Below are positions 1-64,000 of a DNA stretch of 64,000 nucleotides, one piece after another. The position numbers were made by a program, and so were the translations under genes. The DNA comes from Aphanothece sacrum FPU1 (lineage in GTDB: Bacteria; Cyanobacteriota; Cyanobacteriia; Cyanobacteriales; Microcystaceae), in contig NZ_BDQK01000006.1 of assembly GCF_003864295.1 (NCBI RefSeq), positions 62,001 through 126,000 of the forward strand. Reading direction: 5' to 3'. How positions within the stretch are numbered: position 1 is the stretch's first letter; each line of letters starts with the position of its first letter. The notes under the pieces are model-generated. The model made no database searches, was not told the DNA's origin, and saw only the letters and a program-made list of their open reading frames with translations.

Positions 1-69
1 CCTAAAATTTAGCCTGATCAACTTAGTTTGCAATTTTGTTCTGTCAATAAATTAACGAGGAAAAAATAA

Positions 70-315
<246 letters not shown>

Positions 316-399
316 AACTTAATCAGATGGTAGAGACAGCATCTAGGCTGGCTCTACCGAAGAAAAGCTTTAATTAGATTGGAAGTGGATGGGTGAAAA

Positions 400-831
400 A
401 TGTTTGATTTTGATGCAACTTTGCCCATGATGGCATTGCAATTTGTTGTGTTAGCGGTGATTCTCAATAGCATCTTTTACAAGCCATTAAACAAGGTATT
501 AGATGAACGGGCAGAATACATCCGTAAACAAGAAGCTGATGGGCAAGAAAGGCTAACTAAAGCCAAAGAACTCGCCAAAGAATATGAAAAACAGCTAGCA
601 GATGCTCGTAAGCAGTCTCAAGAAGTCATTGCTTCTGCACAAGCAGATGCTCAAAAAATGGCCGCTCAAGCTGTTGCTGTAGCACAAAAAGACGCTCAAG
701 TCAAGAAAGAAACAGTAGCTCAAGAAATTGAGCAACAACGCCAAGAGGCTCTAACGAATCTAGAACAACAGGTGGATTCTTTGAGTCGTCAAATCCTAGA
801 AAAATTACTAGGCCCTGAATTTGTAAGGTAA
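400..831 (+). CDS. atpG: ATP synthase F0 subunit b' (peripheral stalk)
   Basis: This 143-residue subunit has one N-terminal membrane helix (about residues 8-27) followed by a long charged, Gln/Ala/Lys-rich coiled coil. It forms the peripheral stalk as a heterodimer with subunit b, a pairing typical of photosynthetic organisms. The motif [15 protein letters not shown] after the membrane segment is characteristic. It lies between atpH and atpF in the usual cyanobacterial order. The name follows cyanobacterial usage, where atpG is b' and gamma is atpC. Confidence 0.95.
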
Positions 832-860
832 AAACGCCATCCGTTGACTAATAAACAGGT

Positions 861-1397
861 ATGATCGATTCTTTTTTATTATTAGCCACAGAAAGCCATG
901 GTGAGGGTGGGGCCTTAATAGGGTTCCATCTTGACTTGTGGGAAAGTAACATCATTAATCTGTCGATTCTTGTTGGTGTTTTGGTGTTTTACGGTCGTAA
1001 AGCGATCGGAAAAATTCTTAGTGATCGGCGCAGCCAAATTGCTCAAGCTATTCAAGAAGTTGAAGCAAGACAAAAGCAGGCGGCAGCAGCCTTAACTGAA
1101 GAACAAAGAAAATTAACCCAAGCCCAAGCAGAAGCCGAACGAATTCGTCAAGCGGCTCAAGAAAGAGCCAAAGTTGTCGCGGCTGAAATTGCCGCCCAAT
1201 GTGAACGGGATGTTATTCGTCTTAGAGACAGTGCCGCCGCCGATTTATCCTCCGAACAAGATAGGGTAATCGCTCAATTGAAAAAGCAAATTGGTCAAAT
1301 GGCCGTAGTTAAAGCTGAAGCTCAACTCAAACAGCAGATTGATGATACGGCTCAACAACGCCTAATTGATCGCAGTATTGCTCAGTTAGGAGGTTAA
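861..1397 (+). CDS. atpF: ATP synthase F0 subunit b (peripheral stalk)
   Basis: This 178-residue partner of b' has a short N-terminal extension, a membrane helix around residues 32-50 and then a continuous coiled coil rich in Gln, Ala and Glu. [19 protein letters not shown] just after the helix is the typical start of the stalk. It begins 29 nt after atpG and ends 2 nt before atpD, so translation of the three genes is probably coupled. Confidence 0.95.
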
Positions 1398-1399
1398 TT

Positions 1400-1957
1400 G
1401 TGAAAGGTTCACTTTTTAGTACACAAGTTGCCGAGCCTTATGCTCAGGCACTGATGTCTTTAGCTCAATCTCAGCAAAGCATAGAGTCTTTGGGAGAAGA
1501 TTGTCGTTCTCTGCTGGAACTCTGGAACAATTCTCCAGATTTACGGGAGTTTATCAATTCTCCAGTCACTAACGAAGAAAATAAGAAAGCGGTACTCAGA
1601 CGGGTACTTGGCGATAATGCCAATACCTATTTGACCAATTTCATTATGCTTTTAATTGATAAACGGAGACTGGTTTACTTACCGGAAATTTGCCAACAAT
1701 ATTTGGCTTTACTACGGAAATTGACCAATACGGTCTTAGCTGAAGTTAGTTCTGCTCAGGCTTTGAGTGAAGAACAACGTTCAGCCGTTTGTGAAAAGAT
1801 TAAACAATTGACCCAAGCTCAATCAATTGAGTTACAAACCACGGTTGATCCCGACTTAATTGGTGGGGTAGTGATCAAAGTTGGCTCACAAGTCTTTGAT
1901 GCTAGTCTTCGCGGACAACTGCGTCGTATTAGTCTTAATCTCGGTGGTGCCTCCTAA
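1400..1957 (+). CDS. atpD: ATP synthase F1 subunit delta
   Basis: Delta (OSCP type, 185 residues) joins the peripheral stalk to the top of the alpha3-beta3 head. The N-terminal helical domain includes [14 protein letters not shown], and the C-terminal domain ends with [20 protein letters not shown], the family signature. The start is GTG, placed by an AGGAGG ribosome site at 1388-1393 that lies inside the end of atpF. After it, 184 nt separate it from atpA. That gap holds a small hairpin (AAAACC paired with GGGTTTT near 1961-1983) and an A-rich run with repeated AAAAGGC. Confidence 0.95.
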
Positions 1958-2141
1958 GCTAAAACCAATTTAAAATGGGTTTTGGCAAGGCAAAAAGCAA
2001 AAGGCAAAAGGCAAAAGGAAAGCTGATTTTTTTCCTGACATTGCATCTTATAAAGTTTAGATGCGCCTAAGTTTAAGACAGTTCTACTGTTAACTGACAT
2101 CGTTTTTCTCATATCCATTTAATCTCTAAACAGATCAAACT

Positions 2142-3653
2142 ATGGTTAGCATCAGACCTGACGAAATTAGCAGCATTATTCGCCAGCAAATCGAGTCCTA
2201 CGACCAAAGCGTTCAAGTATCTAACGTAGGCACTATTCTACAAGTTGGGGATGGAACTGCCCGCATTTATGGCTTAGAACAAGCTATGGCAGGAGAACTG
2301 CTCGAATTTGAAGATGGAACCGTCGGTATCGCCCTCAACTTAGAAGAAGACAACGTGGGGGCCGTTTTAATGGGAACTGGTTTCGGTATCCAAGAAGGAA
2401 GTACTGTTAAAGCTACAGGAAAAATTGCTCAGGTTCCTGTGGGCGATGCCATGATCGGTCGCGTGGTTGATGCTTTAGGCCGTCCTATTGATGGCAAAGG
2501 AGATATCAACACTAGCGAAACTCGTTTAATTGAATCTCCTGCCCCTGGTATTGTCGCTCGTAAGTCGGTGTGTGAACCCCTGCAAACAGGCATTACCGCT
2601 ATTGATGCCATGATTCCTGTGGGACGGGGACAACGGGAGTTAATCATTGGTGACCGCAAAACCGGAAAAACCGCGATCGCCATTGACACCATCATTAACC
2701 AAAAATCAGAAAATGTTATCTGTGTTTATGTAGCCATCGGTCAAAAAGCGTCTACTGTAGCTCAAGTTGTGGGAACTCTCCAAGAAAAAGGAGCGATGGA
2801 CTATACTATTGTGGTAGCTGCTAACGCTAATGACCCCGCCACTTTGCAATATCTTGCTCCCTACACAGGGGCGACTATGGCGGAATACTTCATGTATAAA
2901 GGCAAGCATACTTTGGTTATCTATGATGACCTTTCTAAGCAAGCTCAAGCTTATCGTCAGTTATCCTTACTGTTACGTCGTCCTCCCGGTCGGGAAGCTT
3001 ATCCTGGAGATGTGTTCTATATTCACTCTCGTTTATTAGAACGGGCGGCTAAACTGAGTGATAAACTCGGTGGTGGTAGTATGACGGCGTTACCGGTAAT
3101 TGAAACCCAAGCTGGAGACGTATCTGCTTACATTCCTACTAACGTAATTTCTATTACAGACGGTCAAATCTTCCTCTCTAGTGACTTGTTTAACTCAGGT
3201 TTCCGTCCCGCTATTAACGCAGGTATTTCTGTGAGTCGGGTAGGTTCAGCCGCTCAAACCAAGGCTATGAAACAAGTAGCTGGAAAACTGAAACTAGAAT
3301 TAGCTCAGTTTGCTGAACTTGAAGCTTTTTCTCAGTTTGCCTCTGATTTAGATGCAGCTACCCAAGCTCAGTTAGCGCGAGGACAACGGTTACGTCAAGT
3401 GTTGAAACAACCGGAAAATTCTCCCTTAGCTGTTTGGGAACAAGTGGCTTTATCTTATGCGGGACTTAATGGCTATCTTGATGAAATTGCAGTAGAGAAA
3501 ATAACTGTCTTCTGTGCTGGACTTCGGGAATATATCAAAACCAGTAAGGCCAAATATGCAGAGATTATTGACAGTGATAAAAAACTCACTGATGAAGCAG
3601 AAAACCTGCTCAAAGAAGCCATTAAGGAATATAAACAGGCTTTTGCTGCGTAA
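2142..3653 (+). CDS. atpA: ATP synthase F1 subunit alpha
   Basis: This 503-residue non-catalytic nucleotide-binding subunit of F1 is full length. The Walker A motif GDRKTGKT is at residues 170-177. The alpha signature [17 protein letters not shown] lies near residues 357-373. The beta and epsilon genes are not in the window, which fits the separate atpBE operon of cyanobacteria. The reading frame is uninterrupted. Confidence 0.98.
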
Positions 3654-3671
3654 TTAGGTGGAATAGTTAGC

Positions 3672-3787
3672 CGTCAATGGTTAGTTGTCCCTCTTAAGAT
3701 ATTGGATAACTGACCATTGATTATTTATAGAACTTAGGCAATACTAACCTGAATTGTGTTTTTTAGGGCAATTCATGAATTGTCCCT
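3672..3787. repeat. Hairpin and palindrome between atpA and atpC
   Basis: Two inverted repeats lie in the 200-nt atpA-atpC gap. The first pairs TCAATGGT near 3674 with ACCATTGA near 3713-3720 around a partly paired core. The second, at 3765-3787, is a near-perfect palindrome centred on GCAATTCATGAATTG. A second copy of this palindrome lies at 26101-26126, so it is a dispersed repeat rather than an operon-specific signal. Either could process or attenuate the atp transcript, but nothing here proves it. Confidence 0.6.
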
Positions 3788-3853
3788 ACGCCGTAAAGTC
3801 TGTGCATAACTCCTGATTTATCAATCACGCTCCCGAACTGATCCCTAAACATT

Positions 3854-4798
3854 ATGCCTAATCTTAAAGCTATCCGCGATCGTATCCAGTCGGTCAAAAA
3901 TACCAAAAAAATTACTGAAGCAATGCGCTTGGTGGCTGCAGCTAAAGTACGCCGCGCTCAAGAACAAGTAATTGCTACTCGTCCCTTTGCTGATGCGTTA
4001 GCCAATGTTCTCTATAATTTACTGAATCGTCTACGTTTTGGCGATGTTAATCTGCCTTTGTTACAACAGAGGGATGTTAAATCTGTCGCTGTTGTGGTTG
4101 TTTCTGGCGATCGCGGTTTATGTGGGGGCTATAATGCCTATATTATCCGTAAAGCAGAAGAACGTATTAAGGAATTAAAACAGCAAGGTTTAGATTATCG
4201 TTTGATTACTATTGGACGCAAAGCCACTCAATATTTTTCTCGTCGTCAAGCTCCTATTGAAGCAAAATATATCGGATTAAATCAAATCCCAACGGCGGAT
4301 GATTCGGGAAGTATTGCTGATGAACTGCTTTCTTTATTCTTATCAGAGACAGTTGATCGGGTTGAATTAATTTACACGGGTTTTGTCTCTCTGATTAATT
4401 CTCGTCCTGTGGTTCAAACTTTGTTACCCTTGACCATTCAGGGGTTAGAAGTGGAAGATGATGAAATTTTCCGTCTCATTACTCGTGACGGTAAATTACA
4501 AGTGGAACGGCAAGCTGTAACTCAATCAGTTAGTAGCTTCTCCCAAGATATGATTTTTGAACAAGATCCTGTGCAAATTTTAGATGCTTTATTGCCTCTG
4601 TATGTTAACAACCAGTTACTCAGAGCTTTACAAGAATCAGCCGCTAGTGAATTAGCCGCTCGGATGACGGCCATGAGTAATGCCAGCGAAAATGCAGGTG
4701 AACTGATCGGTACGTTAACTTTATCTTACAATAAAGCTCGTCAAGCGGCAATTACTCAAGAATTGCTTGAGGTTGTATCGGGTGCTAATGCCTTGTAA
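3854..4798 (+). CDS. atpC: ATP synthase F1 subunit gamma
   Basis: This 314-residue gamma subunit is the central rotor shaft. The N-terminal helix includes [18 protein letters not shown] and the C-terminal helix includes [13 protein letters not shown]. The central [19 protein letters not shown] is the family signature. Compared with E. coli it carries the extra segment typical of cyanobacteria and plastids (about residues 195-225, [17 protein letters not shown]). It lacks the two-cysteine loop of plastids, so no thioredoxin switch is expected. It closes the operon. Confidence 0.97.
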
Positions 4799-4830
4799 TT
4801 AAGTCCCTGACAATTTTAGAATTTAAATCT

Positions 4831-4860
4831 CCCCATCTAAATCAGAAGTTATAGATGGGG
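4831..4860 (+). terminator. Hairpin after the atp operon
   Basis: CCCCATCTA pairs with TAGATGGGG across a 12-nt loop, followed by ACTCATTTTT. A second hairpin follows at 4868-4888 (TTTGCCCAC with GTGGGGCAAA, one bulge). Together they plausibly end the atp transcript before mntH. A nearly identical hairpin follows secA at 33972-34001. The U tract is weak and slightly displaced. Confidence 0.6.
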
Positions 4861-4950
4861 ACTCATTTTTGCCCACAAGTGGGGCAAAGATTCTGTTTCT
4901 TTGTTAAAAATTCGCTATAATTATGATAAAATTATGAAAAGAGCATCATC

Positions 4951-6270
4951 ATGTCTGTTCCAGTCAATCAACAGAGTTTGCCTGAAGCCCACCGTAGTAT
5001 TAAAATCCCTACTGACAAAGGGTTCTGGCGTAAAATGCTTGCTTATGCGGGTCCTGGATATCTCGTCTGTGTGGGATATATGGACCCTGGTAACTGGGCA
5101 ACAGACATCGCTGGAGGGGCTAGATTTGGCTATACGCTGCTGAGTGTGATCTTACTCTCGAATCTGATGGCGGTCCTATTACAATCGCTTTGTGTGCGCT
5201 TAGGGGTAGCAACAGGACGGGATTTAGCCCAGGCCTGTCGAGACTATTTCCCCTCTCGTATTAATTTTATCCTGTGGGTGCTGTGTGAAATTGCTATTGC
5301 AGCTTGTGACTTGGCAGAATTATTAGGAAGTGCGATCGCCTTACAACTTCTTTTCGGTATTCCTTTGCTTTGGGGAGTTTGTATAACTGCCTCAGATGTC
5401 ATGGTTTTATTGCTATTGCAAGGGAAAGGGTTCCGCTATGTGGAAGCGTTAATAATTACCTTAGTCGGAACAGTTGGAATCTGTTTTTTTGCGGAAATTA
5501 TCTTTTCTCAACCAAATATAACCGCAATTTTAGGGGGTTATTTACCTACTTCAGAGGTGTTGAGAAACCAAGAAATGCTCTACATTGCGATCGGTATTTT
5601 AGGGGCGACGGTGATGCCTCATAATCTTTATTTACATTCTGCTATTGTACAAACTCGTGCTTGGCAACCAACCTCGGAAAAACGGTGGGAAGCCATTAAA
5701 TTTGGCACCATTGATTCAACGATCGCTCTTTCTTTTGCCTTATTTATTAACTCAGCAATTTTAATAGTTGCGGCGGCTACATTTCATTTTACTGGTTATC
5801 ATGATGTTGCTGAAATTCAAGATGCTTACAGATTACTTACTCCCTTATTAGGGGTAAGTGCGGCCAGTGTAATCTTTGGTTTAGCCTTGTTAGCATCTGG
5901 ACAAAGTTCTACATTGACGGCGACTTTAGCTGGACAAATTGTCATGGAAGGCTTTCTTCAGTTTCGTTTACCTCCTTGGTTACGTCGTTTAGTCACGAGA
6001 TTATTGGCCATTATTCCTGCTTTAATTGCTATTATTTTTTTTGGTGAAAGAAGTACGGGAACTTTACTTATTTTTAGTCAAGTAGTGCTAAGTTTACAGT
6101 TATCTTTTGCTGTGATTCCTTTAATTATGTTTACCAGTAACCGTCGCCTGATGGGAGAATTTGTTAATCCTACTTGGTTAAAAGTTTTGTCAAGTGCAGT
6201 CGCTATAATTATTGTTGGTTTAAATACTTGGTTGCTTTTACAAACATTCCTCGGCTGGTTTAACCTATAA
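4951..6270 (+). CDS. mntH: Nramp-family divalent metal (Mn/Fe) transporter
   Basis: This 439-residue inner-membrane protein with about 11 hydrophobic segments is a proton-coupled Mn2+/Fe2+ importer of the Nramp family. The metal-binding motif DPGN is at residues 45-48 in helix 1, and the second signature MPHN at residues 222-225 in helix 6. A -10 hexamer TATAAT at 4916-4921 lies 30 nt before the ATG, so it probably has its own promoter. Manganese supply for photosystem II is a plausible role; substrate preference cannot be read from sequence. Confidence 0.93.
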   Translation: MSVPVNQQSLPEAHRSIKIPTDKGFWRKMLAYAGPGYLVCVGYMDPGNWATDIAGGARFGYTLLSVILLSNLMAVLLQSLCVRLGVATGRDLAQACRDYFPSRINFILWVLCEIAIAACDLAELLGSAIALQLLFGIPLLWGVCITASDVMVLLLLQGKGFRYVEALIITLVGTVGICFFAEIIFSQPNITAILGGYLPTSEVLRNQEMLYIAIGILGATVMPHNLYLHSAIVQTRAWQPTSEKRWEAIKFGTIDSTIALSFALFINSAILIVAAATFHFTGYHDVAEIQDAYRLLTPLLGVSAASVIFGLALLASGQSSTLTATLAGQIVMEGFLQFRLPPWLRRLVTRLLAIIPALIAIIFFGERSTGTLLIFSQVVLSLQLSFAVIPLIMFTSNRRLMGEFVNPTWLKVLSSAVAIIIVGLNTWLLLQTFLGWFNL

Positions 6271-6273
6271 TTT

Positions 6274-6296
6274 AAAACGCATTTAAAATGCGTTTT
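6274..6296 (+). terminator. Terminator after mntH
   Basis: AAAACGCAT pairs perfectly with ATGCGTTTT across a 5-nt loop 3 nt after the mntH stop. The A-start and T-end make it usable on both strands. The convergent glycosidase gene ends at 6551. Confidence 0.75.
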
Positions 6297-6550
6297 ACCA
6301 AGACAAAAGGGAAGAAGTATCAACAATTATCTTTTTTGCCACAAGGTTTAATAGAGGATTTCATCAACATTTTCAGCGTAGTTAGTAATGATTTTACTCT
6401 GATTATCATCCTTAATAATATAGTTAGAATCAGGTTCAGCATTATCAATCTAGATAATTAATGAAGTCACTTAAGATTGATTTTAGTCAATCTCAGGACA
6501 AAAATTAGGAGCAGATTATAGGGGTCAACGGCCGTTAACCCCGTCAAGAG
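6297..6550. repeat. Intergenic with GGGGTCAACGGCCGTT palindrome
   Basis: This AT-rich spacer lies between two convergent genes. At 6521-6542 it carries a palindrome built on GGGGTCAACGGCCGTT with a near-matching right arm. Related copies are at 13957-13978, 37556-37570 (left part only) and 40125-40146, so it is a dispersed element. No ORF is credible here. Confidence 0.6.
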
Positions 6551-9289
6551 TTATTGTCCTTGATACTTCCGAATCAACTGAAGTTCAATATCAGCACTCT
6601 CTAAGAGTTCCTTCACCACATCATCAGTCAACATTCCTGCTACTTGGATAATGGTAGCAATACCACCTGTCCAACCTGTTTGGTGACTCGCGCCAATACC
6701 AGTTCCATTGTCCCCATGAAAATACTCATAAAATAGGATCAAATCTTTCCAGTAGGGATCATTTTGGAATTTCTCAGCAGTCCCATTTATAGGACGCTTA
6801 CCATTGCCATCCTTGAGGAAAAGGCGAGTCAGTCGTTGAGCTAGTTCCCGCGATACTTCAAATAAGGTCATATAGTTTCCTGAACCTGTGGGACATTCTA
6901 CCTTGAACTGATCACCATAAAAGGCATAAAGTCGCCGTAACGCAGCCACGAATAACATATTAACAGGCATCCAAACAGGGCCGCGCCAGTTAGAGTTACC
7001 CCCAAACATGCCCGTATTAGAGTCTCCTGGTACATAATCTACTCGAAATTCTTCCCCCCCATGATGAAAGACAAAGGGATGATCCGCATGATAACGGGAA
7101 AGAGAACGAATACCATAAGGACTGAAAAACTCGTTTTCATCAAGCATCCGTGCCAACACCTTACGCAGTTTATCTTCAGTAAACACTGATAGCATATAGC
7201 GACCGGCTGCCCCTTGTTTATCAGGGATGTGTATATTCTCAATCAAATCAGTATGACGACTCCAAAAAGCCTCAGCCCGCTTATAGAAATTGGGTAATTT
7301 GGCGATATCATCCCCATTAAAAATAGCTACAGCCGCTAGAGGCAATAATCCCACCAACGATCGCACTTTCAGACGCATAGCTGTTCCATCAGGAAACTTT
7401 AATACATCGTAGAAGAACCCGTCTTCTTCATCCCACATTTCATCTTGGTTTTCACCAATGCGGTCCATCGCCCCGGCAATCCACATGGTATGCTCAAAAA
7501 ACTTACTGACAAACTCCTCATAGAGAGGGTCATCGAGGGCAAGTTCTACAGCAATGCGTAACATCTGTTGACTGAAAAAGACCATCCAGGCTGTTCCGTC
7601 TGCTTGTTCTAAACTTCCTCCTGTGGGTAAGGGCGCACTACGATCAAAGACTCCAATATTGTCCAGTCCTAAAAAGCCCCCTTCAAAAGCGTTGTTACCG
7701 TCGCTGTCTTTGCGGTTCACCCACCAGGTAAAATTAACTAATAATTTAGAAAAGGCATACTTGAGGAAATTTAGATCTCCTTTACCCCCATTGCGGGCCT
7801 TATCCATCAAATAAATTTGCATGGTAGCATAGGCATGAACGGGGGGGTTCACATCGCCAAAATTCCACTCATAAGCCGGAATTTGACCATTCGGGTGTAA
7901 ATAGTCGTTGCGTAACATCAAGTCTAACTGTTCTTTGGCAAACTCGGAGTCAACGATCCCCAAGGGTAACATATGAAAAGCGAGATCCCAAGCGGCAAAC
8001 CAGGGATATTCCCATTTGTCGGGCATGGAAATAATGTCATCACTGTACATATGGAACCATTCACCGTTGCGAATCTTTTTGCGTTGTTCTGGCCCCAATA
8101 ATGGGTTAATATTATGTTCTTCTAACCATTTATCTACATCATAGTAGAAATATTGTTTTGTCCACAACATCCCCGCTAAAGCTTGACGCATCACATTGAC
8201 GCGATCGCTATCAGATTTAATAGCTGGAGGGGTAACAGAATCATAGAAAGCATCAGCTTCTTGTAAACGACTCTGAAACTTTGTCTCAAAGGTAGCAAAA
8301 GGTTCACCGATTTCGCTAGGGGCTTTTTTGGTCAGACGTAAACAGATCACCTCAGTTGCGCCAGCTTCTACAGTTAAGTGATAATGGGGAGAGCATTTTG
8401 TCCCTGTTTGATTGTAATTTATTCCTTCGCGTTGTCCATTAACAATGTAGTTATTGATGCCATCTTTGACGTACTTAGTGGGATTTGGCACACCGAACAA
8501 ACGGGAATTATTGGTTTCATTATCAGTGAATAATAGGGGAACGGTTCGGTCACAATAGAGATAATAATCACTCAGTAATTTTTGGAATAAGTGATCAGTA
8601 TGATGAGTTTGGATCACCCTATCTTCTACTTTTTGTATTATGGGTTTAGAACCACCATCGGCCCAAGACCAAGTATTACGGAACCACAAAGTAGGCAATA
8701 CATCAATTTCTGCTGCTTCTGGCCCTCGATTAGCAACACTAATTTTAATTAAGATATCTTCTGTATCGTCCTTAGCATATTCCAGAAAGACATCAAAATA
8801 ACGATTGTCGTCAAAAATACCTGTGTCGAGTAATTCGTACTCTAACTCATGCTTGCTACGTTGTTGATTAGTTTTGATTAAATCTTCATAAGGATACTCT
8901 GCTTGGGGATATTTGTACAAATACTTCATGTAGGAATGAGTCGGGGTACTGTCAAGATAAAAGTAATATTCTTTGACATCTTCTCCATGATTTCCTTCAC
9001 TATTTGTTAACCCAAATAATCTTTCTTTGAGAATAGGATCTTTCCCATTCCATAAAGCTAAGGCAAAACAAAGAACTTGATGATCATCACTAATACCTCC
9101 TAGTCCATCTTCTCCCCAACGGTAAGCACGCGATCGCGCTTGATCATGAGAGAAATAATTCCAAGCATTGCCATCATCACTATAATCTTCTCGTACCGTC
9201 CCCCATTGTCTCTCGCTTAAGTAAGGGCCCCATTTTTTCCAAGGCAAATCATCACCAACTGACTGAAGACGTTTTTGTTCTGCGCTCAT
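6551..9289 (-). CDS. GH63/MGH1-like glycoside hydrolase (glucosidase)
   Basis: This 912-residue soluble protein has no signal peptide and resembles the large cyanobacterial glucosidases of the GH63-like clan. The N-terminal half (about residues 1-380) looks like a beta-rich domain. The rest looks like an (alpha/alpha)6 barrel: segments such as KWEYPWFAAWDLAFHMLPLG, GGFLGLDNIGVFDRS and NSNWRGPVWMPVN are the conserved aromatic/acidic stretches lining the active site in that clan. Acidic residues in WDLAFH and WDEEDGFFYD are catalytic candidates. The likely substrate is an alpha-glucoside, perhaps a compatible solute or glycogen-derived sugar, but this is inference. It is transcribed alone. Confidence 0.75.
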   Translation of the reverse strand: MSAEQKRLQSVGDDLPWKKWGPYLSERQWGTVREDYSDDGNAWNYFSHDQARSRAYRWGEDGLGGISDDHQVLCFALALWNGKDPILKERLFGLTNSEGNHGEDVKEYYFYLDSTPTHSYMKYLYKYPQAEYPYEDLIKTNQQRSKHELEYELLDTGIFDDNRYFDVFLEYAKDDTEDILIKISVANRGPEAAEIDVLPTLWFRNTWSWADGGSKPIIQKVEDRVIQTHHTDHLFQKLLSDYYLYCDRTVPLLFTDNETNNSRLFGVPNPTKYVKDGINNYIVNGQREGINYNQTGTKCSPHYHLTVEAGATEVICLRLTKKAPSEIGEPFATFETKFQSRLQEADAFYDSVTPPAIKSDSDRVNVMRQALAGMLWTKQYFYYDVDKWLEEHNINPLLGPEQRKKIRNGEWFHMYSDDIISMPDKWEYPWFAAWDLAFHMLPLGIVDSEFAKEQLDLMLRNDYLHPNGQIPAYEWNFGDVNPPVHAYATMQIYLMDKARNGGKGDLNFLKYAFSKLLVNFTWWVNRKDSDGNNAFEGGFLGLDNIGVFDRSAPLPTGGSLEQADGTAWMVFFSQQMLRIAVELALDDPLYEEFVSKFFEHTMWIAGAMDRIGENQDEMWDEEDGFFYDVLKFPDGTAMRLKVRSLVGLLPLAAVAIFNGDDIAKLPNFYKRAEAFWSRHTDLIENIHIPDKQGAAGRYMLSVFTEDKLRKVLARMLDENEFFSPYGIRSLSRYHADHPFVFHHGGEEFRVDYVPGDSNTGMFGGNSNWRGPVWMPVNMLFVAALRRLYAFYGDQFKVECPTGSGNYMTLFEVSRELAQRLTRLFLKDGNGKRPINGTAEKFQNDPYWKDLILFYEYFHGDNGTGIGASHQTGWTGGIATIIQVAGMLTDDVVKELLESADIELQLIRKYQGQ

Positions 9290-9425
9290 ACAATTGAATC
9301 TTAATTTTGAAGGAAACTAGTTTCTAAGCCAGAATTTTATCCCCTAAATTCGCCCTAAGGACTATTTTCAAAGATTAATTTTATAATCCCAATTTTCTAG
9401 GAATAGCTGATGATTATTAACGGAT

Positions 9426-10115
9426 TTAAGCACGTTTTTTGGGCAAATTAGGGGTTTGCTTTGGTGGAGATGTTCCTCTTGATGAAGCATTATCATATAA
9501 TTGCTGACGACCATTACGAATAACGGTTAACATCTCACCTAGTTCATCTTCTAAACGAGTCAGAACCCGCTCAGCATATTCATTAGCCCCTTCCTCAAGT
9601 TTTTGACATTCGGCTAAACTTTGTTGACGTAATTGTTGTATTTCATTGGTTGTTATTTGACGCAGTTGTTCAACTTCTCCAATAGTTTGAGACTGAATAG
9701 TCTCACAGTCATGTTGTACTTGTTGTCGTAGTTGGTTCGCTTCTCGTTGTGCTTGTTGAATAATTCCTGACTCATCTAAAATCTGGGCCGCCTCTTGTTG
9801 AGCAGATTGAATAATACGCTGTGCATAACCTTCAGCTTCGGACAAGATTTCTTGTTCTTGTTCCAAAACCGCCAGAGCTTTTCTAATGGCTTCAGGAATT
9901 CTATCCCCAATAATCTCTAGTTGATCGAGTAACTTTCCTTCATCCACTATCGTCCATTGAGTTAGAGGAATATGAAAACTATCATAAATAATTTCTTGTA
10001 AACGAGCTAACTCTTGTTGAATATCAAAATCAACCCCTCGGCCCTGGGTCATTCCTTGTTGATTGTTAGCTGATTTATTGGGGCTAGAGGAATTTCGGCG
10101 TACCATAGACATCAA
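9426..10115 (-). CDS. cdv3: DivIVA/Cdv3-like coiled-coil cell division protein
   Basis: This 229-residue protein is mostly coiled coil, rich in Gln, Glu and Arg (about residues 75-205). It has a conserved head FDIQQELARLQEIIYDSFHI and a disordered basic tail. It starts 36 nt after coaD, and cyanobacteria commonly keep a DivIVA-like Cdv3 gene in this place. Cdv3 proteins take part in septum placement. I rely on overall character and synteny rather than a diagnostic motif, so the symbol is tentative. The true start may be one of several methionines at the N terminus. Confidence 0.65.
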   Translation of the reverse strand: MMSMVRRNSSSPNKSANNQQGMTQGRGVDFDIQQELARLQEIIYDSFHIPLTQWTIVDEGKLLDQLEIIGDRIPEAIRKALAVLEQEQEILSEAEGYAQRIIQSAQQEAAQILDESGIIQQAQREANQLRQQVQHDCETIQSQTIGEVEQLRQITTNEIQQLRQQSLAECQKLEEGANEYAERVLTRLEDELGEMLTVIRNGRQQLYDNASSRGTSPPKQTPNLPKKRA

Positions 10116-10151
10116 TTTAGTCGATAATAAACAGTATAGATCGCTGGTGAG

Positions 10152-10625
10152 TTAACTGTAATATAGATAAATATCTTTAGCCACATTTTCTGGGACTAAA
10201 TGAGAAATTGGGCCGCCAAACTGGGCGATTTCCTTGACGGTACTGCTACTTAAGAAACTATATTCTTTATTGGTGGCTAAAAACACGGTTTCTATCTCTT
10301 GTGAGAGAGTTTTATTAGTATGGGCCATCTGAAGTTCTTTCTCGAAGTCGGATAAGACCCGTAATCCTCTAAGCAAAACTCCAGCATTATGTAATTTAGC
10401 ATAGTCTATCGTTAATCCGGTAAAACTATCAACTTCAATGTTTTTCCACTTTTGGGTACATTCTCGAATTTGTTCGACTCGTTTTTCGAGGGTAAATAAG
10501 GGCTTTTTATTGGGGTTACATAATACTGCTACAATAACTCGTTCAAATAAAGTCACCCCTCTTTCAATGATATCAAGATGACCGAGGGTAATAGGATCAA
10601 AACTACCAGGATAAACTGCAATCAC
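10152..10625 (-). CDS. coaD: Phosphopantetheine adenylyltransferase
   Basis: This 157-residue enzyme transfers AMP to 4'-phosphopantetheine, the penultimate step of coenzyme A synthesis. The nucleotidyltransferase motif is [14 protein letters not shown] (residues 6-19). [16 protein letters not shown] and the C-terminal SSSTVKEIA are typical of CoaD. Length matches the family. It is the first gene of a two-gene unit with the DivIVA-like gene. Confidence 0.96.
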
Positions 10626-10723
10626 AATGTTGAGGAGTCACTAAGGTTTACTTGCCGTATTATATGACTATATTTTCGTATAACGTTTACGATACTTGTA
10701 AAATTTGCTAATTTTGCATAAAT

Positions 10724-10814
10724 TAGGACTTACGCAAGGACACTAAAAGTAGGATGTGTTCCCAACGCATCCCACTATCTATGGCGTATTTAACTATTTT
10801 TTGCGTAAGTCCTA
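10724..10814. repeat. MITE-like element with 14-bp inverted ends
   Basis: TAGGACTTACGCAA (10724-10737) and TTGCGTAAGTCCTA (10801-10814) are perfect inverted repeats bounding 91 bp with no ORF. The TA at both ends resembles a TA target site used by IS630/Tc1-like elements. It looks like a non-autonomous derivative of a transposon not present in the window. Confidence 0.6.
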
Positions 10815-11020
10815 TAAATGTAGGTTGGGTTGAAGCATAGTGAAACTCAAGAAAACCCCTCTGATTTCTATCTTAAATGTCTGATTTCTATCTTAAATGG
10901 AGCAAGCCGTAGTGAGATGCGTTGGGAACACATCCTACCTATACAATCGGGTAGGGTGGGTTAGACGCGGCTATGCTTTTATTGAAAAACCAATAAATTT
11001 TAAGGCGCGTCATAACCCAC
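10751..11020. repeat. Nested repeats between coaD and frp
   Basis: A 20-bp inverted repeat pairs 10751-10770 with 10917-10936 (core GTGTTCCCAACGC). Between the arms is a 19-bp direct repeat with 20-bp period (CTGATTTCTATCTTAAATG at 10861 and 10881). Further on, GGTGGGTTAGACGCG near 10966 pairs imperfectly with CGCGTCATAACCCACC near 11006. The interval 10626-11051 holds no gene. It reads as layered insertion of small palindromic elements. Confidence 0.6.
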
Positions 11021-11051
11021 CATCTTAAGTATTGTAGCTCCGACCAAAAAA

Positions 11052-11387
11052 TCAAATTACAGCAAGTGCTTTGACCTTTGCAATCTTATCGGAACTCAAT
11101 CCTTCTAATTCTCCAAGCTCTAACCAATGTTCTTTCACTAATTGAGCAAAGACAAAAATTAACATCGAACTACGAAAATCATATTTACCATCCAGGTCAT
11201 GTCTTCTTGCACTAAGAAAATCATGTAGTTTCCATAGTTCATCTGGATTTGTCGCTCCTTGCGCTTGTCGTTGTACCTCTGCCATCATTGAAGCAACTTC
11301 TCGACGATAAGCTATATCAAAAGCAGTCTGGGCAATTTTTTCTTCTCTGGGCGACCATTGAGTTTCTGTAAGGGGCATAGTCAACAT
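11052..11387 (-). CDS. frp: Fluorescence recovery protein (FRP)
   Basis: FRP binds the C-terminal domain of active red OCP, speeds its return to the orange form and ends phycobilisome quenching. From the chosen start it is 111 residues, and DELWKLHDFLSARRHDLDG contains Trp52, His55, Asp56 and Arg62, matching the functional W50/H53/D54/R60 of the Synechocystis protein. I start at 11387 because a -10 box TATAAT (minus strand, 11445-11440) would begin transcription almost at the upstream ATG (11429), and because known FRPs begin about nine residues before the first Trp. Neither start has a strong ribosome site. It lies after ocp and crtW and seems to have its own promoter. Confidence 0.88.
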   Translation of the reverse strand: MLTMPLTETQWSPREEKIAQTAFDIAYRREVASMMAEVQRQAQGATNPDELWKLHDFLSARRHDLDGKYDFRSSMLIFVFAQLVKEHWLELGELEGLSSDKIAKVKALAVI

Positions 11388-11561
11388 TAATAGTTTTTTA
11401 AATTGTGAGAGAAGGTTACATTCCTTCATATAAGTAAAAATTATAATGAATATTTGGTTCCAGTAACTAGGGCATTTACTCAGAATCCCTCAGCCAACAG
11501 AGGGCTTTAACCTCATCTAATCCTTATATAGCCTGGGTTTTAACCCGGTGAGATTAATTAT

Positions 11562-12314
11562 TTAAAATTTGTTAAGTTTTTGCTGGGTGTAGAAATTTGA
11601 TCTAGTTTGAGGTAGTTGGAACCAAGGAATGTCAGGAAAGGCGTGATGTTCTTCATGATATGAGCCAAAATGATAACAGGTGAGTAATGACCAGCAATTG
11701 CCTAAAAAATTACTGGGTTGCTTCCGGTTTTGCCATGAATTTTCTTGGCCATGAGGTAAATATGTCCCAAAAAAGAAAAGCTGAACTGAACTCAAGACCA
11801 AAGGAACCAGGAAGAAGATAAATAAATTTAAGTAAGCAACATTAAACCAAGCATGAACAGAGACAGAAAATAGAGTAATCTTCCCTATAAATTTAAAAAA
11901 TTCGGCAAGAGAAAAGTAACCTCGTAGGAATTTATAATACCAAAAAATCGGGTGAGAATGGACTCCATCATGAAAGTCAGGGTCGCCAATTTGTGCCGGG
12001 TTTAAATGATGTTTTCTATGATTTTTTTGACACTTTTCATAGGACAAAGAAGCATAGAGATTAACCGCTAATTGACCGATTCTCCTATTTAAAACCAGAT
12101 TGTTACGAACAAGATTGCCATGGATGGCATCATGAGCCAAAATAAATAAGCCTGTATGTAGAAAAGAGCGACATCCTATTCTTATGGCGATCGCACTCAA
12201 ACTCATTTTACTCAGGGGAAAAGCCATGAAGTAAAGACCACTGGTCAGCCATAATATAAGAATTGCGATCGCTAAATATAGACCCAAATATGATGCGTGT
12301 TTTTGTAATACCAT
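11562..12314 (-). CDS. crtW: Beta-carotene ketolase, CrtW type
   Basis: This membrane di-iron ketolase is expected to turn beta-carotene into echinenone and canthaxanthin, the keto-carotenoids that OCP binds. From the chosen start it is about 250 residues. The three histidine boxes are HDAIHG, HRKHH and HEEHH, in the order and spacing of CrtW within the fatty-acid desaturase superfamily. An upstream in-frame start (12392) is open, but its first codons coincide with the OCP terminator hairpin. The ATG at 12314 follows a ribosome site AAGGAA. Its place just behind ocp fits a ligand-supplying role. Confidence 0.88.
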   Translation of the reverse strand: MVLQKHASYLGLYLAIAILILWLTSGLYFMAFPLSKMSLSAIAIRIGCRSFLHTGLFILAHDAIHGNLVRNNLVLNRRIGQLAVNLYASLSYEKCQKNHRKHHLNPAQIGDPDFHDGVHSHPIFWYYKFLRGYFSLAEFFKFIGKITLFSVSVHAWFNVAYLNLFIFFLVPLVLSSVQLFFFGTYLPHGQENSWQNRKQPSNFLGNCWSLLTCYHFGSYHEEHHAFPDIPWFQLPQTRSNFYTQQKLNKF

Positions 12315-12344
12315 AATTTCCTTGTTCGGAGGATTAATATATCC

Positions 12345-12373
12345 AAAAAGAGCGTCCCCTATGAGGACGCTCT
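12345..12373 (-). terminator. Rho-independent terminator after ocp
   Basis: On the minus strand AGAGCGTCC at one arm pairs with GGACGCTCT at the other across a 7-nt loop, followed by TTTTT. It sits 59 nt after the ocp stop and before the crtW start at 12314. It probably ends most ocp transcripts and lets a fraction read into crtW. Confidence 0.85.
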
Positions 12374-12431
12374 CATTTGCTGTTAGTCGCAAAATTTAGA
12401 GATATTTCTGTTAAATTGTTGAGAAAAAACT

Positions 12432-13394
12432 CTATTTACGAACTAAGTTTAAAAGTTCTTTAGCAGATGCCAATAAATCAACGGCAACAAAGAATATTTT
12501 GCCATCAGGATTTAACAGAAAACGCCAAGAAATATTCATCCCCACATTTGCACCAAACCAAGGAGTCTGACAAGTTCCTGTTACCTTAATTTGCACGAAA
12601 TCATCATTAGCTGGTTCAATAACACCCCGTTCAGGTACGAGTTTAAGATTTTGACATTCTTCTCGGAAGAAACGCAGTACAGATTCTTTGCCAACAATAG
12701 GACGTTGGAAAGGAGGTTGAATCGCACCATCTTCTGCAAATAATTGAATCAGAGCATCAAAATCATTAGCATTAAGATTGCTCATGTATTGAATAATTGT
12801 GGGATTATCAACACCTTCAATTGATACTTTTTGACGTTCAGAAATTTGTGTGGGGACAACAACGGGTTCTGATACACGCTGATAACCCTCAATTTTTTTC
12901 GGGTCATAACCCATGTCTACTACGGCATTTCTCAAAACGGTGATTTGCTGTCCACCTTCAAGACTAGAAATTGTTGCAAGAATAGCAGAAGCATTAGCAG
13001 AAAGTTGATAACCTGAAGGAATCGGAGCAACAAAACCTTCTTCCATCCATTCACCTAGACGATACCAAAAGCCTAGTTTAATGTTGGGAGACCAAACTGC
13101 ATAAAGACGGTTAATGGGGGTATCGATCCGGTTTGCTAGATCGCACATGGTTTGAGATTGTTCTACGAACGACATCCCTTTGATCTGTGCTAAGGTTGAT
13201 TCAGCAAACTGAAGATTAGCTGCACCAGGAGCGGCAACGGTAATGGTTTTTCCCATCTCTAAGTAAGCAAACCAAATTAAGGCCAGTTGATCTTCGGCAC
13301 TGAGTTGGACGAAACGGGCAGTTGTTGCTGGAACGACATCTGCCGCAAGGGTATTTGAAAAAATATTACGTGCTGTATCAATTGTATATGGCAT
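12432..13394 (-). CDS. ocp: Orange carotenoid protein (OCP1 type)
   Basis: This 320-residue photoreceptor binds a keto-carotenoid and, under strong blue-green light, docks on the phycobilisome to dissipate energy. The N-terminal helical domain (residues 1-160) has Tyr44, Trp110 and Arg155 (in VLRNAVVDMG). The C-terminal NTF2-like domain (about 195-318) has Tyr203 and Trp290, equivalent to the carotenoid-carbonyl ligands Tyr201 and Trp288. The linker is present, so it is full-length OCP rather than a single-domain homologue. The presence of frp nearby supports the OCP1 class. Confidence 0.97.
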   Translation of the reverse strand: MPYTIDTARNIFSNTLAADVVPATTARFVQLSAEDQLALIWFAYLEMGKTITVAAPGAANLQFAESTLAQIKGMSFVEQSQTMCDLANRIDTPINRLYAVWSPNIKLGFWYRLGEWMEEGFVAPIPSGYQLSANASAILATISSLEGGQQITVLRNAVVDMGYDPKKIEGYQRVSEPVVVPTQISERQKVSIEGVDNPTIIQYMSNLNANDFDALIQLFAEDGAIQPPFQRPIVGKESVLRFFREECQNLKLVPERGVIEPANDDFVQIKVTGTCQTPWFGANVGMNISWRFLLNPDGKIFFVAVDLLASAKELLNLVRK

Positions 13395-13553
13395 AAAGTC
13401 CCTATTATGATCCTTAGTTTGAAATGAGAAAAGGCTTTTCTTAAAATCCGAGCCTTATCACTACACAAATCTTAACATATTTAGTGACCATTCCCAAAAT
13501 CAGGCAAAAGTAAATACAATATTACCTAATATTATGGGTTTTATTAATTTTAT

Positions 13554-13720
13554 TTATAACCCCAATAATTGTGCGATCGCGGGTAAAATTCTATTACATT
13601 CTTCTATTAATTTTGTGGCAGTGGGTACAGCAAGAACGATTCTTTTGAGTGCCTTTGCAGAACTTTTTGCTAACTTTTTCAGGTTACTATCTTCTACATT
13701 TAAGATAACGATATAATGGG
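13554..13720 (-). pseudogene. Possible gene remnant upstream of ocp
   Basis: The minus strand is open here without a plausible start codon and reads like the conserved C-terminal end of a protein (NVEDSNLKKLAKSSAKALK, then an acidic/hydrophobic tail ending in LLGL and a stop). Composition is protein-like, unlike the surrounding repeats. I do not recognise the family. It may be the truncated end of a transferred gene, or chance. Confidence 0.25.
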
Positions 13721-13797
13721 ATGAATAAAAGTTGTTTATTAATACAGGAAAAGGAACAGTTAGAAAATATGGATTTATTATAGTGTTTTAAGTTGTC

Positions 13798-13953
13798 GTA
13801 GGGGCGGGTTTTTGCCAAAATCTTTGATTCTCACCAGTATGTTAAATAAACCCGCCCTGACACCATAATCATACCGTAGGGGCGGGTTTTTGCCAAAATC
13901 TTTGATTCTCACCAGTATGTTAAATAAACCCGCCCTGACACCATAATCATACC
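13798..13953. repeat. Two tandem 78-bp copies of a GGCGGG/CCCGCC palindrome
   Basis: A 78-bp unit starts at 13798 and again at 13876 with no visible change. Each copy pairs GGGGCGGGTTT with AAACCCGCCC around the core TTTGATTCTCACC. Relatives occur at 16143-16275 and 28757-28900. The region 13721-14175 has no credible gene besides the remnant just before it. Confidence 0.8.
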
Positions 13954-13956
13954 GTA

Positions 13957-13978
13957 GGGGTCAACGGCCGTTGACCCC
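13957..13978. repeat. Perfect 22-bp palindrome
   Basis: This perfect palindrome is built on GGGGTCAACGGCCGTTGA and directly follows the tandem 78-bp pair. It belongs to the same family as 6521-6542 and 40125-40146. Confidence 0.8.
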
Positions 13979-14175
13979 TACATTTGATATTAATTACGAA
14001 CAATTAGGGCAATATAAGATTAAGTGAAGCTCCTGAACTTCCGTAGGGGCCTAACACTGTTAAGCCTTTACGTCAACTCCTAAAAATAAGTTTATTTTTT
14101 GCAATAAACTGTTACATTATAAAGCAGTTCATTTTTCATTTAAGGGCATAAGCCATTAGGATGCGCTAGAATCCC

Positions 14176-14373
14176 ATGAGCAATCCATCCTCATCTACTC
14201 AACCGACCGACCCAAACGCAACAGAAACCCCATCTACCGAACCTAAACCCAGTTACGTCAAACTAGCCATGCGTAACATGGTAAGTAAGAAAGGCATCTC
14301 CCTGAAACACTTTTTCTTAACAACAGCAGGTTTATTAGGGTTTTTGGTTGGCATTTCCTATTTAACCCGTTAA
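14176..14373 (+). CDS. Small DUF3285-type membrane protein
   Basis: This 65-residue protein has a Pro/Ser/Thr-rich, probably disordered N terminus (1-25), a basic middle (KLAMRNMVSKKGISLKHF) and one C-terminal hydrophobic helix (about 47-63). The pattern matches the short cyanobacterial DUF3285 family, whose function is unknown. It ends 3 nt before ybeY, so the two are probably co-transcribed. Confidence 0.7.
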   Translation: MSNPSSSTQPTDPNATETPSTEPKPSYVKLAMRNMVSKKGISLKHFFLTTAGLLGFLVGISYLTR

Positions 14374-14376
14374 AAT

Positions 14377-14946
14377 GTGGCTGTAATGCTATCCTCTGAA
14401 ACTTCCACCGTGATATTTGACCTCAATGTTCAAGAGGTATTTACCCTAGATATCGCCCCTGAATCCCAGGAGTGGAAAATTTCCGCCGAAACTTGGCAGA
14501 AATGGTTTCAAACTTGGTTAGAATCATTATTAAACCATCTTCCACCCGCTCCATCCTATGAGTTAAGCTTACGATTAACTGGAGATGAAGAAATACAGGC
14601 ATTTAACGCCCAATATCGGCAAAAAAATCAACCTACCGATGTATTAGCTTTTGCTGCCCTAGAAGTAGATGTTCCCAACCCCTTAGATACCTCAGAACCT
14701 TTATACTTAGGGGATATAGTCATTTCTCTAGAAACGGCCCACCGACAAGCCGAACAACAAAGCCATACTTTAACCATAGAACTCGCTTGGTTAGCGGCTC
14801 ACGGCTTACTTCATCTTCTCGGTTGGGATCATCTTGATGATGAAACTCTAGAAGAAATGCTAGGAGAACAAGAAACTTTGTTACAAAATATTCATGTATA
14901 CAGCAACAGTTGTCAAAATACTGTTCAATTTGAACAGAATTCCTAA
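14377..14946 (+). CDS. ybeY: Endoribonuclease YbeY (16S rRNA maturation)
   Basis: This 189-residue metal-dependent endoribonuclease acts in 16S rRNA 3'-end maturation and ribosome quality control. The zinc-binding motif HGLLHLLGWDH (H-x3-H-x5-H) is intact. The preceding YLGDIVISLETA and the central QPTDVLAFA are conserved. The start is GTG at 14377; an in-frame ATG at 14386 is the alternative. The N terminus is somewhat longer than in E. coli, as is usual in cyanobacteria. Confidence 0.95.
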   Translation: MAVMLSSETSTVIFDLNVQEVFTLDIAPESQEWKISAETWQKWFQTWLESLLNHLPPAPSYELSLRLTGDEEIQAFNAQYRQKNQPTDVLAFAALEVDVPNPLDTSEPLYLGDIVISLETAHRQAEQQSHTLTIELAWLAAHGLLHLLGWDHLDDETLEEMLGEQETLLQNIHVYSNSCQNTVQFEQNS

Positions 14947-14982
14947 GAAAAATTAACTATTGTGTCATCAAAACATTAAATT

Positions 14983-15513
14983 ATGAAAGCCCCTTTAACA
15001 ATGACTCAAGCTTCTGTGAATATGCCCTCCACTGCTTTATTTCCCCCTAGTTCTGCCTTCAGAACCAATAACCGACTCTCTGAAACCCCTATCCCCACCT
15101 CAGAATTAACATTAGATAATAGACGTTACCCCGCTTGGCAGATAGCACCTAACCTATTAGTAAGTTTTAAGTATGCCTGGGCGGGGATTTCTTATGCCTT
15201 CCTGACACAACGAAATTTCCGAATTCATACCATTATGACAGCTACAGCCATTAGTTTAGGGCTATTTTTACAAGTTAATGGAGTTTCCATGGCTATTGTC
15301 TCCCTAACCTGTGCTTTAGTCATGGTTTTAGAATTATTAAATACGGCATTAGAATCAGTAGTTGACTTAGCCGTTGGTCAGTCTTACCATGAATTAGCTA
15401 AAATTGCTAAAGACTGTGCTGCTGGAGCCGTAATGATATCCGCGATCGCGGCTTTATTAGTAGGAGGGTTTATCTTATGTCCTCCCTTAGTAGCGTTAGC
15501 TTTTGCCCTATAA
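14983..15513 (+). CDS. dgkA: Diacylglycerol kinase family protein
   Basis: This 176-residue integral membrane enzyme phosphorylates diacylglycerol or undecaprenol. The DgkA core is in residues 60-170, with three membrane helices. The signature ELLNTALESVVDLAVG contains the metal- and ATP-binding acidic residues. About 60 extra N-terminal residues are low complexity; a later Met at residue 7 could be the start. The order ybeY-dgkA-trpG is common in cyanobacteria. Confidence 0.93.
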   Translation: MKAPLTMTQASVNMPSTALFPPSSAFRTNNRLSETPIPTSELTLDNRRYPAWQIAPNLLVSFKYAWAGISYAFLTQRNFRIHTIMTATAISLGLFLQVNGVSMAIVSLTCALVMVLELLNTALESVVDLAVGQSYHELAKIAKDCAAGAVMISAIAALLVGGFILCPPLVALAFAL

Positions 15514-15552
15514 GTTTCAAGGTTTGCTTAACCATCCCCAAGGAGATCAGCA

Positions 15553-16140
15553 TTGATTCTGGTTATTGATAATTACGACAGTTTTACATACAATTTAGTG
15601 CAGTATTTAGGAGAATTAGGCACTGAATTAAAAGTTGCCTCAGAGATTCAAGTCTATCGTAATGATCAGCTTGATATTGATAAAATTCTCTATTTGAAAC
15701 CCGATGGGGTAGTTATTTCACCAGGCCCTGGCCGTCCCGAAGATGCCGGGATTTCTTTAAGCTTAATTGAACAATTAGGTTCCAATTTACCCATTTTAGG
15801 GGTTTGTTTAGGGCATCAAAGTATTGGTCAAGTATACGGCGGAAAAGTTGTCTCGGCCCCGATTTTAATGCACGGCAAAACCTCACCTATTTATCACAAT
15901 AATACCGGAGTTTTTGCTAATTTAGATAATCCTTTTCAGGCGACTCGCTATCATAGTTTAGTGGTGGAAAGAGAGACTATTCCTGATGTATTAGAGATTA
16001 CTGCTTGGGTTGAAGATGGAACTATTATGGGTCTACAACATAGGGACTATCCCCATATTCAAGGGGTACAATTTCACCCAGAAAGTATCTTAACCCCATC
16101 AGGGAAACAGCTATTACGCAACTTTTTGATATCTTTATAA
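15553..16140 (+). CDS. trpG: Anthranilate synthase component II (glutamine amidotransferase)
   Basis: This 195-residue class I glutamine amidotransferase supplies ammonia for anthranilate, and possibly for aminodeoxychorismate, synthesis. The nucleophile is Cys85 in GVCLGHQS, and the His-Glu dyad is in FHPES near the C terminus. [10 protein letters not shown] is conserved. The start is TTG at 15553, supported by AGGAG ten nt upstream and by the family N terminus [10 protein letters not shown]. Confidence 0.95.
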
Positions 16141-16142
16141 AA

Positions 16143-16275
16143 GTACAGCCTCCGGCGGGTTGATCTAGTTTTCTTGTGAGAATCATTGATTTATGGAAAA
16201 AACCCAGGGCGGGTTAAGAAAAACCCGCCCCTACTACGAATTTTATGTAATTAATTTTATCTACCTAATTAACAG
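16143..16275. repeat. 130-bp dispersed palindromic element
   Basis: This element runs from the CCTCCGGCGGGTT block to CTACCTAATTA. The region 28757-28900 carries a recognisable copy in the opposite orientation, and the core is shared with the tandem unit at 13798-13953. It contains GGGCGGGTT/AACCCGCCC inverted arms. It lies just after trpG and may act as a transcript end. Confidence 0.7.
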
Positions 16276-16335
16276 CAATTATCATTTTGGAAATAATTGC
16301 TTATAATGATTTATAGGACTTTTGGAGAGAACTAG

Positions 16336-16548
16336 ATGCTAGAAATCAACAAAAATTATGTATTAGATAAAAATCAAAAAGCTATTGCAGTTCAGATTCC
16401 TATTGCTGAATTTGAAAAAATAGAAGAAATTCTTGAAGATTATGGACTAGGGAAACTTATTGAAGAAGTTGAAAATGACGAAACTCTCTCTAAACAAGAA
16501 GCATTAAAATATTTAAAATTAATCAAAAATAATAATGTGGAAAGTTGA
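16336..16548 (+). CDS. RelB-like antitoxin
   Basis: This 70-residue acidic protein has a short beta strand followed by a helical C terminus. The stretch QKAIAVQIPIAEFEKIEEIL is typical of Phd/RelB-type antitoxins, which bind their own promoter as dimers. A relE remnant overlaps its 3' end by 14 nt, the usual antitoxin-toxin layout. The antitoxin looks intact; the toxin does not. Confidence 0.7.
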   Translation: MLEINKNYVLDKNQKAIAVQIPIAEFEKIEEILEDYGLGKLIEEVENDETLSKQEALKYLKLIKNNNVES

Positions 16549-16708
16549 ATACACTAAGAGATTTTTAAAAGAGTTAGCCTCCTTGCCAATAGAAGTATAA
16601 AATTAGAGTTGGAGATTATAGAATTGGCTTAACTATTGATAAAATTAATTGAACTATTATATGTCAACGAGTTGCCCATCGTCGAGAAATTTATTAGATT
16701 TTTCCTTA
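16535..16708 (+). pseudogene. Decayed RelE-family toxin
   Basis: The ATG at 16535 overlaps the antitoxin and gives 21 codons (MWKVEYTKRFLKELASLPIE...) before a stop at 16598. In another frame KIRVGDYRIGLTIDKIN follows, then a TGA where an Arg codon is expected, then QRVAHRREIY and a one-base slip. These are the start and end of a RelE-type mRNA interferase. The middle, about 30-35 codons, is missing. At least three lesions show that the toxin is dead. Confidence 0.8.
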
Positions 16709-16835
16709 ACTGATATAGTTTATGAGCATTGTGGGGCATACTGTGAGTAGGGGCATAATATATTATACCCCTACTCTCTAAGCTGATAAACAAAGGAGCA
16801 ATACCTTTTCAAGTGTACTGAATGAGGATAGGCAG

Positions 16836-17345
16836 ATGATTGAAATGAAAGTGGCTGGTATTGCCTTAGATGCGGTTAACCGCAGTCCCATCGTTTTACT
16901 CAAAGATGGTTCTGATCGCCGCGCTTTACCCATTTATATTGGGCAAGATCAAGCTAAGTCCATTATTGGGGCCTTAGAAAATCAACAACCCCCTCGCCCT
17001 TTAACCCACGATCTCATTGCTAATTTCTTTCAAGTGTGGGGCATGGAATTAGACCGTATTATCATCCATTCTCTCCAAGATAATACATTTTATGCGGTTT
17101 TGTGTCTCCATCAAGGGGAAATCAAAAAAGAAATTGACTGTCGTCCTAGTGATGCGATCGCCATTGCCCTACGCACAAATAGTCCTATTTGGGTGATGGA
17201 AGAAGTTATTGCTCATGCTTCCATTCCTGTTGATAGAGATGCGGATGAAGAGGAACGTCAGGCCTTCCGAGAGTTTGTGGAAAATCTACGGCCAGAAGAT
17301 TTAATTCAACGTCGGGGGTTTCAAACAGATAATGAGCAACAATAA
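16836..17345 (+). CDS. Bifunctional nuclease (DUF151) family protein
   Basis: This 169-residue protein has the DUF151/BFN domain over about residues 1-140. Recognisable parts are the N-terminal strand pair, LPIYIGQDQAKSI, PRPLTHDLIANFF and the near-invariant DCRPSDAIAIALR. Plant members have DNase/RNase activity; the role in cyanobacteria is unsettled. It is followed 9 nt later by the aldo/keto reductase and is likely in one transcript with it. Confidence 0.9.
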   Translation: MIEMKVAGIALDAVNRSPIVLLKDGSDRRALPIYIGQDQAKSIIGALENQQPPRPLTHDLIANFFQVWGMELDRIIIHSLQDNTFYAVLCLHQGEIKKEIDCRPSDAIAIALRTNSPIWVMEEVIAHASIPVDRDADEEERQAFREFVENLRPEDLIQRRGFQTDNEQQ

Positions 17346-17353
17346 CTAGACTA

Positions 17354-18484
17354 ATGCGCTATAGACGCTTTGGCAAAACTAATTTATCTCTCTCAGTCTT
17401 GTCTGTGGGAACCATGCGTTGTTTGGACTCAAGGGAAATTTTTCAACAAACTTTACAACAGGCGATCGTGTTTGGTATTAATCATATTGAAACTGCCAGA
17501 GGGTATGGTCAAAGTGAACGTTATTTAGGGATGGTATTTGAGCAAAGCAAAGCCATTGTTAGATCGCAAGTTTATATCACTACTAAGTTACCTCCTACTC
17601 CTGATGCCGATCAGATGAAAAAATGGATTAATGAGTCTTTAGAGCGATTACAAGTCGATTATATCGATTGTTTGGCTATTCATGGTATTAATACTTGGGA
17701 ACATCTTCAGTGGATTACAGATTCTAATGGCTGTTTAAATGCGTTGCAAGAGGCGTTAAATGATGGTCGCGTCCTCCACTTAGGATTTTCCACTCACGGC
17801 AGCTTAGAATTGATTTTAGCGGCAATAGAGACAGATTTATTTGAGTTTGTTAACCTTCATTATTATTACTTTTTTCAACGTCATGAAAGGGCGATCGCGT
17901 TAGCGCATGAGAAAGATATGGGGGTGTTTATTATCTCTCCTGCTGATAAAGGGGGTCGTCTTTATACTCCTTCTGATACTCTTAAAGCTTTGTGTTCTCC
18001 TTTTTCTCCTTTAGAATTAACTTATCGGTTTTTATTGAGCGATCGCCGTATTACTACTTTAAGCATGGGGCCTGCTAACCCTAAAGAATTAGAGGCTATG
18101 ATATTATTAAGGGATCAAGATGAACCTTTAACTGCTCAAGAAGTTAGTGTATTTAAAGGTTTAGAAACTCATTTAGATCAGGCATTGGGCACTGATCAAT
18201 GCCGTCAATGTTATGAGTGTCTTCCTTGTCCTGAAAATATCAATATTCCTGAAATTTTACGGTTACGAAATCTAGCGGTTGCTTATGATATGACAGGGTT
18301 TGGTCAATATCGTTATAGAATGTTAGAAAATGCGGGTCATTGGTTCCCTGGAAATAAAGGCAACCGTTGTACTGAGTGTGGAGACTGTTTACCTCGTTGT
18401 CCCGAAAAATTAGAAATTCCTACACTATTAAAAGATACTCATCAACGTTTAAATGGTTCTCCTCGTCGTCGTTTATGGGAATAA
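17354..18484 (+). CDS. Aldo/keto reductase with C-terminal 4Fe-4S domain
   Basis: This 376-residue protein has an aldo/keto reductase barrel (about residues 1-270, starting MRYRRFGKTNLSLSVLSVG). The usual Tyr/Asp region is HIETARGYG. A ferredoxin-like domain follows, with two cysteine clusters: CRQCYECLPCP and CTECGDCLPRCP. Such fusions are frequent in cyanobacteria and are annotated as oxidoreductases of unknown substrate. The iron-sulfur clusters suggest electron transfer from ferredoxin in place of NADPH; this is inference. Confidence 0.88.
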   Translation: MRYRRFGKTNLSLSVLSVGTMRCLDSREIFQQTLQQAIVFGINHIETARGYGQSERYLGMVFEQSKAIVRSQVYITTKLPPTPDADQMKKWINESLERLQVDYIDCLAIHGINTWEHLQWITDSNGCLNALQEALNDGRVLHLGFSTHGSLELILAAIETDLFEFVNLHYYYFFQRHERAIALAHEKDMGVFIISPADKGGRLYTPSDTLKALCSPFSPLELTYRFLLSDRRITTLSMGPANPKELEAMILLRDQDEPLTAQEVSVFKGLETHLDQALGTDQCRQCYECLPCPENINIPEILRLRNLAVAYDMTGFGQYRYRMLENAGHWFPGNKGNRCTECGDCLPRCPEKLEIPTLLKDTHQRLNGSPRRRLWE

Positions 18485-18490
18485 GTTGGG

Positions 18491-18585
18491 AATTATGAAT
18501 TATGAATTATGAATTATGAATTATGAATTATGAATTATGAATTATGAATTATGAATTATGAATTATGAATTATGAATTATGAATT
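18491..18585. repeat. Heptanucleotide tandem repeat (AATTATG)n
   Basis: About 13.5 copies of AATTATG follow the aldo/keto reductase gene. This belongs to the class of short tandemly repeated heptamers known from cyanobacteria. Short runs of the same or a related heptamer occur near 22151, 29797, 34066 and 37697. Copy number is likely to vary between strains. Confidence 0.95.
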
Positions 18586-18624
18586 AGACTATAGTGTTTT
18601 TGTGATAAATATCAACAATTGTTG

Positions 18625-18734
18625 CACAGGCATCTTGCCTGTGACAATAATGAAGTATGAATTAAAATGTAGTTTTTTCATTTAAGATATGAGTAGTAAT
18701 GTAGGCTTCCAGCATGCACAGGCAAGATGCCTGT
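18625..18734. repeat. Pair of ACAGGCAAGATGCCTGT palindromes
   Basis: CACAGGCATCTTGCCTGTG (18625-18643) and its reverse-oriented relative (18718-18734) flank about 75 bp of AT-rich DNA. The same family occurs at 25146-25164 (imperfect), 52035-52051 and 63756-63770. Confidence 0.75.
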
Positions 18735-18771
18735 TCCACATTTATATCTAATGTTAAAATGCTATATTTAC

Positions 18772-19404
18772 TTATTTATTTAACTTTTTTTTTACCCATT
18801 CTCGAACTATTTTTCTAATTATACGCCTTCCCAATGGTAAATTATCTTTAATTATTTGAGGTATGTCTTGAATAGATAACTGAGGAAAAATAGAACTATT
18901 TGTTACCTCTATATATAGGTTTTCTTGTAGATGATAAATTTTCAGTTCTCCAGAATCATAACACCAAATTTCAGGGACACCTAAACGCGCATAAATAGGA
19001 AAACGATCTAAAGATTTACTCGTCAAATCAATTTCTAAGGCTAGATCTGGCGGCGGATCTTGATTAAGATCGAAGCTTAACTTACCTCTAATTATACTTT
19101 CATTTTGAAAATAAAAACAACTATCAGGTTCAACTCCTGCTAATTTACTTTCTCGTTTCCAAGTAGTTACGCCATAACATTCATAATTAATATCGAGTTC
19201 ATCAGCAATGTCTTTAATAATATCACTAATAACATCTTCATAATAACCATGTTCAGGTAAAGGAGTCATGATTTCTAGTGTACCTTGGTCATAAGCAACT
19301 CTTACCGCACGATTTTCGCCTAAATTATCTAAAATATTAGTAAATTGTAGCCAATTTAGGTTATGTAAAACCACATGATCAGATTTTAAAATAGTAGCAA
19401 CCAT
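18772..19404 (-). CDS. Uma2-family (DUF820) nuclease-fold protein
   Basis: This 210-residue protein belongs to the Uma2/DUF820 family, which is greatly expanded in cyanobacteria and has a PD-(D/E)XK nuclease-like fold. Hallmarks are GVEPDSCFYF, PPDLALEIDLTSKS and LGVPEIWCYD. Asp and Glu in PDLALEID are the putative metal ligands, but the usual E-x-L-S-x-S lysine region reads EIDLTSKS. Function is unknown; links to mobile elements and defence are often suspected. Confidence 0.85.
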   Translation of the reverse strand: MVATILKSDHVVLHNLNWLQFTNILDNLGENRAVRVAYDQGTLEIMTPLPEHGYYEDVISDIIKDIADELDINYECYGVTTWKRESKLAGVEPDSCFYFQNESIIRGKLSFDLNQDPPPDLALEIDLTSKSLDRFPIYARLGVPEIWCYDSGELKIYHLQENLYIEVTNSSIFPQLSIQDIPQIIKDNLPLGRRIIRKIVREWVKKKLNK

Positions 19405-19470
19405 AAGCTATAAATTACTTATCAATTTATTTTTTACTTAAATCATATTATATACCAATAAAAAATTTTC

Positions 19471-19500
19471 GTAAGTTGGGTTGAGGAACGAAACCCAACA
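19471..19500. repeat. Dispersed TTGGGTTGAGGAACGAAACC element
   Basis: This 30-bp element can fold through GTTGGGTT and AACCCAAC. A nearly identical copy is at 51923-51952, and a diverged one starts near 10819. It separates the Uma2 gene from the ABC permease. Confidence 0.75.
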
Positions 19501-19570
19501 CTGGGGTTTTGTTGTTTTTCATTATCGTTCAAACCAACCTACATTGATCTGTATTTCCTGTTTAGTTATT

Positions 19571-20527
19571 TTAATATCGTACTCGCGGATCAAGAAATCC
19601 ATAAGTCAGATCAGCCAGTAAATTAAATATAACAATTAATATACCATAAATAAAAGTAATTGCCATCACAACTGGAGTATCACTGCGATAAATTGATTCA
19701 ATTAATAATGCCCCAATTCCGGGTACTCTAAACACTTGTTCTGTAACTAATGCACCCGTAAAAATTGTAGGAATGTCTAAAGCAATTAAAGTAACAACCG
19801 GAATCATAGCATTACGAATAATGTGATCTTTTAAAATAGCAAAACGAGTTAATCCTTTAGCATATGCAGTACGCACATAATCATTGGTTAATTCATCTAA
19901 AATAGCTGATCTAATAAACCTCATTAAGACAGCCGCTTGATATAAAGCTAAGACACAAACAGGCATAATTGATTGTTTAATTTGTTCTATGAAGGTTTCC
20001 CAATTTGTAATTTGTAAGGTACTATTGTAAATAAAGGGAAACCAATTTAATTGGACACTAAAAATAACAATAAATAGTAATCCTGTTAAAAATGTGGGTA
20101 ATGAAAAGCCCATAAATGAAAAAGTAGTAATTAATTGATCTAGCCAAGAATAGCGTTTAATGGCAGAAATTATGCCCAAAGGAAAGGCAATTAAAACACT
20201 TAAGATATAGGCAGTTCCCACTACCCAAAGGGTGGTAGGTAGTCGTTGTAAGATGAGATCTAAAACAGGACTACGACTATTAAAAGAATAGCCTAAATCT
20301 CCTCTAATAAAGGCAAAAAACCATTTAATATAACGAATATAAATGGGTTGATCTAAGCCTAAGTTTTTACGTATATTTTCTCTGATTTCTTCAGTAATAG
20401 CAGGGTTAGAGGCAAATTCGCCTAACGGGTCGCCTGGGGCTAATGCTAATATGGTAAAGAGGACGATACTAATAGCGATTAGGGTGGGAATAGCTGTTAA
20501 AATACGTTTGATTAGGTATTGAGTCAT
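19571..20527 (-). CDS. ABC transporter permease (DppB/OppB family)
   Basis: This 318-residue membrane subunit of a peptide/nickel-type ABC importer has six predicted helices. Family features are the N-terminal RILTAIPTLIAISIVLF, GDLGYSF and the cytoplasmic coupling region RSAILDELTNDYVRTAYAKG. It ends with the family tail DPRVRY. No partner permease, ATPase or binding protein lies nearby, as is often seen for dispersed transporter genes in cyanobacteria. Substrate is unknown. Confidence 0.9.
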   Translation of the reverse strand: MTQYLIKRILTAIPTLIAISIVLFTILALAPGDPLGEFASNPAITEEIRENIRKNLGLDQPIYIRYIKWFFAFIRGDLGYSFNSRSPVLDLILQRLPTTLWVVGTAYILSVLIAFPLGIISAIKRYSWLDQLITTFSFMGFSLPTFLTGLLFIVIFSVQLNWFPFIYNSTLQITNWETFIEQIKQSIMPVCVLALYQAAVLMRFIRSAILDELTNDYVRTAYAKGLTRFAILKDHIIRNAMIPVVTLIALDIPTIFTGALVTEQVFRVPGIGALLIESIYRSDTPVVMAITFIYGILIVIFNLLADLTYGFLDPRVRY

Positions 20528-20549
20528 TGTTAGTTATCCCACATATCAT

Positions 20550-21104
20550 CTAGAATTTCTTTAATTTTATTTTATTGTTCTGATCTTTCAAATCGGATAC
20601 TTTATCATCTATTCTTTGAATTTCAATAGGTGTCTTTACACTTATTTCTTCAACTGTGAAAAAACCAGCTAAAGGTGCTAAACCAAATCCTGCAACTGTG
20701 AATATAGCAGCTAATCCTAAACCAATCAACTGATTACGTTCTTGTATATTTTGTAGAATTTCAGCCCACAAAGTTTCATACTCTTTTAAAGTAATTTCTA
20801 TTGCTTTATCTATATCTAATGATTTAATAAATTTCCGATTGTTTAATTGTTCAGATAATCTTTTATATACGCATTCTACTTTTTGTGATTTATGTTTATT
20901 TAGTATATTAAATTGTTTTTTTCTGGTTTCATTGACAATATTGCAAAGTTCTACTTCTCCTATATAGTTTAACCATTTTTCTATATTTCCTTGACGTATA
21001 TGATTAAATGCAGTATCGTTATTTTTTTGATCTTTACATAATTCAATTAATCTGTCAACAGAATAAGCAGATAAATCATCTTTAAAGTGAAACGGTTCTT
21101 TCAT
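20550..21104 (-). CDS. Hypothetical protein with one hydrophobic segment
   Basis: I do not recognise this 184-residue protein. The first 125 residues are charged and probably helical. A hydrophobic segment follows (IGLGLAAIFTVAGFGLAPLA, about 128-147). A short C-terminal coiled coil then ends in Lys-rich residues. It lies 22 nt upstream of the ABC permease on the same strand and could be co-transcribed. Lysine and isoleucine content is high even for this genome. Confidence 0.55.
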   Translation of the reverse strand: MKEPFHFKDDLSAYSVDRLIELCKDQKNNDTAFNHIRQGNIEKWLNYIGEVELCNIVNETRKKQFNILNKHKSQKVECVYKRLSEQLNNRKFIKSLDIDKAIEITLKEYETLWAEILQNIQERNQLIGLGLAAIFTVAGFGLAPLAGFFTVEEISVKTPIEIQRIDDKVSDLKDQNNKIKLKKF

Positions 21105-21177
21105 GTGTCTTTACCTCCATCCTTAAAAATTATAATAGATCATTATACAGTTGATAGCAAAATTTTGAGAAATAATA

Positions 21178-21582
21178 TCAACGAATAAAAGTAATTGAGC
21201 AAATTCCTAAAGGTACAATGGGATCAAACTCTTTATGATCTGAAGTAATTAATAAACCATTGAGAAGTTTAGTTAACGCTAAAGCAAAACAATCAGCTAA
21301 AGATACACGGCGAATTGTTGCTTTATATTGAGCGACTAATTGCCAAAAATACAAATCAATATCATCTCGAAAAATAACACATGCTTCTTGTAATTCATTA
21401 AGCATTTCATCAGCTTTTTGTTTATTATTACTTCTCATTACATCATAATAAACCTCACATAAATTAATAACATGAATATAACAAGTGTAAGCGTCATTAA
21501 TCAAATAATTTTCAACTAAATTTGACCCTGGTTCATTTCTTAAGAAAGCAATAACCGCACAAGCATCTAGAATAACTATCAT
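21178..21582 (-). CDS. vapC: PIN-domain toxin (VapC-like)
   Basis: This 134-residue PIN-domain ribonuclease has Asp6 in ILDACAVIAFLRNEPG, a central Glu in NLCEVYYDVMR, and the third and fourth acidic sites in SLADCFALALTKLL and TSDHKEFD. All four are visible, so it is probably active. It overlaps the upstream antitoxin-like gene by 4 nt, the standard VapBC coupling. Confidence 0.88.
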   Translation of the reverse strand: MIVILDACAVIAFLRNEPGSNLVENYLINDAYTCYIHVINLCEVYYDVMRSNNKQKADEMLNELQEACVIFRDDIDLYFWQLVAQYKATIRRVSLADCFALALTKLLNGLLITSDHKEFDPIVPLGICSITFIR

Positions 21583-21815
21583 AAATTTCGCTTTTCCCAG
21601 TCAATTTCAGATTGTTTTTCTTCAATAAAGACATCAGTAGGTGTTAAAGAATTAGCGTATTTTCCCCTAAGAGAACGAATAAATTGTTTTTTCTCAGTAG
21701 AAGAAACTGATTTTATCAGTAATTGTTCAACAAAATTAGCAATCTCATTCAATTTATCTTCCGGTAATTGTTGTAAATTTTTATTAATCGTTTCTATTAT
21801 TTGTTGATTATTCAT
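21579..21815 (-). CDS. Antitoxin-like protein partnered with VapC
   Basis: From the chosen start this is a 78-residue, mainly helical and acidic protein (MNNQQIIETINKNLQQLPED...). Its C-terminal part contains a Trp-Glu-Lys tail that could occupy the toxin groove. I start at the ATG at 21815, with GGA upstream; an in-frame GTG at 21857 is less likely. The role is inferred from its overlap with vapC. Confidence 0.7.
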   Translation of the reverse strand: MNNQQIIETINKNLQQLPEDKLNEIANFVEQLLIKSVSSTEKKQFIRSLRGKYANSLTPTDVFIEEKQSEIDWEKRNL

Positions 21816-21857
21816 AAGTTTATTTCCATAAAATGATGGGTTACAAAAGTGTATCAC

Positions 21858-22430
21858 ATTTTATCGATTTTGTCAAATCATGCAGTTTTAGTCTTAACAA
21901 AAATATACAAAAAATACTCTTGTTTATCTTACTTTATAGGTCAACTTTTAGATTTTTGGGCAAAAGACGATCTCGTTAACAACGAGACTATCAATGTTTG
22001 AGGGGTGTTAAGGAAGCTTTTTGTAAAATTAGTTATAGAACCCCATTGTGAAATTCTTACCTTAGTCTAACAAATCCCGAAAAATCGTGCAATTGACCCC
22101 TATAATTAATAATCTTTCTCAACTATATTTTAAGTTTTGTAACAAATTAAGAATTATGAATTAGGAAAATTAAAAGTTAAATGGATATTACTAAAAGTTT
22201 TACTTATGAATCCTTATTTTTAAGAAGCTTACTATACCAATTATGCAAAAGATAATAAATAATAAGTAATTTAATGATTTTATGGGGTTAATCAATATTT
22301 TTTTGTCTTTATTATTTAATTTTAAGCAATCTATTATGAGGGAAACAATATGCTATAATGAGCTAAGATTAGTACCTATTATTGTCCAAAATAATTGAGA
22401 TAGAAGTATCTTGATTATGATAGGGAAATA
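21858..22430. other. AT-rich intergenic region with hisIE promoter candidate
   Basis: No gene is seen in these 570 bases. TCTCGTTAACAACGAGA (about 21972-21988) is a small hairpin. Further on are AT-rich runs and a short AATTATG stretch near 22151. An extended -10 box TGCTATAAT (TATAAT at 22354-22359) lies about 100 nt before the hisIE start and is the best promoter candidate; no clear -35 is seen. Confidence 0.5.
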
Positions 22431-22460
22431 ATGATCAAAGTTATTTTGGAAGTTATCTTG

Positions 22461-23117
22461 ATGTCTTCTTTATCTGCCGATGCTAATTTCATTGATGTCA
22501 TTCCCTTAGACAAAATTCAGTATAATGAACAGGGATTAGTTCCAGCGATCGCTCAAGATTATTTAGATGGCACTGTCTTAATGATGGCTTGGATGAATCA
22601 AGACTCTCTGCAAAAGACATTAGAAACGGGAGAAGCTTGGTATTGGAGTCGTTCCCGACAAGAATTATGGCACAAAGGGGCCACCTCTGGACATATTCAA
22701 AAGCTAAAAGCTATTCGTTATGATTGTGACAGCGATGCTTTATTAATCACTGTTGAACAAGTTGGAGATATTGCTTGTCATACAGGAGAAAGAAGCTGTT
22801 TTCATCAACTCGAAGATCATCAAAAAATTGCCCCTCCTGCTGATACTTTATCAGGGGTTTATGAGGTAATTTGTCAACGTCGAGATCATCCTGTTGAAGG
22901 TTCTTATACTCGTACATTATTAGCTGGAGGGGACAATAAAATTCTTAAGAAAATTGGGGAAGAAGCGGCTGAGGTTGTTATGGCTTGTAAAGATGATGAG
23001 AAAGACGCGATCGCTTCAGAAGTTGCTGACTTATTGTATCATACTTTAGTGGCTTTATCCTATCATCATGTAGATCTTAAAGATGTCTATCGAAAGTTAC
23101 AAGAAAGAAGAAGATAA
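22461..23117 (+). CDS. hisIE: Phosphoribosyl-AMP cyclohydrolase / phosphoribosyl-ATP pyrophosphatase
   Basis: This fused enzyme does steps two and three of histidine synthesis. The N-terminal HisI domain (about 10-120) has [13 protein letters not shown] and the zinc cysteines in [10 protein letters not shown]. The C-terminal HisE domain (about 130-215) has [23 protein letters not shown] and ADLLYH. I prefer the ATG at 22461 ([17 protein letters not shown]) to the in-frame ATG at 22431, because the family begins near the former. Confidence 0.95.
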
Positions 23118-23134
23118 AAAGGTTAATATAATAT

Positions 23135-23162
23135 TTAGGTGCTTAATAATATTAAGCCCTAA
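23135..23162. terminator. Hairpin between convergent hisIE and hepT
   Basis: TTAGG-T-GCTTAA pairs with TTAAGC-CCTAA across a 5-nt loop with one bulge. It lies 18 nt after hisIE and 24 nt before the end of the convergent hepT, so it may serve both strands. There is no strong T tract. Confidence 0.55.
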
Positions 23163-23185
23163 GATTTAAAGAGAGGATTTTGTGG

Positions 23186-23659
23186 CTAATCTAAATTAGA
23201 TATAGTTTCGATAAAATTTGCTATATCTTTTTCTAAGTTCGGCAATAAATTTCTAGCTTTATCAAGATTAATTTTTAACTGTTCATATTCAATGGGGGTT
23301 CCGTAAGCATGACGAAAAAAGTGACGAAACCCTCGTAAACTATTTAAAAGTAAAAAGGTTTCTTGGGAGAGTAGACCAGGACGAATTCCAACAATATCTT
23401 GAGCCATTCTCTGTAATAAAGCACTATGCCATTTGGTCATTTCTGTAATATTATTTTCAAAATAAGTCGCAACAATTTTTAGTAAATCCTCAGTTGCATT
23501 ATATAAATTATGAATTTGATATGCGACACTTTCTAAGCGAATTATATCATCTGAATTTAAGCCATTAGCTCGTTCATTCAATTTTTGTGATATACTTTGA
23601 ATAAGTTTTAATTGTGCATTTAAATCAGTTTTTAAAATAATTAAGGTGTTTTTATCCAT
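23186..23659 (-). CDS. hepT: HepT-like HEPN ribonuclease toxin
   Basis: This 157-residue all-helical HEPN-domain protein has the full RX4HXY motif in RHFFRHAYG. In characterised MntA-HepT pairs the motif is the RNase site, and its tyrosine is AMPylated by the partner to silence it. It overlaps the nucleotidyltransferase gene by 19 nt. The length is typical. Confidence 0.85.
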   Translation of the reverse strand: MDKNTLIILKTDLNAQLKLIQSISQKLNERANGLNSDDIIRLESVAYQIHNLYNATEDLLKIVATYFENNITEMTKWHSALLQRMAQDIVGIRPGLLSQETFLLLNSLRGFRHFFRHAYGTPIEYEQLKINLDKARNLLPNLEKDIANFIETISNLD

Positions 23660-23997
23660 AAAATCCCTTTTTGGCGAATACGATCAGCAAAGTGACATTT
23701 ATTAAGTTGAATAATATCAACTTCTCTCTGTAAATAGGCAGATAGCAAACTAATCGCTAAAAAATAATCTGTAGGGTTAATTCGTTCAACTCCTAAATCA
23801 ACATCTGAATCTTGATAAAATTTTCCTGGACGGGTTACAGAACCAAAAATATATGCTTTTTCAATACCATAGTCTGAAGCAAATTGATTAAGCCATTGAT
23901 AAGTTTTAGATAATAATAGCTGACGTTCTTCTTCTAATTTTACACGGCGATCATTTAAAATTTTATCAAGTTTGGCAGTTGAAAAAGAGTTAGTCAT
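23641..23997 (-). CDS. mntA: MNT-domain nucleotidyltransferase antitoxin (MntA-like)
   Basis: This 118-residue minimal nucleotidyltransferase has the signature GSVTRPGKFYQDSDVDLGV, giving G-S plus D-x-D metal ligands. A basic helical N terminus precedes it. In known systems it modifies HepT with AMP. It is upstream of and overlaps hepT, as in other MNT-HEPN pairs. Confidence 0.87.
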   Translation of the reverse strand: MTNSFSTAKLDKILNDRRVKLEEERQLLLSKTYQWLNQFASDYGIEKAYIFGSVTRPGKFYQDSDVDLGVERINPTDYFLAISLLSAYLQREVDIIQLNKCHFADRIRQKGILWIKTP

Positions 23998-24056
23998 TGT
24001 CGCCTAAAATAGTAATTAAGTACACAAAATATAGCAATTCTCATACTCGTGAGGTA

Positions 24057-24356
24057 TTACTGTAAAGGCATGTCTTGTTCTGTAGACTTTCCATTAACTG
24101 GGCCTAGTTGTTGACGCACATCATCGATGGCATTATTAAGTTGAGCAATCTTATCCTCTAAGCGACGACGGGCCATTTCTATACTTGCTTCCGTTTCTAA
24201 TTCACCTGTCTTAGAAGACTTAAGAAAAGGTGTATTTTCTTCATTTTCTTCATTTTTTTGACGTGAGGCAACCACTGCAGCCATAACTCCCCCAACTACT
24301 CCTCCCACAAGAGTTCCGAGTAAAAATCCGCCTGTAAACCCATCCCGTTGACTCAT
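24057..24356 (-). CDS. Small glycine-zipper membrane protein
   Basis: This 99-residue protein has an N-terminal Gly-rich hydrophobic helix (GGFLLGTLVGGVVGGVMAAV, about 9-28). A charged linker and a short coiled coil (EMARRRLEDKIAQLNNAID) follow. It resembles YtxH/gas-vesicle-like small stress proteins of cyanobacteria. It lies 26 nt downstream of upp on the same strand. Function is unknown. Confidence 0.65.
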   Translation of the reverse strand: MSQRDGFTGGFLLGTLVGGVVGGVMAAVVASRQKNEENEENTPFLKSSKTGELETEASIEMARRRLEDKIAQLNNAIDDVRQQLGPVNGKSTEQDMPLQ

Positions 24357-24382
24357 AATAATTAATCCTTATCTAATTAATG

Positions 24383-25033
24383 TTAAGTTCCGAAAGCGCG
24401 ATCGCCTGCATCTCCTAATCCTGGAACAATATATCCTTTGGCATTAAGCCCTTCATCAATGATAGCGGTATAGATAGTCAAATGAGGATATTCTTGACTT
24501 AATTTTTGCAAAGCTCGAGGAGCGGCTACAATAGAAATAATCCTCATTAAAGCCGGATCTGCTCCTCTTTGAGTAATTTCTGCCATTGCTCTGATAATGG
24601 AAGCACCTGTTGCTAACATTGGTTCTAAGATGATAACTCTAGTTTCAGGGTCAAATTTTTCTGGTAATTTATTGAGATAACAACTAACTTCTAAGGTTTC
24701 CTCATCTCGAACTAAACCTAAATGATAAATTGAGGCTAAAGGTAATAAAGTTTGGGCCCCATCTAATAATGCTAACCCTGCCCTTACAATTGGAACAATA
24801 GCGATAGGAATTTCGGGATTAATAAAAGTCGCCGACGTTTCAGTTAAAGGGGTTTGAACGGTGGTGTCTAGGGTAGAGAACCAATAACGACTCCCTTCAT
24901 AGGTTAACCAACGTCCTAATTCCGTCATAGCGGTTTTAAATAGCACTGTTGGGGTGTTCTTATCACGAACGATCCCTAACCAATGTTTAATCAACGGATG
25001 ATCCGGAACATAGACACGCAATTGTATACTCAT
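24383..25033 (-). CDS. upp: Uracil phosphoribosyltransferase
   Basis: This 216-residue enzyme salvages uracil with PRPP to UMP. The PRPP loop is EPMLATGAS, with Glu where many members have Asp. The uracil-binding C-terminal region is YIVPGLGDAGDRAFGT. VPIVRAGLALLDG is also conserved. Length and order of motifs match Upp. Confidence 0.95.
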   Translation of the reverse strand: MSIQLRVYVPDHPLIKHWLGIVRDKNTPTVLFKTAMTELGRWLTYEGSRYWFSTLDTTVQTPLTETSATFINPEIPIAIVPIVRAGLALLDGAQTLLPLASIYHLGLVRDEETLEVSCYLNKLPEKFDPETRVIILEPMLATGASIIRAMAEITQRGADPALMRIISIVAAPRALQKLSQEYPHLTIYTAIIDEGLNAKGYIVPGLGDAGDRAFGT

Positions 25034-25123
25034 AAATTTGATGGCTGTGCCGTTAATTTTTTGAGTTGCCTAACTGATTATATCCTGTTGTGACACTAAT
25101 TTATCTTTAGCGATCCTATTTAA

Positions 25124-25177
25124 TTTGTGAGAAAATAGAATCTCACAGGCAAGATACGGCCTGTCACTTCTCACAAA
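25124..25177. repeat. Inverted repeat before the DUF6671 gene
   Basis: TTTGTGAGAA (25124-25133) and TTCTCACAAA (25168-25177) are perfect inverted arms enclosing an imperfect ACAGGCAAGAT-type palindrome. It could form a stem in the leader of the downstream gene, or be one dispersed element inserted in another. Confidence 0.6.
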
Positions 25178-25194
25178 TGATTGAGGACTGTTAT

Positions 25195-26067
25195 ATGTTA
25201 TCAAATTCTATTAAATCTTGGTTTGCTAATAGAAATTTAGTTATTGCAACGATGCACAAAAAAGAACAAGTGATTATGCCTTTAGTTGAGGCTGAATTAG
25301 GAGTTAATTGTATCACTATACCTGATTTTAATACCGATCAATTTGGGACATTTACCAGGGATATTAATCGCAGAGGAACCCAAATTGAAGCGGCCAGAAA
25401 AAAAGCACAAACTGCCTTAGAAATTACCGGAGAAACTTTAGCGATCGCTAGTGAAGGCAGTTTTATGTCTCATCCTGCTTTTCCCTTTGTTTCTTGCGAT
25501 CGAGAAATTGTCTTATTACTCGATCAAAAACATGATTTAGAAATAATTGGTCAAGAAATTTCAACTGAAACTAACCATACTCATCAATCAATTAAAACTT
25601 TAGATGAAGCTTTAAACTTTGCAGAAAAAACAAAATTTCCTGACCATGGATTAGTTGTAATGTTAAGTCCTAAATCTATTGATAAAAATTATATTTATAA
25701 AGGAATAAATACTGAAAATAAATTAATTGAAACCGTAGAAAAATGTCTTAAACAGTCGAATAATGGGACAATTCATATAGAAACAGATATGCGGGCAATG
25801 TTTAACCCTACTCGCATGAAAGTTATTGAGAAAGCAACCCAAAATTTAATCAAAACAATTTATCAACAATGTCCTCAATGTTATTATCCTGGATTTGATG
25901 TTATCAAACGTCAATCAGGCTTACCCTGTGGCTTATGTGGGTTGGCAACTGATTCAATTTTACTTGATATTTATCAATGTCAACAATGTAATTTCTCCCA
26001 AGAAAAAAAATTTCCCACAGGAATAGAAACCGCCGATCCTTCTCAATGTCAATATTGTAATCCCTAA
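25195..26067 (+). CDS. DUF6671-like protein with C-terminal zinc ribbon
   Basis: This 290-residue soluble protein appears to belong to DUF6671. Conserved stretches include ATMHKKEQVIMPLVEAELG, DQFGTFTRDINRRG, ASEGSFMSHP and ETDMRAMFNPTRM. The C terminus carries several CxxC pairs (CPQCYYPG, CGLCG, CQQCNFS, CQYCNP), which likely bind zinc. I start at the ATG at 25195 because GAGGA lies 7 nt before it; the ATG at 25177 has no ribosome site and falls in an inverted repeat. Function is unknown. Confidence 0.7.
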   Translation: MLSNSIKSWFANRNLVIATMHKKEQVIMPLVEAELGVNCITIPDFNTDQFGTFTRDINRRGTQIEAARKKAQTALEITGETLAIASEGSFMSHPAFPFVSCDREIVLLLDQKHDLEIIGQEISTETNHTHQSIKTLDEALNFAEKTKFPDHGLVVMLSPKSIDKNYIYKGINTENKLIETVEKCLKQSNNGTIHIETDMRAMFNPTRMKVIEKATQNLIKTIYQQCPQCYYPGFDVIKRQSGLPCGLCGLATDSILLDIYQCQQCNFSQEKKFPTGIETADPSQCQYCNP

Positions 26068-26075
26068 GGGAAAAT

Positions 26076-26126
26076 AAATACCGTTCGTGAGGTATTTATA
26101 TAGGGGCAATTCATGAATTGCCCCTA
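26076..26126. terminator. Hairpin plus palindrome between convergent genes
   Basis: AAATACC (26076-26082) pairs with GGTATTT (26091-26097). Directly after it, 26101-26126 is a perfect palindrome on GGGGCAATTCATGAATTG, a relative of 3765-3787. It separates two convergent genes and may end both transcripts. Confidence 0.6.
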
Positions 26127-26132
26127 GGGATC

Positions 26133-26738
26133 TTACCTTTGTTTATGTTGATCTAACATTCCGACACTAGAAAATCCCCCATAAGACATATTAGCTTTCG
26201 GGGCTTTTTGAATATCTTCTTTAATTTGATCAAGATCAATGTATCGATCAGCTACATTAATTAGACTATCACTGGTCATAGAACGTAAGCTAACTACTTC
26301 GATTCTGGCCCCTCGATAACTGACTGAATCAGCCGCATAAGCCAAATCTCCATCTCCACTGACAATTACAGCCGTATCATAAGCACCGACTAAAGCCATT
26401 AAGTCTACGGCGATTTCTACATCTAAATTAGCTTTTTTGGAACCATCGGGCAATTGTACAAGATCCTTGGCAATCACTCGATAACCATTGCGTCGCATCC
26501 ACAATAAAAAGCCTTGTTGTTTCTCGTTGCTGCGGTCTACTCCAGTATAAAAGAAAGCTCTGAGTAAACGAGATCCACCCGTTAAACGATATAGTAGTTT
26601 CGTATAGTCAATTTCGATCCCTAATTGTAAAGCTGCATAAAATAGGTTCGATCCATCAATAAAAATAGCTACCCGGCCCCGATTTTCTAGGACTTGTTCG
26701 GCAGTAAAAATCGAATCGTCTTCAAAATCTTCAAACAT
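26133..26738 (-). CDS. NYN-domain protein (LabA/DUF88 family)
   Basis: From the chosen start this is about a 201-residue protein with a PIN-like NYN domain (about 20-180). Aspartates are in VAIFIDGSNLFY, LDVEIAVDLMAL and VIVSGDGDLAYA, the expected metal-binding carboxylates of a nuclease. LabA-type relatives act in circadian output or RNA metabolism; the role here is unknown. The frame is open upstream into metG, but the ATG at 26738 has a clear ribosome site (GAGG, 10 nt before). This start leaves 133 nt between the genes. Confidence 0.85.
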   Translation of the reverse strand: MFEDFEDDSIFTAEQVLENRGRVAIFIDGSNLFYAALQLGIEIDYTKLLYRLTGGSRLLRAFFYTGVDRSNEKQQGFLLWMRRNGYRVIAKDLVQLPDGSKKANLDVEIAVDLMALVGAYDTAVIVSGDGDLAYAADSVSYRGARIEVVSLRSMTSDSLINVADRYIDLDQIKEDIQKAPKANMSYGGFSSVGMLDQHKQR

Positions 26739-26871
26739 ATCTCTAATTCCTCGTTGATTTTCGTAAAAGGAGGCTTTGTGAAATGGATTTGTTATGTCGG
26801 GTTTGTATTTCATGGGAATTAAGTAAGGTAAAGGTACGGGGAATAAAACGTCTGTCGTCTTTTGGCGAAAT

Positions 26872-28479
26872 TTAGCTGGTTTCTTCCGCAGGAAGTTCCA
26901 ATTTCGCAAAAACTGGTTGGGGATTGGGCAAGACTCTATTGGCGGCTAAAATTCCCCACTGAGTATGTTGTTTAAACGGGACGATTTGATTCACCTGATC
27001 TGCTTGGTTAAAATCTACTAAAAATCCTAGTTGTTCGTAGATACGGCTACTTAAATTGGGAATAATGGGAGATAGCAAGTAAGCTGATAAGCGAACTGAT
27101 TCTAGCACGGCATATAAAATCCCTTCCACTTGAGCTTGTTGTCCTTGTTTAAACAAACTCCAGGGTGCTTGTTCATCAATAAATTTATTGCTGGCCCGAA
27201 TCAATGCTAGAATTTCCTCGCATCCTTGGTTAAAGCGCAAGGTCTCATAGCTATGGATGATGCGCTCGCTTAAGTCTAACCCAATGGCTTTTAGGGGATG
27301 CTCTAAGGGTAAGTTTTCCCCAGTGATTTGGGGGCCTTCTCCCTGACAGTATTTTTTAATCATACCTAAGGTTCGGTTGAGTAAATTCCCTAAATCATTG
27401 GCTAAATCAGCATTCAGCACGTTCACAAATCGGGTTTCGTTAAAGTCTCCATCCCGTCCACAGTCAATCTCTTTTAGGAAATAATAGCGGATAGCATCTG
27501 ATCCATAACGTTCAATTAAATCAAATGGATTTAATGTATTCCCTAAACTTTTACTCATTTTTTGCCCATCTTTCGTCAGAAACCCATGACTAAAAATTCG
27601 TTGTGGTAAGGAAACCCTTGCTGACATTAACATGGCTGGCCAGTAGACGGCGTGAAACCGTAAAATATCTTTACCAATTAAATGTAAATTGATGGGCCAC
27701 CATTGAGATAAAGCGTTATCTAATGTGGCTTCTTGTTCCGGTTCCAAAAGGGCCGTAATATACCCTAATAGGGCATCAAACCACACATAAATGGTATGTT
27801 TAGGATCGTTGGGGATGGGAAATCCCCACTCTACATTAATACGAGATATGGAAAAATCTTGCAACCCTCCTTTGATAAAATTAAGGATTTCATTCCGACG
27901 ACTTTCTGGTTCGAGAAACCCAGGATTTTTTTGATACAAATCCTCTAATTTCTCTTGATACTGAGACAGCCTAAAAAAATAATTTTCTTCGTCACGCCAC
28001 TCAGCTTGTTTATTAGGATGAAGGGGACAACATCCATTTTCTAAGAGTTCCCGTTTTTCTTTAAATTCTTCACAAGCAACACAATACCATCCCTGTTGTT
28101 GTGCTAAATAAATGTCTCCCTGTTCCCAGACTCGTTGATAAAATTCTTTAACGATCGCTTCATGACGAGGGGCAGTCGTTCGACTAAACCTATCATATTT
28201 AATGTTAAGTTTATCCCAGAGTTCATCAAAACGAGTTACAATTCGATCACAATGCTCTTGGGGCGTGACTCCCTTCTCTTGGGCGGTTCTTTCAATTTTC
28301 TGGCCATGTTCATCGGTTCCTGTGATTAACAACACTGATTTACCTTTTAGCCGCTCAAAACGGGCAATAACATCGGCTATCATGGTAGTATAGCCGCTCC
28401 CAATATGTGGCACGTCGTTAACGTAATACAGGGGTGTTGTTAAAGAGAATTTTTGCGGGTTTGTCTTATCTAAGGTCAT
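26872..28479 (-). CDS. metG: Methionyl-tRNA synthetase
   Basis: This 535-residue class I aminoacyl-tRNA synthetase charges tRNA-Met. The HIGH-type motif is PHIGSGY near the N terminus and the KMSKS motif is KMSKSLGN. The zinc region CVACEEFKEKRELLENGCC carries a single complete knuckle plus further Cys/His. It lacks the C-terminal tRNA-binding dimer domain, as in other short MetG forms. Confidence 0.97.
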   Translation of the reverse strand: MTLDKTNPQKFSLTTPLYYVNDVPHIGSGYTTMIADVIARFERLKGKSVLLITGTDEHGQKIERTAQEKGVTPQEHCDRIVTRFDELWDKLNIKYDRFSRTTAPRHEAIVKEFYQRVWEQGDIYLAQQQGWYCVACEEFKEKRELLENGCCPLHPNKQAEWRDEENYFFRLSQYQEKLEDLYQKNPGFLEPESRRNEILNFIKGGLQDFSISRINVEWGFPIPNDPKHTIYVWFDALLGYITALLEPEQEATLDNALSQWWPINLHLIGKDILRFHAVYWPAMLMSARVSLPQRIFSHGFLTKDGQKMSKSLGNTLNPFDLIERYGSDAIRYYFLKEIDCGRDGDFNETRFVNVLNADLANDLGNLLNRTLGMIKKYCQGEGPQITGENLPLEHPLKAIGLDLSERIIHSYETLRFNQGCEEILALIRASNKFIDEQAPWSLFKQGQQAQVEGILYAVLESVRLSAYLLSPIIPNLSSRIYEQLGFLVDFNQADQVNQIVPFKQHTQWGILAANRVLPNPQPVFAKLELPAEETS

Positions 28480-28756
28480 TTAACCAATCTATCGGATTCA
28501 AATTATACGGATCAAATTAACAGCATTTATTTAATTATCTAGACTCTGATCCCAGACTCTAACTTATTTTCATTGTAGCTGTTTTCTTTATCTGTATTCT
28601 TTTATTTCTAACTTATTTTGGATAATTCTATCAATAAAATTATCCTTAAGAGTGTAACTTGGCTCACATTTGAGCAATTATTAAGTTTCATGAGAAAATA
28701 ACCATAATTAACGGATCTTCTGGTATTTAGATTGGCTTAAGTATGTTGATTAAGTA

Positions 28757-28900
28757 GGTAGACAAAATTAATTACACAAAATTTCGTAGGAACGGGTTTT
28801 TTACATAAATCCATGATTTTCACCAAAAAACTAGATAAACCCGCCCCCTATTACTCAACCATTATGACTATATCAAAACCCGCGCCGGAGGCTGTGCAAT
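28757..28900. repeat. Dispersed palindromic element before the hydrolase gene
   Basis: This is a copy, in opposite orientation, of the element at 16143-16275. It runs from TAGGTAGACAAAATTAATTA to CCGGAGGCTGTG and contains the CGGGTTTT/AACCCGCC arms. The rest of 28480-29006 is AT-rich and holds no gene. Confidence 0.7.
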
Positions 28901-29006
28901 TAATTTTGCGCGGGGTACTTATGTGAGTAAGTTAGGCAAAATGAGATATTTTGGGATAATATAAACAGTAATTGCTAGTTTCTACCATTTCAACACCGAA
29001 TTCCTA

Positions 29007-29810
29007 ATGATTGATCAAACCCCTATTAGGTTACTTGCACCACAACTAATTAAAAAAGATTTACCTTTATTAATTTATTTACCGGGAATGGATGGAACCG
29101 GAGAATTATTCTACAAACAAATTAAATTTTTATCTCCATTTTTTTCTATTTATTGTTTATCAATTTCCCGTTATAATCGCAGTAATTGGCATCAATTAAC
29201 TGAAGAAATGATTAAATTAATCGAAAAAGAAATTAAAGAAAATAATTTAGACAAAGGTGTTTATTTATGTGGAGAATCTTTTGGAGGATGTTTGGCGATA
29301 AAAGTAGCTTTAGCTGCTCCTAAATTAGTTGAAAAAATGATTTTAATTAATCCTGCTTCATCCTTTAATAAACGTCCTTGGCTAAGTTTAGGTGTGGAGT
29401 TAACTCAATGGATACCTGATTTTGTCCATCAGAATTCAACTCTAGGGTTTTTACCTTTTTTAGCAGCATTAAATAGAATCGAAAGACCAGATAGACAAGC
29501 CTTATTAAAAGCCATGCAATCTGTACCTAAAGAAATTGTCAGTTGGCGAATTTCCTTGCTTAGAGATTTTCAAGTCGAGCAAGAAGAATTAAAATCTTTA
29601 ACTCAACCGATTTTAACCATAGCTAGTCATAAAGATCAATTATTACCATCTGTAGAAGAAGGACAAGAATTAGTAAGTTATTTTGTCAGGGGAAACTTGA
29701 CAATTTTGCCCCATAGTGGTCATGCTTGCTTATTAGAAACCGAGGTAAATTTAGGGAAAATGTTACATAAACATGATTTTTTACCAACACAAATGAATTA
29801 TGAATTATGA
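29007..29810 (+). CDS. Alpha/beta hydrolase
   Basis: This 267-residue alpha/beta-hydrolase has the oxyanion strand YLPGMDGTGELF, the nucleophile elbow GESFGG (Ser about 91) and the catalytic histidine in HSGHACLLE. The acid is probably the Asp in SHKDQLLP. It resembles cyanobacterial esterases related to plastid phytyl-ester synthases, but the substrate is not readable. Its last codons run into the AATTATG repeat that begins the 108-bp array, so the C terminus may vary between strains. Confidence 0.85.
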   Translation: MIDQTPIRLLAPQLIKKDLPLLIYLPGMDGTGELFYKQIKFLSPFFSIYCLSISRYNRSNWHQLTEEMIKLIEKEIKENNLDKGVYLCGESFGGCLAIKVALAAPKLVEKMILINPASSFNKRPWLSLGVELTQWIPDFVHQNSTLGFLPFLAALNRIERPDRQALLKAMQSVPKEIVSWRISLLRDFQVEQEELKSLTQPILTIASHKDQLLPSVEEGQELVSYFVRGNLTILPHSGHACLLETEVNLGKMLHKHDFLPTQMNYEL

Positions 29811-31101
29811 ATTATAAATTATAAATTATGAATTTCAATCCTTTAAGGGATTTCTGCCTTCTGCCTAGCAGTGTTAAAATAAGTAGACGTAGACAAGCCC
29901 ATGTTAATTAAATTATGAATTATAAATTATAAATTATGAATTTCAATCCTTTAAGGGATTTCTGCCTTCTGCCTAGCAGTGTTAAAATAAGTAGACGTAG
30001 ACAAGCCCATGTTAATTAAATTATGAATTATAAATTATAAATTATGAATTTCAATCCTTTAAGGGATTTCTGCCTTCTGCCTAGCAGTGTTAAAATAAGT
30101 AGACGTAGACAAGCCCATGTTAATTAAATTATGAATTATAAATTATAAATTATGAATTTCAATCCTTTAAGGGATTTCTGCCTTCTGCCTAGCAGTGCTA
30201 AAATAAGTAGACGTAGACAAGCCCATGTTAATTAAATTATGAATTATAAATTATAAATTATGAATTTCAATCCTTTAAGGGATTTCTGCCTTCTGCCTAG
30301 CAGTGCTAAAATAAGTAGACGTAGACAAGCCCATGTTAATTAAATTATGAATTATAAATTATAAATTATGAATTTCAATCCTTTAAGGGATTTCTGCCTT
30401 CTGCCTAGCAGTGCTAAAATAAGTAGACGTAGACAAGCCCATGTTAATTAAATTATGAATTATAAATTATAAATTATGAATTTCAATCCTTTAAGGGATT
30501 TCTGCCTTCTGCCTAGCAGTGCTAAAATAAGTAGACGTAGACAAGCCCATGTTAATTAAATTATGAATTATAAATTATAAATTATGAATTTCAATCCTTT
30601 AAGGGATTTCTGCCTTCTGCCTAGCAGTGTTAAAATAAGTAGACGTAGACAAGCCCATGTTAATTAAATTATGAATTATAAATTATGAATTATGAATTTC
30701 AATCCTTTAAGGGATTTCTGTCTTCTGCCTAGCAGTGTTAAAATAAGTAGACGTAGACAAGCCCATGTTAATTAAATTATGAATTATAAATTATGAATTA
30801 TGAATTTCAATCCTTTAAGGGATTTCTGTCTTCTGCCTAGCAGTGTTAAAATAAGTAGACGTAGACAAGCCCATGTTAATTAAATTATGAATTATAAATT
30901 ATGAATTATGAATTTCAATCCTTTAAGGGATTTCTGTCTTCTGCCTAGCAGTGTTAAAATAAGTAGACGTAGACAAGCCCATGTTAATTAAATTATGAAT
31001 TATAAATTATGAATTATGAATTTCAATCCTTTAAGGGATTTCTGTCTTCTGCCTAGCAGTGTTAAAATAAGTAGACGTAGACAAGCCCATGTTAATTAAA
31101 T
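29797..31101. repeat. Twelve tandem copies of a 108-bp unit
   Basis: The marker ATGAATTTCAATCC recurs at 29828 and every 108 bp to 31016, twelve times with no length change. Copies differ only at a few sites. Copies 1-3 and 8 read CAGTGTTAAA with CTGCCTTCTG, copies 4-7 read CAGTGCTAAA, and copies 9-12 read CTGTCTTCTG with a changed AT tract. There are no unique spacers, so it is not CRISPR. Stops occur in each frame examined. It fills the gap between the hydrolase and secA. Confidence 0.97.
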
Positions 31102-31149
31102 AAGGGCAACTGGACAATCTAGAGGTAAAATTAATAATAAAAAATACCT

Positions 31150-33960
31150 ATGCTTAAAACTCTATTTGGCGATCCCAATACCCGTAAAGTTAAGAAATTC
31201 CAACCTATCGTAGCAGATATCAATGCGATCGAGGAAGATATTAAGATATTATCTGATGCACAACTCAAGCATAAGACGGTCGAATTTAGAGAAGCTTTAG
31301 ACAAAGCCAGAAACGACGACGAATTAAACGATATTTTAGACGAAATTCTCCCGGAAGCGTTCGCTGTAGTCAGAGAAGCAGGTATACGCGTCTTAGGTAT
31401 GCGACATTTTGATGTACAGTTACTAGGTGGAATGGTACTCCATAAAGGGCAAATTGCGGAAATGAAAACAGGGGAAGGAAAAACCCTGGTAGCAACCCTT
31501 CCCGCTTATCTCAATGGTTTAACCTCAAAAGGAGTCCATATCGTCACCGTTAACGACTATTTGGCCCGTCGGGACGCAGAATGGATGGGACAAGTTCATC
31601 GTTTCTTAGGGTTAACAGTAGGACTGATTCAGTCAGGAATGAACCCGGATGAACGTAAAAAAAATTATGCTTGTGACATCACTTATACCACTAACAGTGA
31701 ATTAGGATTTGACTATTTAAGGGATAATATGGCCACGGCTATGGCTGAAGTGGTACAACGTCCCTTTAACTACTGTATTATTGACGAAGTAGACTCAATT
31801 CTAATTGACGAAGCCCGTACCCCTCTCATTATCTCAGGACAAGTAGAACGACCCACAGAAAAATATCTCAAAGCTGCCGAAATAGGCAGAAAATTGATAA
31901 AACAAGAAAGTGAAGACGAACCACAAGATTATGAAGTTGATGAAAAAGCCCGTAACGTTTTAATGACTGATAAAGGCTTTGAAAAAGCAGAACAATTATT
32001 AAAAGTTGAAGACTTATATGATCAAGAAAATCCTTGGGCCCACTATATCTTTAATGCCATAAAAGCTAAAGAATTATTCGTTAAAGATGTCAATTATATT
32101 GTTCGTAATAAGGAAGTTGTTATTGTTGATGAATTTACCGGACGGGTACTCCCCGGAAGACGGTGGAGTGATGGACTTCATCAGGCCATAGAAGCTAAAG
32201 AAGGAGTTCCTATTCAACGCGAAACCCAAACTTTAGCTACCATTACTTATCAAAATTTCTTTCTGTTGTACCCTAAACTATCGGGAATGACCGGAACGGC
32301 TAAAACTGAAGAAACAGAACTTGAAAAAGTTTACAACCTCCAAGTAACAATTATTCCGACAAACCGACCCTCCAAACGTTATGATTGTGCGGATGTGGTC
32401 TACAAAACAGAAAACGCTAAGTGGCAAGCGATCGCCTCAGATGTGGAACAAGAACATATCGTAGGTCGTCCCATTCTCGTAGGAACTACCAGTGTAGAAA
32501 AATCAGAAGTTCTCTCAAAATTGCTTAAAGAACGAAATATCCCCCATAATCTTCTTAATGCCCGTCCCGAAAACGTGGAACGCGAATCAGAAATTGTGGC
32601 CCAAGCGGGACGCAAAGGGGCCGTTACTATTGCCACAAACATGGCAGGACGAGGAACAGATATTATTTTAGGAGGTAACGCAGATTATATGTCCCGTCTG
32701 AAAATTCGGGAATTTCTGATGCCTCAAATTGCTATGCCTGAAGATGATAATCTCATGGCAGGAATGGAAGGAAATGGGGGATCTCGTCGTCCTCAAGGGT
32801 TTGGCAAAGAAACTACTAAAAAGAAAAACTGGCGGCCCTCGGATATGAATATCTTTCCGACTCAGTTAAAGGCCGAAACAGAAACTAAGCTAAAAGAGGC
32901 AGTTAAAGTTGCTGTGGAAGAATATGGACAACAAAGTTTATCTGAACTAGAAGCAGAAGAAAAAATTGCGATCGCGGCGGAAAATGCCCCTACTGATGAT
33001 CCTGCAATTGCCAAATTACGGGAAATTTATAAGCAAATTCGTCAAGAATATGAAGTCGTTACGAAAACAGAACACGCTGAAGTAGTGGAATTAGGTGGTT
33101 TATATGTGACCGGAACAGAACGCCACGAATCTCGACGTATTGACAACCAATTACGAGGAAGGGCAGGAAGACAAGGAGATCCAGGGTCTACTCGCTTCTT
33201 TTTGAGTTTAGAAGACAATCTATTACGGATTTTTGGTGGAGATCGCGTGGCCGGTCTAATGAATGCTTTCCGGGTTGAAGAAGATATGCCTATTGAATCA
33301 TCAATGTTGACTCGTTCTCTAGAAGGGGCCCAGAAAAAAGTCGAAACGTTTTATTATGACACCCGTAAACAGGTGTTTGAATATGATGAAGTGATGAATA
33401 ATCAACGTCGGGCCATTTATGCAGAACGTCGTCGGGTACTTGAAGGGTTAGATCTCAAAGAACAGGTACTTCAATATGCAGAAAAGACGATGGATGAAAT
33501 TGTCGATGCTTATGTAAACCCGGAGTTACCCCCTGAAGAATGGGATGTAGGAAACTTGGTTAATAAGGTGAAGGAATTTGTTTATCTGTTGCAAGATATC
33601 ACGGCCAAAGATATGGATGATATGACGGTTAGTGAGATGAAAATCTTTCTCCATGAAGAAGTTCGTAAGGCCTATGATATCAAAGAAAATGAGGTAGATA
33701 GGGTACGACCCGGACTAATGCGAGAAGCAGAAAGATTCTTTATTCTCCAACAAATTGATACCCTTTGGCGTGAACATCTTCAGTCAATGGATGCCTTACG
33801 GGAGTCTATTGGGTTACGAGGATATGGACAAAAAGATCCTTTGATTGAATATAAACAAGAGGGTTACGAAATGTTCTTAGAAATGATGATCGATATCCGT
33901 CGTAATGTGGTTTATTCCTTGTTCCAATTCCAACCTCAAGGACAACCTCAAACCGTCTAG
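31150..33960 (+). CDS. secA: Preprotein translocase ATPase SecA
   Basis: This 936-residue motor drives proteins through SecYEG in plasma and thylakoid membranes. Walker A is MKTGEGKT, and the DEAD-type Walker B lies in [17 protein letters not shown]. The second nucleotide domain has [10 protein letters not shown] and the arginine-finger region [13 protein letters not shown]. The helical scaffold and two-helix finger are in [20 protein letters not shown]. It lacks the C-terminal zinc motif of E. coli SecA, ending QPQGQPQTV as in other cyanobacteria. Confidence 0.98.
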
Positions 33961-33971
33961 GATTGAACGCA

Positions 33972-34001
33972 CCCCATCTAAATCAAAGATTATAGATGGG
34001 G
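33972..34001 (+). terminator. Hairpin after secA
   Basis: CCCCATCTA pairs with TAGATGGGG across a 12-nt loop 11 nt after the secA stop. It is nearly base-for-base the hairpin found after atpC at 4831-4860, loop included. The following T tract is poor. Confidence 0.6.
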
Positions 34002-34011
34002 ATTTATTGCT

Positions 34012-34110
34012 CTCCCGTACCTGTGGTGATAAGTAAAGCTTATAATTCCTAGGGTGGGTTAGACTATGAATTATGAATTATAAATTATAAATTGGGATTT
34101 TATAGACCCA
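34012..34110. repeat. Direct repeat, left copy (shared with 37667-37743)
   Basis: The stretch starting TCTCCCGTACCTGTGGTGAT and ending GGGATTTTATAGACCCAAT recurs at 37667-37743 in the same orientation. This copy has an extra GGTGGGTTAGAC insert and AT heptamers. The two copies bracket the IS607 element and ccs1. Confidence 0.8.
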
Positions 34111-34118
34111 ATACAATA

Positions 34119-34305
34119 TTGCTCGGTTAAGCTGCAAAACATTCTGGAGATGGGGGGTGTGGGAGGTGTGGGAGGTGTGGGGAGCAATCTTGCAATAGTC
34201 AGGTTTTTATCTTCCCCTTCTTCCCCTTCTTGTCCCCCTTCCCACCCTTCCCACCCTTCCCTATCCCTGCCTCAACCGACTTTTTTTGTTAACCGAGCAG
34301 TATTG
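34119..34305. repeat. Inverted repeat around G-rich and C-rich 9-bp microsatellites
   Basis: AATATTGCTCGGTTAA (34119-34134) and TTAACCGAGCAGTATT (34290-34305) are inverted arms with one mismatch. Between them are a GGGAGGTGT run (period 9) and TTCCCCTTC/TTCCCACCC runs (period 9). Those runs are themselves complementary in character and could extend the stem. A short frame through this repeat is not a gene. Confidence 0.75.
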
Positions 34306-34387
34306 GGGAGCAATCCTTTAGTCCTCGGTTTGCGGTATAACACGGAATAATTTGATATAATAAGACAGTTGATTTGAGGAAGTCAAA

Positions 34388-34993
34388 ATACCTAAGTATG
34401 TCAAGCCAAGAGAAGCAGCAGCTATCCTTGGAGTTCATATCAGAACTTTATCCAAGTGGGAACAAGAAAGCAAAATACAAGCAATCAAAACTCCATCAGG
34501 ACAAAGACGATACGATATTGAGTCCTACCAAGGAAAATTTATTTCATCAGCTAGAAATACCGTTATTTACGCCCGTGTCAGTAGTAGAGGACAACAAGAA
34601 GATCTCGCTCGTCAAGTCAAAGCAATCAAAGAAAGATATCCAAGCGCAGAAATTGTTAGCGAGATCGCAGGAGGACTCAACTTCAAAAGAAAAAAACTTC
34701 TTGCCTTATTGGAACGAGTTATGTCAGGAACTATCGGAACAATTGTTGTCGCTCACAAAGACAGATTGGCAAGATTTGGGTTCGATTGGCTTAACTGGTT
34801 CTGTCAGCAATTTGACTGTACAATCGTGGTTCTCAACGAGACAAACCTTTCTCCAGAAGCAGAAATGGTTGAAGACATCCTTGCTATCCTCCACTGCTTC
34901 TCAAGCAGATTGTATGGACTCAGAAAATATAAAACTCAGATCAAGAAAGATCAAGATTTACCCCACTCCAGAACTCAAAATAATGTGGAATAA
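34388..34993 (+). pseudogene. tnpA: IS607 serine-recombinase transposase with lost start codon
   Basis: This frame encodes a full-length (201-codon) IS607 TnpA. A MerR-like helix-turn-helix (YVKPREAAAILGVHIRTLSK, GQRRYD) is followed by the serine-recombinase core, with the catalytic Ser65 in YARVSSRGQ and DRLARFGFDWL. The expected start is ATA at 34388, 7 nt after a GAGGA ribosome site (34376-34380). No ATG, GTG or TTG exists between the upstream stop (34370) and that point. The next TTG is at 34709, inside the catalytic domain. It is therefore probably silent, or weakly expressed from ATA. Confidence 0.8.
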
Positions 34994-36065
34994 ATGGGCA
35001 GCTGCTTGTCGATATTGTTTCAATCAAGCTATTGCTTATCAGAAAAAAAACGGCAGGATGGGTAAAACTAAATTAAGGAATATTATCATGCAGTCAAACC
35101 TACCTGAGTGGGTAAAAGAAACACCATGTCATATAAGACAGAATGCTATTTTTGATGCTCACCAGGCTTACACCGCGAGTAAAGATTGTAAGTTTAGAAA
35201 TTGCCATGCCCCTCGACAAACTATTAAGTTTAATAACAGTAATTTTGCTCAGGGAAAATGGTATCCGAACGTAACAAAAGGGTTAGAGTTTGAATCGTCG
35301 GAACCTATCCCCTTAAAAAATGCTTACGCAACCCAGTTAATCAAAAGTAAGTCGGGTGAATGGTTTGCCGTCTTTTTAAACTCCGTTGAGCAAGCCGAAA
35401 ACTCAAACAATAATATAATTAGTTTAGATCCTGGTGTTAGAACATTTTTAACTGGGTTTGATGGGCAACGGTTTATTGAGATTGGGCAAAAGGATATTGG
35501 GAAAATCAATCGACTCTGTTCTTACCTAGATGATTTAATGAGTCGAACAAGCCAATCAAAAGGGCATCAAAAAGCGATTAGGAGAAAAGCCGCTAGTAAA
35601 TTACGAACTCGGATTAAAAACCTAGTTGATGAATGCCATAAGCAAACAGCAAATTATCTAACTAAAAACTACGGGATGATCTTATTACCAACTTTTGAAA
35701 CGTCAAAAATGACCAAAAAGAATAAACGAAAAATAAGAACAAAAACCGCCCGTCAGATGTTAACTTGGTCACATTATCGATTTAAGCAAGTATTAAAAGA
35801 CAAAGCTGAGTTGAATGGCAGTAAAGTTATTGATGTAACTGAAGAATTCACCAGCAAAACTTGTACGAAGTGTGGTCATGTACATCAAAAACTAGGCGGT
35901 TCAAAAATCTTTAAATGCCCTGAATGTGGACATACCTTAAATCGAGACTTTAATGGTGCTTTGGGAATCATGCTCAAAGCTTTGTCGGATACGACCTTTA
36001 CCATTGTCAAAGATGGTAATGCTATTGTTGCACAATACAGTGATATACCGTGTTGTACCGCATAA
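34914..36065 (+). CDS. tnpB: TnpB RNA-guided nuclease of the IS607 element
   Basis: This 383-residue TnpB (OrfB/IS1341 type, ancestor of Cas12) keeps its RuvC-like site: Asp172 in LDPGVRTF, Glu262 in PTFETSKM and Asp345 in NRDFNGAL. The zinc finger uses CTKC (317-320) and CPEC (335-338). Studied TnpBs cut DNA using an RNA made from the element's right end. Its frame stays open 180 codons upstream through tnpA, but those residues are out-of-frame tnpA. I start at the ATG at 34914, giving family-like length and an 80-nt overlap with tnpA. Confidence 0.9.
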   Translation: MDSENIKLRSRKIKIYPTPELKIMWNKWAAACRYCFNQAIAYQKKNGRMGKTKLRNIIMQSNLPEWVKETPCHIRQNAIFDAHQAYTASKDCKFRNCHAPRQTIKFNNSNFAQGKWYPNVTKGLEFESSEPIPLKNAYATQLIKSKSGEWFAVFLNSVEQAENSNNNIISLDPGVRTFLTGFDGQRFIEIGQKDIGKINRLCSYLDDLMSRTSQSKGHQKAIRRKAASKLRTRIKNLVDECHKQTANYLTKNYGMILLPTFETSKMTKKNKRKIRTKTARQMLTWSHYRFKQVLKDKAELNGSKVIDVTEEFTSKTCTKCGHVHQKLGGSKIFKCPECGHTLNRDFNGALGIMLKALSDTTFTIVKDGNAIVAQYSDIPCCTA

Positions 36066-36094
36066 ATGTATCAGTCACCGATGCCCCAATACTG
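35960..36094 (+). ncRNA. Candidate omega/re-RNA at the TnpB right end
   Basis: TnpB guide RNAs normally span the 3' end of tnpB and the element's right end, with the guide read from flanking DNA. By position this is where such an RNA would lie. The sequence contains the inverted end blocks but no hairpin strong enough to define its limits. Confidence 0.3.
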
Positions 36095-36120
36095 TTAATC
36101 TGACAAGATATTGTTAGATA

Positions 36121-37473
36121 CTAACAGGTTTTTAGTAGGTGGTCTAAGATGGCTAATAATTCTCTCTCAAAACTTACTTGGGCCCGGTTTGTTTTGCCAC
36201 CTAAATAACAGCGATCGCCTTCTTGTAAGACCCAAATTTGGGAATGAGAAACATAACTCATGATCACTCCTGCCATTAATAAAGCAAACCCGGTATAAAC
36301 AAAGGGAATACCTGGATCTGCTTTAATTTGCAGTCCAGTACTACCAATTAATTCGTGAATTTTTAACCTTACGCCATTAATTTCAACGGCCATACCAGGA
36401 CGAATGGCACTGTAGAGATTGCCCTTATTATCATAAACTATCATGGTTCCTTGTAAGTCTTTGGCTAAGAGAGAAACCCCCTCACTTAAATCGGGTTTTG
36501 TGGGAATCCAAGTTCCCCATATTTTCCCTTGTCCATTAGTGTTTAAAGGGGCAATAGGAATCTGAAGAATAGGACTATTATTAATTTGAACTTTAACGGC
36601 ATAAATTGACCAATCTGTTTGATAAAAGGTCACACCTTTATACCGTAAAGGTTGATTAACATAAATAGTTTTTCTGTCTAATTCTTGTCCTTGATTATTA
36701 ATTACAGATAGATCAGAATAAAATTGGTCAATATTGCCATTAGGAGTATAATCAATCCAAAATCTGTTAACTTTAATTCCCCAATCTGTAGGGATTTGAG
36801 CGGTAGATAAGGGGCCAGCTTCGATAATATTTTTTACCTGAAAAGCAGCACCACTAGGAATCATTTCTTGAGCTAAAAATCCGGTTAATGCTCCCCAAAT
36901 TGATCCCCCTAAAATCATTAACATAGAAGCATGGACTATAATGGGGCCAATTTTCCCAATGATTCCTTTACGGGCATAAAGACTATTGTTTTCTTGAAAA
37001 ATTTTATAACCTCGCTTTTCTAGGAGAGGAGCAATAGAAGATAATGTATTAATATCTAATTGGGTGCTTAATGCTAATTTTTCAAATTGACGAGGTTGCT
37101 GATAAAAAGCCCATCGTCTAGCGGCTTTTAATGCCGGAAATTGACGGTTAAAGGTACAAGCGGTTAAACTACTTCCTAATAAAACTAATAAAGATAAAAA
37201 CCACCATGTACTATATACATGGTTTAAGCCAACTAATAAAATTACTTTCCAGGTTAAAAAGCCAAATAAAGCGGGGGATTCAGGATAGTTTTTTTGATAA
37301 AATGGTAGAGTTTCTGCTTGTTCAATGACCGTTCCACTAATACTAAATAAGGCAATAATTAATAAGAGAATAATAGCTAAACGTAAATCAGAAATTATTT
37401 TTACTAGATAGCGAAATGCTTGTCGCCACAAAGATAAAAAATCTGTTGGGGTTGATGAATCCGAAGCTGTCAT
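36121..37473 (-). CDS. ccs1: Cytochrome c biogenesis protein Ccs1/ResB
   Basis: This 450-residue thylakoid-membrane protein belongs to the system II haem-handling complex that attaches haem to c-type cytochromes on the lumen side. ResB features are three N-terminal helices (one in [18 protein letters not shown]), a large lumenal domain with [12 protein letters not shown], and a last helix ([19 protein letters not shown]). The partner thiol transporter ccdA is at 40285-41025 on the same strand. The PEP-CTERM genes lie between them. Confidence 0.93.
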
Positions 37474-37666
37474 AAATCTAAAATTTAATCTTTCAGGATT
37501 TTTGAGTCTAATTTCTATTATATCGCATTAAGAACTCAGCCATTAAGCCGATGTAGGGGTCAACGGCCGTCATTGGTGTCAACTTAGTTCCAAATGCCAA
37601 CAGGCTAAAGTCTGTGGCTATACAAACAAAGCCCGACGAGCGCGGACTTTTATTAACATTAGCCTC

Positions 37667-37743
37667 TCCCGTACCTGTGGTAATAAGTAAAGCTTATAAA
37701 TTATAAATTATAAATTATAAATTGGGATTTTATAGACCCAATA
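37667..37743. repeat. Direct repeat, right copy (shared with 34012-34110)
   Basis: TCTCCCGTACCTGTGGTAAT to GGGATTTTATAGACCCAAT, same orientation as the left copy but with only AT heptamer units between. The gap 37474-37784 also holds a partial GGGGTCAACGGCCGT palindrome at 37556-37570. No gene is seen in it. Confidence 0.8.
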
Positions 37744-37870
37744 TCGTAAACAATCAAAGTCATTAAAGTTGCATCAGTCCTAGTTTAGGCTTTATTTTGT
37801 TTATTATTTTTGCCAAGTTTACACTTGAAGAAAGAACCGAAACCAAAAGCAGCACCAGCACCAAGCATGG

Positions 37871-38029
37871 TTAAAGGTTCAGGAACCCATTAATGTAGGA
37901 TTGGACATCGTACAATCGTTGTCCAGCTTCATTTTTAATGCTTTTGATTTTTCCTTCGTCGGCATATTTTCTTAATGTATTGGGATGAAAACCCAAAATT
38001 TCAACAGCTTTTCGTAATGGAACAAACAT
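37871..38029 (-). CDS. Truncated IS607 TnpA: HTH domain only
   Basis: This 52-residue reading frame (MFVPLRKAVEILGFHPNTLR...) is the MerR-like DNA-binding head of an IS607 transposase, ending GQRLYDVQSYI. It then runs into host PEP-CTERM sequence in another frame and stops. The catalytic domain and tnpB are gone. It is probably a relic, though a free HTH peptide could still bind element ends. Confidence 0.75.
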   Translation of the reverse strand: MFVPLRKAVEILGFHPNTLRKYADEGKIKSIKNEAGQRLYDVQSYINGFLNL

Positions 38030-38087
38030 TCGCTGATTTGTTAGCGTTTGTTAGTTAATGTTAGCAAAATGGTAGCTAGTTGTCAAC
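37888..38087 (-). mobile_element. 200-bp IS607-family relic inside a PEP-CTERM gene
   Basis: The insert begins on the minus strand after TATGAG and ends before GTTCCTGAACC. Joining the flanks restores TATGAGGTTCCTGAACC, which would encode YEVPEP, in frame with the sorting signal. Both junctions fall at a GG dinucleotide, the known target of IS607. Only the left end and the first 46 or so codons of tnpA remain. Confidence 0.75.
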
Positions 38088-38811
38088 CTCATAATCAGAT
38101 TGGAAGGTTGCTGTATATCCTGCTAATTGTAAGTCAGGATGCAAGTATAATGTGGCATCGTATGGAATGGTCAATCTTGAGCCAGGTTCTAGAATATATT
38201 TATAGGGATTGTCACCTGGTTCTTCTTGGTAAGAGATATTTCCGTAAAATATATTTGATTGGTAATCAGACTGAAAACCTAAAACTAAGTCGCCGTTTAT
38301 TTCAAATATGCCAAAATTGTCACCAGGAAATAAATAATCGAACTCCTGTTTTATTATAGTAGAAAAGTTTCCTAACTGCGTGGCATCGACGGCAAAACCT
38401 TGTGGATTAAAATAGTAAGTGTTATCGGTCTCTTCGTTACCAAAAGCGAAGATGCGATCAGCAATATTGCCATTTCCATTATAGATAGTCAATACATCTG
38501 ACACACCACCTCTAGACAAAGCACAGTCAAGATCAACTGCACAAAATATATCATCTGGCCTCGAAAATCCATTAACATCAAGAGCGAAAGTGAATGGTGG
38601 AGACAGAGCAACTGCTGGGGAATAAGCTAATGCGATCGCCGTGATTCCTAAGATGGAGGATTGTAGGAAAATTGAGGTTTTGTTCATCGTTTTTCTATAA
38701 ATTAGTATTATTTAACTAATTTCCCTAAACATTACTTTAACTATAAAAATGTCGTGTTAGAGTGAGGAGCAAAATGGAATAAAACGGAGTTAGGGGAACT
38801 AGAGGTAAAGT

Positions 38812-38828
38812 CCCCCTTAATAAGGGGG
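38812..38828 (-). terminator. Hairpin after the intact PEP-CTERM gene
   Basis: CCCCCTT pairs with AAGGGGG over a 3-nt loop, 20 nt after the stop at 38848. It is strong but is followed only by ACTTTACC on the minus strand. This hairpin resembles a widespread cyanobacterial repeat, so its role as terminator is tentative. Confidence 0.55.
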
Positions 38829-38847
38829 ATTTAGGGTGATCTTAAAT

Positions 38848-39540
38848 TTAGGCTTTATTTTGTTTATTATTTTTGCCGAGTTTACGCTTGAAGAAAGAAC
38901 CGAAACCAAGAGCAGCACCAGCACCAAGCATGGTTAAAGGTTCAGGAACCGTATCAGATTGGAAGGATGCGATGTATCCATCCAATTGTAAGTCAGGATG
39001 CAAGTAGAATGTAGCATCGTAATACTGGGTCAATGCTTTAGAATCTGGACCACCCTCTAGAATATAACCATAGGGATTGGAACCTGGTTCTTCATAGTAA
39101 ACTATAGATCCGGTGGGAGGAATGTTTGCTTGGGGATCTGAGATAAAACCTAAAGCCAAGGCCCCATTTATTGAGAATATTCCGAAATTGTCACTCCATG
39201 AACCGTTTGGTTCTAACAGAGTAGTATTGTCTCCTACCTCGTCGGGATTGACTGCAACTACTGCTGGATCAAAATAGTAAATGTTATCGGCTTCTTCGTT
39301 ACCAAAAGCGAATATGCGATCAAAAATAGTTCCATTTGGATTAAGGATGATGAATACATCCGACACACCACCTCTTTTCGTAGCACAATCAAAATCAACT
39401 GCACAAGCTGCATCATCTGGCCTTGAAAATCCCTTCAAATCCAATGCGTTAGCAGGCAGGGAAGCGAGGGTCATTAAAGCAGGAACCATCAGTCCTACTG
39501 AGAGTAGCCAGGATTTTTGAAATATTGAAGTCTTGTTCAT
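38848..39540 (-). CDS. PEP-CTERM sorted exported protein
   Basis: This 230-residue exported protein has an N-terminal signal peptide (about 1-32, ending LPANA), a secreted domain of unknown function and a C-terminal sorting signal. The signal comprises VPEP, a hydrophobic helix and the basic end FFKRKLGKNNKQNKA. PEP-CTERM proteins are processed by exosortase and linked to exopolysaccharide. The neighbour at 37785-38687 is a clear paralogue. Confidence 0.85.
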   Translation of the reverse strand: MNKTSIFQKSWLLSVGLMVPALMTLASLPANALDLKGFSRPDDAACAVDFDCATKRGGVSDVFIILNPNGTIFDRIFAFGNEEADNIYYFDPAVVAVNPDEVGDNTTLLEPNGSWSDNFGIFSINGALALGFISDPQANIPPTGSIVYYEEPGSNPYGYILEGGPDSKALTQYYDATFYLHPDLQLDGYIASFQSDTVPEPLTMLGAGAALGFGSFFKRKLGKNNKQNKA

Positions 39541-40175
39541 TCTTTCCTCTTAAGATTAATCGTTGTTTAAAAACGCTTACGGAATGATTTAGCTTCCTCC
39601 GCGAGAAGCCCCACGCCATACCCTTGGGTTAGGGTCGGAACCCTCACGGGGTGACAACAAGATTCAAGTTTAGACAGGGGTTGGGGGATAGGGAAAATTT
39701 CGGGGGAAATTTAATTTGATGACCATAGGATTACAAACAAAGTCGGTTTTACCGTTATCAAACCTCAACATCATCTTTAATTTATCCCTAACCCCTAACC
39801 CCTAAAACCTAACCCCCTCTTAAATGAAAGTCGAATTGTCACCCCGTCAGGTCGGAACCTCACTTTAACTATAAAAGGGTCGTGTAAAGGTTAATGTAAA
39901 CGTTATGTAAACGTTATGTAAACGTTTACATAAGTGTTAGACTTAATAAAAAAATATTGGACAAATTAAAGATATATAAATATAGTCAAAGTTGGACATT
40001 TACTTTCGAGTATGTCTAGGTTTCTTTAGTAAAGTTTTGTTAAGTAAGGTTAACTAAACAGAAAAACCTTTTATAATGCAAAAGTCTTTTTTATCCGACT
40101 TATATCAGCCATCAGGCCAATGTAGGGGTCAACGGTCGTTGACCCCTACAGGCAGGTATTTGATTTAAGCTTTAA
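39541..40175. other. Gene-free region with inverted repeats
   Basis: CACGGGGTGACAA (about 39646-39658) and TTGTCACCCCGT (about 39835-39846) are inverted arms about 175 bp apart. The left part (GAGAAGCCCCACGCC then ACCCTTGGGTTAGGGT) resembles the right ends of cyanobacterial IS200/IS605-type elements, so a small relic is possible. Repeats of CCTAACCC lie between. The GGGGTCAACGGTCGTTGA palindrome is at 40125-40146. Confidence 0.5.
39902..39933. promoter_or_regulatory. Operator-like 11-bp iterations and 20-bp palindrome
   Basis: GTTATGTAAAC occurs at 39902 and 39913 (period 11, about one helical turn), with a slightly longer version just before. It ends in a perfect palindrome TTATGTAAACGTTTACATAA (39914-39933). 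This is a typical shape for a cooperative dimer-binding site. It lies 360 bp upstream of the PEP-CTERM gene on the minus strand. The protein is unknown, and it does not fit the NtcA consensus GTAN8TAC. Confidence 0.5.
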
Positions 40176-40290
40176 GCTGCTACGCAGCAAAGAAAAGCAT
40201 TTAAAGAAAAATTGGCAGAATATATAAAAATAGCAAAAACAGAACCAAATAAGCTTCAAGTATGGTTTTGGGATGAAAGTGGATTTAGGA
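40176..40290 (+). pseudogene. IS630-family transposase fragment
   Basis: Plus-strand codons read TQQRKAFKEKLAEYIKIAK and then VWFWDESGFR. The last is the second-aspartate motif of IS630 DDE transposases. A stop precedes it, and it runs into the 3' end of ccdA. Only about 38 codons remain, so it is a scrap. Confidence 0.65.
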
Positions 40291-41025
40291 AATACCCAAA
40301 GGAATACGGGATAATAAAGAAAACATCCCAAATCCAATTAATAATACTCCACTAACGGGATTAATCCAAGCTGACCAACGACGTAATTCTAATAGCTTTT
40401 TCAGACTAGCAGTAAAAGTTCCTGCTAAAATTAAAGGGGTGACATAACCAGCCGTATAAGCTAATAATAAAACGGCCCCCAAGGTTAAGTCTTGTTTGCT
40501 GGCTACCCATCCTAATAAGGTCGCTAAGACAGGAGTACTACAAGGAGAGGCAACTAAACCAAAAGTTAATCCTAAAAAATAAGAACGGAATCCGGCTGGT
40601 AGTTCATCTATTATCCAATCTGTGGCCCCCAAAGAAGGGAAACGCAAGGGAACTAATTCGAGCAAATTGAGTCCCATGACAATAGAGATAAGACTAACCG
40701 CGATTGGTAGACCTACCCCAATTTGTCCATAAACCCGTCCTAAAGAAGCTGCTAAGATGCCTAAAATGGCTAAAGTAGTGGCTAACCCCAAAGAGAACCA
40801 AGTTGATTGAATAGCCCCTTTTAGTCTTCCTTCAGTTTCATAACCACCGATATAAGCAATGGTGATAGGTAACATTGATAGCATACAGGGGGTTAAACTT
40901 GTTAGCAGTCCAGCCACGAAAATAATAGCAATACTTAGCCAACTTAGATGGTCTAATTGTAGAGAAACTTGATGATTAGCAAATTGTTCGAGGTGATAAA
41001 GTTGGGTTTGTAAACCTTCTAGCAT
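40285..41025 (-). CDS. ccdA: Thiol-disulfide transporter CcdA
   Basis: This 246-residue DsbD/CcdA membrane protein with six helices carries reducing power to the lumen for cytochrome c haem attachment. The conserved Cys motifs are TPCMLSMLPITIAY and ASPCSTPVLATLLG. It belongs functionally with ccs1 at 36121-37473. Its C terminus abuts the IS630 fragment, so the last few residues may have been altered. Confidence 0.93.
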   Translation of the reverse strand: MLEGLQTQLYHLEQFANHQVSLQLDHLSWLSIAIIFVAGLLTSLTPCMLSMLPITIAYIGGYETEGRLKGAIQSTWFSLGLATTLAILGILAASLGRVYGQIGVGLPIAVSLISIVMGLNLLELVPLRFPSLGATDWIIDELPAGFRSYFLGLTFGLVASPCSTPVLATLLGWVASKQDLTLGAVLLLAYTAGYVTPLILAGTFTASLKKLLELRRWSAWINPVSGVLLIGFGMFSLLSRIPLGIS

Positions 41026-41112
41026 GGTAAAACCATCTTAAATCCTGTCTGCATTCTAACTTAATTTACCCAGGATTTTATTAATTACCCACAATATCAC
41101 CCAAACTTGGAA

Positions 41113-41271
41113 CTAATTTTCTTGAATTACTGCATCGAGTTGAGGTTGGGAATCTTTTTGGTTCCCTGAAAATAAATTTGACCAATCTAAGGTTAAAATT
41201 CTGGGTAGCCATAAGCAAAGTAGGGCATTAAACATAAGCATTAACCATAGTCCTAGTTCGTTGAATTCCAT
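41113..41271 (-). CDS. Small single-pass membrane protein (52 aa)
   Basis: An ATG at 41271 with a strong AGGAGAG ribosome site opens a 52-codon frame. It begins MEFNELGLWLMLMFNALLCL, has one hydrophobic helix (about 7-30) and ends with a polar tail QLDAVIQEN. I do not recognise it. The strong ribosome site and clean membrane topology suggest a real small protein, in the size range of photosynthetic or respiratory complex accessory subunits. It precedes ccdA on the same strand. Confidence 0.55.
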   Translation of the reverse strand: MEFNELGLWLMLMFNALLCLWLPRILTLDWSNLFSGNQKDSQPQLDAVIQEN

Positions 41272-41688
41272 GTACTCTCCTCTATGATTATTGATATTTC
41301 TTTACATTCTCAATTATGGATGAAATCTCCTAAAAAGTATAGTCTGCTACCTTTTGAATTTCTTGTGAGTCCCATAAGTTTTGCTTAACTCGTCAGGAAA
41401 AGTTAACACACCAGAATTTTTGTCTGTTATTGTAAAAATTAACAATTAAGCTGGAAAGATAAGGAGAAAATAATTTAATGAATTTTGATAATTTAGGTTT
41501 ACTCTCAACTTAGTATTATATCATAATTAGCCCAAATATTCTAGTTTAAGCGGCTAAAAATTATTAATTAGAGGAAAATAGATAGACTTTTTTTAAGAAA
41601 GTTAGCAGCTTGTTAACAAATAGAAATAATATCCTTATGCTAGAGAAAATATTGTTAAACTAATAATATAAATTAGGAATAAATACTT
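41272..41688. other. AT-rich upstream region of ppsA
   Basis: About 415 bases with no ORF worth reporting and no clear repeats. It should contain the ppsA promoter, but I cannot single out convincing -35 and -10 boxes. Confidence 0.4.
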
Positions 41689-44600
41689 ATGGTAACAGCA
41701 AGTAATGAAAAAATCTCAACCCCTAATCGAGAAACTGCTTTTATTCTTTGGTTTGAAGAAGTAGGGACTCATGATGTTAACTTAGTGGGGGGAAAAAATT
41801 CATCCTTGGGAGAAATGATTCAACATTTGCAACCCATAGGAGTCAATGTTCCGACAGGTTTTGCCACTACTGCCTATGCCTATCGTTATTTTATCAAATC
41901 AGCCGGATTAGAAACAAAACTAAGGGGACTTTTTGCCGATCTTGATGTTAATGATATGGCTAATTTGCAAGAAAGAGGAGAATTAGCCCGTTCTTTAATT
42001 TTAAATACTCCCTTCCCTTTAGACTTACAAGAAGCTATCACCAAAGCGTACAAAAAAATATGCGATCGCTATCAAACAGATTGTAGTCAATTAAGTGCTA
42101 AATACCGCCAAGAATGTGAAATTGAAACTCAAAATCTAGATGTAGCAGTTCGTTCGAGTGCTACAGCAGAAGACTTACCAGAAGCTAGTTTTGCTGGACA
42201 ACAAGAAACTTATCTTAACGTACATGGAATTAAAGGAGTCTTAGAATCTTGTCATAAATGTTTTGCTTCTTTGTTTACAGATCGGGCTATTTCCTATCGT
42301 CAATATAACAAATTTGATCACTTTGAAGTTGCCCTTTCTGTGGGGGTACAAAAGATGGTCAGATCTGATTTAGCATCCGCAGGTGTGATGTTTTCTATTG
42401 ATACGGAAACTGGGTTTAAAAATGCTGCTTTAATTACAGCAGCTTATGGTCTAGGGGAAAGTGTAGTACAAGGAACAGTTAACCCTGACGAATATTATGT
42501 TTTTAAACCCACATTAAAAGATGGTTATCGTCCCATTTTAGAAAAACGTCTTGGCACTAAAGCCATTAAAATGATTTACGATACAGGAGGATCTAAATTA
42601 ACTAAAAATATCGAAGTTTTGCCCATAGAAAGAGAAAAATTTTGTCTATCTGATGACGAAATTCTGCAACTAGGTCAATGGACTTGCATCATTGAAGAAC
42701 ACTATACTAAGGTAAGGGGAACCTATACCCCCATGGACATTGAATGGGCTAAAGATGGCTTAACGGGAGAACTCTACATTGTGCAAGCCCGTCCAGAAAC
42801 CGTTCAATCCCAAAAAGCGGCAAATTTGCTCAAAACTTACCAATTAAAAAATCATAGTACAATCCTGGCTATTGGGCGTAGTGTGGGGGCGGCGATCGGT
42901 CAAGGAAAAGCCCGTGTAATCTTAGAAGCGACCAAAATTGACCAATTTAAGGAAGGGGAAGTTTTGGTGACGAATCGTACTGATCCCGACTGGGAACCTA
43001 TTATGAAAAAAGCTAGTGCGATCGTCACTAACCAGGGGGGAAGAACTTGTTTTGATGGTAATACTAAAATCTTAACTAATCAAGGTTTTATGACCTTGCG
43101 TCAAATTTATGATCAAGGATATCAATGTTTATCAACTTTAGCCCTCAATACTATTACCCATAAAATGGAATGGAAACCCATTTTAGATACCATGAAACGT
43201 CAGTCTCAAATGATTGATATTAGTGTTTCTCAAACTGGCAAAGTTACAGATAATACTTTACGTCTTACCCCTGATCATAAAATGGTTAATCTTCGGGGAG
43301 GTGCATACACAAAAACTGAGATTCAAGAGATATTAGATCGTCAAGAAATGATAATTGTCTCACAAAATATTCCCAAGTTAGGTAATAGTAATTACCAAAA
43401 AGCTGATCTAGCTTATTTCTTGGGAGGAATTATTACAGATGGGTCAATTTATACCAGTTCAACTCATGGAGAAGTTCAGTTTATTCAAAAAGATGTCCCC
43501 GAAAAACAAGCTTTCATTGCCACGATGAATGAGAAGGCAAAGACTCTGTATGATAAATCTTTTACCTCTCAGCTTAAACCAGTTTCTTCCGGTTATATTC
43601 GAGGACAAAAGGTAACAGGACAAACGACAGCTTATCGTTTTTATTCTAAAGCGATCGCCTATGACTTAAAACAAAAAGAACAACAGATAACCCAAATTTT
43701 GTTAGAAAATGATCCTGAAATTTCCTATCATTTTTTAGCAGGGGTTATTGATGGAGATGGTTGTTATGCTAATAACCGTATTAACATCTACATCTCAGAA
43801 GAAAATCTCTTGCAAGCAGTGATTATTGCTTGTCTCAAAATTAATACAGTTCCTCAAGTTACCAAAAACCGCAATATTTACAATGTGCAAATTGTGGAAA
43901 AATTAGAGGAAATTCTAACATATACCCAACGAGTCAAAGGAGAAGTTACCTCAAGAACTATTCAAACACGCTTTTTTGCCACTCGTCAACTCTTTGAAAA
44001 TCAAGAAACAGGACAAATTAAACTACGTCAAGATAACAACTTCTTGATAGGTGAAAAACAACTCCGTGAAATAGGTCAATTTGAATCTATTCTTAACGGA
44101 GATATTCGGATGCAGCGAGTCATTCAAGTAGCGGCAAAAAGCGACGGAGATGTTTATAATATTACGGTTGCTGATCATCATAACTATGTAGTTTTCACCG
44201 CTAAATATACCCCCGTTATTGTTTGTAATTGTCACGCTGCTATTATTGCCCGTGAAATGGGAATTCCCGCTATTGTGGGATGTGGTGATGCCACGCAAAA
44301 AATCAAAACCCGTCAAGAAATCACCATTTGTTGTGCAGAAGGAGACGAAGGAAAGGTATATGAGGGGTTATTACCCTTTGAAATTCAAGAAACACCTTTA
44401 GATAATTTACCCACTACTCGCACTCAAATTTTGATGAATGTAGGCAACCCTGAACAAGCATTTTCTTTAGCAGGAATTCCTTGTGATGGAGTAGGTTTAG
44501 CCCGTCTAGAATTTATCATTGCTAATCATATTAAAGCCCATCCTATGGCCTTAATCAAGTTTGCTCAATTAGAGGATGAAAATGTCAAAGATCAGATTGC

Positions 44601-45357
44601 TGAATTAACAAAACGCTATGAAAATAAATCTCAATTTTTTGTTGATAAATTAGCGCGAGGAATTGCAACCATTGCGGCTGCATTTTATCCTAAACCTGTG
44701 ATTGTTCGGATGTCTGATTTTAAATCTAATGAGTATGCAAACTTATTAGGAGGGCAACAATTTGAACCTAAAGAAGATAATCCCATGATAGGATGGCGGG
44801 GTGCTTCTCGTTATTATGATCCCATGTATCGGGAGGCTTTTGCTTTAGAATGTCAGGCAATGAAAGCGGTACGAGATGAGATGGGTTTACTTAATGTTAT
44901 CCCCATGATTCCTTTTTGTCGAACTCCAGAAGAAGGTAAAAAAGTAATCGAAGAAATGGCAAAACATGGACTTAAACAAGGGGTTAATGGGTTACAAATT
45001 TATGTGATGTGTGAGTTACCCAGTAACGTAATTTTAGCAGATCAATTTGCCGAAGTATTTGACGGTTTTTCCATCGGTTCTAACGATTTAACTCAACTTA
45101 CTTTAGGGTTAGATCGTGATTCTGCGTTAGTATCCCAATTGTTTGATGAAAGGAATGAAGCAGTCAAACGAATGGTTAAATTAGCAATACAAACTGCCAA
45201 AGAAAAAGGGCGTAAAATTGGAATTTGTGGTCAGGGGCCAAGTGACTATCCTGAGTTTGCTCAATTCTTAGTAGAATTAGGCATTGATTCTATGAGTTTA
45301 AACCCTGATTCTGTGTTGAAAACTTTGTTAATGGTAGCGGAGGTTGAGAAGGGTTAA
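41689..45357 (+). CDS. ppsA: Phosphoenolpyruvate synthase with in-frame intein
   Basis: The 1222-residue precursor is a phosphoenolpyruvate synthase interrupted by an intein (residues 454-847), leaving an 828-residue enzyme after splicing. The enzyme makes PEP from pyruvate and ATP. The N-terminal ATP-grasp domain has NLVGGKNSSLGEM and VRSSATAEDLPEASFAGQQE. The swivelling domain has GGRT-CHAAIIAREMGIPA, with the phosphorylated His straight after the splice-site Cys. The C-terminal PEP barrel has GVGLARLEFI and GFSIGSNDLTQLTLGLDRDS. Without splicing the catalytic histidine would be displaced, so activity should depend on splicing. Confidence 0.95.
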   Translation: MVTASNEKISTPNRETAFILWFEEVGTHDVNLVGGKNSSLGEMIQHLQPIGVNVPTGFATTAYAYRYFIKSAGLETKLRGLFADLDVNDMANLQERGELARSLILNTPFPLDLQEAITKAYKKICDRYQTDCSQLSAKYRQECEIETQNLDVAVRSSATAEDLPEASFAGQQETYLNVHGIKGVLESCHKCFASLFTDRAISYRQYNKFDHFEVALSVGVQKMVRSDLASAGVMFSIDTETGFKNAALITAAYGLGESVVQGTVNPDEYYVFKPTLKDGYRPILEKRLGTKAIKMIYDTGGSKLTKNIEVLPIEREKFCLSDDEILQLGQWTCIIEEHYTKVRGTYTPMDIEWAKDGLTGELYIVQARPETVQSQKAANLLKTYQLKNHSTILAIGRSVGAAIGQGKARVILEATKIDQFKEGEVLVTNRTDPDWEPIMKKASAIVTNQGGRTCFDGNTKILTNQGFMTLRQIYDQGYQCLSTLALNTITHKMEWKPILDTMKRQSQMIDISVSQTGKVTDNTLRLTPDHKMVNLRGGAYTKTEIQEILDRQEMIIVSQNIPKLGNSNYQKADLAYFLGGIITDGSIYTSSTHGEVQFIQKDVPEKQAFIATMNEKAKTLYDKSFTSQLKPVSSGYIRGQKVTGQTTAYRFYSKAIAYDLKQKEQQITQILLENDPEISYHFLAGVIDGDGCYANNRINIYISEENLLQAVIIACLKINTVPQVTKNRNIYNVQIVEKLEEILTYTQRVKGEVTSRTIQTRFFATRQLFENQETGQIKLRQDNNFLIGEKQLREIGQFESILNGDIRMQRVIQVAAKSDGDVYNITVADHHNYVVFTAKYTPVIVCNCHAAIIAREMGIPAIVGCGDATQKIKTRQEITICCAEGDEGKVYEGLLPFEIQETPLDNLPTTRTQILMNVGNPEQAFSLAGIPCDGVGLARLEFIIANHIKAHPMALIKFAQLEDENVKDQIAELTKRYENKSQFFVDKLARGIATIAAAFYPKPVIVRMSDFKSNEYANLLGGQQFEPKEDNPMIGWRGASRYYDPMYREAFALECQAMKAVRDEMGLLNVIPMIPFCRTPEEGKKVIEEMAKHGLKQGVNGLQIYVMCELPSNVILADQFAEVFDGFSIGSNDLTQLTLGLDRDSALVSQLFDERNEAVKRMVKLAIQTAKEKGRKIGICGQGPSDYPEFAQFLVELGIDSMSLNPDSVLKTLLMVAEVEKG
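43048..44229 (+). mobile_element. PpsA intein with LAGLIDADG homing endonuclease
   Basis: This 394-residue intein begins CFDGNTKIL (block A, Cys1) and has the block B motif TPDHKM. Two LAGLIDADG-type helices are present (LAYFLGGIITDGS and FLAGVIDGDG), then block F VYNITVADHHNYVVF and block G ending VIVCN before extein Cys. The last residue is the required Asn, but the residue before it is Cys instead of the usual His. Both endonuclease aspartates are present, so homing may still be possible. Confidence 0.93.
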
Positions 45358-45380
45358 GAAGGGTTAAGTTAATTTTATCG

Positions 45381-45406
45381 GGTGGACTGTAACTGTCCAC
45401 CTTTTT
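45381..45406 (+). terminator. Rho-independent terminator after ppsA
   Basis: GGTGGAC pairs perfectly with GTCCACC over a 7-nt loop, followed by TTTTT. It is 23 nt after the ppsA stop. Confidence 0.9.
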
Positions 45407-45414
45407 GCTATAAT
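45406..45414 (+). promoter_or_regulatory. Extended -10 promoter for the DUF4365 cassette
   Basis: TGCTATAAT (TATAAT at 45409-45414) directly follows the ppsA terminator. It would give a leader of about 130 nt to the start at 45550. No good -35 is seen, which extended -10 promoters can do without. Confidence 0.55.
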
Positions 45415-45549
45415 GGAATGATTACTTAATTTATATAAGGTAAAAAGTTGGCATTATGAAACAATTGAGGTTTAGAAAATTAGCCTACTTATTCAGTACA
45501 AAACTTTCGATAAAAGCTATTTTCATAACTTTTTGATAAGAGCTTATCG

Positions 45550-46056
45550 ATGGATCTTAATACTCGAAAAGAAATGTTTAGTTATGCTTACATAGAAGCA
45601 GTTTCTTCAGTTGCGGGTTATTCCGTTGAACTTAAACCTAGAGCAATGGATAATGCTGGAATTGATGTAACTATTGAAGTTCCTGGAGAAGCGGGAGGAG
45701 TCCTTTTCCCTCGAATTGATGCACAAGTTAAGTGTACTGCTGCTGAAAATATTAGGAAAGAAAATTGTATCAAATTTCCTCTTCCCGTCAAAAACTATAA
45801 AACATTAATCTATCCAAATCCTTATGTTCCTCTAATTTTAGTCGTGGTTTTAGTTCCTAGTGATATAAATGATTGGTTAAAAATCACTGAAGAAGATATT
45901 TTAATGAAAAAGTGCGGTTATTGGCTTTCTTTAAGAGGACAATCTCCTACAAATAATACAGAAAACATAACAGTTGAATTACCTCGTCAAAACTTATTTA
46001 CCCCAGTTAGTCTCCGAAACATTATGGAGAAAGCAGGAAGGAGGGAAAATTTATGA
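45550..46056 (+). CDS. DUF4365 PD-(D/E)XK nuclease-like protein
   Basis: This 168-residue protein resembles DUF4365, a nuclease-fold domain found next to defence genes. The putative active site is GIDVTIE followed by IDAQVKCT, giving D...(D/Q)-x-K, the variant of PD-(D/E)XK seen in this family. The N-terminal helix MDLNTRKEMFSYAYIEAVSS is where the family's extra glutamate would sit. Its last codon overlaps the next gene (ATGA), so the two are translated together. Activity is inferred. Confidence 0.72.
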   Translation: MDLNTRKEMFSYAYIEAVSSVAGYSVELKPRAMDNAGIDVTIEVPGEAGGVLFPRIDAQVKCTAAENIRKENCIKFPLPVKNYKTLIYPNPYVPLILVVVLVPSDINDWLKITEEDILMKKCGYWLSLRGQSPTNNTENITVELPRQNLFTPVSLRNIMEKAGRRENL

Positions 46057-47159
46057 TACTTTCTACTAACCTATTTATTGATAATATCAATTCAATAGAT
46101 CCAAGTTATGTATACACATACTTGGAAAATAATGGTTGGAAAGAAGAATCAAAACTAGATGATATAGCAGTTATATTAACTACTAATAAAAACAATAAAA
46201 AGTATTCATTACTATTGCCATTAGATCAAGAAATACCTGATTTTTATTCTCGAATGTATGATGTTTTGAGAACTTTAGAAGTCGTAGATAATAAATCTAA
46301 AGAGGAAATTATAAAGGACTTTAAAAGTCCTCATCAAGTTGCTTTAGAGCAACAAACAGAAATAATTAGTTTAAGATTTCAATTTATATATGATGAGTAT
46401 AAAAAACAATTTTCAGCAAAAAAAATGGGTCTTGTTCTTGTTTCTCTACAAAATTTATTCGACGCTTTTGGTGAATTAGAAAGTGGTCAGGAAAGTGAAA
46501 GTATAAGAGGCAGAATTTCTCCAAAAGTTTTAGACAAAACAGAAATTTCAGTTTTTGAAACTTTTAAAGGTTCTTTTGGGGTAAAATTAGCTTTTGCAAA
46601 ACTTACTCAGCAATTAGATCTTTTTGAAGAAAGGCCTCTTGCAGAAAGAGTATCTCACAATTTTCTAGAATTAATAAATCTTAGCAATAGCTCAGATAAA
46701 GAAAATTTGAAACAAATGTTATTACATTTAAAAAAAAGAATTGCATCCAGATATCGTAAATTTTTAGCTGAATTAATTCGTGATCAATCTAATTTTTATA
46801 TTGATTGGGGTTCAGTTAATCCTGAAGCTGGTGGTCATGCGTATTTAACTTATGAAAATACAGTTAATACTATTGATTTTATTAATAAAATGGAAACTGA
46901 AAATCCTGAAGAAATTACAGTTCGGGGAAAACTATTATTAGCTAGTAAAAGTAAGCGTAATTATCTTGAAATATTAAGTCTAGAGGATAAACAAATATAT
47001 ACAGGTGATATTTTAGACCAGGTATTAAAAAATACCAATATTGAGCTAACTATAGATCGTTTATATATAGTTACTTTTGAAGAAATAACATTGATTAATC
47101 CAGCTACAGGGGAAGAAAAAATCGAGAGAAAAGTTATTAATATTAAATATATGAATTAA
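46053..47159 (+). CDS. Unknown partner of the DUF4365 protein
   Basis: I do not recognise this 368-residue soluble protein. The first 110 residues are mixed alpha/beta. Residues 115-250 are charged and helical, with LISLQNLFDAFGELESG-like segments. The C terminus (about 290-368) is predicted beta-rich, ending in TFEEITLINPATGEEKIE. No signal peptide or membrane helix is seen. The 4-nt overlap with the DUF4365 gene argues for a functional pair. AT content is higher than in the flanking housekeeping genes, which hints at transfer. Confidence 0.7.
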   Translation: MILSTNLFIDNINSIDPSYVYTYLENNGWKEESKLDDIAVILTTNKNNKKYSLLLPLDQEIPDFYSRMYDVLRTLEVVDNKSKEEIIKDFKSPHQVALEQQTEIISLRFQFIYDEYKKQFSAKKMGLVLVSLQNLFDAFGELESGQESESIRGRISPKVLDKTEISVFETFKGSFGVKLAFAKLTQQLDLFEERPLAERVSHNFLELINLSNSSDKENLKQMLLHLKKRIASRYRKFLAELIRDQSNFYIDWGSVNPEAGGHAYLTYENTVNTIDFINKMETENPEEITVRGKLLLASKSKRNYLEILSLEDKQIYTGDILDQVLKNTNIELTIDRLYIVTFEEITLINPATGEEKIERKVINIKYMN

Positions 47160-47333
47160 ACAACTACTTCATCAGATACTTTAAATGTTCCTTGAGACTA
47201 TAAATTGGCTACAAAGATTACAAATTTATGTTTTCTTTAGATTGATTTAAGTTTAAAGTTTCTTTAAGTTAATTGCCTTCTCCGTGAAACCCGCTATCAT
47301 ACATAACATAAAACGCTATTTATCAGGTCTGCC

Positions 47334-47756
47334 ATGAATCCATTTATATCAAATCAACTTCGTTTGATTATTGCACTCGCTAGTGCTGGTTGTTTATTGA
47401 CTGTCGGGATGATTATTCCTGCTCAAGCTAAATCTTCTAAACAGTATCAAAATATTAATCAAAAGCAGTTTAATGAGTGCATAAAACCCCCCAGTTCTAA
47501 CGGTTCAGAACAAGGATGGGCCCAATACTACGGCGAAAATGACGGCACAATAGAACTTAAAGTAAGAAATCAACCCATGATTCAAAATGGGACAGTTGCA
47601 GCGACACTCTCCTATCAATTTGAACCATCTAAGAAAATATTAACCTTAAATATTGAGAAAAAAACCAAATTTGCTTTTGGTCTAATTGAAGCATCAGACC
47701 AGCAAATTTGGGAAGGATTTGACGGATTAGTTGAAATTTGCCGCAACGCTAATTAA
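47334..47756 (+). CDS. Small exported protein
   Basis: This 140-residue protein has a clear signal peptide (hydrophobic 10-28, cleavage near AQA-KSS). The mature domain of about 108 residues has two cysteines (in FNECIKP and VEICRNAN) that could form a disulfide. The family is not recognised. Its last 8 nt overlap the end of the convergent hydrolase gene. Confidence 0.65.
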   Translation: MNPFISNQLRLIIALASAGCLLTVGMIIPAQAKSSKQYQNINQKQFNECIKPPSSNGSEQGWAQYYGENDGTIELKVRNQPMIQNGTVAATLSYQFEPSKKILTLNIEKKTKFAFGLIEASDQQIWEGFDGLVEICRNAN

Positions 47757-48636
47757 AACGATTTAGCCAATTTAACATTAATTCATTAACTTGATTTGGT
47801 TTTTCATCATGAGGACAATGGCCTGCCTGGGGAATGGGATAAAATTCCGTATTTTGTCCCATTTGCGCCCGTTCTTGATAAATTTTGGCTCCTGTAATTG
47901 GTGTCCAAGGATCTTCAGTTCCCCATAATACTAATAAGGGGTGTTCTATTTGGGGTAATAATTCTATGGGATGGGGGCCAGGAGGTGCAGTTAATACAGA
48001 AGCAAAGACTTTTTGGGCCCCCTCATCACAAGATGGTTGATACAAAATCTCGACTAATTCATCCGTGACAGCATTGCGATCGCAATAAACTTGATAAAGG
48101 GTGCGACGAATGCGCTTTTTTTGACGAATGCTGTTAAAAATGTACTTACCTGTTATGGGAGAATTAACCAGCTTAGCAAAGACTCCCATTATCAATCTTA
48201 GGAGAAAATTCAACTCATCAGGACGATGATTTAACCCACCCGCACAATTAATTAACACTCCTCCTTGAGTAATATGAGGGGAGGAAGTCATAATCATTAA
48301 AGTAAGTAAACCCCCGATGGAATTACCCACAAATACGGTAGGTTCTTGAATATGTTCTGCCCAAAAATCTTGAATCAGATCGCGCCAGAGTTCCACCGTA
48401 TAATTTAACTCAGGTTTATCAGAGCCGCCAAATCCTAGTAAATCTAGGGCATAAACCCGATAACCTTCCTGAGCTAAAATGGGGATATTGTGTCTCCAGT
48501 GACCAATAGATGCACCAAACCCGTGAATTAAGAGGATAGGTTTACCCTGTCCCTTGACCGTATACTTAATGCGGTGTCCTTGCCAATTCCAGGTAAATGT
48601 TTCTAGAGAATGAGGATCAAGTAGTTGAGAGATCAT
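47749..48636 (-). CDS. Alpha/beta hydrolase
   Basis: This 295-residue alpha/beta-hydrolase has the oxyanion strand LLIHGFGASIGHWRHN, nucleophile elbow GNSIGG, acid in WGTEDPWTP and catalytic histidine in AGHCPHDEKP. It closely resembles a conserved cyanobacterial/plastid hydrolase group, some of whose members act on pigments or esters. The substrate cannot be told from the sequence. No operon partner. Confidence 0.9.
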   Translation of the reverse strand: MISQLLDPHSLETFTWNWQGHRIKYTVKGQGKPILLIHGFGASIGHWRHNIPILAQEGYRVYALDLLGFGGSDKPELNYTVELWRDLIQDFWAEHIQEPTVFVGNSIGGLLTLMIMTSSPHITQGGVLINCAGGLNHRPDELNFLLRLIMGVFAKLVNSPITGKYIFNSIRQKKRIRRTLYQVYCDRNAVTDELVEILYQPSCDEGAQKVFASVLTAPPGPHPIELLPQIEHPLLVLWGTEDPWTPITGAKIYQERAQMGQNTEFYPIPQAGHCPHDEKPNQVNELMLNWLNRFN

Positions 48637-48784
48637 AAGGAGGTGAAATTAAATGGGTTTTTAAAAGAGGTTTTTACTTACCATACCTTATTTATAACCA
48701 TCCGTAATAACAGCCATAGACATAACGAGAATCTATCATTATCTACAATAAAGATATCCTACTAAAATAAGGATTAGAATCAAA

Positions 48785-49144
48785 GTGAAAACAACAATAA
48801 CACTTAAAGAGTTGGAAAGACAAATCCTTGCCCTAAATCTGACAGAAAAAGCTGAAATTATCCAAATTTTGACCCAAAATTTAACGAATGGTTCTCAAGG
48901 AATTAAAAAAACGCAGGGTGTTTGTGATGGTGATGCTTGTGTGGGTAACACTCGCATTCCCATTTGGTCTCTAGTCAACAATCGCTGTCTCGGCATGAGT
49001 GATGCTAGTATTCTAGAAGCCTTTCCAGATCTTACTGCGGCTGATTTGGTCAATGCTTGGGCTTATGCTGATGGCCATCCTGACGAAATTTCAACTGCTA
49101 TCAGAGAAAATGAAGAAATCATGCTAGAAAATGGAGAAGATTGA
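48785..49144 (+). CDS. DUF433 antitoxin-like protein
   Basis: This 119-residue protein begins with a GTG and a helical N terminus (LTEKAEIIQILTQNL). A DUF433 winged-helix-like domain follows (about 45-110: GDACVGNTRIPIWSLVNNR, SILEAFPDLTAADLVNAWAY). DUF433 proteins are commonly the antitoxin of DUF5615 toxins. It ends 3 nt before the downstream gene. Confidence 0.82.
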   Translation: MKTTITLKELERQILALNLTEKAEIIQILTQNLTNGSQGIKKTQGVCDGDACVGNTRIPIWSLVNNRCLGMSDASILEAFPDLTAADLVNAWAYADGHPDEISTAIRENEEIMLENGED

Positions 49145-49147
49145 AAA

Positions 49148-49489
49148 TTGGCACGCCTCTACGCCGATGAGAATTTTCCCTTGCCAGTTGTTGCGTTTCT
49201 CCGTAGTTTCGGTCATGATGTGTTGACAGCTAAGGAAGCCGGAAAAGCTAACCAGAGAATTCCTGATGAGGATGTGTTAGCCTTCGCTGTTCGTACTGAG
49301 AGAGGTATTTTAACGAGAAATCGCCGTCATTTTATCCGATTACATCAATTAAACCCAGATCATACTGGTATTGTCGTCTGCACTGAAGATCCAGACTTTG
49401 AGAAAGCCGCTATAGAGATTAACAAAGCGATTTTGGTTCAGAAAACAATCAAAGGTAAGTTAATTCGAGTTCTGCGTTCTAATTCTTGA
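49148..49489 (+). CDS. DUF5615 PIN-like toxin
   Basis: This 113-residue protein, TTG start, has the PIN-like DUF5615/Mut7-C fold. Acidic residues are in YADENFPLPVVAFLRSFGHDV and IPDEDVLAFAVRTERGILTRNRRHF, the expected nuclease site. It is coupled to DUF433 directly upstream, a VapBC-like arrangement. Confidence 0.82.
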   Translation: MARLYADENFPLPVVAFLRSFGHDVLTAKEAGKANQRIPDEDVLAFAVRTERGILTRNRRHFIRLHQLNPDHTGIVVCTEDPDFEKAAIEINKAILVQKTIKGKLIRVLRSNS

Positions 49490-49619
49490 AAATTTACTAA
49501 AGAGGTTAAATGGTTTACTTAATAGCGAAAATTATAAATCATCAATTCTCAGCCTAAAATGTTTCCTAACCTAACTTATCTTTAATTCTTTTTAACTTGT
49601 TCCATACGATCCTAATTCA

Positions 49620-49805
49620 CCTCGCGCGTTGATTCTCTATGCACCAATAACGACCCAAAATCGTAACAGTTCTTATGAAGTTATGTTGCCAAAATTGTCC
49701 TTTTTAAAACGGAAATCTATAGTTAATTTACAAGGTTTAGGTTCTATTCCTACAGTACGGTTAGAACGCAATTTAGGTCAATTACCGAATAAGATACTAC
49801 TTTAA
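49620..49805 (+). pseudogene. MazF/PemK toxin C-terminal remnant
   Basis: Sixty-one codons with no start encode PRALILYAPITTQNRNSSYE, then LPKLSFLKRKSIVNLQGLGS and PTVRLERNLGQLP. This is the second half of a MazF-type mRNA interferase. The N-terminal part with the catalytic region is missing. No partner antitoxin is adjacent. The surrounding 49490-49986 has no other gene. Confidence 0.75.
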
Positions 49806-49986
49806 ATCAAGGAAGCTTTGATTTTTACCTTAGACTTATTTTAGACCTGTTAAGAATAAGTACAATTTTAAAATGAAAACATAGAAACATAAATTATCCT
49901 GGAATTCTAAAAAATTTTAGATTATTTTTAAGTGTCCAAAATTAATAGGCTACTCTAATCTTAATTAATCTTATCAAACTTAATCT

Positions 49987-51459
49987 ATGAACGATTCTCA
50001 ATCCTTTACCCCTCAATCTTCCCCTGTCACAGATCCGAATCATCCCTTCTTTCTGGCTCAAGATCTCGAATCCTGGCAACATCTTCCCTACTATGAACCT
50101 AATTTAAAAATAGACTCTTGGCCAGGCCGACATAAAATTGGTAAAGCCCTCCGTTTAAAGACTCCCAGAGAAGTCCATAATCGCTGGGAAGCCCCCTCAA
50201 ACCGTCCTGACCCCGTAGAATTCATTAAAGCCACTCACGAGGGCAGACAAGCCAATTTAGTGCCAATTCGCATGGGGCGCATGAGTGCCTCACCCTTCAG
50301 TTTTTTTCGCGGAACAGCAGGGGTCATGGCTTGGGACTTAGCTCATACCCCAGTATCAGGCATTCAGGTACTCATAGATGGAGATGCTCACCTGAACAAT
50401 TTTGGTCTATCTGGAACCCCTCAACGCACCGTTGTCTTTGATCTTGATGACTTTGATGAAGTTACCTATGGTTGTTGGGAATGGGATCTCAAACGGTTAG
50501 CAGCGAGTATCAATGTAGCCGCACGAGAATCTGGACTCAAGAAAAACGATCGCTGTGAAGCTGTTATGGCCTCTGTGGCCGGATATCAAGAAAATGCGGA
50601 ACACCTAGAAAGCTTGCGAATTCTTCAAGTTTGGTATTTACACCATTATCCAGGAGAAGAAAGTACGGTATTTAAACCCGATGCTAAAATTAAGGAAATT
50701 CTGGAAAAAGCAGTCAAAAAAGCCCTCGATAACACTAACGTTAGTTTGCTAGAAGACTTAGCCTGTCGTTCTGTGGAAGGGAAATGGCAATTTATCGAAA
50801 ATCCGCCTCTTTTAATCCGTACTGATGAAGTCACCAGTCAAAAAATTATTGGTTCTCTGATTAGCTATGCGGAAACCCTTGCACCAGAACGTCGTTATAT
50901 GTTCCAACGCTATCGGGTTGTGGATGTTGCTCATCGGGTCGTTGGTATTAGTAGTGTGGGGTTAAGAACGTATCTGGTGATGTTGTTGGGCAATGATGAT
51001 AGTGATCCCCTGTTTCTGCAAGTTAAAGAGGGTATTTCTCCTGTATTTGCCCCTTATGGGCCTTCTTTACCCCCTACAGTTACTCATCAAGGGCAGCGAG
51101 TTGTCTTTGGACAACGGGTATTACAAGCAGCAACAGATGTTTTACTGGGTTGGACTTCTATTGATGGTCGTCCTTTTTATGTGCGTCAGCTAAAGAATTT
51201 AAAAGGGTCTATTCCCCTTAATTCCCTGAAAGGTTCCGCTTTTATGACCTATGCTCGTGCTTGTGGCACTTTATTAGCTCGCGCTCATGCTCGTTCTGGA
51301 GATATTGCCAAAATTGCCGGATATTGTGGGACATCTCCCATTTTACCCTCCGCGATCGCTAACTTTGCTGAAGCGTATGGAGAACAAACAGAAAAAGACT
51401 GGGACTCTTTAGTTAAAGCGATCAAGGAAGGTCATATTCCCGCAGAATTTGGCATTTAA
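49987..51459 (+). CDS. DUF2252 family protein
   Basis: This 490-residue protein belongs to DUF2252, a kinase-like (APH-related) fold of unknown substrate. Key stretches are FFRGTAGVMAWDLA, IDGDAHLNNFGL (catalytic-loop-like HxxN) and VFDLDDFDEVTYGCWEWDLK (metal-binding DxD-like). The C terminus has LLARAHARSGD. The residues suggest a phosphotransferase-like site, but no reaction is established. Its stop overlaps the end of the convergent narM-like gene by 4 nt. Confidence 0.88.
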   Translation: MNDSQSFTPQSSPVTDPNHPFFLAQDLESWQHLPYYEPNLKIDSWPGRHKIGKALRLKTPREVHNRWEAPSNRPDPVEFIKATHEGRQANLVPIRMGRMSASPFSFFRGTAGVMAWDLAHTPVSGIQVLIDGDAHLNNFGLSGTPQRTVVFDLDDFDEVTYGCWEWDLKRLAASINVAARESGLKKNDRCEAVMASVAGYQENAEHLESLRILQVWYLHHYPGEESTVFKPDAKIKEILEKAVKKALDNTNVSLLEDLACRSVEGKWQFIENPPLLIRTDEVTSQKIIGSLISYAETLAPERRYMFQRYRVVDVAHRVVGISSVGLRTYLVMLLGNDDSDPLFLQVKEGISPVFAPYGPSLPPTVTHQGQRVVFGQRVLQAATDVLLGWTSIDGRPFYVRQLKNLKGSIPLNSLKGSAFMTYARACGTLLARAHARSGDIAKIAGYCGTSPILPSAIANFAEAYGEQTEKDWDSLVKAIKEGHIPAEFGI

Positions 51460-51908
51460 ACCAGCTTAAATTCTTGCAAAGCAGGATAAAAATTCCGGTT
51501 TTCATGGCTAGAACGACTCAATTTGATCAAGGCAAACCGTTGAGAAGGCGTTAAATTAGCCCATTGAGAGGGTTCAATAATCAGATTAAATTCAGTCGCT
51601 TTTGCTTGGACTTCTGAGGGGATAGTTCCCCCATCTAACCAAGAAGGATTAGACTCTAAAGGAAGTTCGGTGGCTGGACTTCCTGTCTTTTGTGTGACCA
51701 AAGTTTGCAGAAATTCCCGATAAATTTGACTTTCTTCAGTAGTAGCACAAGCCATAGATATTAGCACTTGACGTTCTTCAGCAGTAAACTGATGCCAATG
51801 AGACAGTTTAAGTTTTACTCCACAGGTATCTAATTTCAGACGTACCTGCATAGGAATACAGCGTAAAGACTCCACAAAATCAGCTTCAAATTCAAAAAAA
51901 TGACTCAT
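51456..51908 (-). CDS. narM: Nitrate reductase-associated protein (NarM-like)
   Basis: From the chosen start this is a 150-residue protein beginning MSHFFEFEADFVESLRCIPM, the signature of the cyanobacterial nitrate-reductase-associated family. KLDTCGVKLKLSHWHQF is also conserved. NarM is needed for nitrate reductase activity in Synechococcus. The frame extends upstream to 51953, but that part lies in a dispersed repeat, so the ATG at 51908 is preferred. No nitrate genes are nearby. Confidence 0.8.
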   Translation of the reverse strand: MSHFFEFEADFVESLRCIPMQVRLKLDTCGVKLKLSHWHQFTAEERQVLISMACATTEESQIYREFLQTLVTQKTGSPATELPLESNPSWLDGGTIPSEVQAKATEFNLIIEPSQWANLTPSQRFALIKLSRSSHENRNFYPALQEFKLV

Positions 51909-51922
51909 AATTACTCCTAAAC

Positions 51923-52051
51923 GTAGGTTGGGTTGAGGAACGAAACCCAACATTTAATTTTATGAACAAAACCCCACATTTAATTTTATGAACGAAACCC
52001 CATATTTAATTTTATATATAGCTAAAATTCTGTGACGGGCAAGATGCCCGT
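51923..52051. repeat. Stacked small repeats before narM
   Basis: 51923-51952 is a copy of the GGTTGAGGAACGAAACC element also at 19471. It is followed by three near-copies of ACATTTAATTTTATGAAC (to about 52016), then a CGGGCAAGATGCCCG palindrome at 52035-52051. The cluster separates narM from gloA. Confidence 0.75.
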
Positions 52052-52082
52052 TCCACCATTACATCAAATAGTAAGCAATATT

Positions 52083-52520
52083 TTATCTTAAGAACTGACT
52101 CGGTGCGATCGCTTCTTCTTTGGGGGATAATCCTTGATTTTTTAACTGAATTAATTCAACTTTATAACCATTAGGATCTTCCACAAAAGCAATCACAGTT
52201 GAGCCATGTTTCATCGGGCCAGGTTCTCTACTTATTTTACCACCAAGGTTACGAATTTTTTCACAAGTTCCATAAATATCATCAACCCCAAGAGCAATGT
52301 GTCCATAGGCATTGCCTAATTCATAGGAATTAACCCCCCAATTATAGGTTAATTCAATGACTGTAGTTTCTGACTCATCCCCATACCCAACAAAAGCGAG
52401 AGTAAATTCTCCTCCTGGATACTCTTTTTGACGCAACAAGTTCATTCCCAAGATATCACAATAGAATTTGAGAGATTCTTCGAGATTATTAACTCTTAAC
52501 ATAGTATGTAACATTCGCAT
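52083..52520 (-). CDS. gloA: Lactoylglutathione lyase (glyoxalase I)
   Basis: This 145-residue enzyme detoxifies methylglyoxal with glutathione. The metal ligands are visible: His5 in MLHTMLRV, Glu in [10 protein letters not shown], His in AYGHIALGV and Glu in GYKVELIQ. Length and the [16 protein letters not shown] start match GloA. Confidence 0.95.
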
Positions 52521-52595
52521 AACCGATCACGACTCCTTAATTATTGTTTCCTAGTTTCTATTTTATTGTGACATCTTTTTGATGGCAACATTTAG

Positions 52596-54227
52596 TTAAA
52601 TGCGATTTAACCAGACTTTTAGTTGAGGAAGGGGCAAACCCTGGAGATCAAATTCTACTTTTAAACGACGACGAAACTCTCGTGAAACATCCCATTGTTT
52701 AAGAGGTTTAGTTTTAATCCAAACCCGAATAATTAATCCTCTTTCTTCAAAATTTTCTACCCCTAAAATTTCAGGATTTTCTAAAATATTTTGTTGCAAA
52801 ATTTTATCTTGTCGCATTTTATCAGCTACATCTTTAATAATTTTTAAAGCCAGATCTACATCTGTTTCATAAGCAATAGGAATACTTAAATCTGCTCTTG
52901 ACCAATTACTAGAAAGATTAGCCACAATTTTAACTTCACTATTAGGAATAGTAATTAATCTACCTTGGGAATCTCGTAATTGAGTAATTCTTAAATTGAT
53001 ATTTTCTACCAGTCCAGAAAAATTGCCTACCTCAATCATATCCCCAACTGCATATTGATCCTCAATAATAATAAAAAAGCCATTAATTCCATCTCGAATT
53101 AAGTTTTGAGAAGCTAAAGAAACCCCTACCCCTAAAATGCCTAAACCCGTTAATAAAGGAGCCGTATTAACTCCAATGACTGATAGTCCAACTAAAGTAC
53201 CAACCCCTACCCAAATAACCGTAATAATACTCCGAGAAACAAGAGAAAGTGTGGTTAATCGTAATTGAAGTCTTTGATTAATATCAAGATTTAGTAAATC
53301 TTGGCTAAATATAATGGCACTTAATTTAGCAATTAAGGCATAACTTAAACGAATTAATAAATAAGTTCCTGCACCAACAATTGCTAATTTAGCAGGAATT
53401 CGTAAAATATTAAATAACCAAATTCGTATAATTCTTGTTTGAGGAAATAGTCCTACAATTAAAACAATTCCTCCTAACCATATAGCTGTTTGCACTAACT
53501 GTAATACTCGATATTTAACTTCTTTAATATTCCATTGTTGTCGTTCAATTAGCACCGTTGAAATTGGTTGATTATTTCTTAAATCTCTTGTCTTATTCTG
53601 TGAATGTTTAAAGCGATTTATCTGATAACCTAAAACAAAATTTATAATAACTATTCCCCCTAAAATTCCTAAAGAGATTAATCCTTTTGATAGCAAAAAT
53701 ATGAATTCTCGTTCTTGTTTCGCTCGTTGCAGTCCCCGTTCTAATTGTTCAATAATAAAACTAGCTTTGGTACTAGGATCAATTCCCTCATTGTTAACAT
53801 CTAAACTGGTAACAGTCATGAGGCGAATTTTTTGCTCATTAATAGTTATATAAATATTTGGTAAATTATTAATGATTGTCTGTTCAATTTTGATTTTAGG
53901 AGATTCTTTGCTTAAATAAAGATCAATAATTTGATTTAACCTTTCTTCAATAACCGTCACTCGTTCACTAATATCAGATTTAGGGGCAACTACTTTAAAT
54001 AAACATAGACCATCTAGTCTAATACAATTAGAAACAATAGAAGAAGGATCATTTCGCAGTAACCAATTATTTGTATCTGTTAAATCTGGTAACGTAAAAA
54101 CTTGCGCTTTAATAGGCAGAGAAATTAAGCAAGTTGCTAGTAATATTAATATTACTAACAAAAGTCTTTGACCTAATAATCCTTTTTTTAATGTATTAGG
54201 TTGAGATAATAATTTAATTTTATTGAA
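52596..54227 (-). CDS. MscS-family mechanosensitive channel
   Basis: This protein of about 543 residues has a signal-like N-terminal helix, a periplasmic domain (about 35-180) and several membrane helices. The MscS core follows (TGLGILGVGVSLASQNLIRD, the pore helix, then IEDQYAVGDMIEVGNFSGLVENINLR). The C-terminal cytoplasmic cage ends in QLKVWLNRI. It should open on membrane tension during osmotic downshock. I prefer the ATG at 54227 to the TTG at 54260. Confidence 0.88.
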   Translation of the reverse strand, partial: FNKIKLLSQPNTLKKGLLGQRLLLVILILLATCLISLPIKAQVFTLPDLTDTNNWLLRNDPSSIVSNCIRLDGLCLFKVVAPKSDISERVTVIEERLNQIIDLYLSKESPKIKIEQTIINNLPNIYITINEQKIRLMTVTSLDVNNEGIDPSTKASFIIEQLERGLQRAKQEREFIFLLSKGLISLGILGGIVIINFVLGYQINRFKHSQNKTRDLRNNQPISTVLIERQQWNIKEVKYRVLQLVQTAIWLGGIVLIVGLFPQTRIIRIWLFNILRIPAKLAIVGAGTYLLIRLSYALIAKLSAIIFSQDLLNLDINQRLQLRLTTLSLVSRSIITVIWVGVGTLVGLSVIGVNTAPLLTGLGILGVGVSLASQNLIRDGINGFFIIIEDQYAVGDMIEVGNFSGLVENINLRITQLRDSQGRLITIPNSEVKIVANLSSNWSRADLSIPIAYETDVDLALKIIKDVADKMRQDKILQQNILENPEILGVENFEERGLIIRVWIKTKPLKQWDVSREFRRRLKVEFDLQGLPLPQLKVWLNRI

Positions 54228-54285
54228 CATCAATCCCAATAATATCTTTGGTTTAACCAATTACTTGTTTAACCTCAAGATTAAT

Positions 54286-55074
54286 TTATTTCTTAAGAAC
54301 AGGCTTATAATTTAAGATTCTCACTAAAGTTCCTTCTTTGGGTAAATCTGAAGATTTAAGACGAAGTTGATTATCATTAATCTCCTTAACATTCATCTCC
54401 TTTACTAACTCTAAAAAGTTTTGAATTGGAGCCAAATCACAAGCCTTTTTATCAGCCGCACTCGTTAAATAATGAGTCGGAATCATGATTTTAGGGCGTA
54501 ATATTTCCATCGCTTTTTTACCTTCTTCTGGAGTATAAGCTTTGGGGCCACCACCAACAGGAATCAAGGCGAGATCTGGTGTTCCTAACAAAATTTTTTG
54601 TTCTATGTTAATAGGAGAAGCTGCACCACCTAAATGTACTACTCGAATACCCCCTTGAGTCCAACGCCAAGCCACATTTTGCCCAAACTGTTTACCCTCT
54701 TTGCGATCGTGAGGACTGCCTATTCCTTGAATTCTGAGGCCATTAATCTCATAAACTCCCGATTCATACAAAACTTTGGGATTTCCTGGCAAATTTTCGG
54801 CTGCCCCTTCGTCCCACAATTGACTACTAATAATTACTAAATCTGCCTCTACTTTAGGCAAACGATAACCAGCAGTACAGCCGATAGCCCGAAAAGGATT
54901 AGCTAAAATTCGTAATCCCCCTCCCGTAAACAAAAAAGAAGTATGTCCTAAATACTGCACCAACAGGGAATCCTTACTCTGAGCTAAAGTAGGTTGAAAG
55001 TGAGAAACTAAGGGAATTCCGGTGGCTGCTATAGCACTAGCACCAGCATAGCGAATTAACTGTCGTCGTTTCAT
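54286..55074 (-). CDS. Exported MBL-fold protein with degenerate metal site
   Basis: From the ATG at 55074 (preceded by GGAAGAAAG) this is a 262-residue protein with a twin-arginine-type signal (MKRRQLIRYAGASAIAATG). The body resembles UPF0173-like MBL-fold hydrolases: QYLGHTSFLFTGGGLRILAN, DLALIPVGGG, MIPTHYLTS. The usual HxHxDH loop is replaced by SSQLWDEG, so the normal dinuclear metal site is missing. It may be a non-catalytic or altered family member. An open extension upstream to 55167 is unlikely to be used. Confidence 0.78.
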   Translation of the reverse strand: MKRRQLIRYAGASAIAATGIPLVSHFQPTLAQSKDSLLVQYLGHTSFLFTGGGLRILANPFRAIGCTAGYRLPKVEADLVIISSQLWDEGAAENLPGNPKVLYESGVYEINGLRIQGIGSPHDRKEGKQFGQNVAWRWTQGGIRVVHLGGAASPINIEQKILLGTPDLALIPVGGGPKAYTPEEGKKAMEILRPKIMIPTHYLTSAADKKACDLAPIQNFLELVKEMNVKEINDNQLRLKSSDLPKEGTLVRILNYKPVLKK

Positions 55075-55218
55075 CTTTCTTCCCGCTAAAGACTCCCATT
55101 TAAGCCAAAAAGCATGAATAGGATAGGAAAACGGGGCGGGTTTATTGGGGTTGCCGCTTTCCCTCATAATCGGTTTCTAGTATATCGTTAAACACCATAA
55201 ATAGCAGAAGATTGAGTT

Positions 55219-55821
55219 CTACCAATTTTTAGGTTGAAAATCCAGATTATTTGAGATTGAAACTGTTTCTCCTGCTTGAGCTAAGACAAATAAGCCTTGA
55301 CGGTACGCATATTTATCGGCCCCTTCTTCAATTTCAATGCCTGCTACGGCTCCATAGAGTTGTTTTTGATTATACTCAGGAAAAAATTGCCGAAAGTTTC
55401 CTAAGTCTTCAATTAGTTCCTTGACATCATTAACGCCCAAACTACTCTTAACTTCTACGACTAAAATATGATTTTCATTTGCTACTAAGACATCAATTTC
55501 TAGGGTTTGTCCATTCAAGCGTTTTTTAACCCGTTGACTGACTTGATGAACAGGAATACCTCGTTTTAAGAATATTGTTTCACAAGCGGGTGCTACCATA
55601 TTTTCGACAAAACGTCCCCATTTACCACCCAAATTACCAATTTCTTTGCTTAACTGACGGATTTCTCCGTTAATTTGTTTGATTTGTCGGTCTGTTTCTT
55701 TTTGTTGTTGAGCATTTTCCTTCAGTTGTAGGTCAGTCTCTTTTTGAGCAGCAGTTAATTCCGATTGCTTGGTGGTTAATTCGGCGAGGAGTTGCCATAC
55801 GTCGTCTGCGGTAGTTGCCAT
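55219..55821 (-). CDS. Coiled-coil PD-(D/E)XK protein (DUF3782-like), paralogue A
   Basis: This 200-residue protein has the head MATTADDVWQLLAELT, a Gln/Glu/Lys coiled coil (about 20-60) and a nuclease-fold domain. The domain has LEIDVLVANENHILVVEVKS, giving D...E-x-K. Its first 45 or so residues are almost identical to the three tandem neighbours, but its nuclease domain is clearly different. That mosaic pattern indicates recombination at the shared head. Function is unknown. Confidence 0.75.
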   Translation of the reverse strand: MATTADDVWQLLAELTTKQSELTAAQKETDLQLKENAQQQKETDRQIKQINGEIRQLSKEIGNLGGKWGRFVENMVAPACETIFLKRGIPVHQVSQRVKKRLNGQTLEIDVLVANENHILVVEVKSSLGVNDVKELIEDLGNFRQFFPEYNQKQLYGAVAGIEIEEGADKYAYRQGLFVLAQAGETVSISNNLDFQPKNW

Positions 55822-55997
55822 AGATTATTTATGCCTTATGATGGTTTTCTCTATTTTAATGAATTATCGGCATTTTCACACATATTTAAAAAAATAATTA
55901 ACACTAATATCTCCAATTTATTGCCATTCTTAAACCTAACCTACCGCTATCTTTTTTTCTAGAAAGTGATTGCTTTTCCCTGATAGATCAAGAAAAA

Positions 55998-56564
55998 TTA
56001 ATAACTTTGAGGTTGAAAATTTTCAGGAATATCGAGTTCAAATACTTCATCATGAATCCGAGCCACATAAAATCCTTCTTGCAGAGTTTTTTGGCGTAAT
56101 TCGGGGGACATATCAACGGCGGCTAAAACACCATAGAGTTGTTTATCTTTATGTTCAGGAAAAAAGGTACGAAAACGTTGTAAAATACTTTTTAATTGAG
56201 TAATAGAATCTTCCCTAGCATGACTTTTAACCTCGACAATATAGGCAGTATTCAGATTACCATTGGTATAGGCCAGGACATCAATTTCCATGTGTTGCCC
56301 TCCTTTACTGACTCGCACACTGGGACTGACTACTTCCATGCCAAACCGTTGTCTGAGAATCTTTTCCATTGAGGGGAGGGCCAGACCTTCAGTAAAGCTA
56401 CCAAATTTTGCACCGAGTCCCCCAATTTGTTTCCCTAATTCTTTGAGTTGTTTGCCAGTCTCCTTCAGTTGTAGGTCAGTCTCTTTTTGAGCAGCAGTTA
56501 ATTCCGATTGCTTGGTGGTTAATTCGGCGAGGAGTTGCCATACGTCGTCTGCGGTAGTTGCCAT
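55998..56564 (-). CDS. Coiled-coil PD-(D/E)XK protein, paralogue B
   Basis: This 188-residue copy has head MATTADDVWQLLAELTTKQS, a short coiled coil and a nuclease-like domain (MEIDVLAYTNGNL, then IVEVKSHARE). The C-terminal 150 or so residues look identical to those of copies C and D. Together with its flanks it forms one unit of a recent tandem duplication. Confidence 0.75.
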   Translation of the reverse strand: MATTADDVWQLLAELTTKQSELTAAQKETDLQLKETGKQLKELGKQIGGLGAKFGSFTEGLALPSMEKILRQRFGMEVVSPSVRVSKGGQHMEIDVLAYTNGNLNTAYIVEVKSHAREDSITQLKSILQRFRTFFPEHKDKQLYGVLAAVDMSPELRQKTLQEGFYVARIHDEVFELDIPENFQPQSY

Positions 56565-56740
56565 AGATTATTTATGCCTTATGATGGTTTTCTCTATTTT
56601 AATGAATTATCGGCATTTTCACACATATTTAAAAAAATAATTAACACTAATATCTCCAATTTATTGCCATTCTTAAACCTAACCTACCGCTATCTTTTTT
56701 TCTAGAAAGTGATTGCTTTTCCCTGATAGATCAAGAAAAA

Positions 56741-57307
56741 TTAATAACTTTGAGGTTGAAAATTTTCAGGAATATCGAGTTCAAATACTTCATCATGAAT
56801 CCGAGCCACATAAAATCCTTCTTGCAGAGTTTTTTGGCGTAATTCGGGGGACATATCAACGGCGGCTAAAACACCATAGAGTTGTTTATCTTTATGTTCA
56901 GGAAAAAAGGTACGAAAACGTTGTAAAATACTTTTTAATTGAGTAATAGAATCTTCCCTAGCATGACTTTTAACCTCGACAATATAAGCAGTATTCAGAT
57001 TACCATTGGTATAGGCCAGGACATCAATTTCCATGTGTTGCCCTCCTTTACTGACTCGCACACTGGGACTGACTACTTCCATGCCAAACCGTTGTCTGAG
57101 AATCTTTTCCATTGAGGGGAGGGCCAGACCTTCAGTAAAGCTACCAAATTTTGCACCGAGTCCCCCAATTTGTTTCCCTAATTCTTTGAGTTGGCGATCA
57201 GTCTTCTTCTGTTGTTGAGCATTTTCCTTCAGTTGTCGGTCAGTCTCTTTTTGAGCAGCTGTTAATTCCGCGAGGAGTTGCCATACGTCGTCTGCGGTGG
57301 TTGCCAT
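56741..57307 (-). CDS. Coiled-coil PD-(D/E)XK protein, paralogue C
   Basis: This 188-residue copy is identical to B in its nuclease domain but has a different coiled-coil head (missing TTKQSEL, with an extra KENAQQQKKTDRQLKE block). The start lies 743 bp from that of B. Coding and spacer DNA both appear duplicated. Confidence 0.75.
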   Translation of the reverse strand: MATTADDVWQLLAELTAAQKETDRQLKENAQQQKKTDRQLKELGKQIGGLGAKFGSFTEGLALPSMEKILRQRFGMEVVSPSVRVSKGGQHMEIDVLAYTNGNLNTAYIVEVKSHAREDSITQLKSILQRFRTFFPEHKDKQLYGVLAAVDMSPELRQKTLQEGFYVARIHDEVFELDIPENFQPQSY

Positions 57308-57412
57308 AGATTATTTATTACCTTATGATGGTTTTCTCTATTTTAATGGATTATCTGCCCTTGCCGAAGGCACTGCGGAGAAGATTCCTATTCCCTGATA
57401 GATCAAGAAAAA

Positions 57413-58000
57413 TTAATAACTTTGAGGTTGAAAATTTTCAGGAATATCGAGTTCAAATACTTCATCATGAATCCGAGCCACATAAAATCCTTCTTGCAGA
57501 GTTTTTTGGCGTAATTCGGGGGACATATCAACGGCGGCTAAAACACCATAGAGTTGTTTATCTTTATGTTCAGGAAAAAAGGTACGAAAACGTTGTAAAA
57601 TACTTTTTAATTGAGTAATAGAATCTTCCCTAGCATGACTTTTAACCTCGACAATATAAGCAGTATTCAGATTACCATTGGTATAGGCCAGGACATCAAT
57701 TTCCATGTGTTGCCCTCCTTTACTGACTCGCACACTGGGACTGACTACTTCCATGCCAAACCGTTGTCTGAGAATCTTTTCCATTGAGGGGAGGGCCAGA
57801 CCTTCAGTAAAGCTACCAAATTTTGCACCAAGTCCCCCAATTTGTTTCCCTAATTCTTTGAGTTGGCGATCGGTCTTCTTCTGTTGTTGAGCATTTTCCT
57901 TCAGTTGTAGGTCAGTCTCTTTTTGAGCAGCTGTTAATTCGGATTGCTTGATGGTTAATTCCGCGAGGAGTTGCCATACGTCGTCTGCGGTGGTTGCCAT
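57413..58000 (-). CDS. Coiled-coil PD-(D/E)XK protein, paralogue D
   Basis: This 195-residue copy is the longest of the B/C/D group. Its head contains both the IKQSEL segment and the KENAQQQKKTDRQLKE block, so it may be closest to the ancestral form. It is divergent from ribE. Confidence 0.75.
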   Translation of the reverse strand: MATTADDVWQLLAELTIKQSELTAAQKETDLQLKENAQQQKKTDRQLKELGKQIGGLGAKFGSFTEGLALPSMEKILRQRFGMEVVSPSVRVSKGGQHMEIDVLAYTNGNLNTAYIVEVKSHAREDSITQLKSILQRFRTFFPEHKDKQLYGVLAAVDMSPELRQKTLQEGFYVARIHDEVFELDIPENFQPQSY

Positions 58001-58169
58001 ATATTATTTATTGCCTTATGATGGTTTTCTCTATTTTAATGGATTATCCACGATCGCCGAAGGCACTACGGAGCAGATCACAATTTCCTTTCCTATTTTA
58101 AAGCTTTGTCATTTTTGTTACGATTTTTATAGCAATTTATTTTCTTATTTATCATCATTACTGCAAAAA

Positions 58170-58856
58170 ATGTTTACAGGATTAATTCAAAGTCTTGGTT
58201 TAATACGTCCCCTAGAAACTGATCGCTTTACTCTTTGTATCCCCCAAGATGCAACAACAATTTGGTCAGATTTGGCAATAGGTGATAGTGTAGCCGTTGA
58301 TGGAGTCTGTTTAACAGTAGAGGAAATCGTCTCTGATGGTTTTGTGGCTACTGCCTCTCCTGAAACTCTACAACGTACAACCCTCAGTCAACAAATTCAA
58401 CAATCTACTTATGTTAATTTAGAATCTTCTTTGCGAGTAGGTGGTAAATTAGGAGGACATTTTGTCACTGGTCATGTTGATGGAATCGGTTGTTTAAAAG
58501 AGTCTATATCTACAGAAAAAGCTTGGGAACTAATTTTTGCTCCTTCTCCTTCTTTGTCTCAACAGTGGGAACAATCTATTGCCCCTTATATTATTCCTAA
58601 AGGTAGTGTGGCAGTTAATGGTATTAGTTTAACGATCGCTGATTGTGATGCTCAAGGAAATTGGTTTAAAGTAGCAGTTATTCCTCATACCTATCATCAG
58701 ACTAATCTGTCTTATCTAAAAATTGACGATGAAGTAAATATTGAAGGGGATATTTTGGGAAAATATGTGGCTAAATTATTGGGACACTCTTTAGACTCTC
58801 ATCGAACCCCTACCGACATTAGTTTGAACTTTCTCTCAGAACATGGCTATGTTTGA
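58170..58856 (+). CDS. ribE: Riboflavin synthase, alpha chain
   Basis: This 228-residue enzyme dismutates two lumazines to riboflavin. It has two similar barrels: MFTGLIQSLG with GDSVAVDGVCLTVEE, and GHFVTGHVDGIG with GSVAVNGISLTIAD. The frame is open 74 codons upstream, but the family always begins MFTG, so the start is 58170. The tail NFLSEHGY is typical. Confidence 0.96.
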   Translation: MFTGLIQSLGLIRPLETDRFTLCIPQDATTIWSDLAIGDSVAVDGVCLTVEEIVSDGFVATASPETLQRTTLSQQIQQSTYVNLESSLRVGGKLGGHFVTGHVDGIGCLKESISTEKAWELIFAPSPSLSQQWEQSIAPYIIPKGSVAVNGISLTIADCDAQGNWFKVAVIPHTYHQTNLSYLKIDDEVNIEGDILGKYVAKLLGHSLDSHRTPTDISLNFLSEHGYV

Positions 58857-59254
58857 ACTATCAATTATGAAAATTTGTTAAGTTTTTTAATATATCTCTC
58901 CTAAATTTTACTTAAGTTCCTAAACTTTGGTGGCGAATGTTACATTAAGAAGTCATACTGGTTATTGTGGATCTAATCAAATTTTTTGCTCAATCCTGGA
59001 GACAATTTGGAGTGTGAGGATATTTAACTTAAGATTGCCTCTTTAGTAAAGAGATAACTGCCCATTTAAGGGTCAAATTTTCTATTTCTGTGCTTGACTA
59101 CTGACTGAGTCATAGTTACAGCGCAAGGCAAAAGGCAAAAAGAACTGAAAAGCCTATCAAATAAAGGTTTTAGCGATCTTCATCTTGATCTAATTTGTAA
59201 ACATACCAGCGCTGCGCGCTATATCTCAAAACCAAATTATCGAGGAATATAGTG
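58857..59254. other. Intergenic region after ribE
   Basis: About 400 bases with no convincing gene. A short open stretch near 58974-59016 (GTG, then DLIKFFAQSWRQFGV and a stop) is too short to call. AGGCAAAAGGCAAAAAG near 59124 is a simple repeat like that in the atpD-atpA gap. Confidence 0.4.
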
Positions 59255-59485
59255 ATGACTAAGCCAACTATTAAAAATCAACTATCAATCTCACACCCAC
59301 CAATAACATCTTGCCAAAAAAGTAGAAATTCACGTCAAGTACCATTTTATGAAGCCTTAATTACCGTTGTGTTATTAGTGACTGCCTTATGGATGCAAGC
59401 ATTTCCTAATTGGCAATTTCCTAGTAACCTCAAAAGTCAGTCCCTGACTGCTTCCCCTATCAATAACCCATGGCAACCTCGTTAA
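59255..59485 (+). CDS. Small single-pass membrane protein (76 aa)
   Basis: This small protein has a polar N terminus, one hydrophobic helix (VPFYEALITVVLLVTALWMQ, about 30-49) and a short polar tail. The ATG at 59255 has GAGG 9 nt upstream; GTG at 59252 is the alternative. The family is not recognised. Confidence 0.55.
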   Translation: MTKPTIKNQLSISHPPITSCQKSRNSRQVPFYEALITVVLLVTALWMQAFPNWQFPSNLKSQSLTASPINNPWQPR

Positions 59486-59540
59486 GTTAAGACAATTATC
59501 CAGGGAAAATTCGACAAAATTAATAAATCTTAATTAAGTG

Positions 59541-59570
59541 TTGACACTTATGTTAAAAGTTATGTAGAAT
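59541..59570 (+). promoter_or_regulatory. Promoter of the riboswitch transcript
   Basis: TTGACA (59541-59546), an 18-nt spacer and TAGAAT (59565-59570) form a near-consensus sigma-70 promoter. Transcription would start near 59577, just before the conserved leader. Confidence 0.75.
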
Positions 59571-59592
59571 AGAGAGATGTCCACTAAAATGA

Positions 59593-59688
59593 CCGTTCAT
59601 CTCCCCTCAGTCCCAACACCAAGGCTGTTAGAGACGGAAGTAGGTGATTAAAACCGAAGGAACGCCATCCCACCTTAGATCATGAGGT
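59593..59688 (+). promoter_or_regulatory. Glutamine riboswitch (glnA/Downstream-peptide type)
   Basis: The leader carries conserved elements of the glutamine aptamer: CCGTTCATC at the 5' side, AGACGGAAGTAGG in the middle and ACCGAAGGAACGCC at the 3' side. CGTTC (59594-59598) pairs with GAACG (59660-59664). After it, ACCTTA (59672-59677) pairs with TGAGGT (59683-59688, one G-U) and hides the GAGG ribosome site of the small gene at 59700. That would be a simple translational expression platform. Glutamine sensing is known for this motif class in cyanobacteria; binding here is inferred. Confidence 0.8.
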
Positions 59689-59699
59689 AGCAACAACAA

Positions 59700-59924
59700 A
59701 TGCTTGTGATTTCCTTAATTACCTTGGCCATTGCTTCTCTGTCTGCTTTTGTTAGCCTAAATATGCAAGAAGAAGTATTTAGAGTAGCCATCAAATGTAT
59801 TGCCTTGCTTTCTCTATTCATAACTCTTCTGTTAGCTCCTTGGGCGATTAAGCTGACTCTTGCTACTATTCTTGTGATGAGTGATAGAATTATTCAACCC
59901 ATACTCCAGAAACCCGGAAGTTGA
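59700..59924 (+). CDS. Riboswitch-controlled small membrane protein (74 aa)
   Basis: This 74-residue protein has two hydrophobic helices (about 2-22 and 30-50) and a short C-terminal segment (SDRIIQPILQKPGS). It is not IF17/GifB, the known glutamine-riboswitch target of Synechocystis. Its control by a glutamine-type leader suggests a role in nitrogen status, perhaps acting on a membrane transporter or enzyme. That is inference; no domain is recognised. Confidence 0.7.
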   Translation: MLVISLITLAIASLSAFVSLNMQEEVFRVAIKCIALLSLFITLLLAPWAIKLTLATILVMSDRIIQPILQKPGS

Positions 59925-59950
59925 CTAACCTTCCCTTACTTAAGCAATAA

Positions 59951-60445
59951 TTAGGGGGAATGCTTCAGTTGAACAATTAAAACAGAACAAGGAGCATGAT
60001 GTAAGACATAGTTGCTGACACTACCGAGGAGAAGTTCTTGAAACCCAGAACGTCCCCTATGTCCGATTATAATTAAATCGGCAAGCCATTCTTTAGCCAC
60101 CTTACAGATAGTGCGGCCCGCACTGCCAGTAATTTGTTGATATTCAGTCTGAATGCCATCTTCAAGGGCGTTTTGACTATAAGATTGTAGCATTGCTAGG
60201 CCAGCTTGTTCAAATTCCTGCCATTGGAGTCGCCAACTTTCCAGGGTTGAATCATTACCGGCCGCAGGATACAATTGTGTTAAATCAGGAGGAATAGGTA
60301 AAGGACTATTGTCTTCCTCCCAACTAAGAACGTGCAGTAACAGTAAACGAGTCTGAGTTTGTTGTTGAGCTAAAGATAAGGCACAAGCAAAGATTTCCTG
60401 TGTCATATCTGACATATCCATTGCTACGAGGATTTTCTGGTACAT
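59951..60445 (-). CDS. Universal stress protein (UspA family)
   Basis: This 164-residue USP-fold protein starts MYQKILVAMDMSDMTQEIF and ends with the ATP-binding signature GHRGRSGFQELLLGSVSNYV (G-x2-G-x9-G-S). It probably binds ATP and acts in stress response. It lies 24 nt downstream of fabG on the same strand and may share its transcript. Confidence 0.92.
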   Translation of the reverse strand: MYQKILVAMDMSDMTQEIFACALSLAQQQTQTRLLLLHVLSWEEDNSPLPIPPDLTQLYPAAGNDSTLESWRLQWQEFEQAGLAMLQSYSQNALEDGIQTEYQQITGSAGRTICKVAKEWLADLIIIGHRGRSGFQELLLGSVSNYVLHHAPCSVLIVQLKHSP

Positions 60446-60469
60446 CGAGGTTAAGGGTTAATTGTTGAA

Positions 60470-61279
<810 letters not shown>

Positions 61280-61330
61280 TTACGCAAACCTACTCAGTTG
61301 AAATAAGTCCCAATTCTTCATTGGATGGCT

Positions 61331-61478
61331 GTTCACTTCCTGCAACAACTGCGAACCGTCGGCGGCACTGGAGTCCACAGGCACTACCCGTGTAACTCAC
61401 GGTGGTAACACCTGTCAAGACAAGCCGACGAGTCAGTGAACCAAGAATCCCCGCCGTTTAAAAAGCGCGGGAATGTCA
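61331..61478 (+). ncRNA. Orphan folded RNA / IS200-IS605-type right-end relic
   Basis: Nested stems are visible: GTTCACT (61331-61337) with AGTGAAC (61435-61441), and CGTCGGC (61357-61363) with GCCGACG (61424-61430). Inside, CCGTG pairs with CACGG around 61388-61402. A terminal hairpin follows (CCCCGCCG near 61449 with CGCGGG near 61466), ending GAATGTCAA. This arrangement, and the TnpB-tail-like codons LQQLRTVGGTG just upstream, resemble the 3' end of a TnpB-type element with its guide RNA scaffold. No tnpB is present. It fills the gap upstream of hemL. Confidence 0.55.
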
Positions 61479-61551
61479 ATGGTAGGATAATAAATTGAGA
61501 AGATTTTGATCGACTCAACAACTTCTCATCCGATAGAAAAAGGAGACAAGA

Positions 61552-62856
61552 TTGGTTAACACAACTTCACTTAAAACCACGAAGTCAGAAGAAATTTTTG
61601 TGGCCGCTCAAAAACTGATGCCAGGGGGCGTTAGTTCTCCCGTTAGAGCCTTTAAATCCGTAGGTGGACAACCGATCGTCTTTGATCGGGTTCAGGGAGC
61701 TTATATTTGGGATGTAGATGGCAACCAGTATATTGATTATGTGGGGACTTGGGGGCCGGCTATCTGTGGTCATGCTCATCCTGATGTAATTGCGGCCCTC
61801 CACAAAGCTTTAGACAAGGGGACAAGTTTCGGGGCCCCTTCAGTCCAAGAAAATATTCTGGCTGAAATGGTCATTGAAGCCGTTCCGAGTATTGAAATGG
61901 TACGCTTTGTTAATTCAGGAACAGAAGCTTGTATGTCGGTTTTACGACTCATTCGAGCTTTTACCGGACGGGACAAGATTATTAAGTTTGAAGGGTGTTA
62001 TCATGGCCATGCTGATATGTTTTTAGTAAAGGCTGGCTCTGGTGTGGCAACGTTGGGTTTACCTGACTCTCCAGGTGTTCCTAAAACGACCACTGTTAAC
62101 ACTTTAACCGCCCCCTACAACGATTTAGAAGCAGTTAAAACTCTATTTGCCCAAAATCCTGATGAAATCGCTGGAGTGATTTTAGAGCCTGTGGTGGGCA
62201 ATGCTGGATTTATTGTGCCTGAAGCCGGATTTTTAGAAGGTTTACGGGAATTGACCCAAGAAAACGGTTCTTTGCTGGTTTTTGATGAGGTGATGACCGG
62301 GTTCCGTCTAGCTTACGGTGGCGCACAAGAACGGTTTGGGGTTACTCCTGATTTAACTACCTTAGGTAAAGTCATCGGTGGCGGTTTACCTGTGGGTGCT
62401 TATGGCGGACGCAAAGATATTATGTCTATGGTAGCCCCGGCTGGCCCTATGTATCAAGCGGGAACTTTATCGGGTAATCCTTTGGCCATGACTGCGGGGA
62501 TTAAAACCTTGGAATTGTTGCAAAAGCCGGGTACTTATGAATATTTAGAGAAAATCACGAAAAAACTCACTGAAGGATTGCTAGATGTGGCTAAGGCTGC
62601 CGGACATCAGGTCTGTGGTGGTCATCTGGGTGCTATGTTTGGCTTATTTTTTGCATCAGGACCGGTTTATAATTACGAGGACGCTAAAAAGTCTGATACG
62701 ACTAAATTCGGTCGTTTCCATCGTAGAATGCTCGAAAGAGGGATTTATCTTGCTCCTTCTCAATTTGAAGCCGGTTTTACTTCTTTGGCCCATACCCAAG
62801 AAGATATTGAACGTACCTTAAATGCGGCCCAAGTCGTTCTTTCGTCTCTCTCATAG
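61552..62856 (+). CDS. hemL: Glutamate-1-semialdehyde 2,1-aminomutase
   Basis: This 434-residue PLP enzyme makes 5-aminolevulinate, the first committed tetrapyrrole precursor for chlorophyll, haem and bilins. The PLP lysine lies in [33 protein letters not shown] and [12 protein letters not shown] are typical. The start is TTG, with AGGAG 7-8 nt upstream. Being full length, it should be functional. Confidence 0.97.
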
Positions 62857-63136
62857 CAGTTTAGCGATCAGTCAAATATCCTTGTGAGGGGTGTGAATTT
62901 CTGATCGCTTAACACATTTTAGAAAAAAATACAAACTAATGATCCAAAACTTAATATATAGGACACAAGTACTAAATAGATTAATGGCTTAAAATCTGTT
63001 TTATTAAGATCAGGTGAATAAGGCGGCAAGTATTTTAACTGACAACCTGCCGATTCAATTAATTCTTTAATACGTCATTTTAGTGAGTTTGCCTTCCTCT
63101 GATAAGCGAGAAAAAACGAGGCAATGTCTATTTTAC

Positions 63137-63676
63137 TTATTTTAAATCTAATAAACCCTGTTCTTTTAGTTTAGGATTAAAGCGTATTTCTAGCTGACTT
63201 CCTCTGTTTTCTAAAGTTTGTTTTATCTCAGTTTCAATTCTTCTAGCGAGTGATTTAAGTAATTTCATTTTAGATAATTCATCTCCATTATTATAGGTTT
63301 GTTTTTCATCTTCGGTAATAAATATTTTAGCATCAATGGGATCTGTCCAGCTTTTTTCTTCTGATTCACTTGCGAATAAATTTACTCCATTTTCTGTAAT
63401 CCATGCTTGTTTTATTTCTTCTAAAATTGTGCGACTAGGACGAGTAATTGTTTGTATTTTAATCCAATAACAGTTATCAGGTTTACGGACTAAATGTTGT
63501 TTTAAGCTTAAATAGATGTCACGGGAATAGCCAACAAATTGAAGCTCTTTTTCTTGATTAAAAATAGCATAAACACCGATCTGATTTTGCAATTCTTCAG
63601 GTAATAATCCATTATTATCTAAGTAAGAAATATATTCTAAGTTAGTTAATTGGAGAATTTCAGTTTCAGTAGTCAT
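63137..63676 (-). CDS. GIY-YIG domain protein
   Basis: This 179-residue protein has a GIY-YIG nuclease-like domain near the N terminus. GVYAIFNQEKELQFVGYSRD gives the GVY...FVGYS motif pair, and Arg54 is within YSRDIYLSLKQH. The C-terminal half (DAKIFITEDEKQTYN onward) is an unrecognised helical extension found in cyanobacterial members. Whether it cuts DNA is unknown. Confidence 0.78.
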   Translation of the reverse strand: MTTETEILQLTNLEYISYLDNNGLLPEELQNQIGVYAIFNQEKELQFVGYSRDIYLSLKQHLVRKPDNCYWIKIQTITRPSRTILEEIKQAWITENGVNLFASESEEKSWTDPIDAKIFITEDEKQTYNNGDELSKMKLLKSLARRIETEIKQTLENRGSQLEIRFNPKLKEQGLLDLK

Positions 63677-63755
63677 ACAGTTTTTTTCGGCTTAATAAAT
63701 AGGATAAAGTTACATTTAAAAGCATGGCTTTTTCAAATGAGATGTAAATGTGGAA

Positions 63756-63770
63756 TGGGCATCTTGCCCG
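63756..63770. repeat. GGGCATCTTGCCC palindrome
   Basis: Another member of the ACAGGCAAGATGCCTGT family, in the gap between the GIY-YIG gene and the gene at the window edge. Confidence 0.7.
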
Positions 63771-63846
63771 TAACAGGCTAGAAGCAGTGTACTACAAGAT
63801 TTTACATCTCAACTGTAAATATTATAGTCCTTAAGTCAAGACAATA

Positions 63847-64000
63847 TTATTCAATTTTTTGATAAATTGCACAGAGACGACTAGGGTTAAAAATTTTAGC
63901 TTTAAACATGAAATTTGGGGGGACATTAATAATAATATATTCATCAGAATTATAATAAGGTTCAAATTCTGTGGGCATTCCTTTTGGGGTTTGAATACTG
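63847..64000 (-). CDS. C-terminal part of an unknown gene (cut by window edge)
   Basis: On the minus strand the last 51 codons of a gene read IQTPKGMPTEFEPYYNSDEY, a short beta-like stretch (IIINVPPNFMFKAKIF) and NPSRLCAIYQKIE, then a stop at 63847. The start lies outside the window. The family is not recognised. Confidence 0.6.
   Translation of the reverse strand, partial: SIQTPKGMPTEFEPYYNSDEYIIINVPPNFMFKAKIFNPSRLCAIYQKIE

Follow-up and report, generated by a model that had tools for sequence, protein, structure and literature searches.

A type 1 glutamine riboswitch aptamer precedes a conserved, undescribed small membrane protein in Aphanothece sacrum and related cyanobacteria

The stretch of DNA analysed here (the window) spans 64,000 nucleotides of Aphanothece sacrum FPU1 and carries on its forward strand a short leader followed by a single small gene. 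First comes a predicted sigma-70-type promoter of sequence TTGACA-18-TAGAAT (59541..59570) that matches the consensus at 11 of 12 positions, followed by a type 1 glutamine riboswitch aptamer (RF01739; 59592..59668) and a predicted hairpin, ACCTTA/TGAGGT, that would mask the ribosome site as an expression platform (about 59676..59694). The open reading frame proposed as riboswitch target (59700..59924) starts 32 nt downstream of the aptamer and encodes a membrane protein of 74 residues. Directly 5' of the promoter lies another ORF of 77 codons with one hydrophobic stretch (59252-59485, forward strand), for which a 43% identical relative was found at the same place in one other genome (G129; L171 4450-4626) and none at the other loci searched. 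On the reverse strand, positions 55998-58000 hold three near-identical tandem copies of an ORF of 188-195 aa (MATTADDVWQLLAELT...) that differ mainly in a repeated N-terminal stretch.

Going by their number, promoter-like sites are about as frequent as expected by chance (2 found versus 1.4 expected), but a TTGAC[AC] motif is present 40-60 nt 5' of the aptamer in 33 of 36 leaders of relatives. Control by NtcA was considered and rejected: the NtcA-type motif GTA-N8-TAC was found in 5 of the 36 upstream stretches of relatives and not in the window. The aptamer scores 48.4 bits (E 1.5e-7), well above the gathering score of 35, matches the RF01739 model over its full length (positions 1-53 of 53) with all conserved blocks, and is the sole gathering-level Rfam match within the window. 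A first-pass annotation made from the sequence had described a near-consensus promoter, the conserved blocks of a glnA/Downstream-peptide aptamer and the following ORF, and it had the coordinates and blocks right. The Rfam covariance scan that it had called for gave a glnA score above threshold and no match to the Downstream-peptide model (type 2, RF01704) at gathering score in the window, so that its aptamer class stands as the glnA type and not as the Downstream-peptide type. Its statement that this aptamer class controls gifB in Synechocystis agrees with the literature, according to which gifB is activated by glutamine in this organism (PMC6316151). We consider it nearly certain that aptamer and gene are both real, and membership in the type 1 class points to glutamine as the ligand.

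The 74-residue protein contains two clearly hydrophobic segments and a third, less hydrophobic one. An AlphaFold2 model of modest quality (mean pLDDT 71, pTM 0.36) places helices at residues 2-21, 25-45 and 48-69, so that the two helices recognized by the first-pass annotation are probably joined by a third. Relatives are encoded in at least 79 of 148 genomes of the order, and a profile search that covered 292 genomes from the whole phylum places the strong members of the family in this order only. Among 25 aligned members, the motif NTxEE[IV]xKVA follows the first helix and APW follows the second, while the tail is variable; the former motif is a short charged stretch between the first two helices and the best conserved part of the protein. 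Across 17 pairs of relatives, dN/dS ranges from 0.05 to 0.46 and mostly from 0.1 to 0.3, which indicates that the family is under purifying selection and, together with the shared motifs, that the ORF is a real gene. The cross-genome comparison that had been suggested for the peptide thus revealed a conserved family.

Searches of the 25 members against Pfam, NCBIfam and PHROGs gave scattered weak matches and no consistent or above-cut-off family, and the protein has no sequence kin of known function. This bears out the earlier view of the target as a different, undescribed small membrane protein; the supplementary tables of the original papers on gifB and aptamer binding may list some of the genes as hypothetical proteins. 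The best of the weak matches were to DUF7657 in five members (E 0.00029) and to the model of the L-valine exporter subunit YgaH in two of the 25 members in one scan; the latter was absent when eleven members were rescanned singly, and we treat it as a compositional match. Neither the peptide nor its relatives match DUF4278 (PF14105), and the IF7 pattern AR-x-L-M ... NRQQSM is absent from these membrane proteins. A phage origin was considered and rejected, given no match among phage records and two weak plasmid matches in Chondrocystis.

The association of aptamer and membrane protein recurs far beyond the window, which strengthens the proposed pairing. An aptamer lies just 5' of a relative of the protein in at least 35 of 148 genomes of the order, representing 11 families, with the conserved start of the relatives directly after the aptamer; these counts are lower bounds, as stretched aptamers are missed by Rfam. 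Crossing whole-genome lists of aptamers and proteins gave at least 26 genomes with an aptamer 26-61 nt 5' of the protein, to which direct locus reading added two (G129, G126), P2-stretched aptamers three (G088, G071, G028) and leader reading four (G014, G003, G052 and G105, the last with only the 3' half of the aptamer found within 600 nt). A profile search of genome contigs with a narrower family alignment yielded 15 named loci, and carriers of the pairing include the filamentous cyanobacterium ESFC-1, Limnothrix, Laspinema, Geitlerinema, Spirulina, Baaleninema, Trichodesmium and Okeania. No operon partner is conserved across families, and synteny was found only inside single families. Since the pairing is kept without a conserved neighborhood, the aptamer belongs with this gene rather than with an operon, and the gene stands by itself.

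Some aptamers of the order are considerably enlarged. At three loci (L017, L018 and L022, upstream of about position 1500 in sense orientation), the P2 loop carries some 200-300 extra nt, and these aptamers escape Rfam although both halves are conserved. In Trichodesmium and Okeania (L187, L188, L189), an insertion of more than 100 nt occupies the P3 loop between GACGGAAGTAGGG and CCGAAGGAACG, and the aptamers lie 35-240 nt 5' of the same membrane protein.

Several relatives of the protein are encoded without an aptamer, including its nearest family-mates in five genomes (G007, G036, G059, G078, G245) as well as others (G029, G053, G106), so that glutamine control is not essential to the function of the protein. 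Aptamer-less members are scattered among aptamer carriers, with seven label changes on a family tree that is built from 73 columns only and poorly resolved, and one old gain of the aptamer followed by several losses would be the simplest reading. Four loci of one genus (L192 to L195; G255, G290, G365, G258) include three single-contig genomes of 2.8-3.1 Mb that keep an intact aptamer and the membrane protein, and one 4.7 Mb congener (G255) with altered core letters, GACAGAAACTAGG for GACGGAAGTAGG. The small genomes may, at a guess, belong to diatom endosymbionts. In two genomes (L005 1047-1125 and L006 1050-1128), a Cyano-1 RNA (RF01701) lies about 380-450 nt 5' of aptamer-less relatives.

The stem over the ribosome site that the first-pass annotation had noticed is found again as the predicted hairpin of the window leader, in which the GAGG of the ribosome site is paired with a predicted probability of 0.93-0.96. 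In a shuffle test on this leader alone, the signal is weak (z 0.6), and the stem therefore rests mainly on comparison between leaders. Membrane-protein leaders lack the CGCCTC/GAGGCG letters of IF leaders and carry instead a post-aptamer stretch that is complementary either to the ribosome site, as in the window and in L172 (CACCTCA/TGAGGTG), or to the start-codon region, as GCATC/GATGC in many leaders, CATATT/AATATG in L157 and L160, and CATTG/CAATG in L161. In another leader (L011), CACAAC/GTTGTG could pair at a site directly 5' of the start. A shuffle test of accessibility across leaders gave no signal at the ribosome site and a weak one at the start codon, for which reason we put weight on a swap test: the mean duplex energy of the stretch with its own start region is -7.0 versus -6.2 with those of other leaders (p 0.012, n = 27 leaders; p 0.011, n = 15 with about one leader per family; p 0.055, n = 23 with about one per genus). 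The evidence of co-variation is thus modest. An intrinsic terminator was rejected as platform because no terminator-like site was found. The arrangement suggests a translational ON switch like that of gifB, in which ligand binding would release the start site, and the direction of switching is taken from gifB. We regard glutamine-activated translation of the 74-residue protein as quite likely.

In the order, the same switch serves mainly IF17-like and IF7-like genes. When assigned by simple sequence patterns, the first ORFs behind 150 listed aptamers fall into 81 DUF4278/IF17-like genes, 30 IF7-like genes (29 by pattern and one by eye), 26 genes for this membrane protein and 13 others, which makes the membrane protein the third most frequent target among the aptamers listed. 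The size of the first class agrees with a review, according to which most aptamers of the cyanobacterial genomes at hand are found 5' of DUF4278 genes (PMC6316151). Limnospira indica PCC 8005 has a second glutamine riboswitch (RNA199; PMC8400943). Small protein families behind glutamine aptamers also include one with the motif QWQxYKxLELxPD in four genomes (L088, L107, L117, L086), one with FDFxLWAxxVK in four genomes (L069, L115, L131, L132) and one with MRLFKSF...VNPQTAAILMSYGF in two genomes (L150, L156). Downstream of IF7-like genes that lie behind glutamine aptamers, there is often another small ORF, which carries the motif SLEHRLQVARxKGDEKLIR (L034, L035, L040, L042, L043, L056, L062).

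In the genome of A. sacrum itself, no DUF4278 gene was found, and an IF7-like gene on contig C1 has a leader that shows no aptamer. A second glutamine aptamer (contig C13, 69395-69453, 52.6 bits; L001 1501-1640) is directly followed by the apparent tail of the small ORF that elsewhere comes after IF7-like genes, as if the IF7-like gene in between had been deleted. In this genome, the gene of the 74-residue protein is therefore the sole one found intact behind a glutamine aptamer.

Among known systems, the locus most resembles the gifB (IF17) riboswitch of Synechocystis sp. PCC 6803 (RF01739; PMC6316151), with which it shares the aptamer family, a single aptamer in a short 5' leader, a small protein as target and, as predicted here, masking of the start site directly after the aptamer. 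It differs in that the target is a membrane protein and not a DUF4278 protein, and while IF leaders pair CGCCUC with GAGGCG as a direct mask, membrane-protein leaders pair other sequences. The type 2 riboswitch (RF01704) has a related aptamer and precedes short ORFs in marine picocyanobacteria (PMC2864571), but these ORFs were reported as DUF4278-like (PMC6316151) and not as membrane proteins. The gifA/IF7-like genes behind RF01739 are likewise small, stand-alone targets of this switch within the order, yet IF7 is soluble and arginine-rich and has a different leader platform. In its way of working, the protein may be compared with sP36 of Methanosarcina mazei, a small protein that helps to shut off ammonium transport on nitrogen upshift (PMC10714827); no kinship is implied, and sP36 is archaeal, 61 aa long and devoid of a transmembrane helix.

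The best explanation of the whole, from promoter over glutamine ON switch to a brake at the membrane, is one that we put forward tentatively and at somewhat short of an even chance. Transcription from the promoter at 59541-59570 would yield a monocistronic mRNA with a leader that folds into the type 1 aptamer. With glutamine scarce, the post-aptamer stretch would pair with the ribosome site (in the window) or with the start codon (in many relatives) and keep translation off; with glutamine plentiful, the bound aptamer would free the start region, and the 74-residue protein would be made. The protein would then act as a nitrogen-replete brake in the membrane. Its target would most likely be a nitrogen transporter, for instance the ammonium permease, or else a membrane-associated step of assimilation, and by inhibiting it the protein would form the counterpart, in the membrane, to IF17 and IF7, the soluble inhibitors of glutamine synthetase. 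This reading as a brake is drawn from the fact that the two larger target classes are, or resemble, glutamine synthetase inhibitors; that the protein regulates nitrogen import or assimilation at the membrane follows from such association and is, on its own, possible at a similar level of confidence.

Other readings keep the glutamine switch and give the protein a different task. It could itself be an effector, such as a small channel or exporter subunit that releases surplus glutamine or another amino acid, which would suit a protein that is hydrophobic throughout, has two to three helices and, by analogy with gifB, is made at high glutamine. The YgaH matches mentioned above would fit as well, but they did not recur in the members rescanned singly, no member reaches a curated transporter family, and no transporter gene is conserved beside the gene, so that we consider such a role unlikely. 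Unlikely to a similar degree is a general role in the membrane or in photosynthesis that nitrogen status would do no more than adjust: the relatives without aptamer show the protein to be useful without glutamine control, but the losses of the aptamer look scattered and recent on a tree of limited resolution, the pairing spans 11 families, and inhibitors of nitrogen assimilation make up both of the other large target classes.

We give a little less credence still to a role as membrane anchor, in which, at high glutamine, the protein would bring a soluble regulator or enzyme of nitrogen metabolism (PII, glutamine synthetase or an IF) to the membrane. While the co-regulated genes encode soluble inhibitors and the charged NTxEE[IV]xKVA stretch is where conservation peaks, the protein has no exposed domain beyond this stretch, and its tail is variable. 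That the ORF is no gene at all, with a riboswitch that once served something else or is itself a remnant, could be suspected from the small size of the ORF and from the gene remnant behind the other aptamer of the genome; the comparison between relatives argues strongly against it, with the dN/dS values of all 17 pairs, the shared motifs and a start that is kept close behind the aptamer, and leaves this reading highly improbable.

The glutamine switch thus appears to have, in the 74-residue membrane protein, a third common target beside the two known glutamine synthetase inhibitors. New here is its pairing with the aptamer, conserved across at least eleven cyanobacterial families. An unannotated membrane-protein family accounts for about one sixth of the aptamer targets listed in the order, and glutamine riboswitches that would otherwise be orphans may find their target in it. 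The leaders form a natural set in which the aptamer is constant and the expression platform has diverged. It is a more doubtful proposal that the order has a membrane arm of glutamine feedback, in which a small protein made only at high glutamine would shut a nitrogen transporter and complement the soluble inhibitors, and which in A. sacrum would be the sole arm still under a glutamine riboswitch. If true, glutamine sensing would reach the membrane directly through a dedicated protein.
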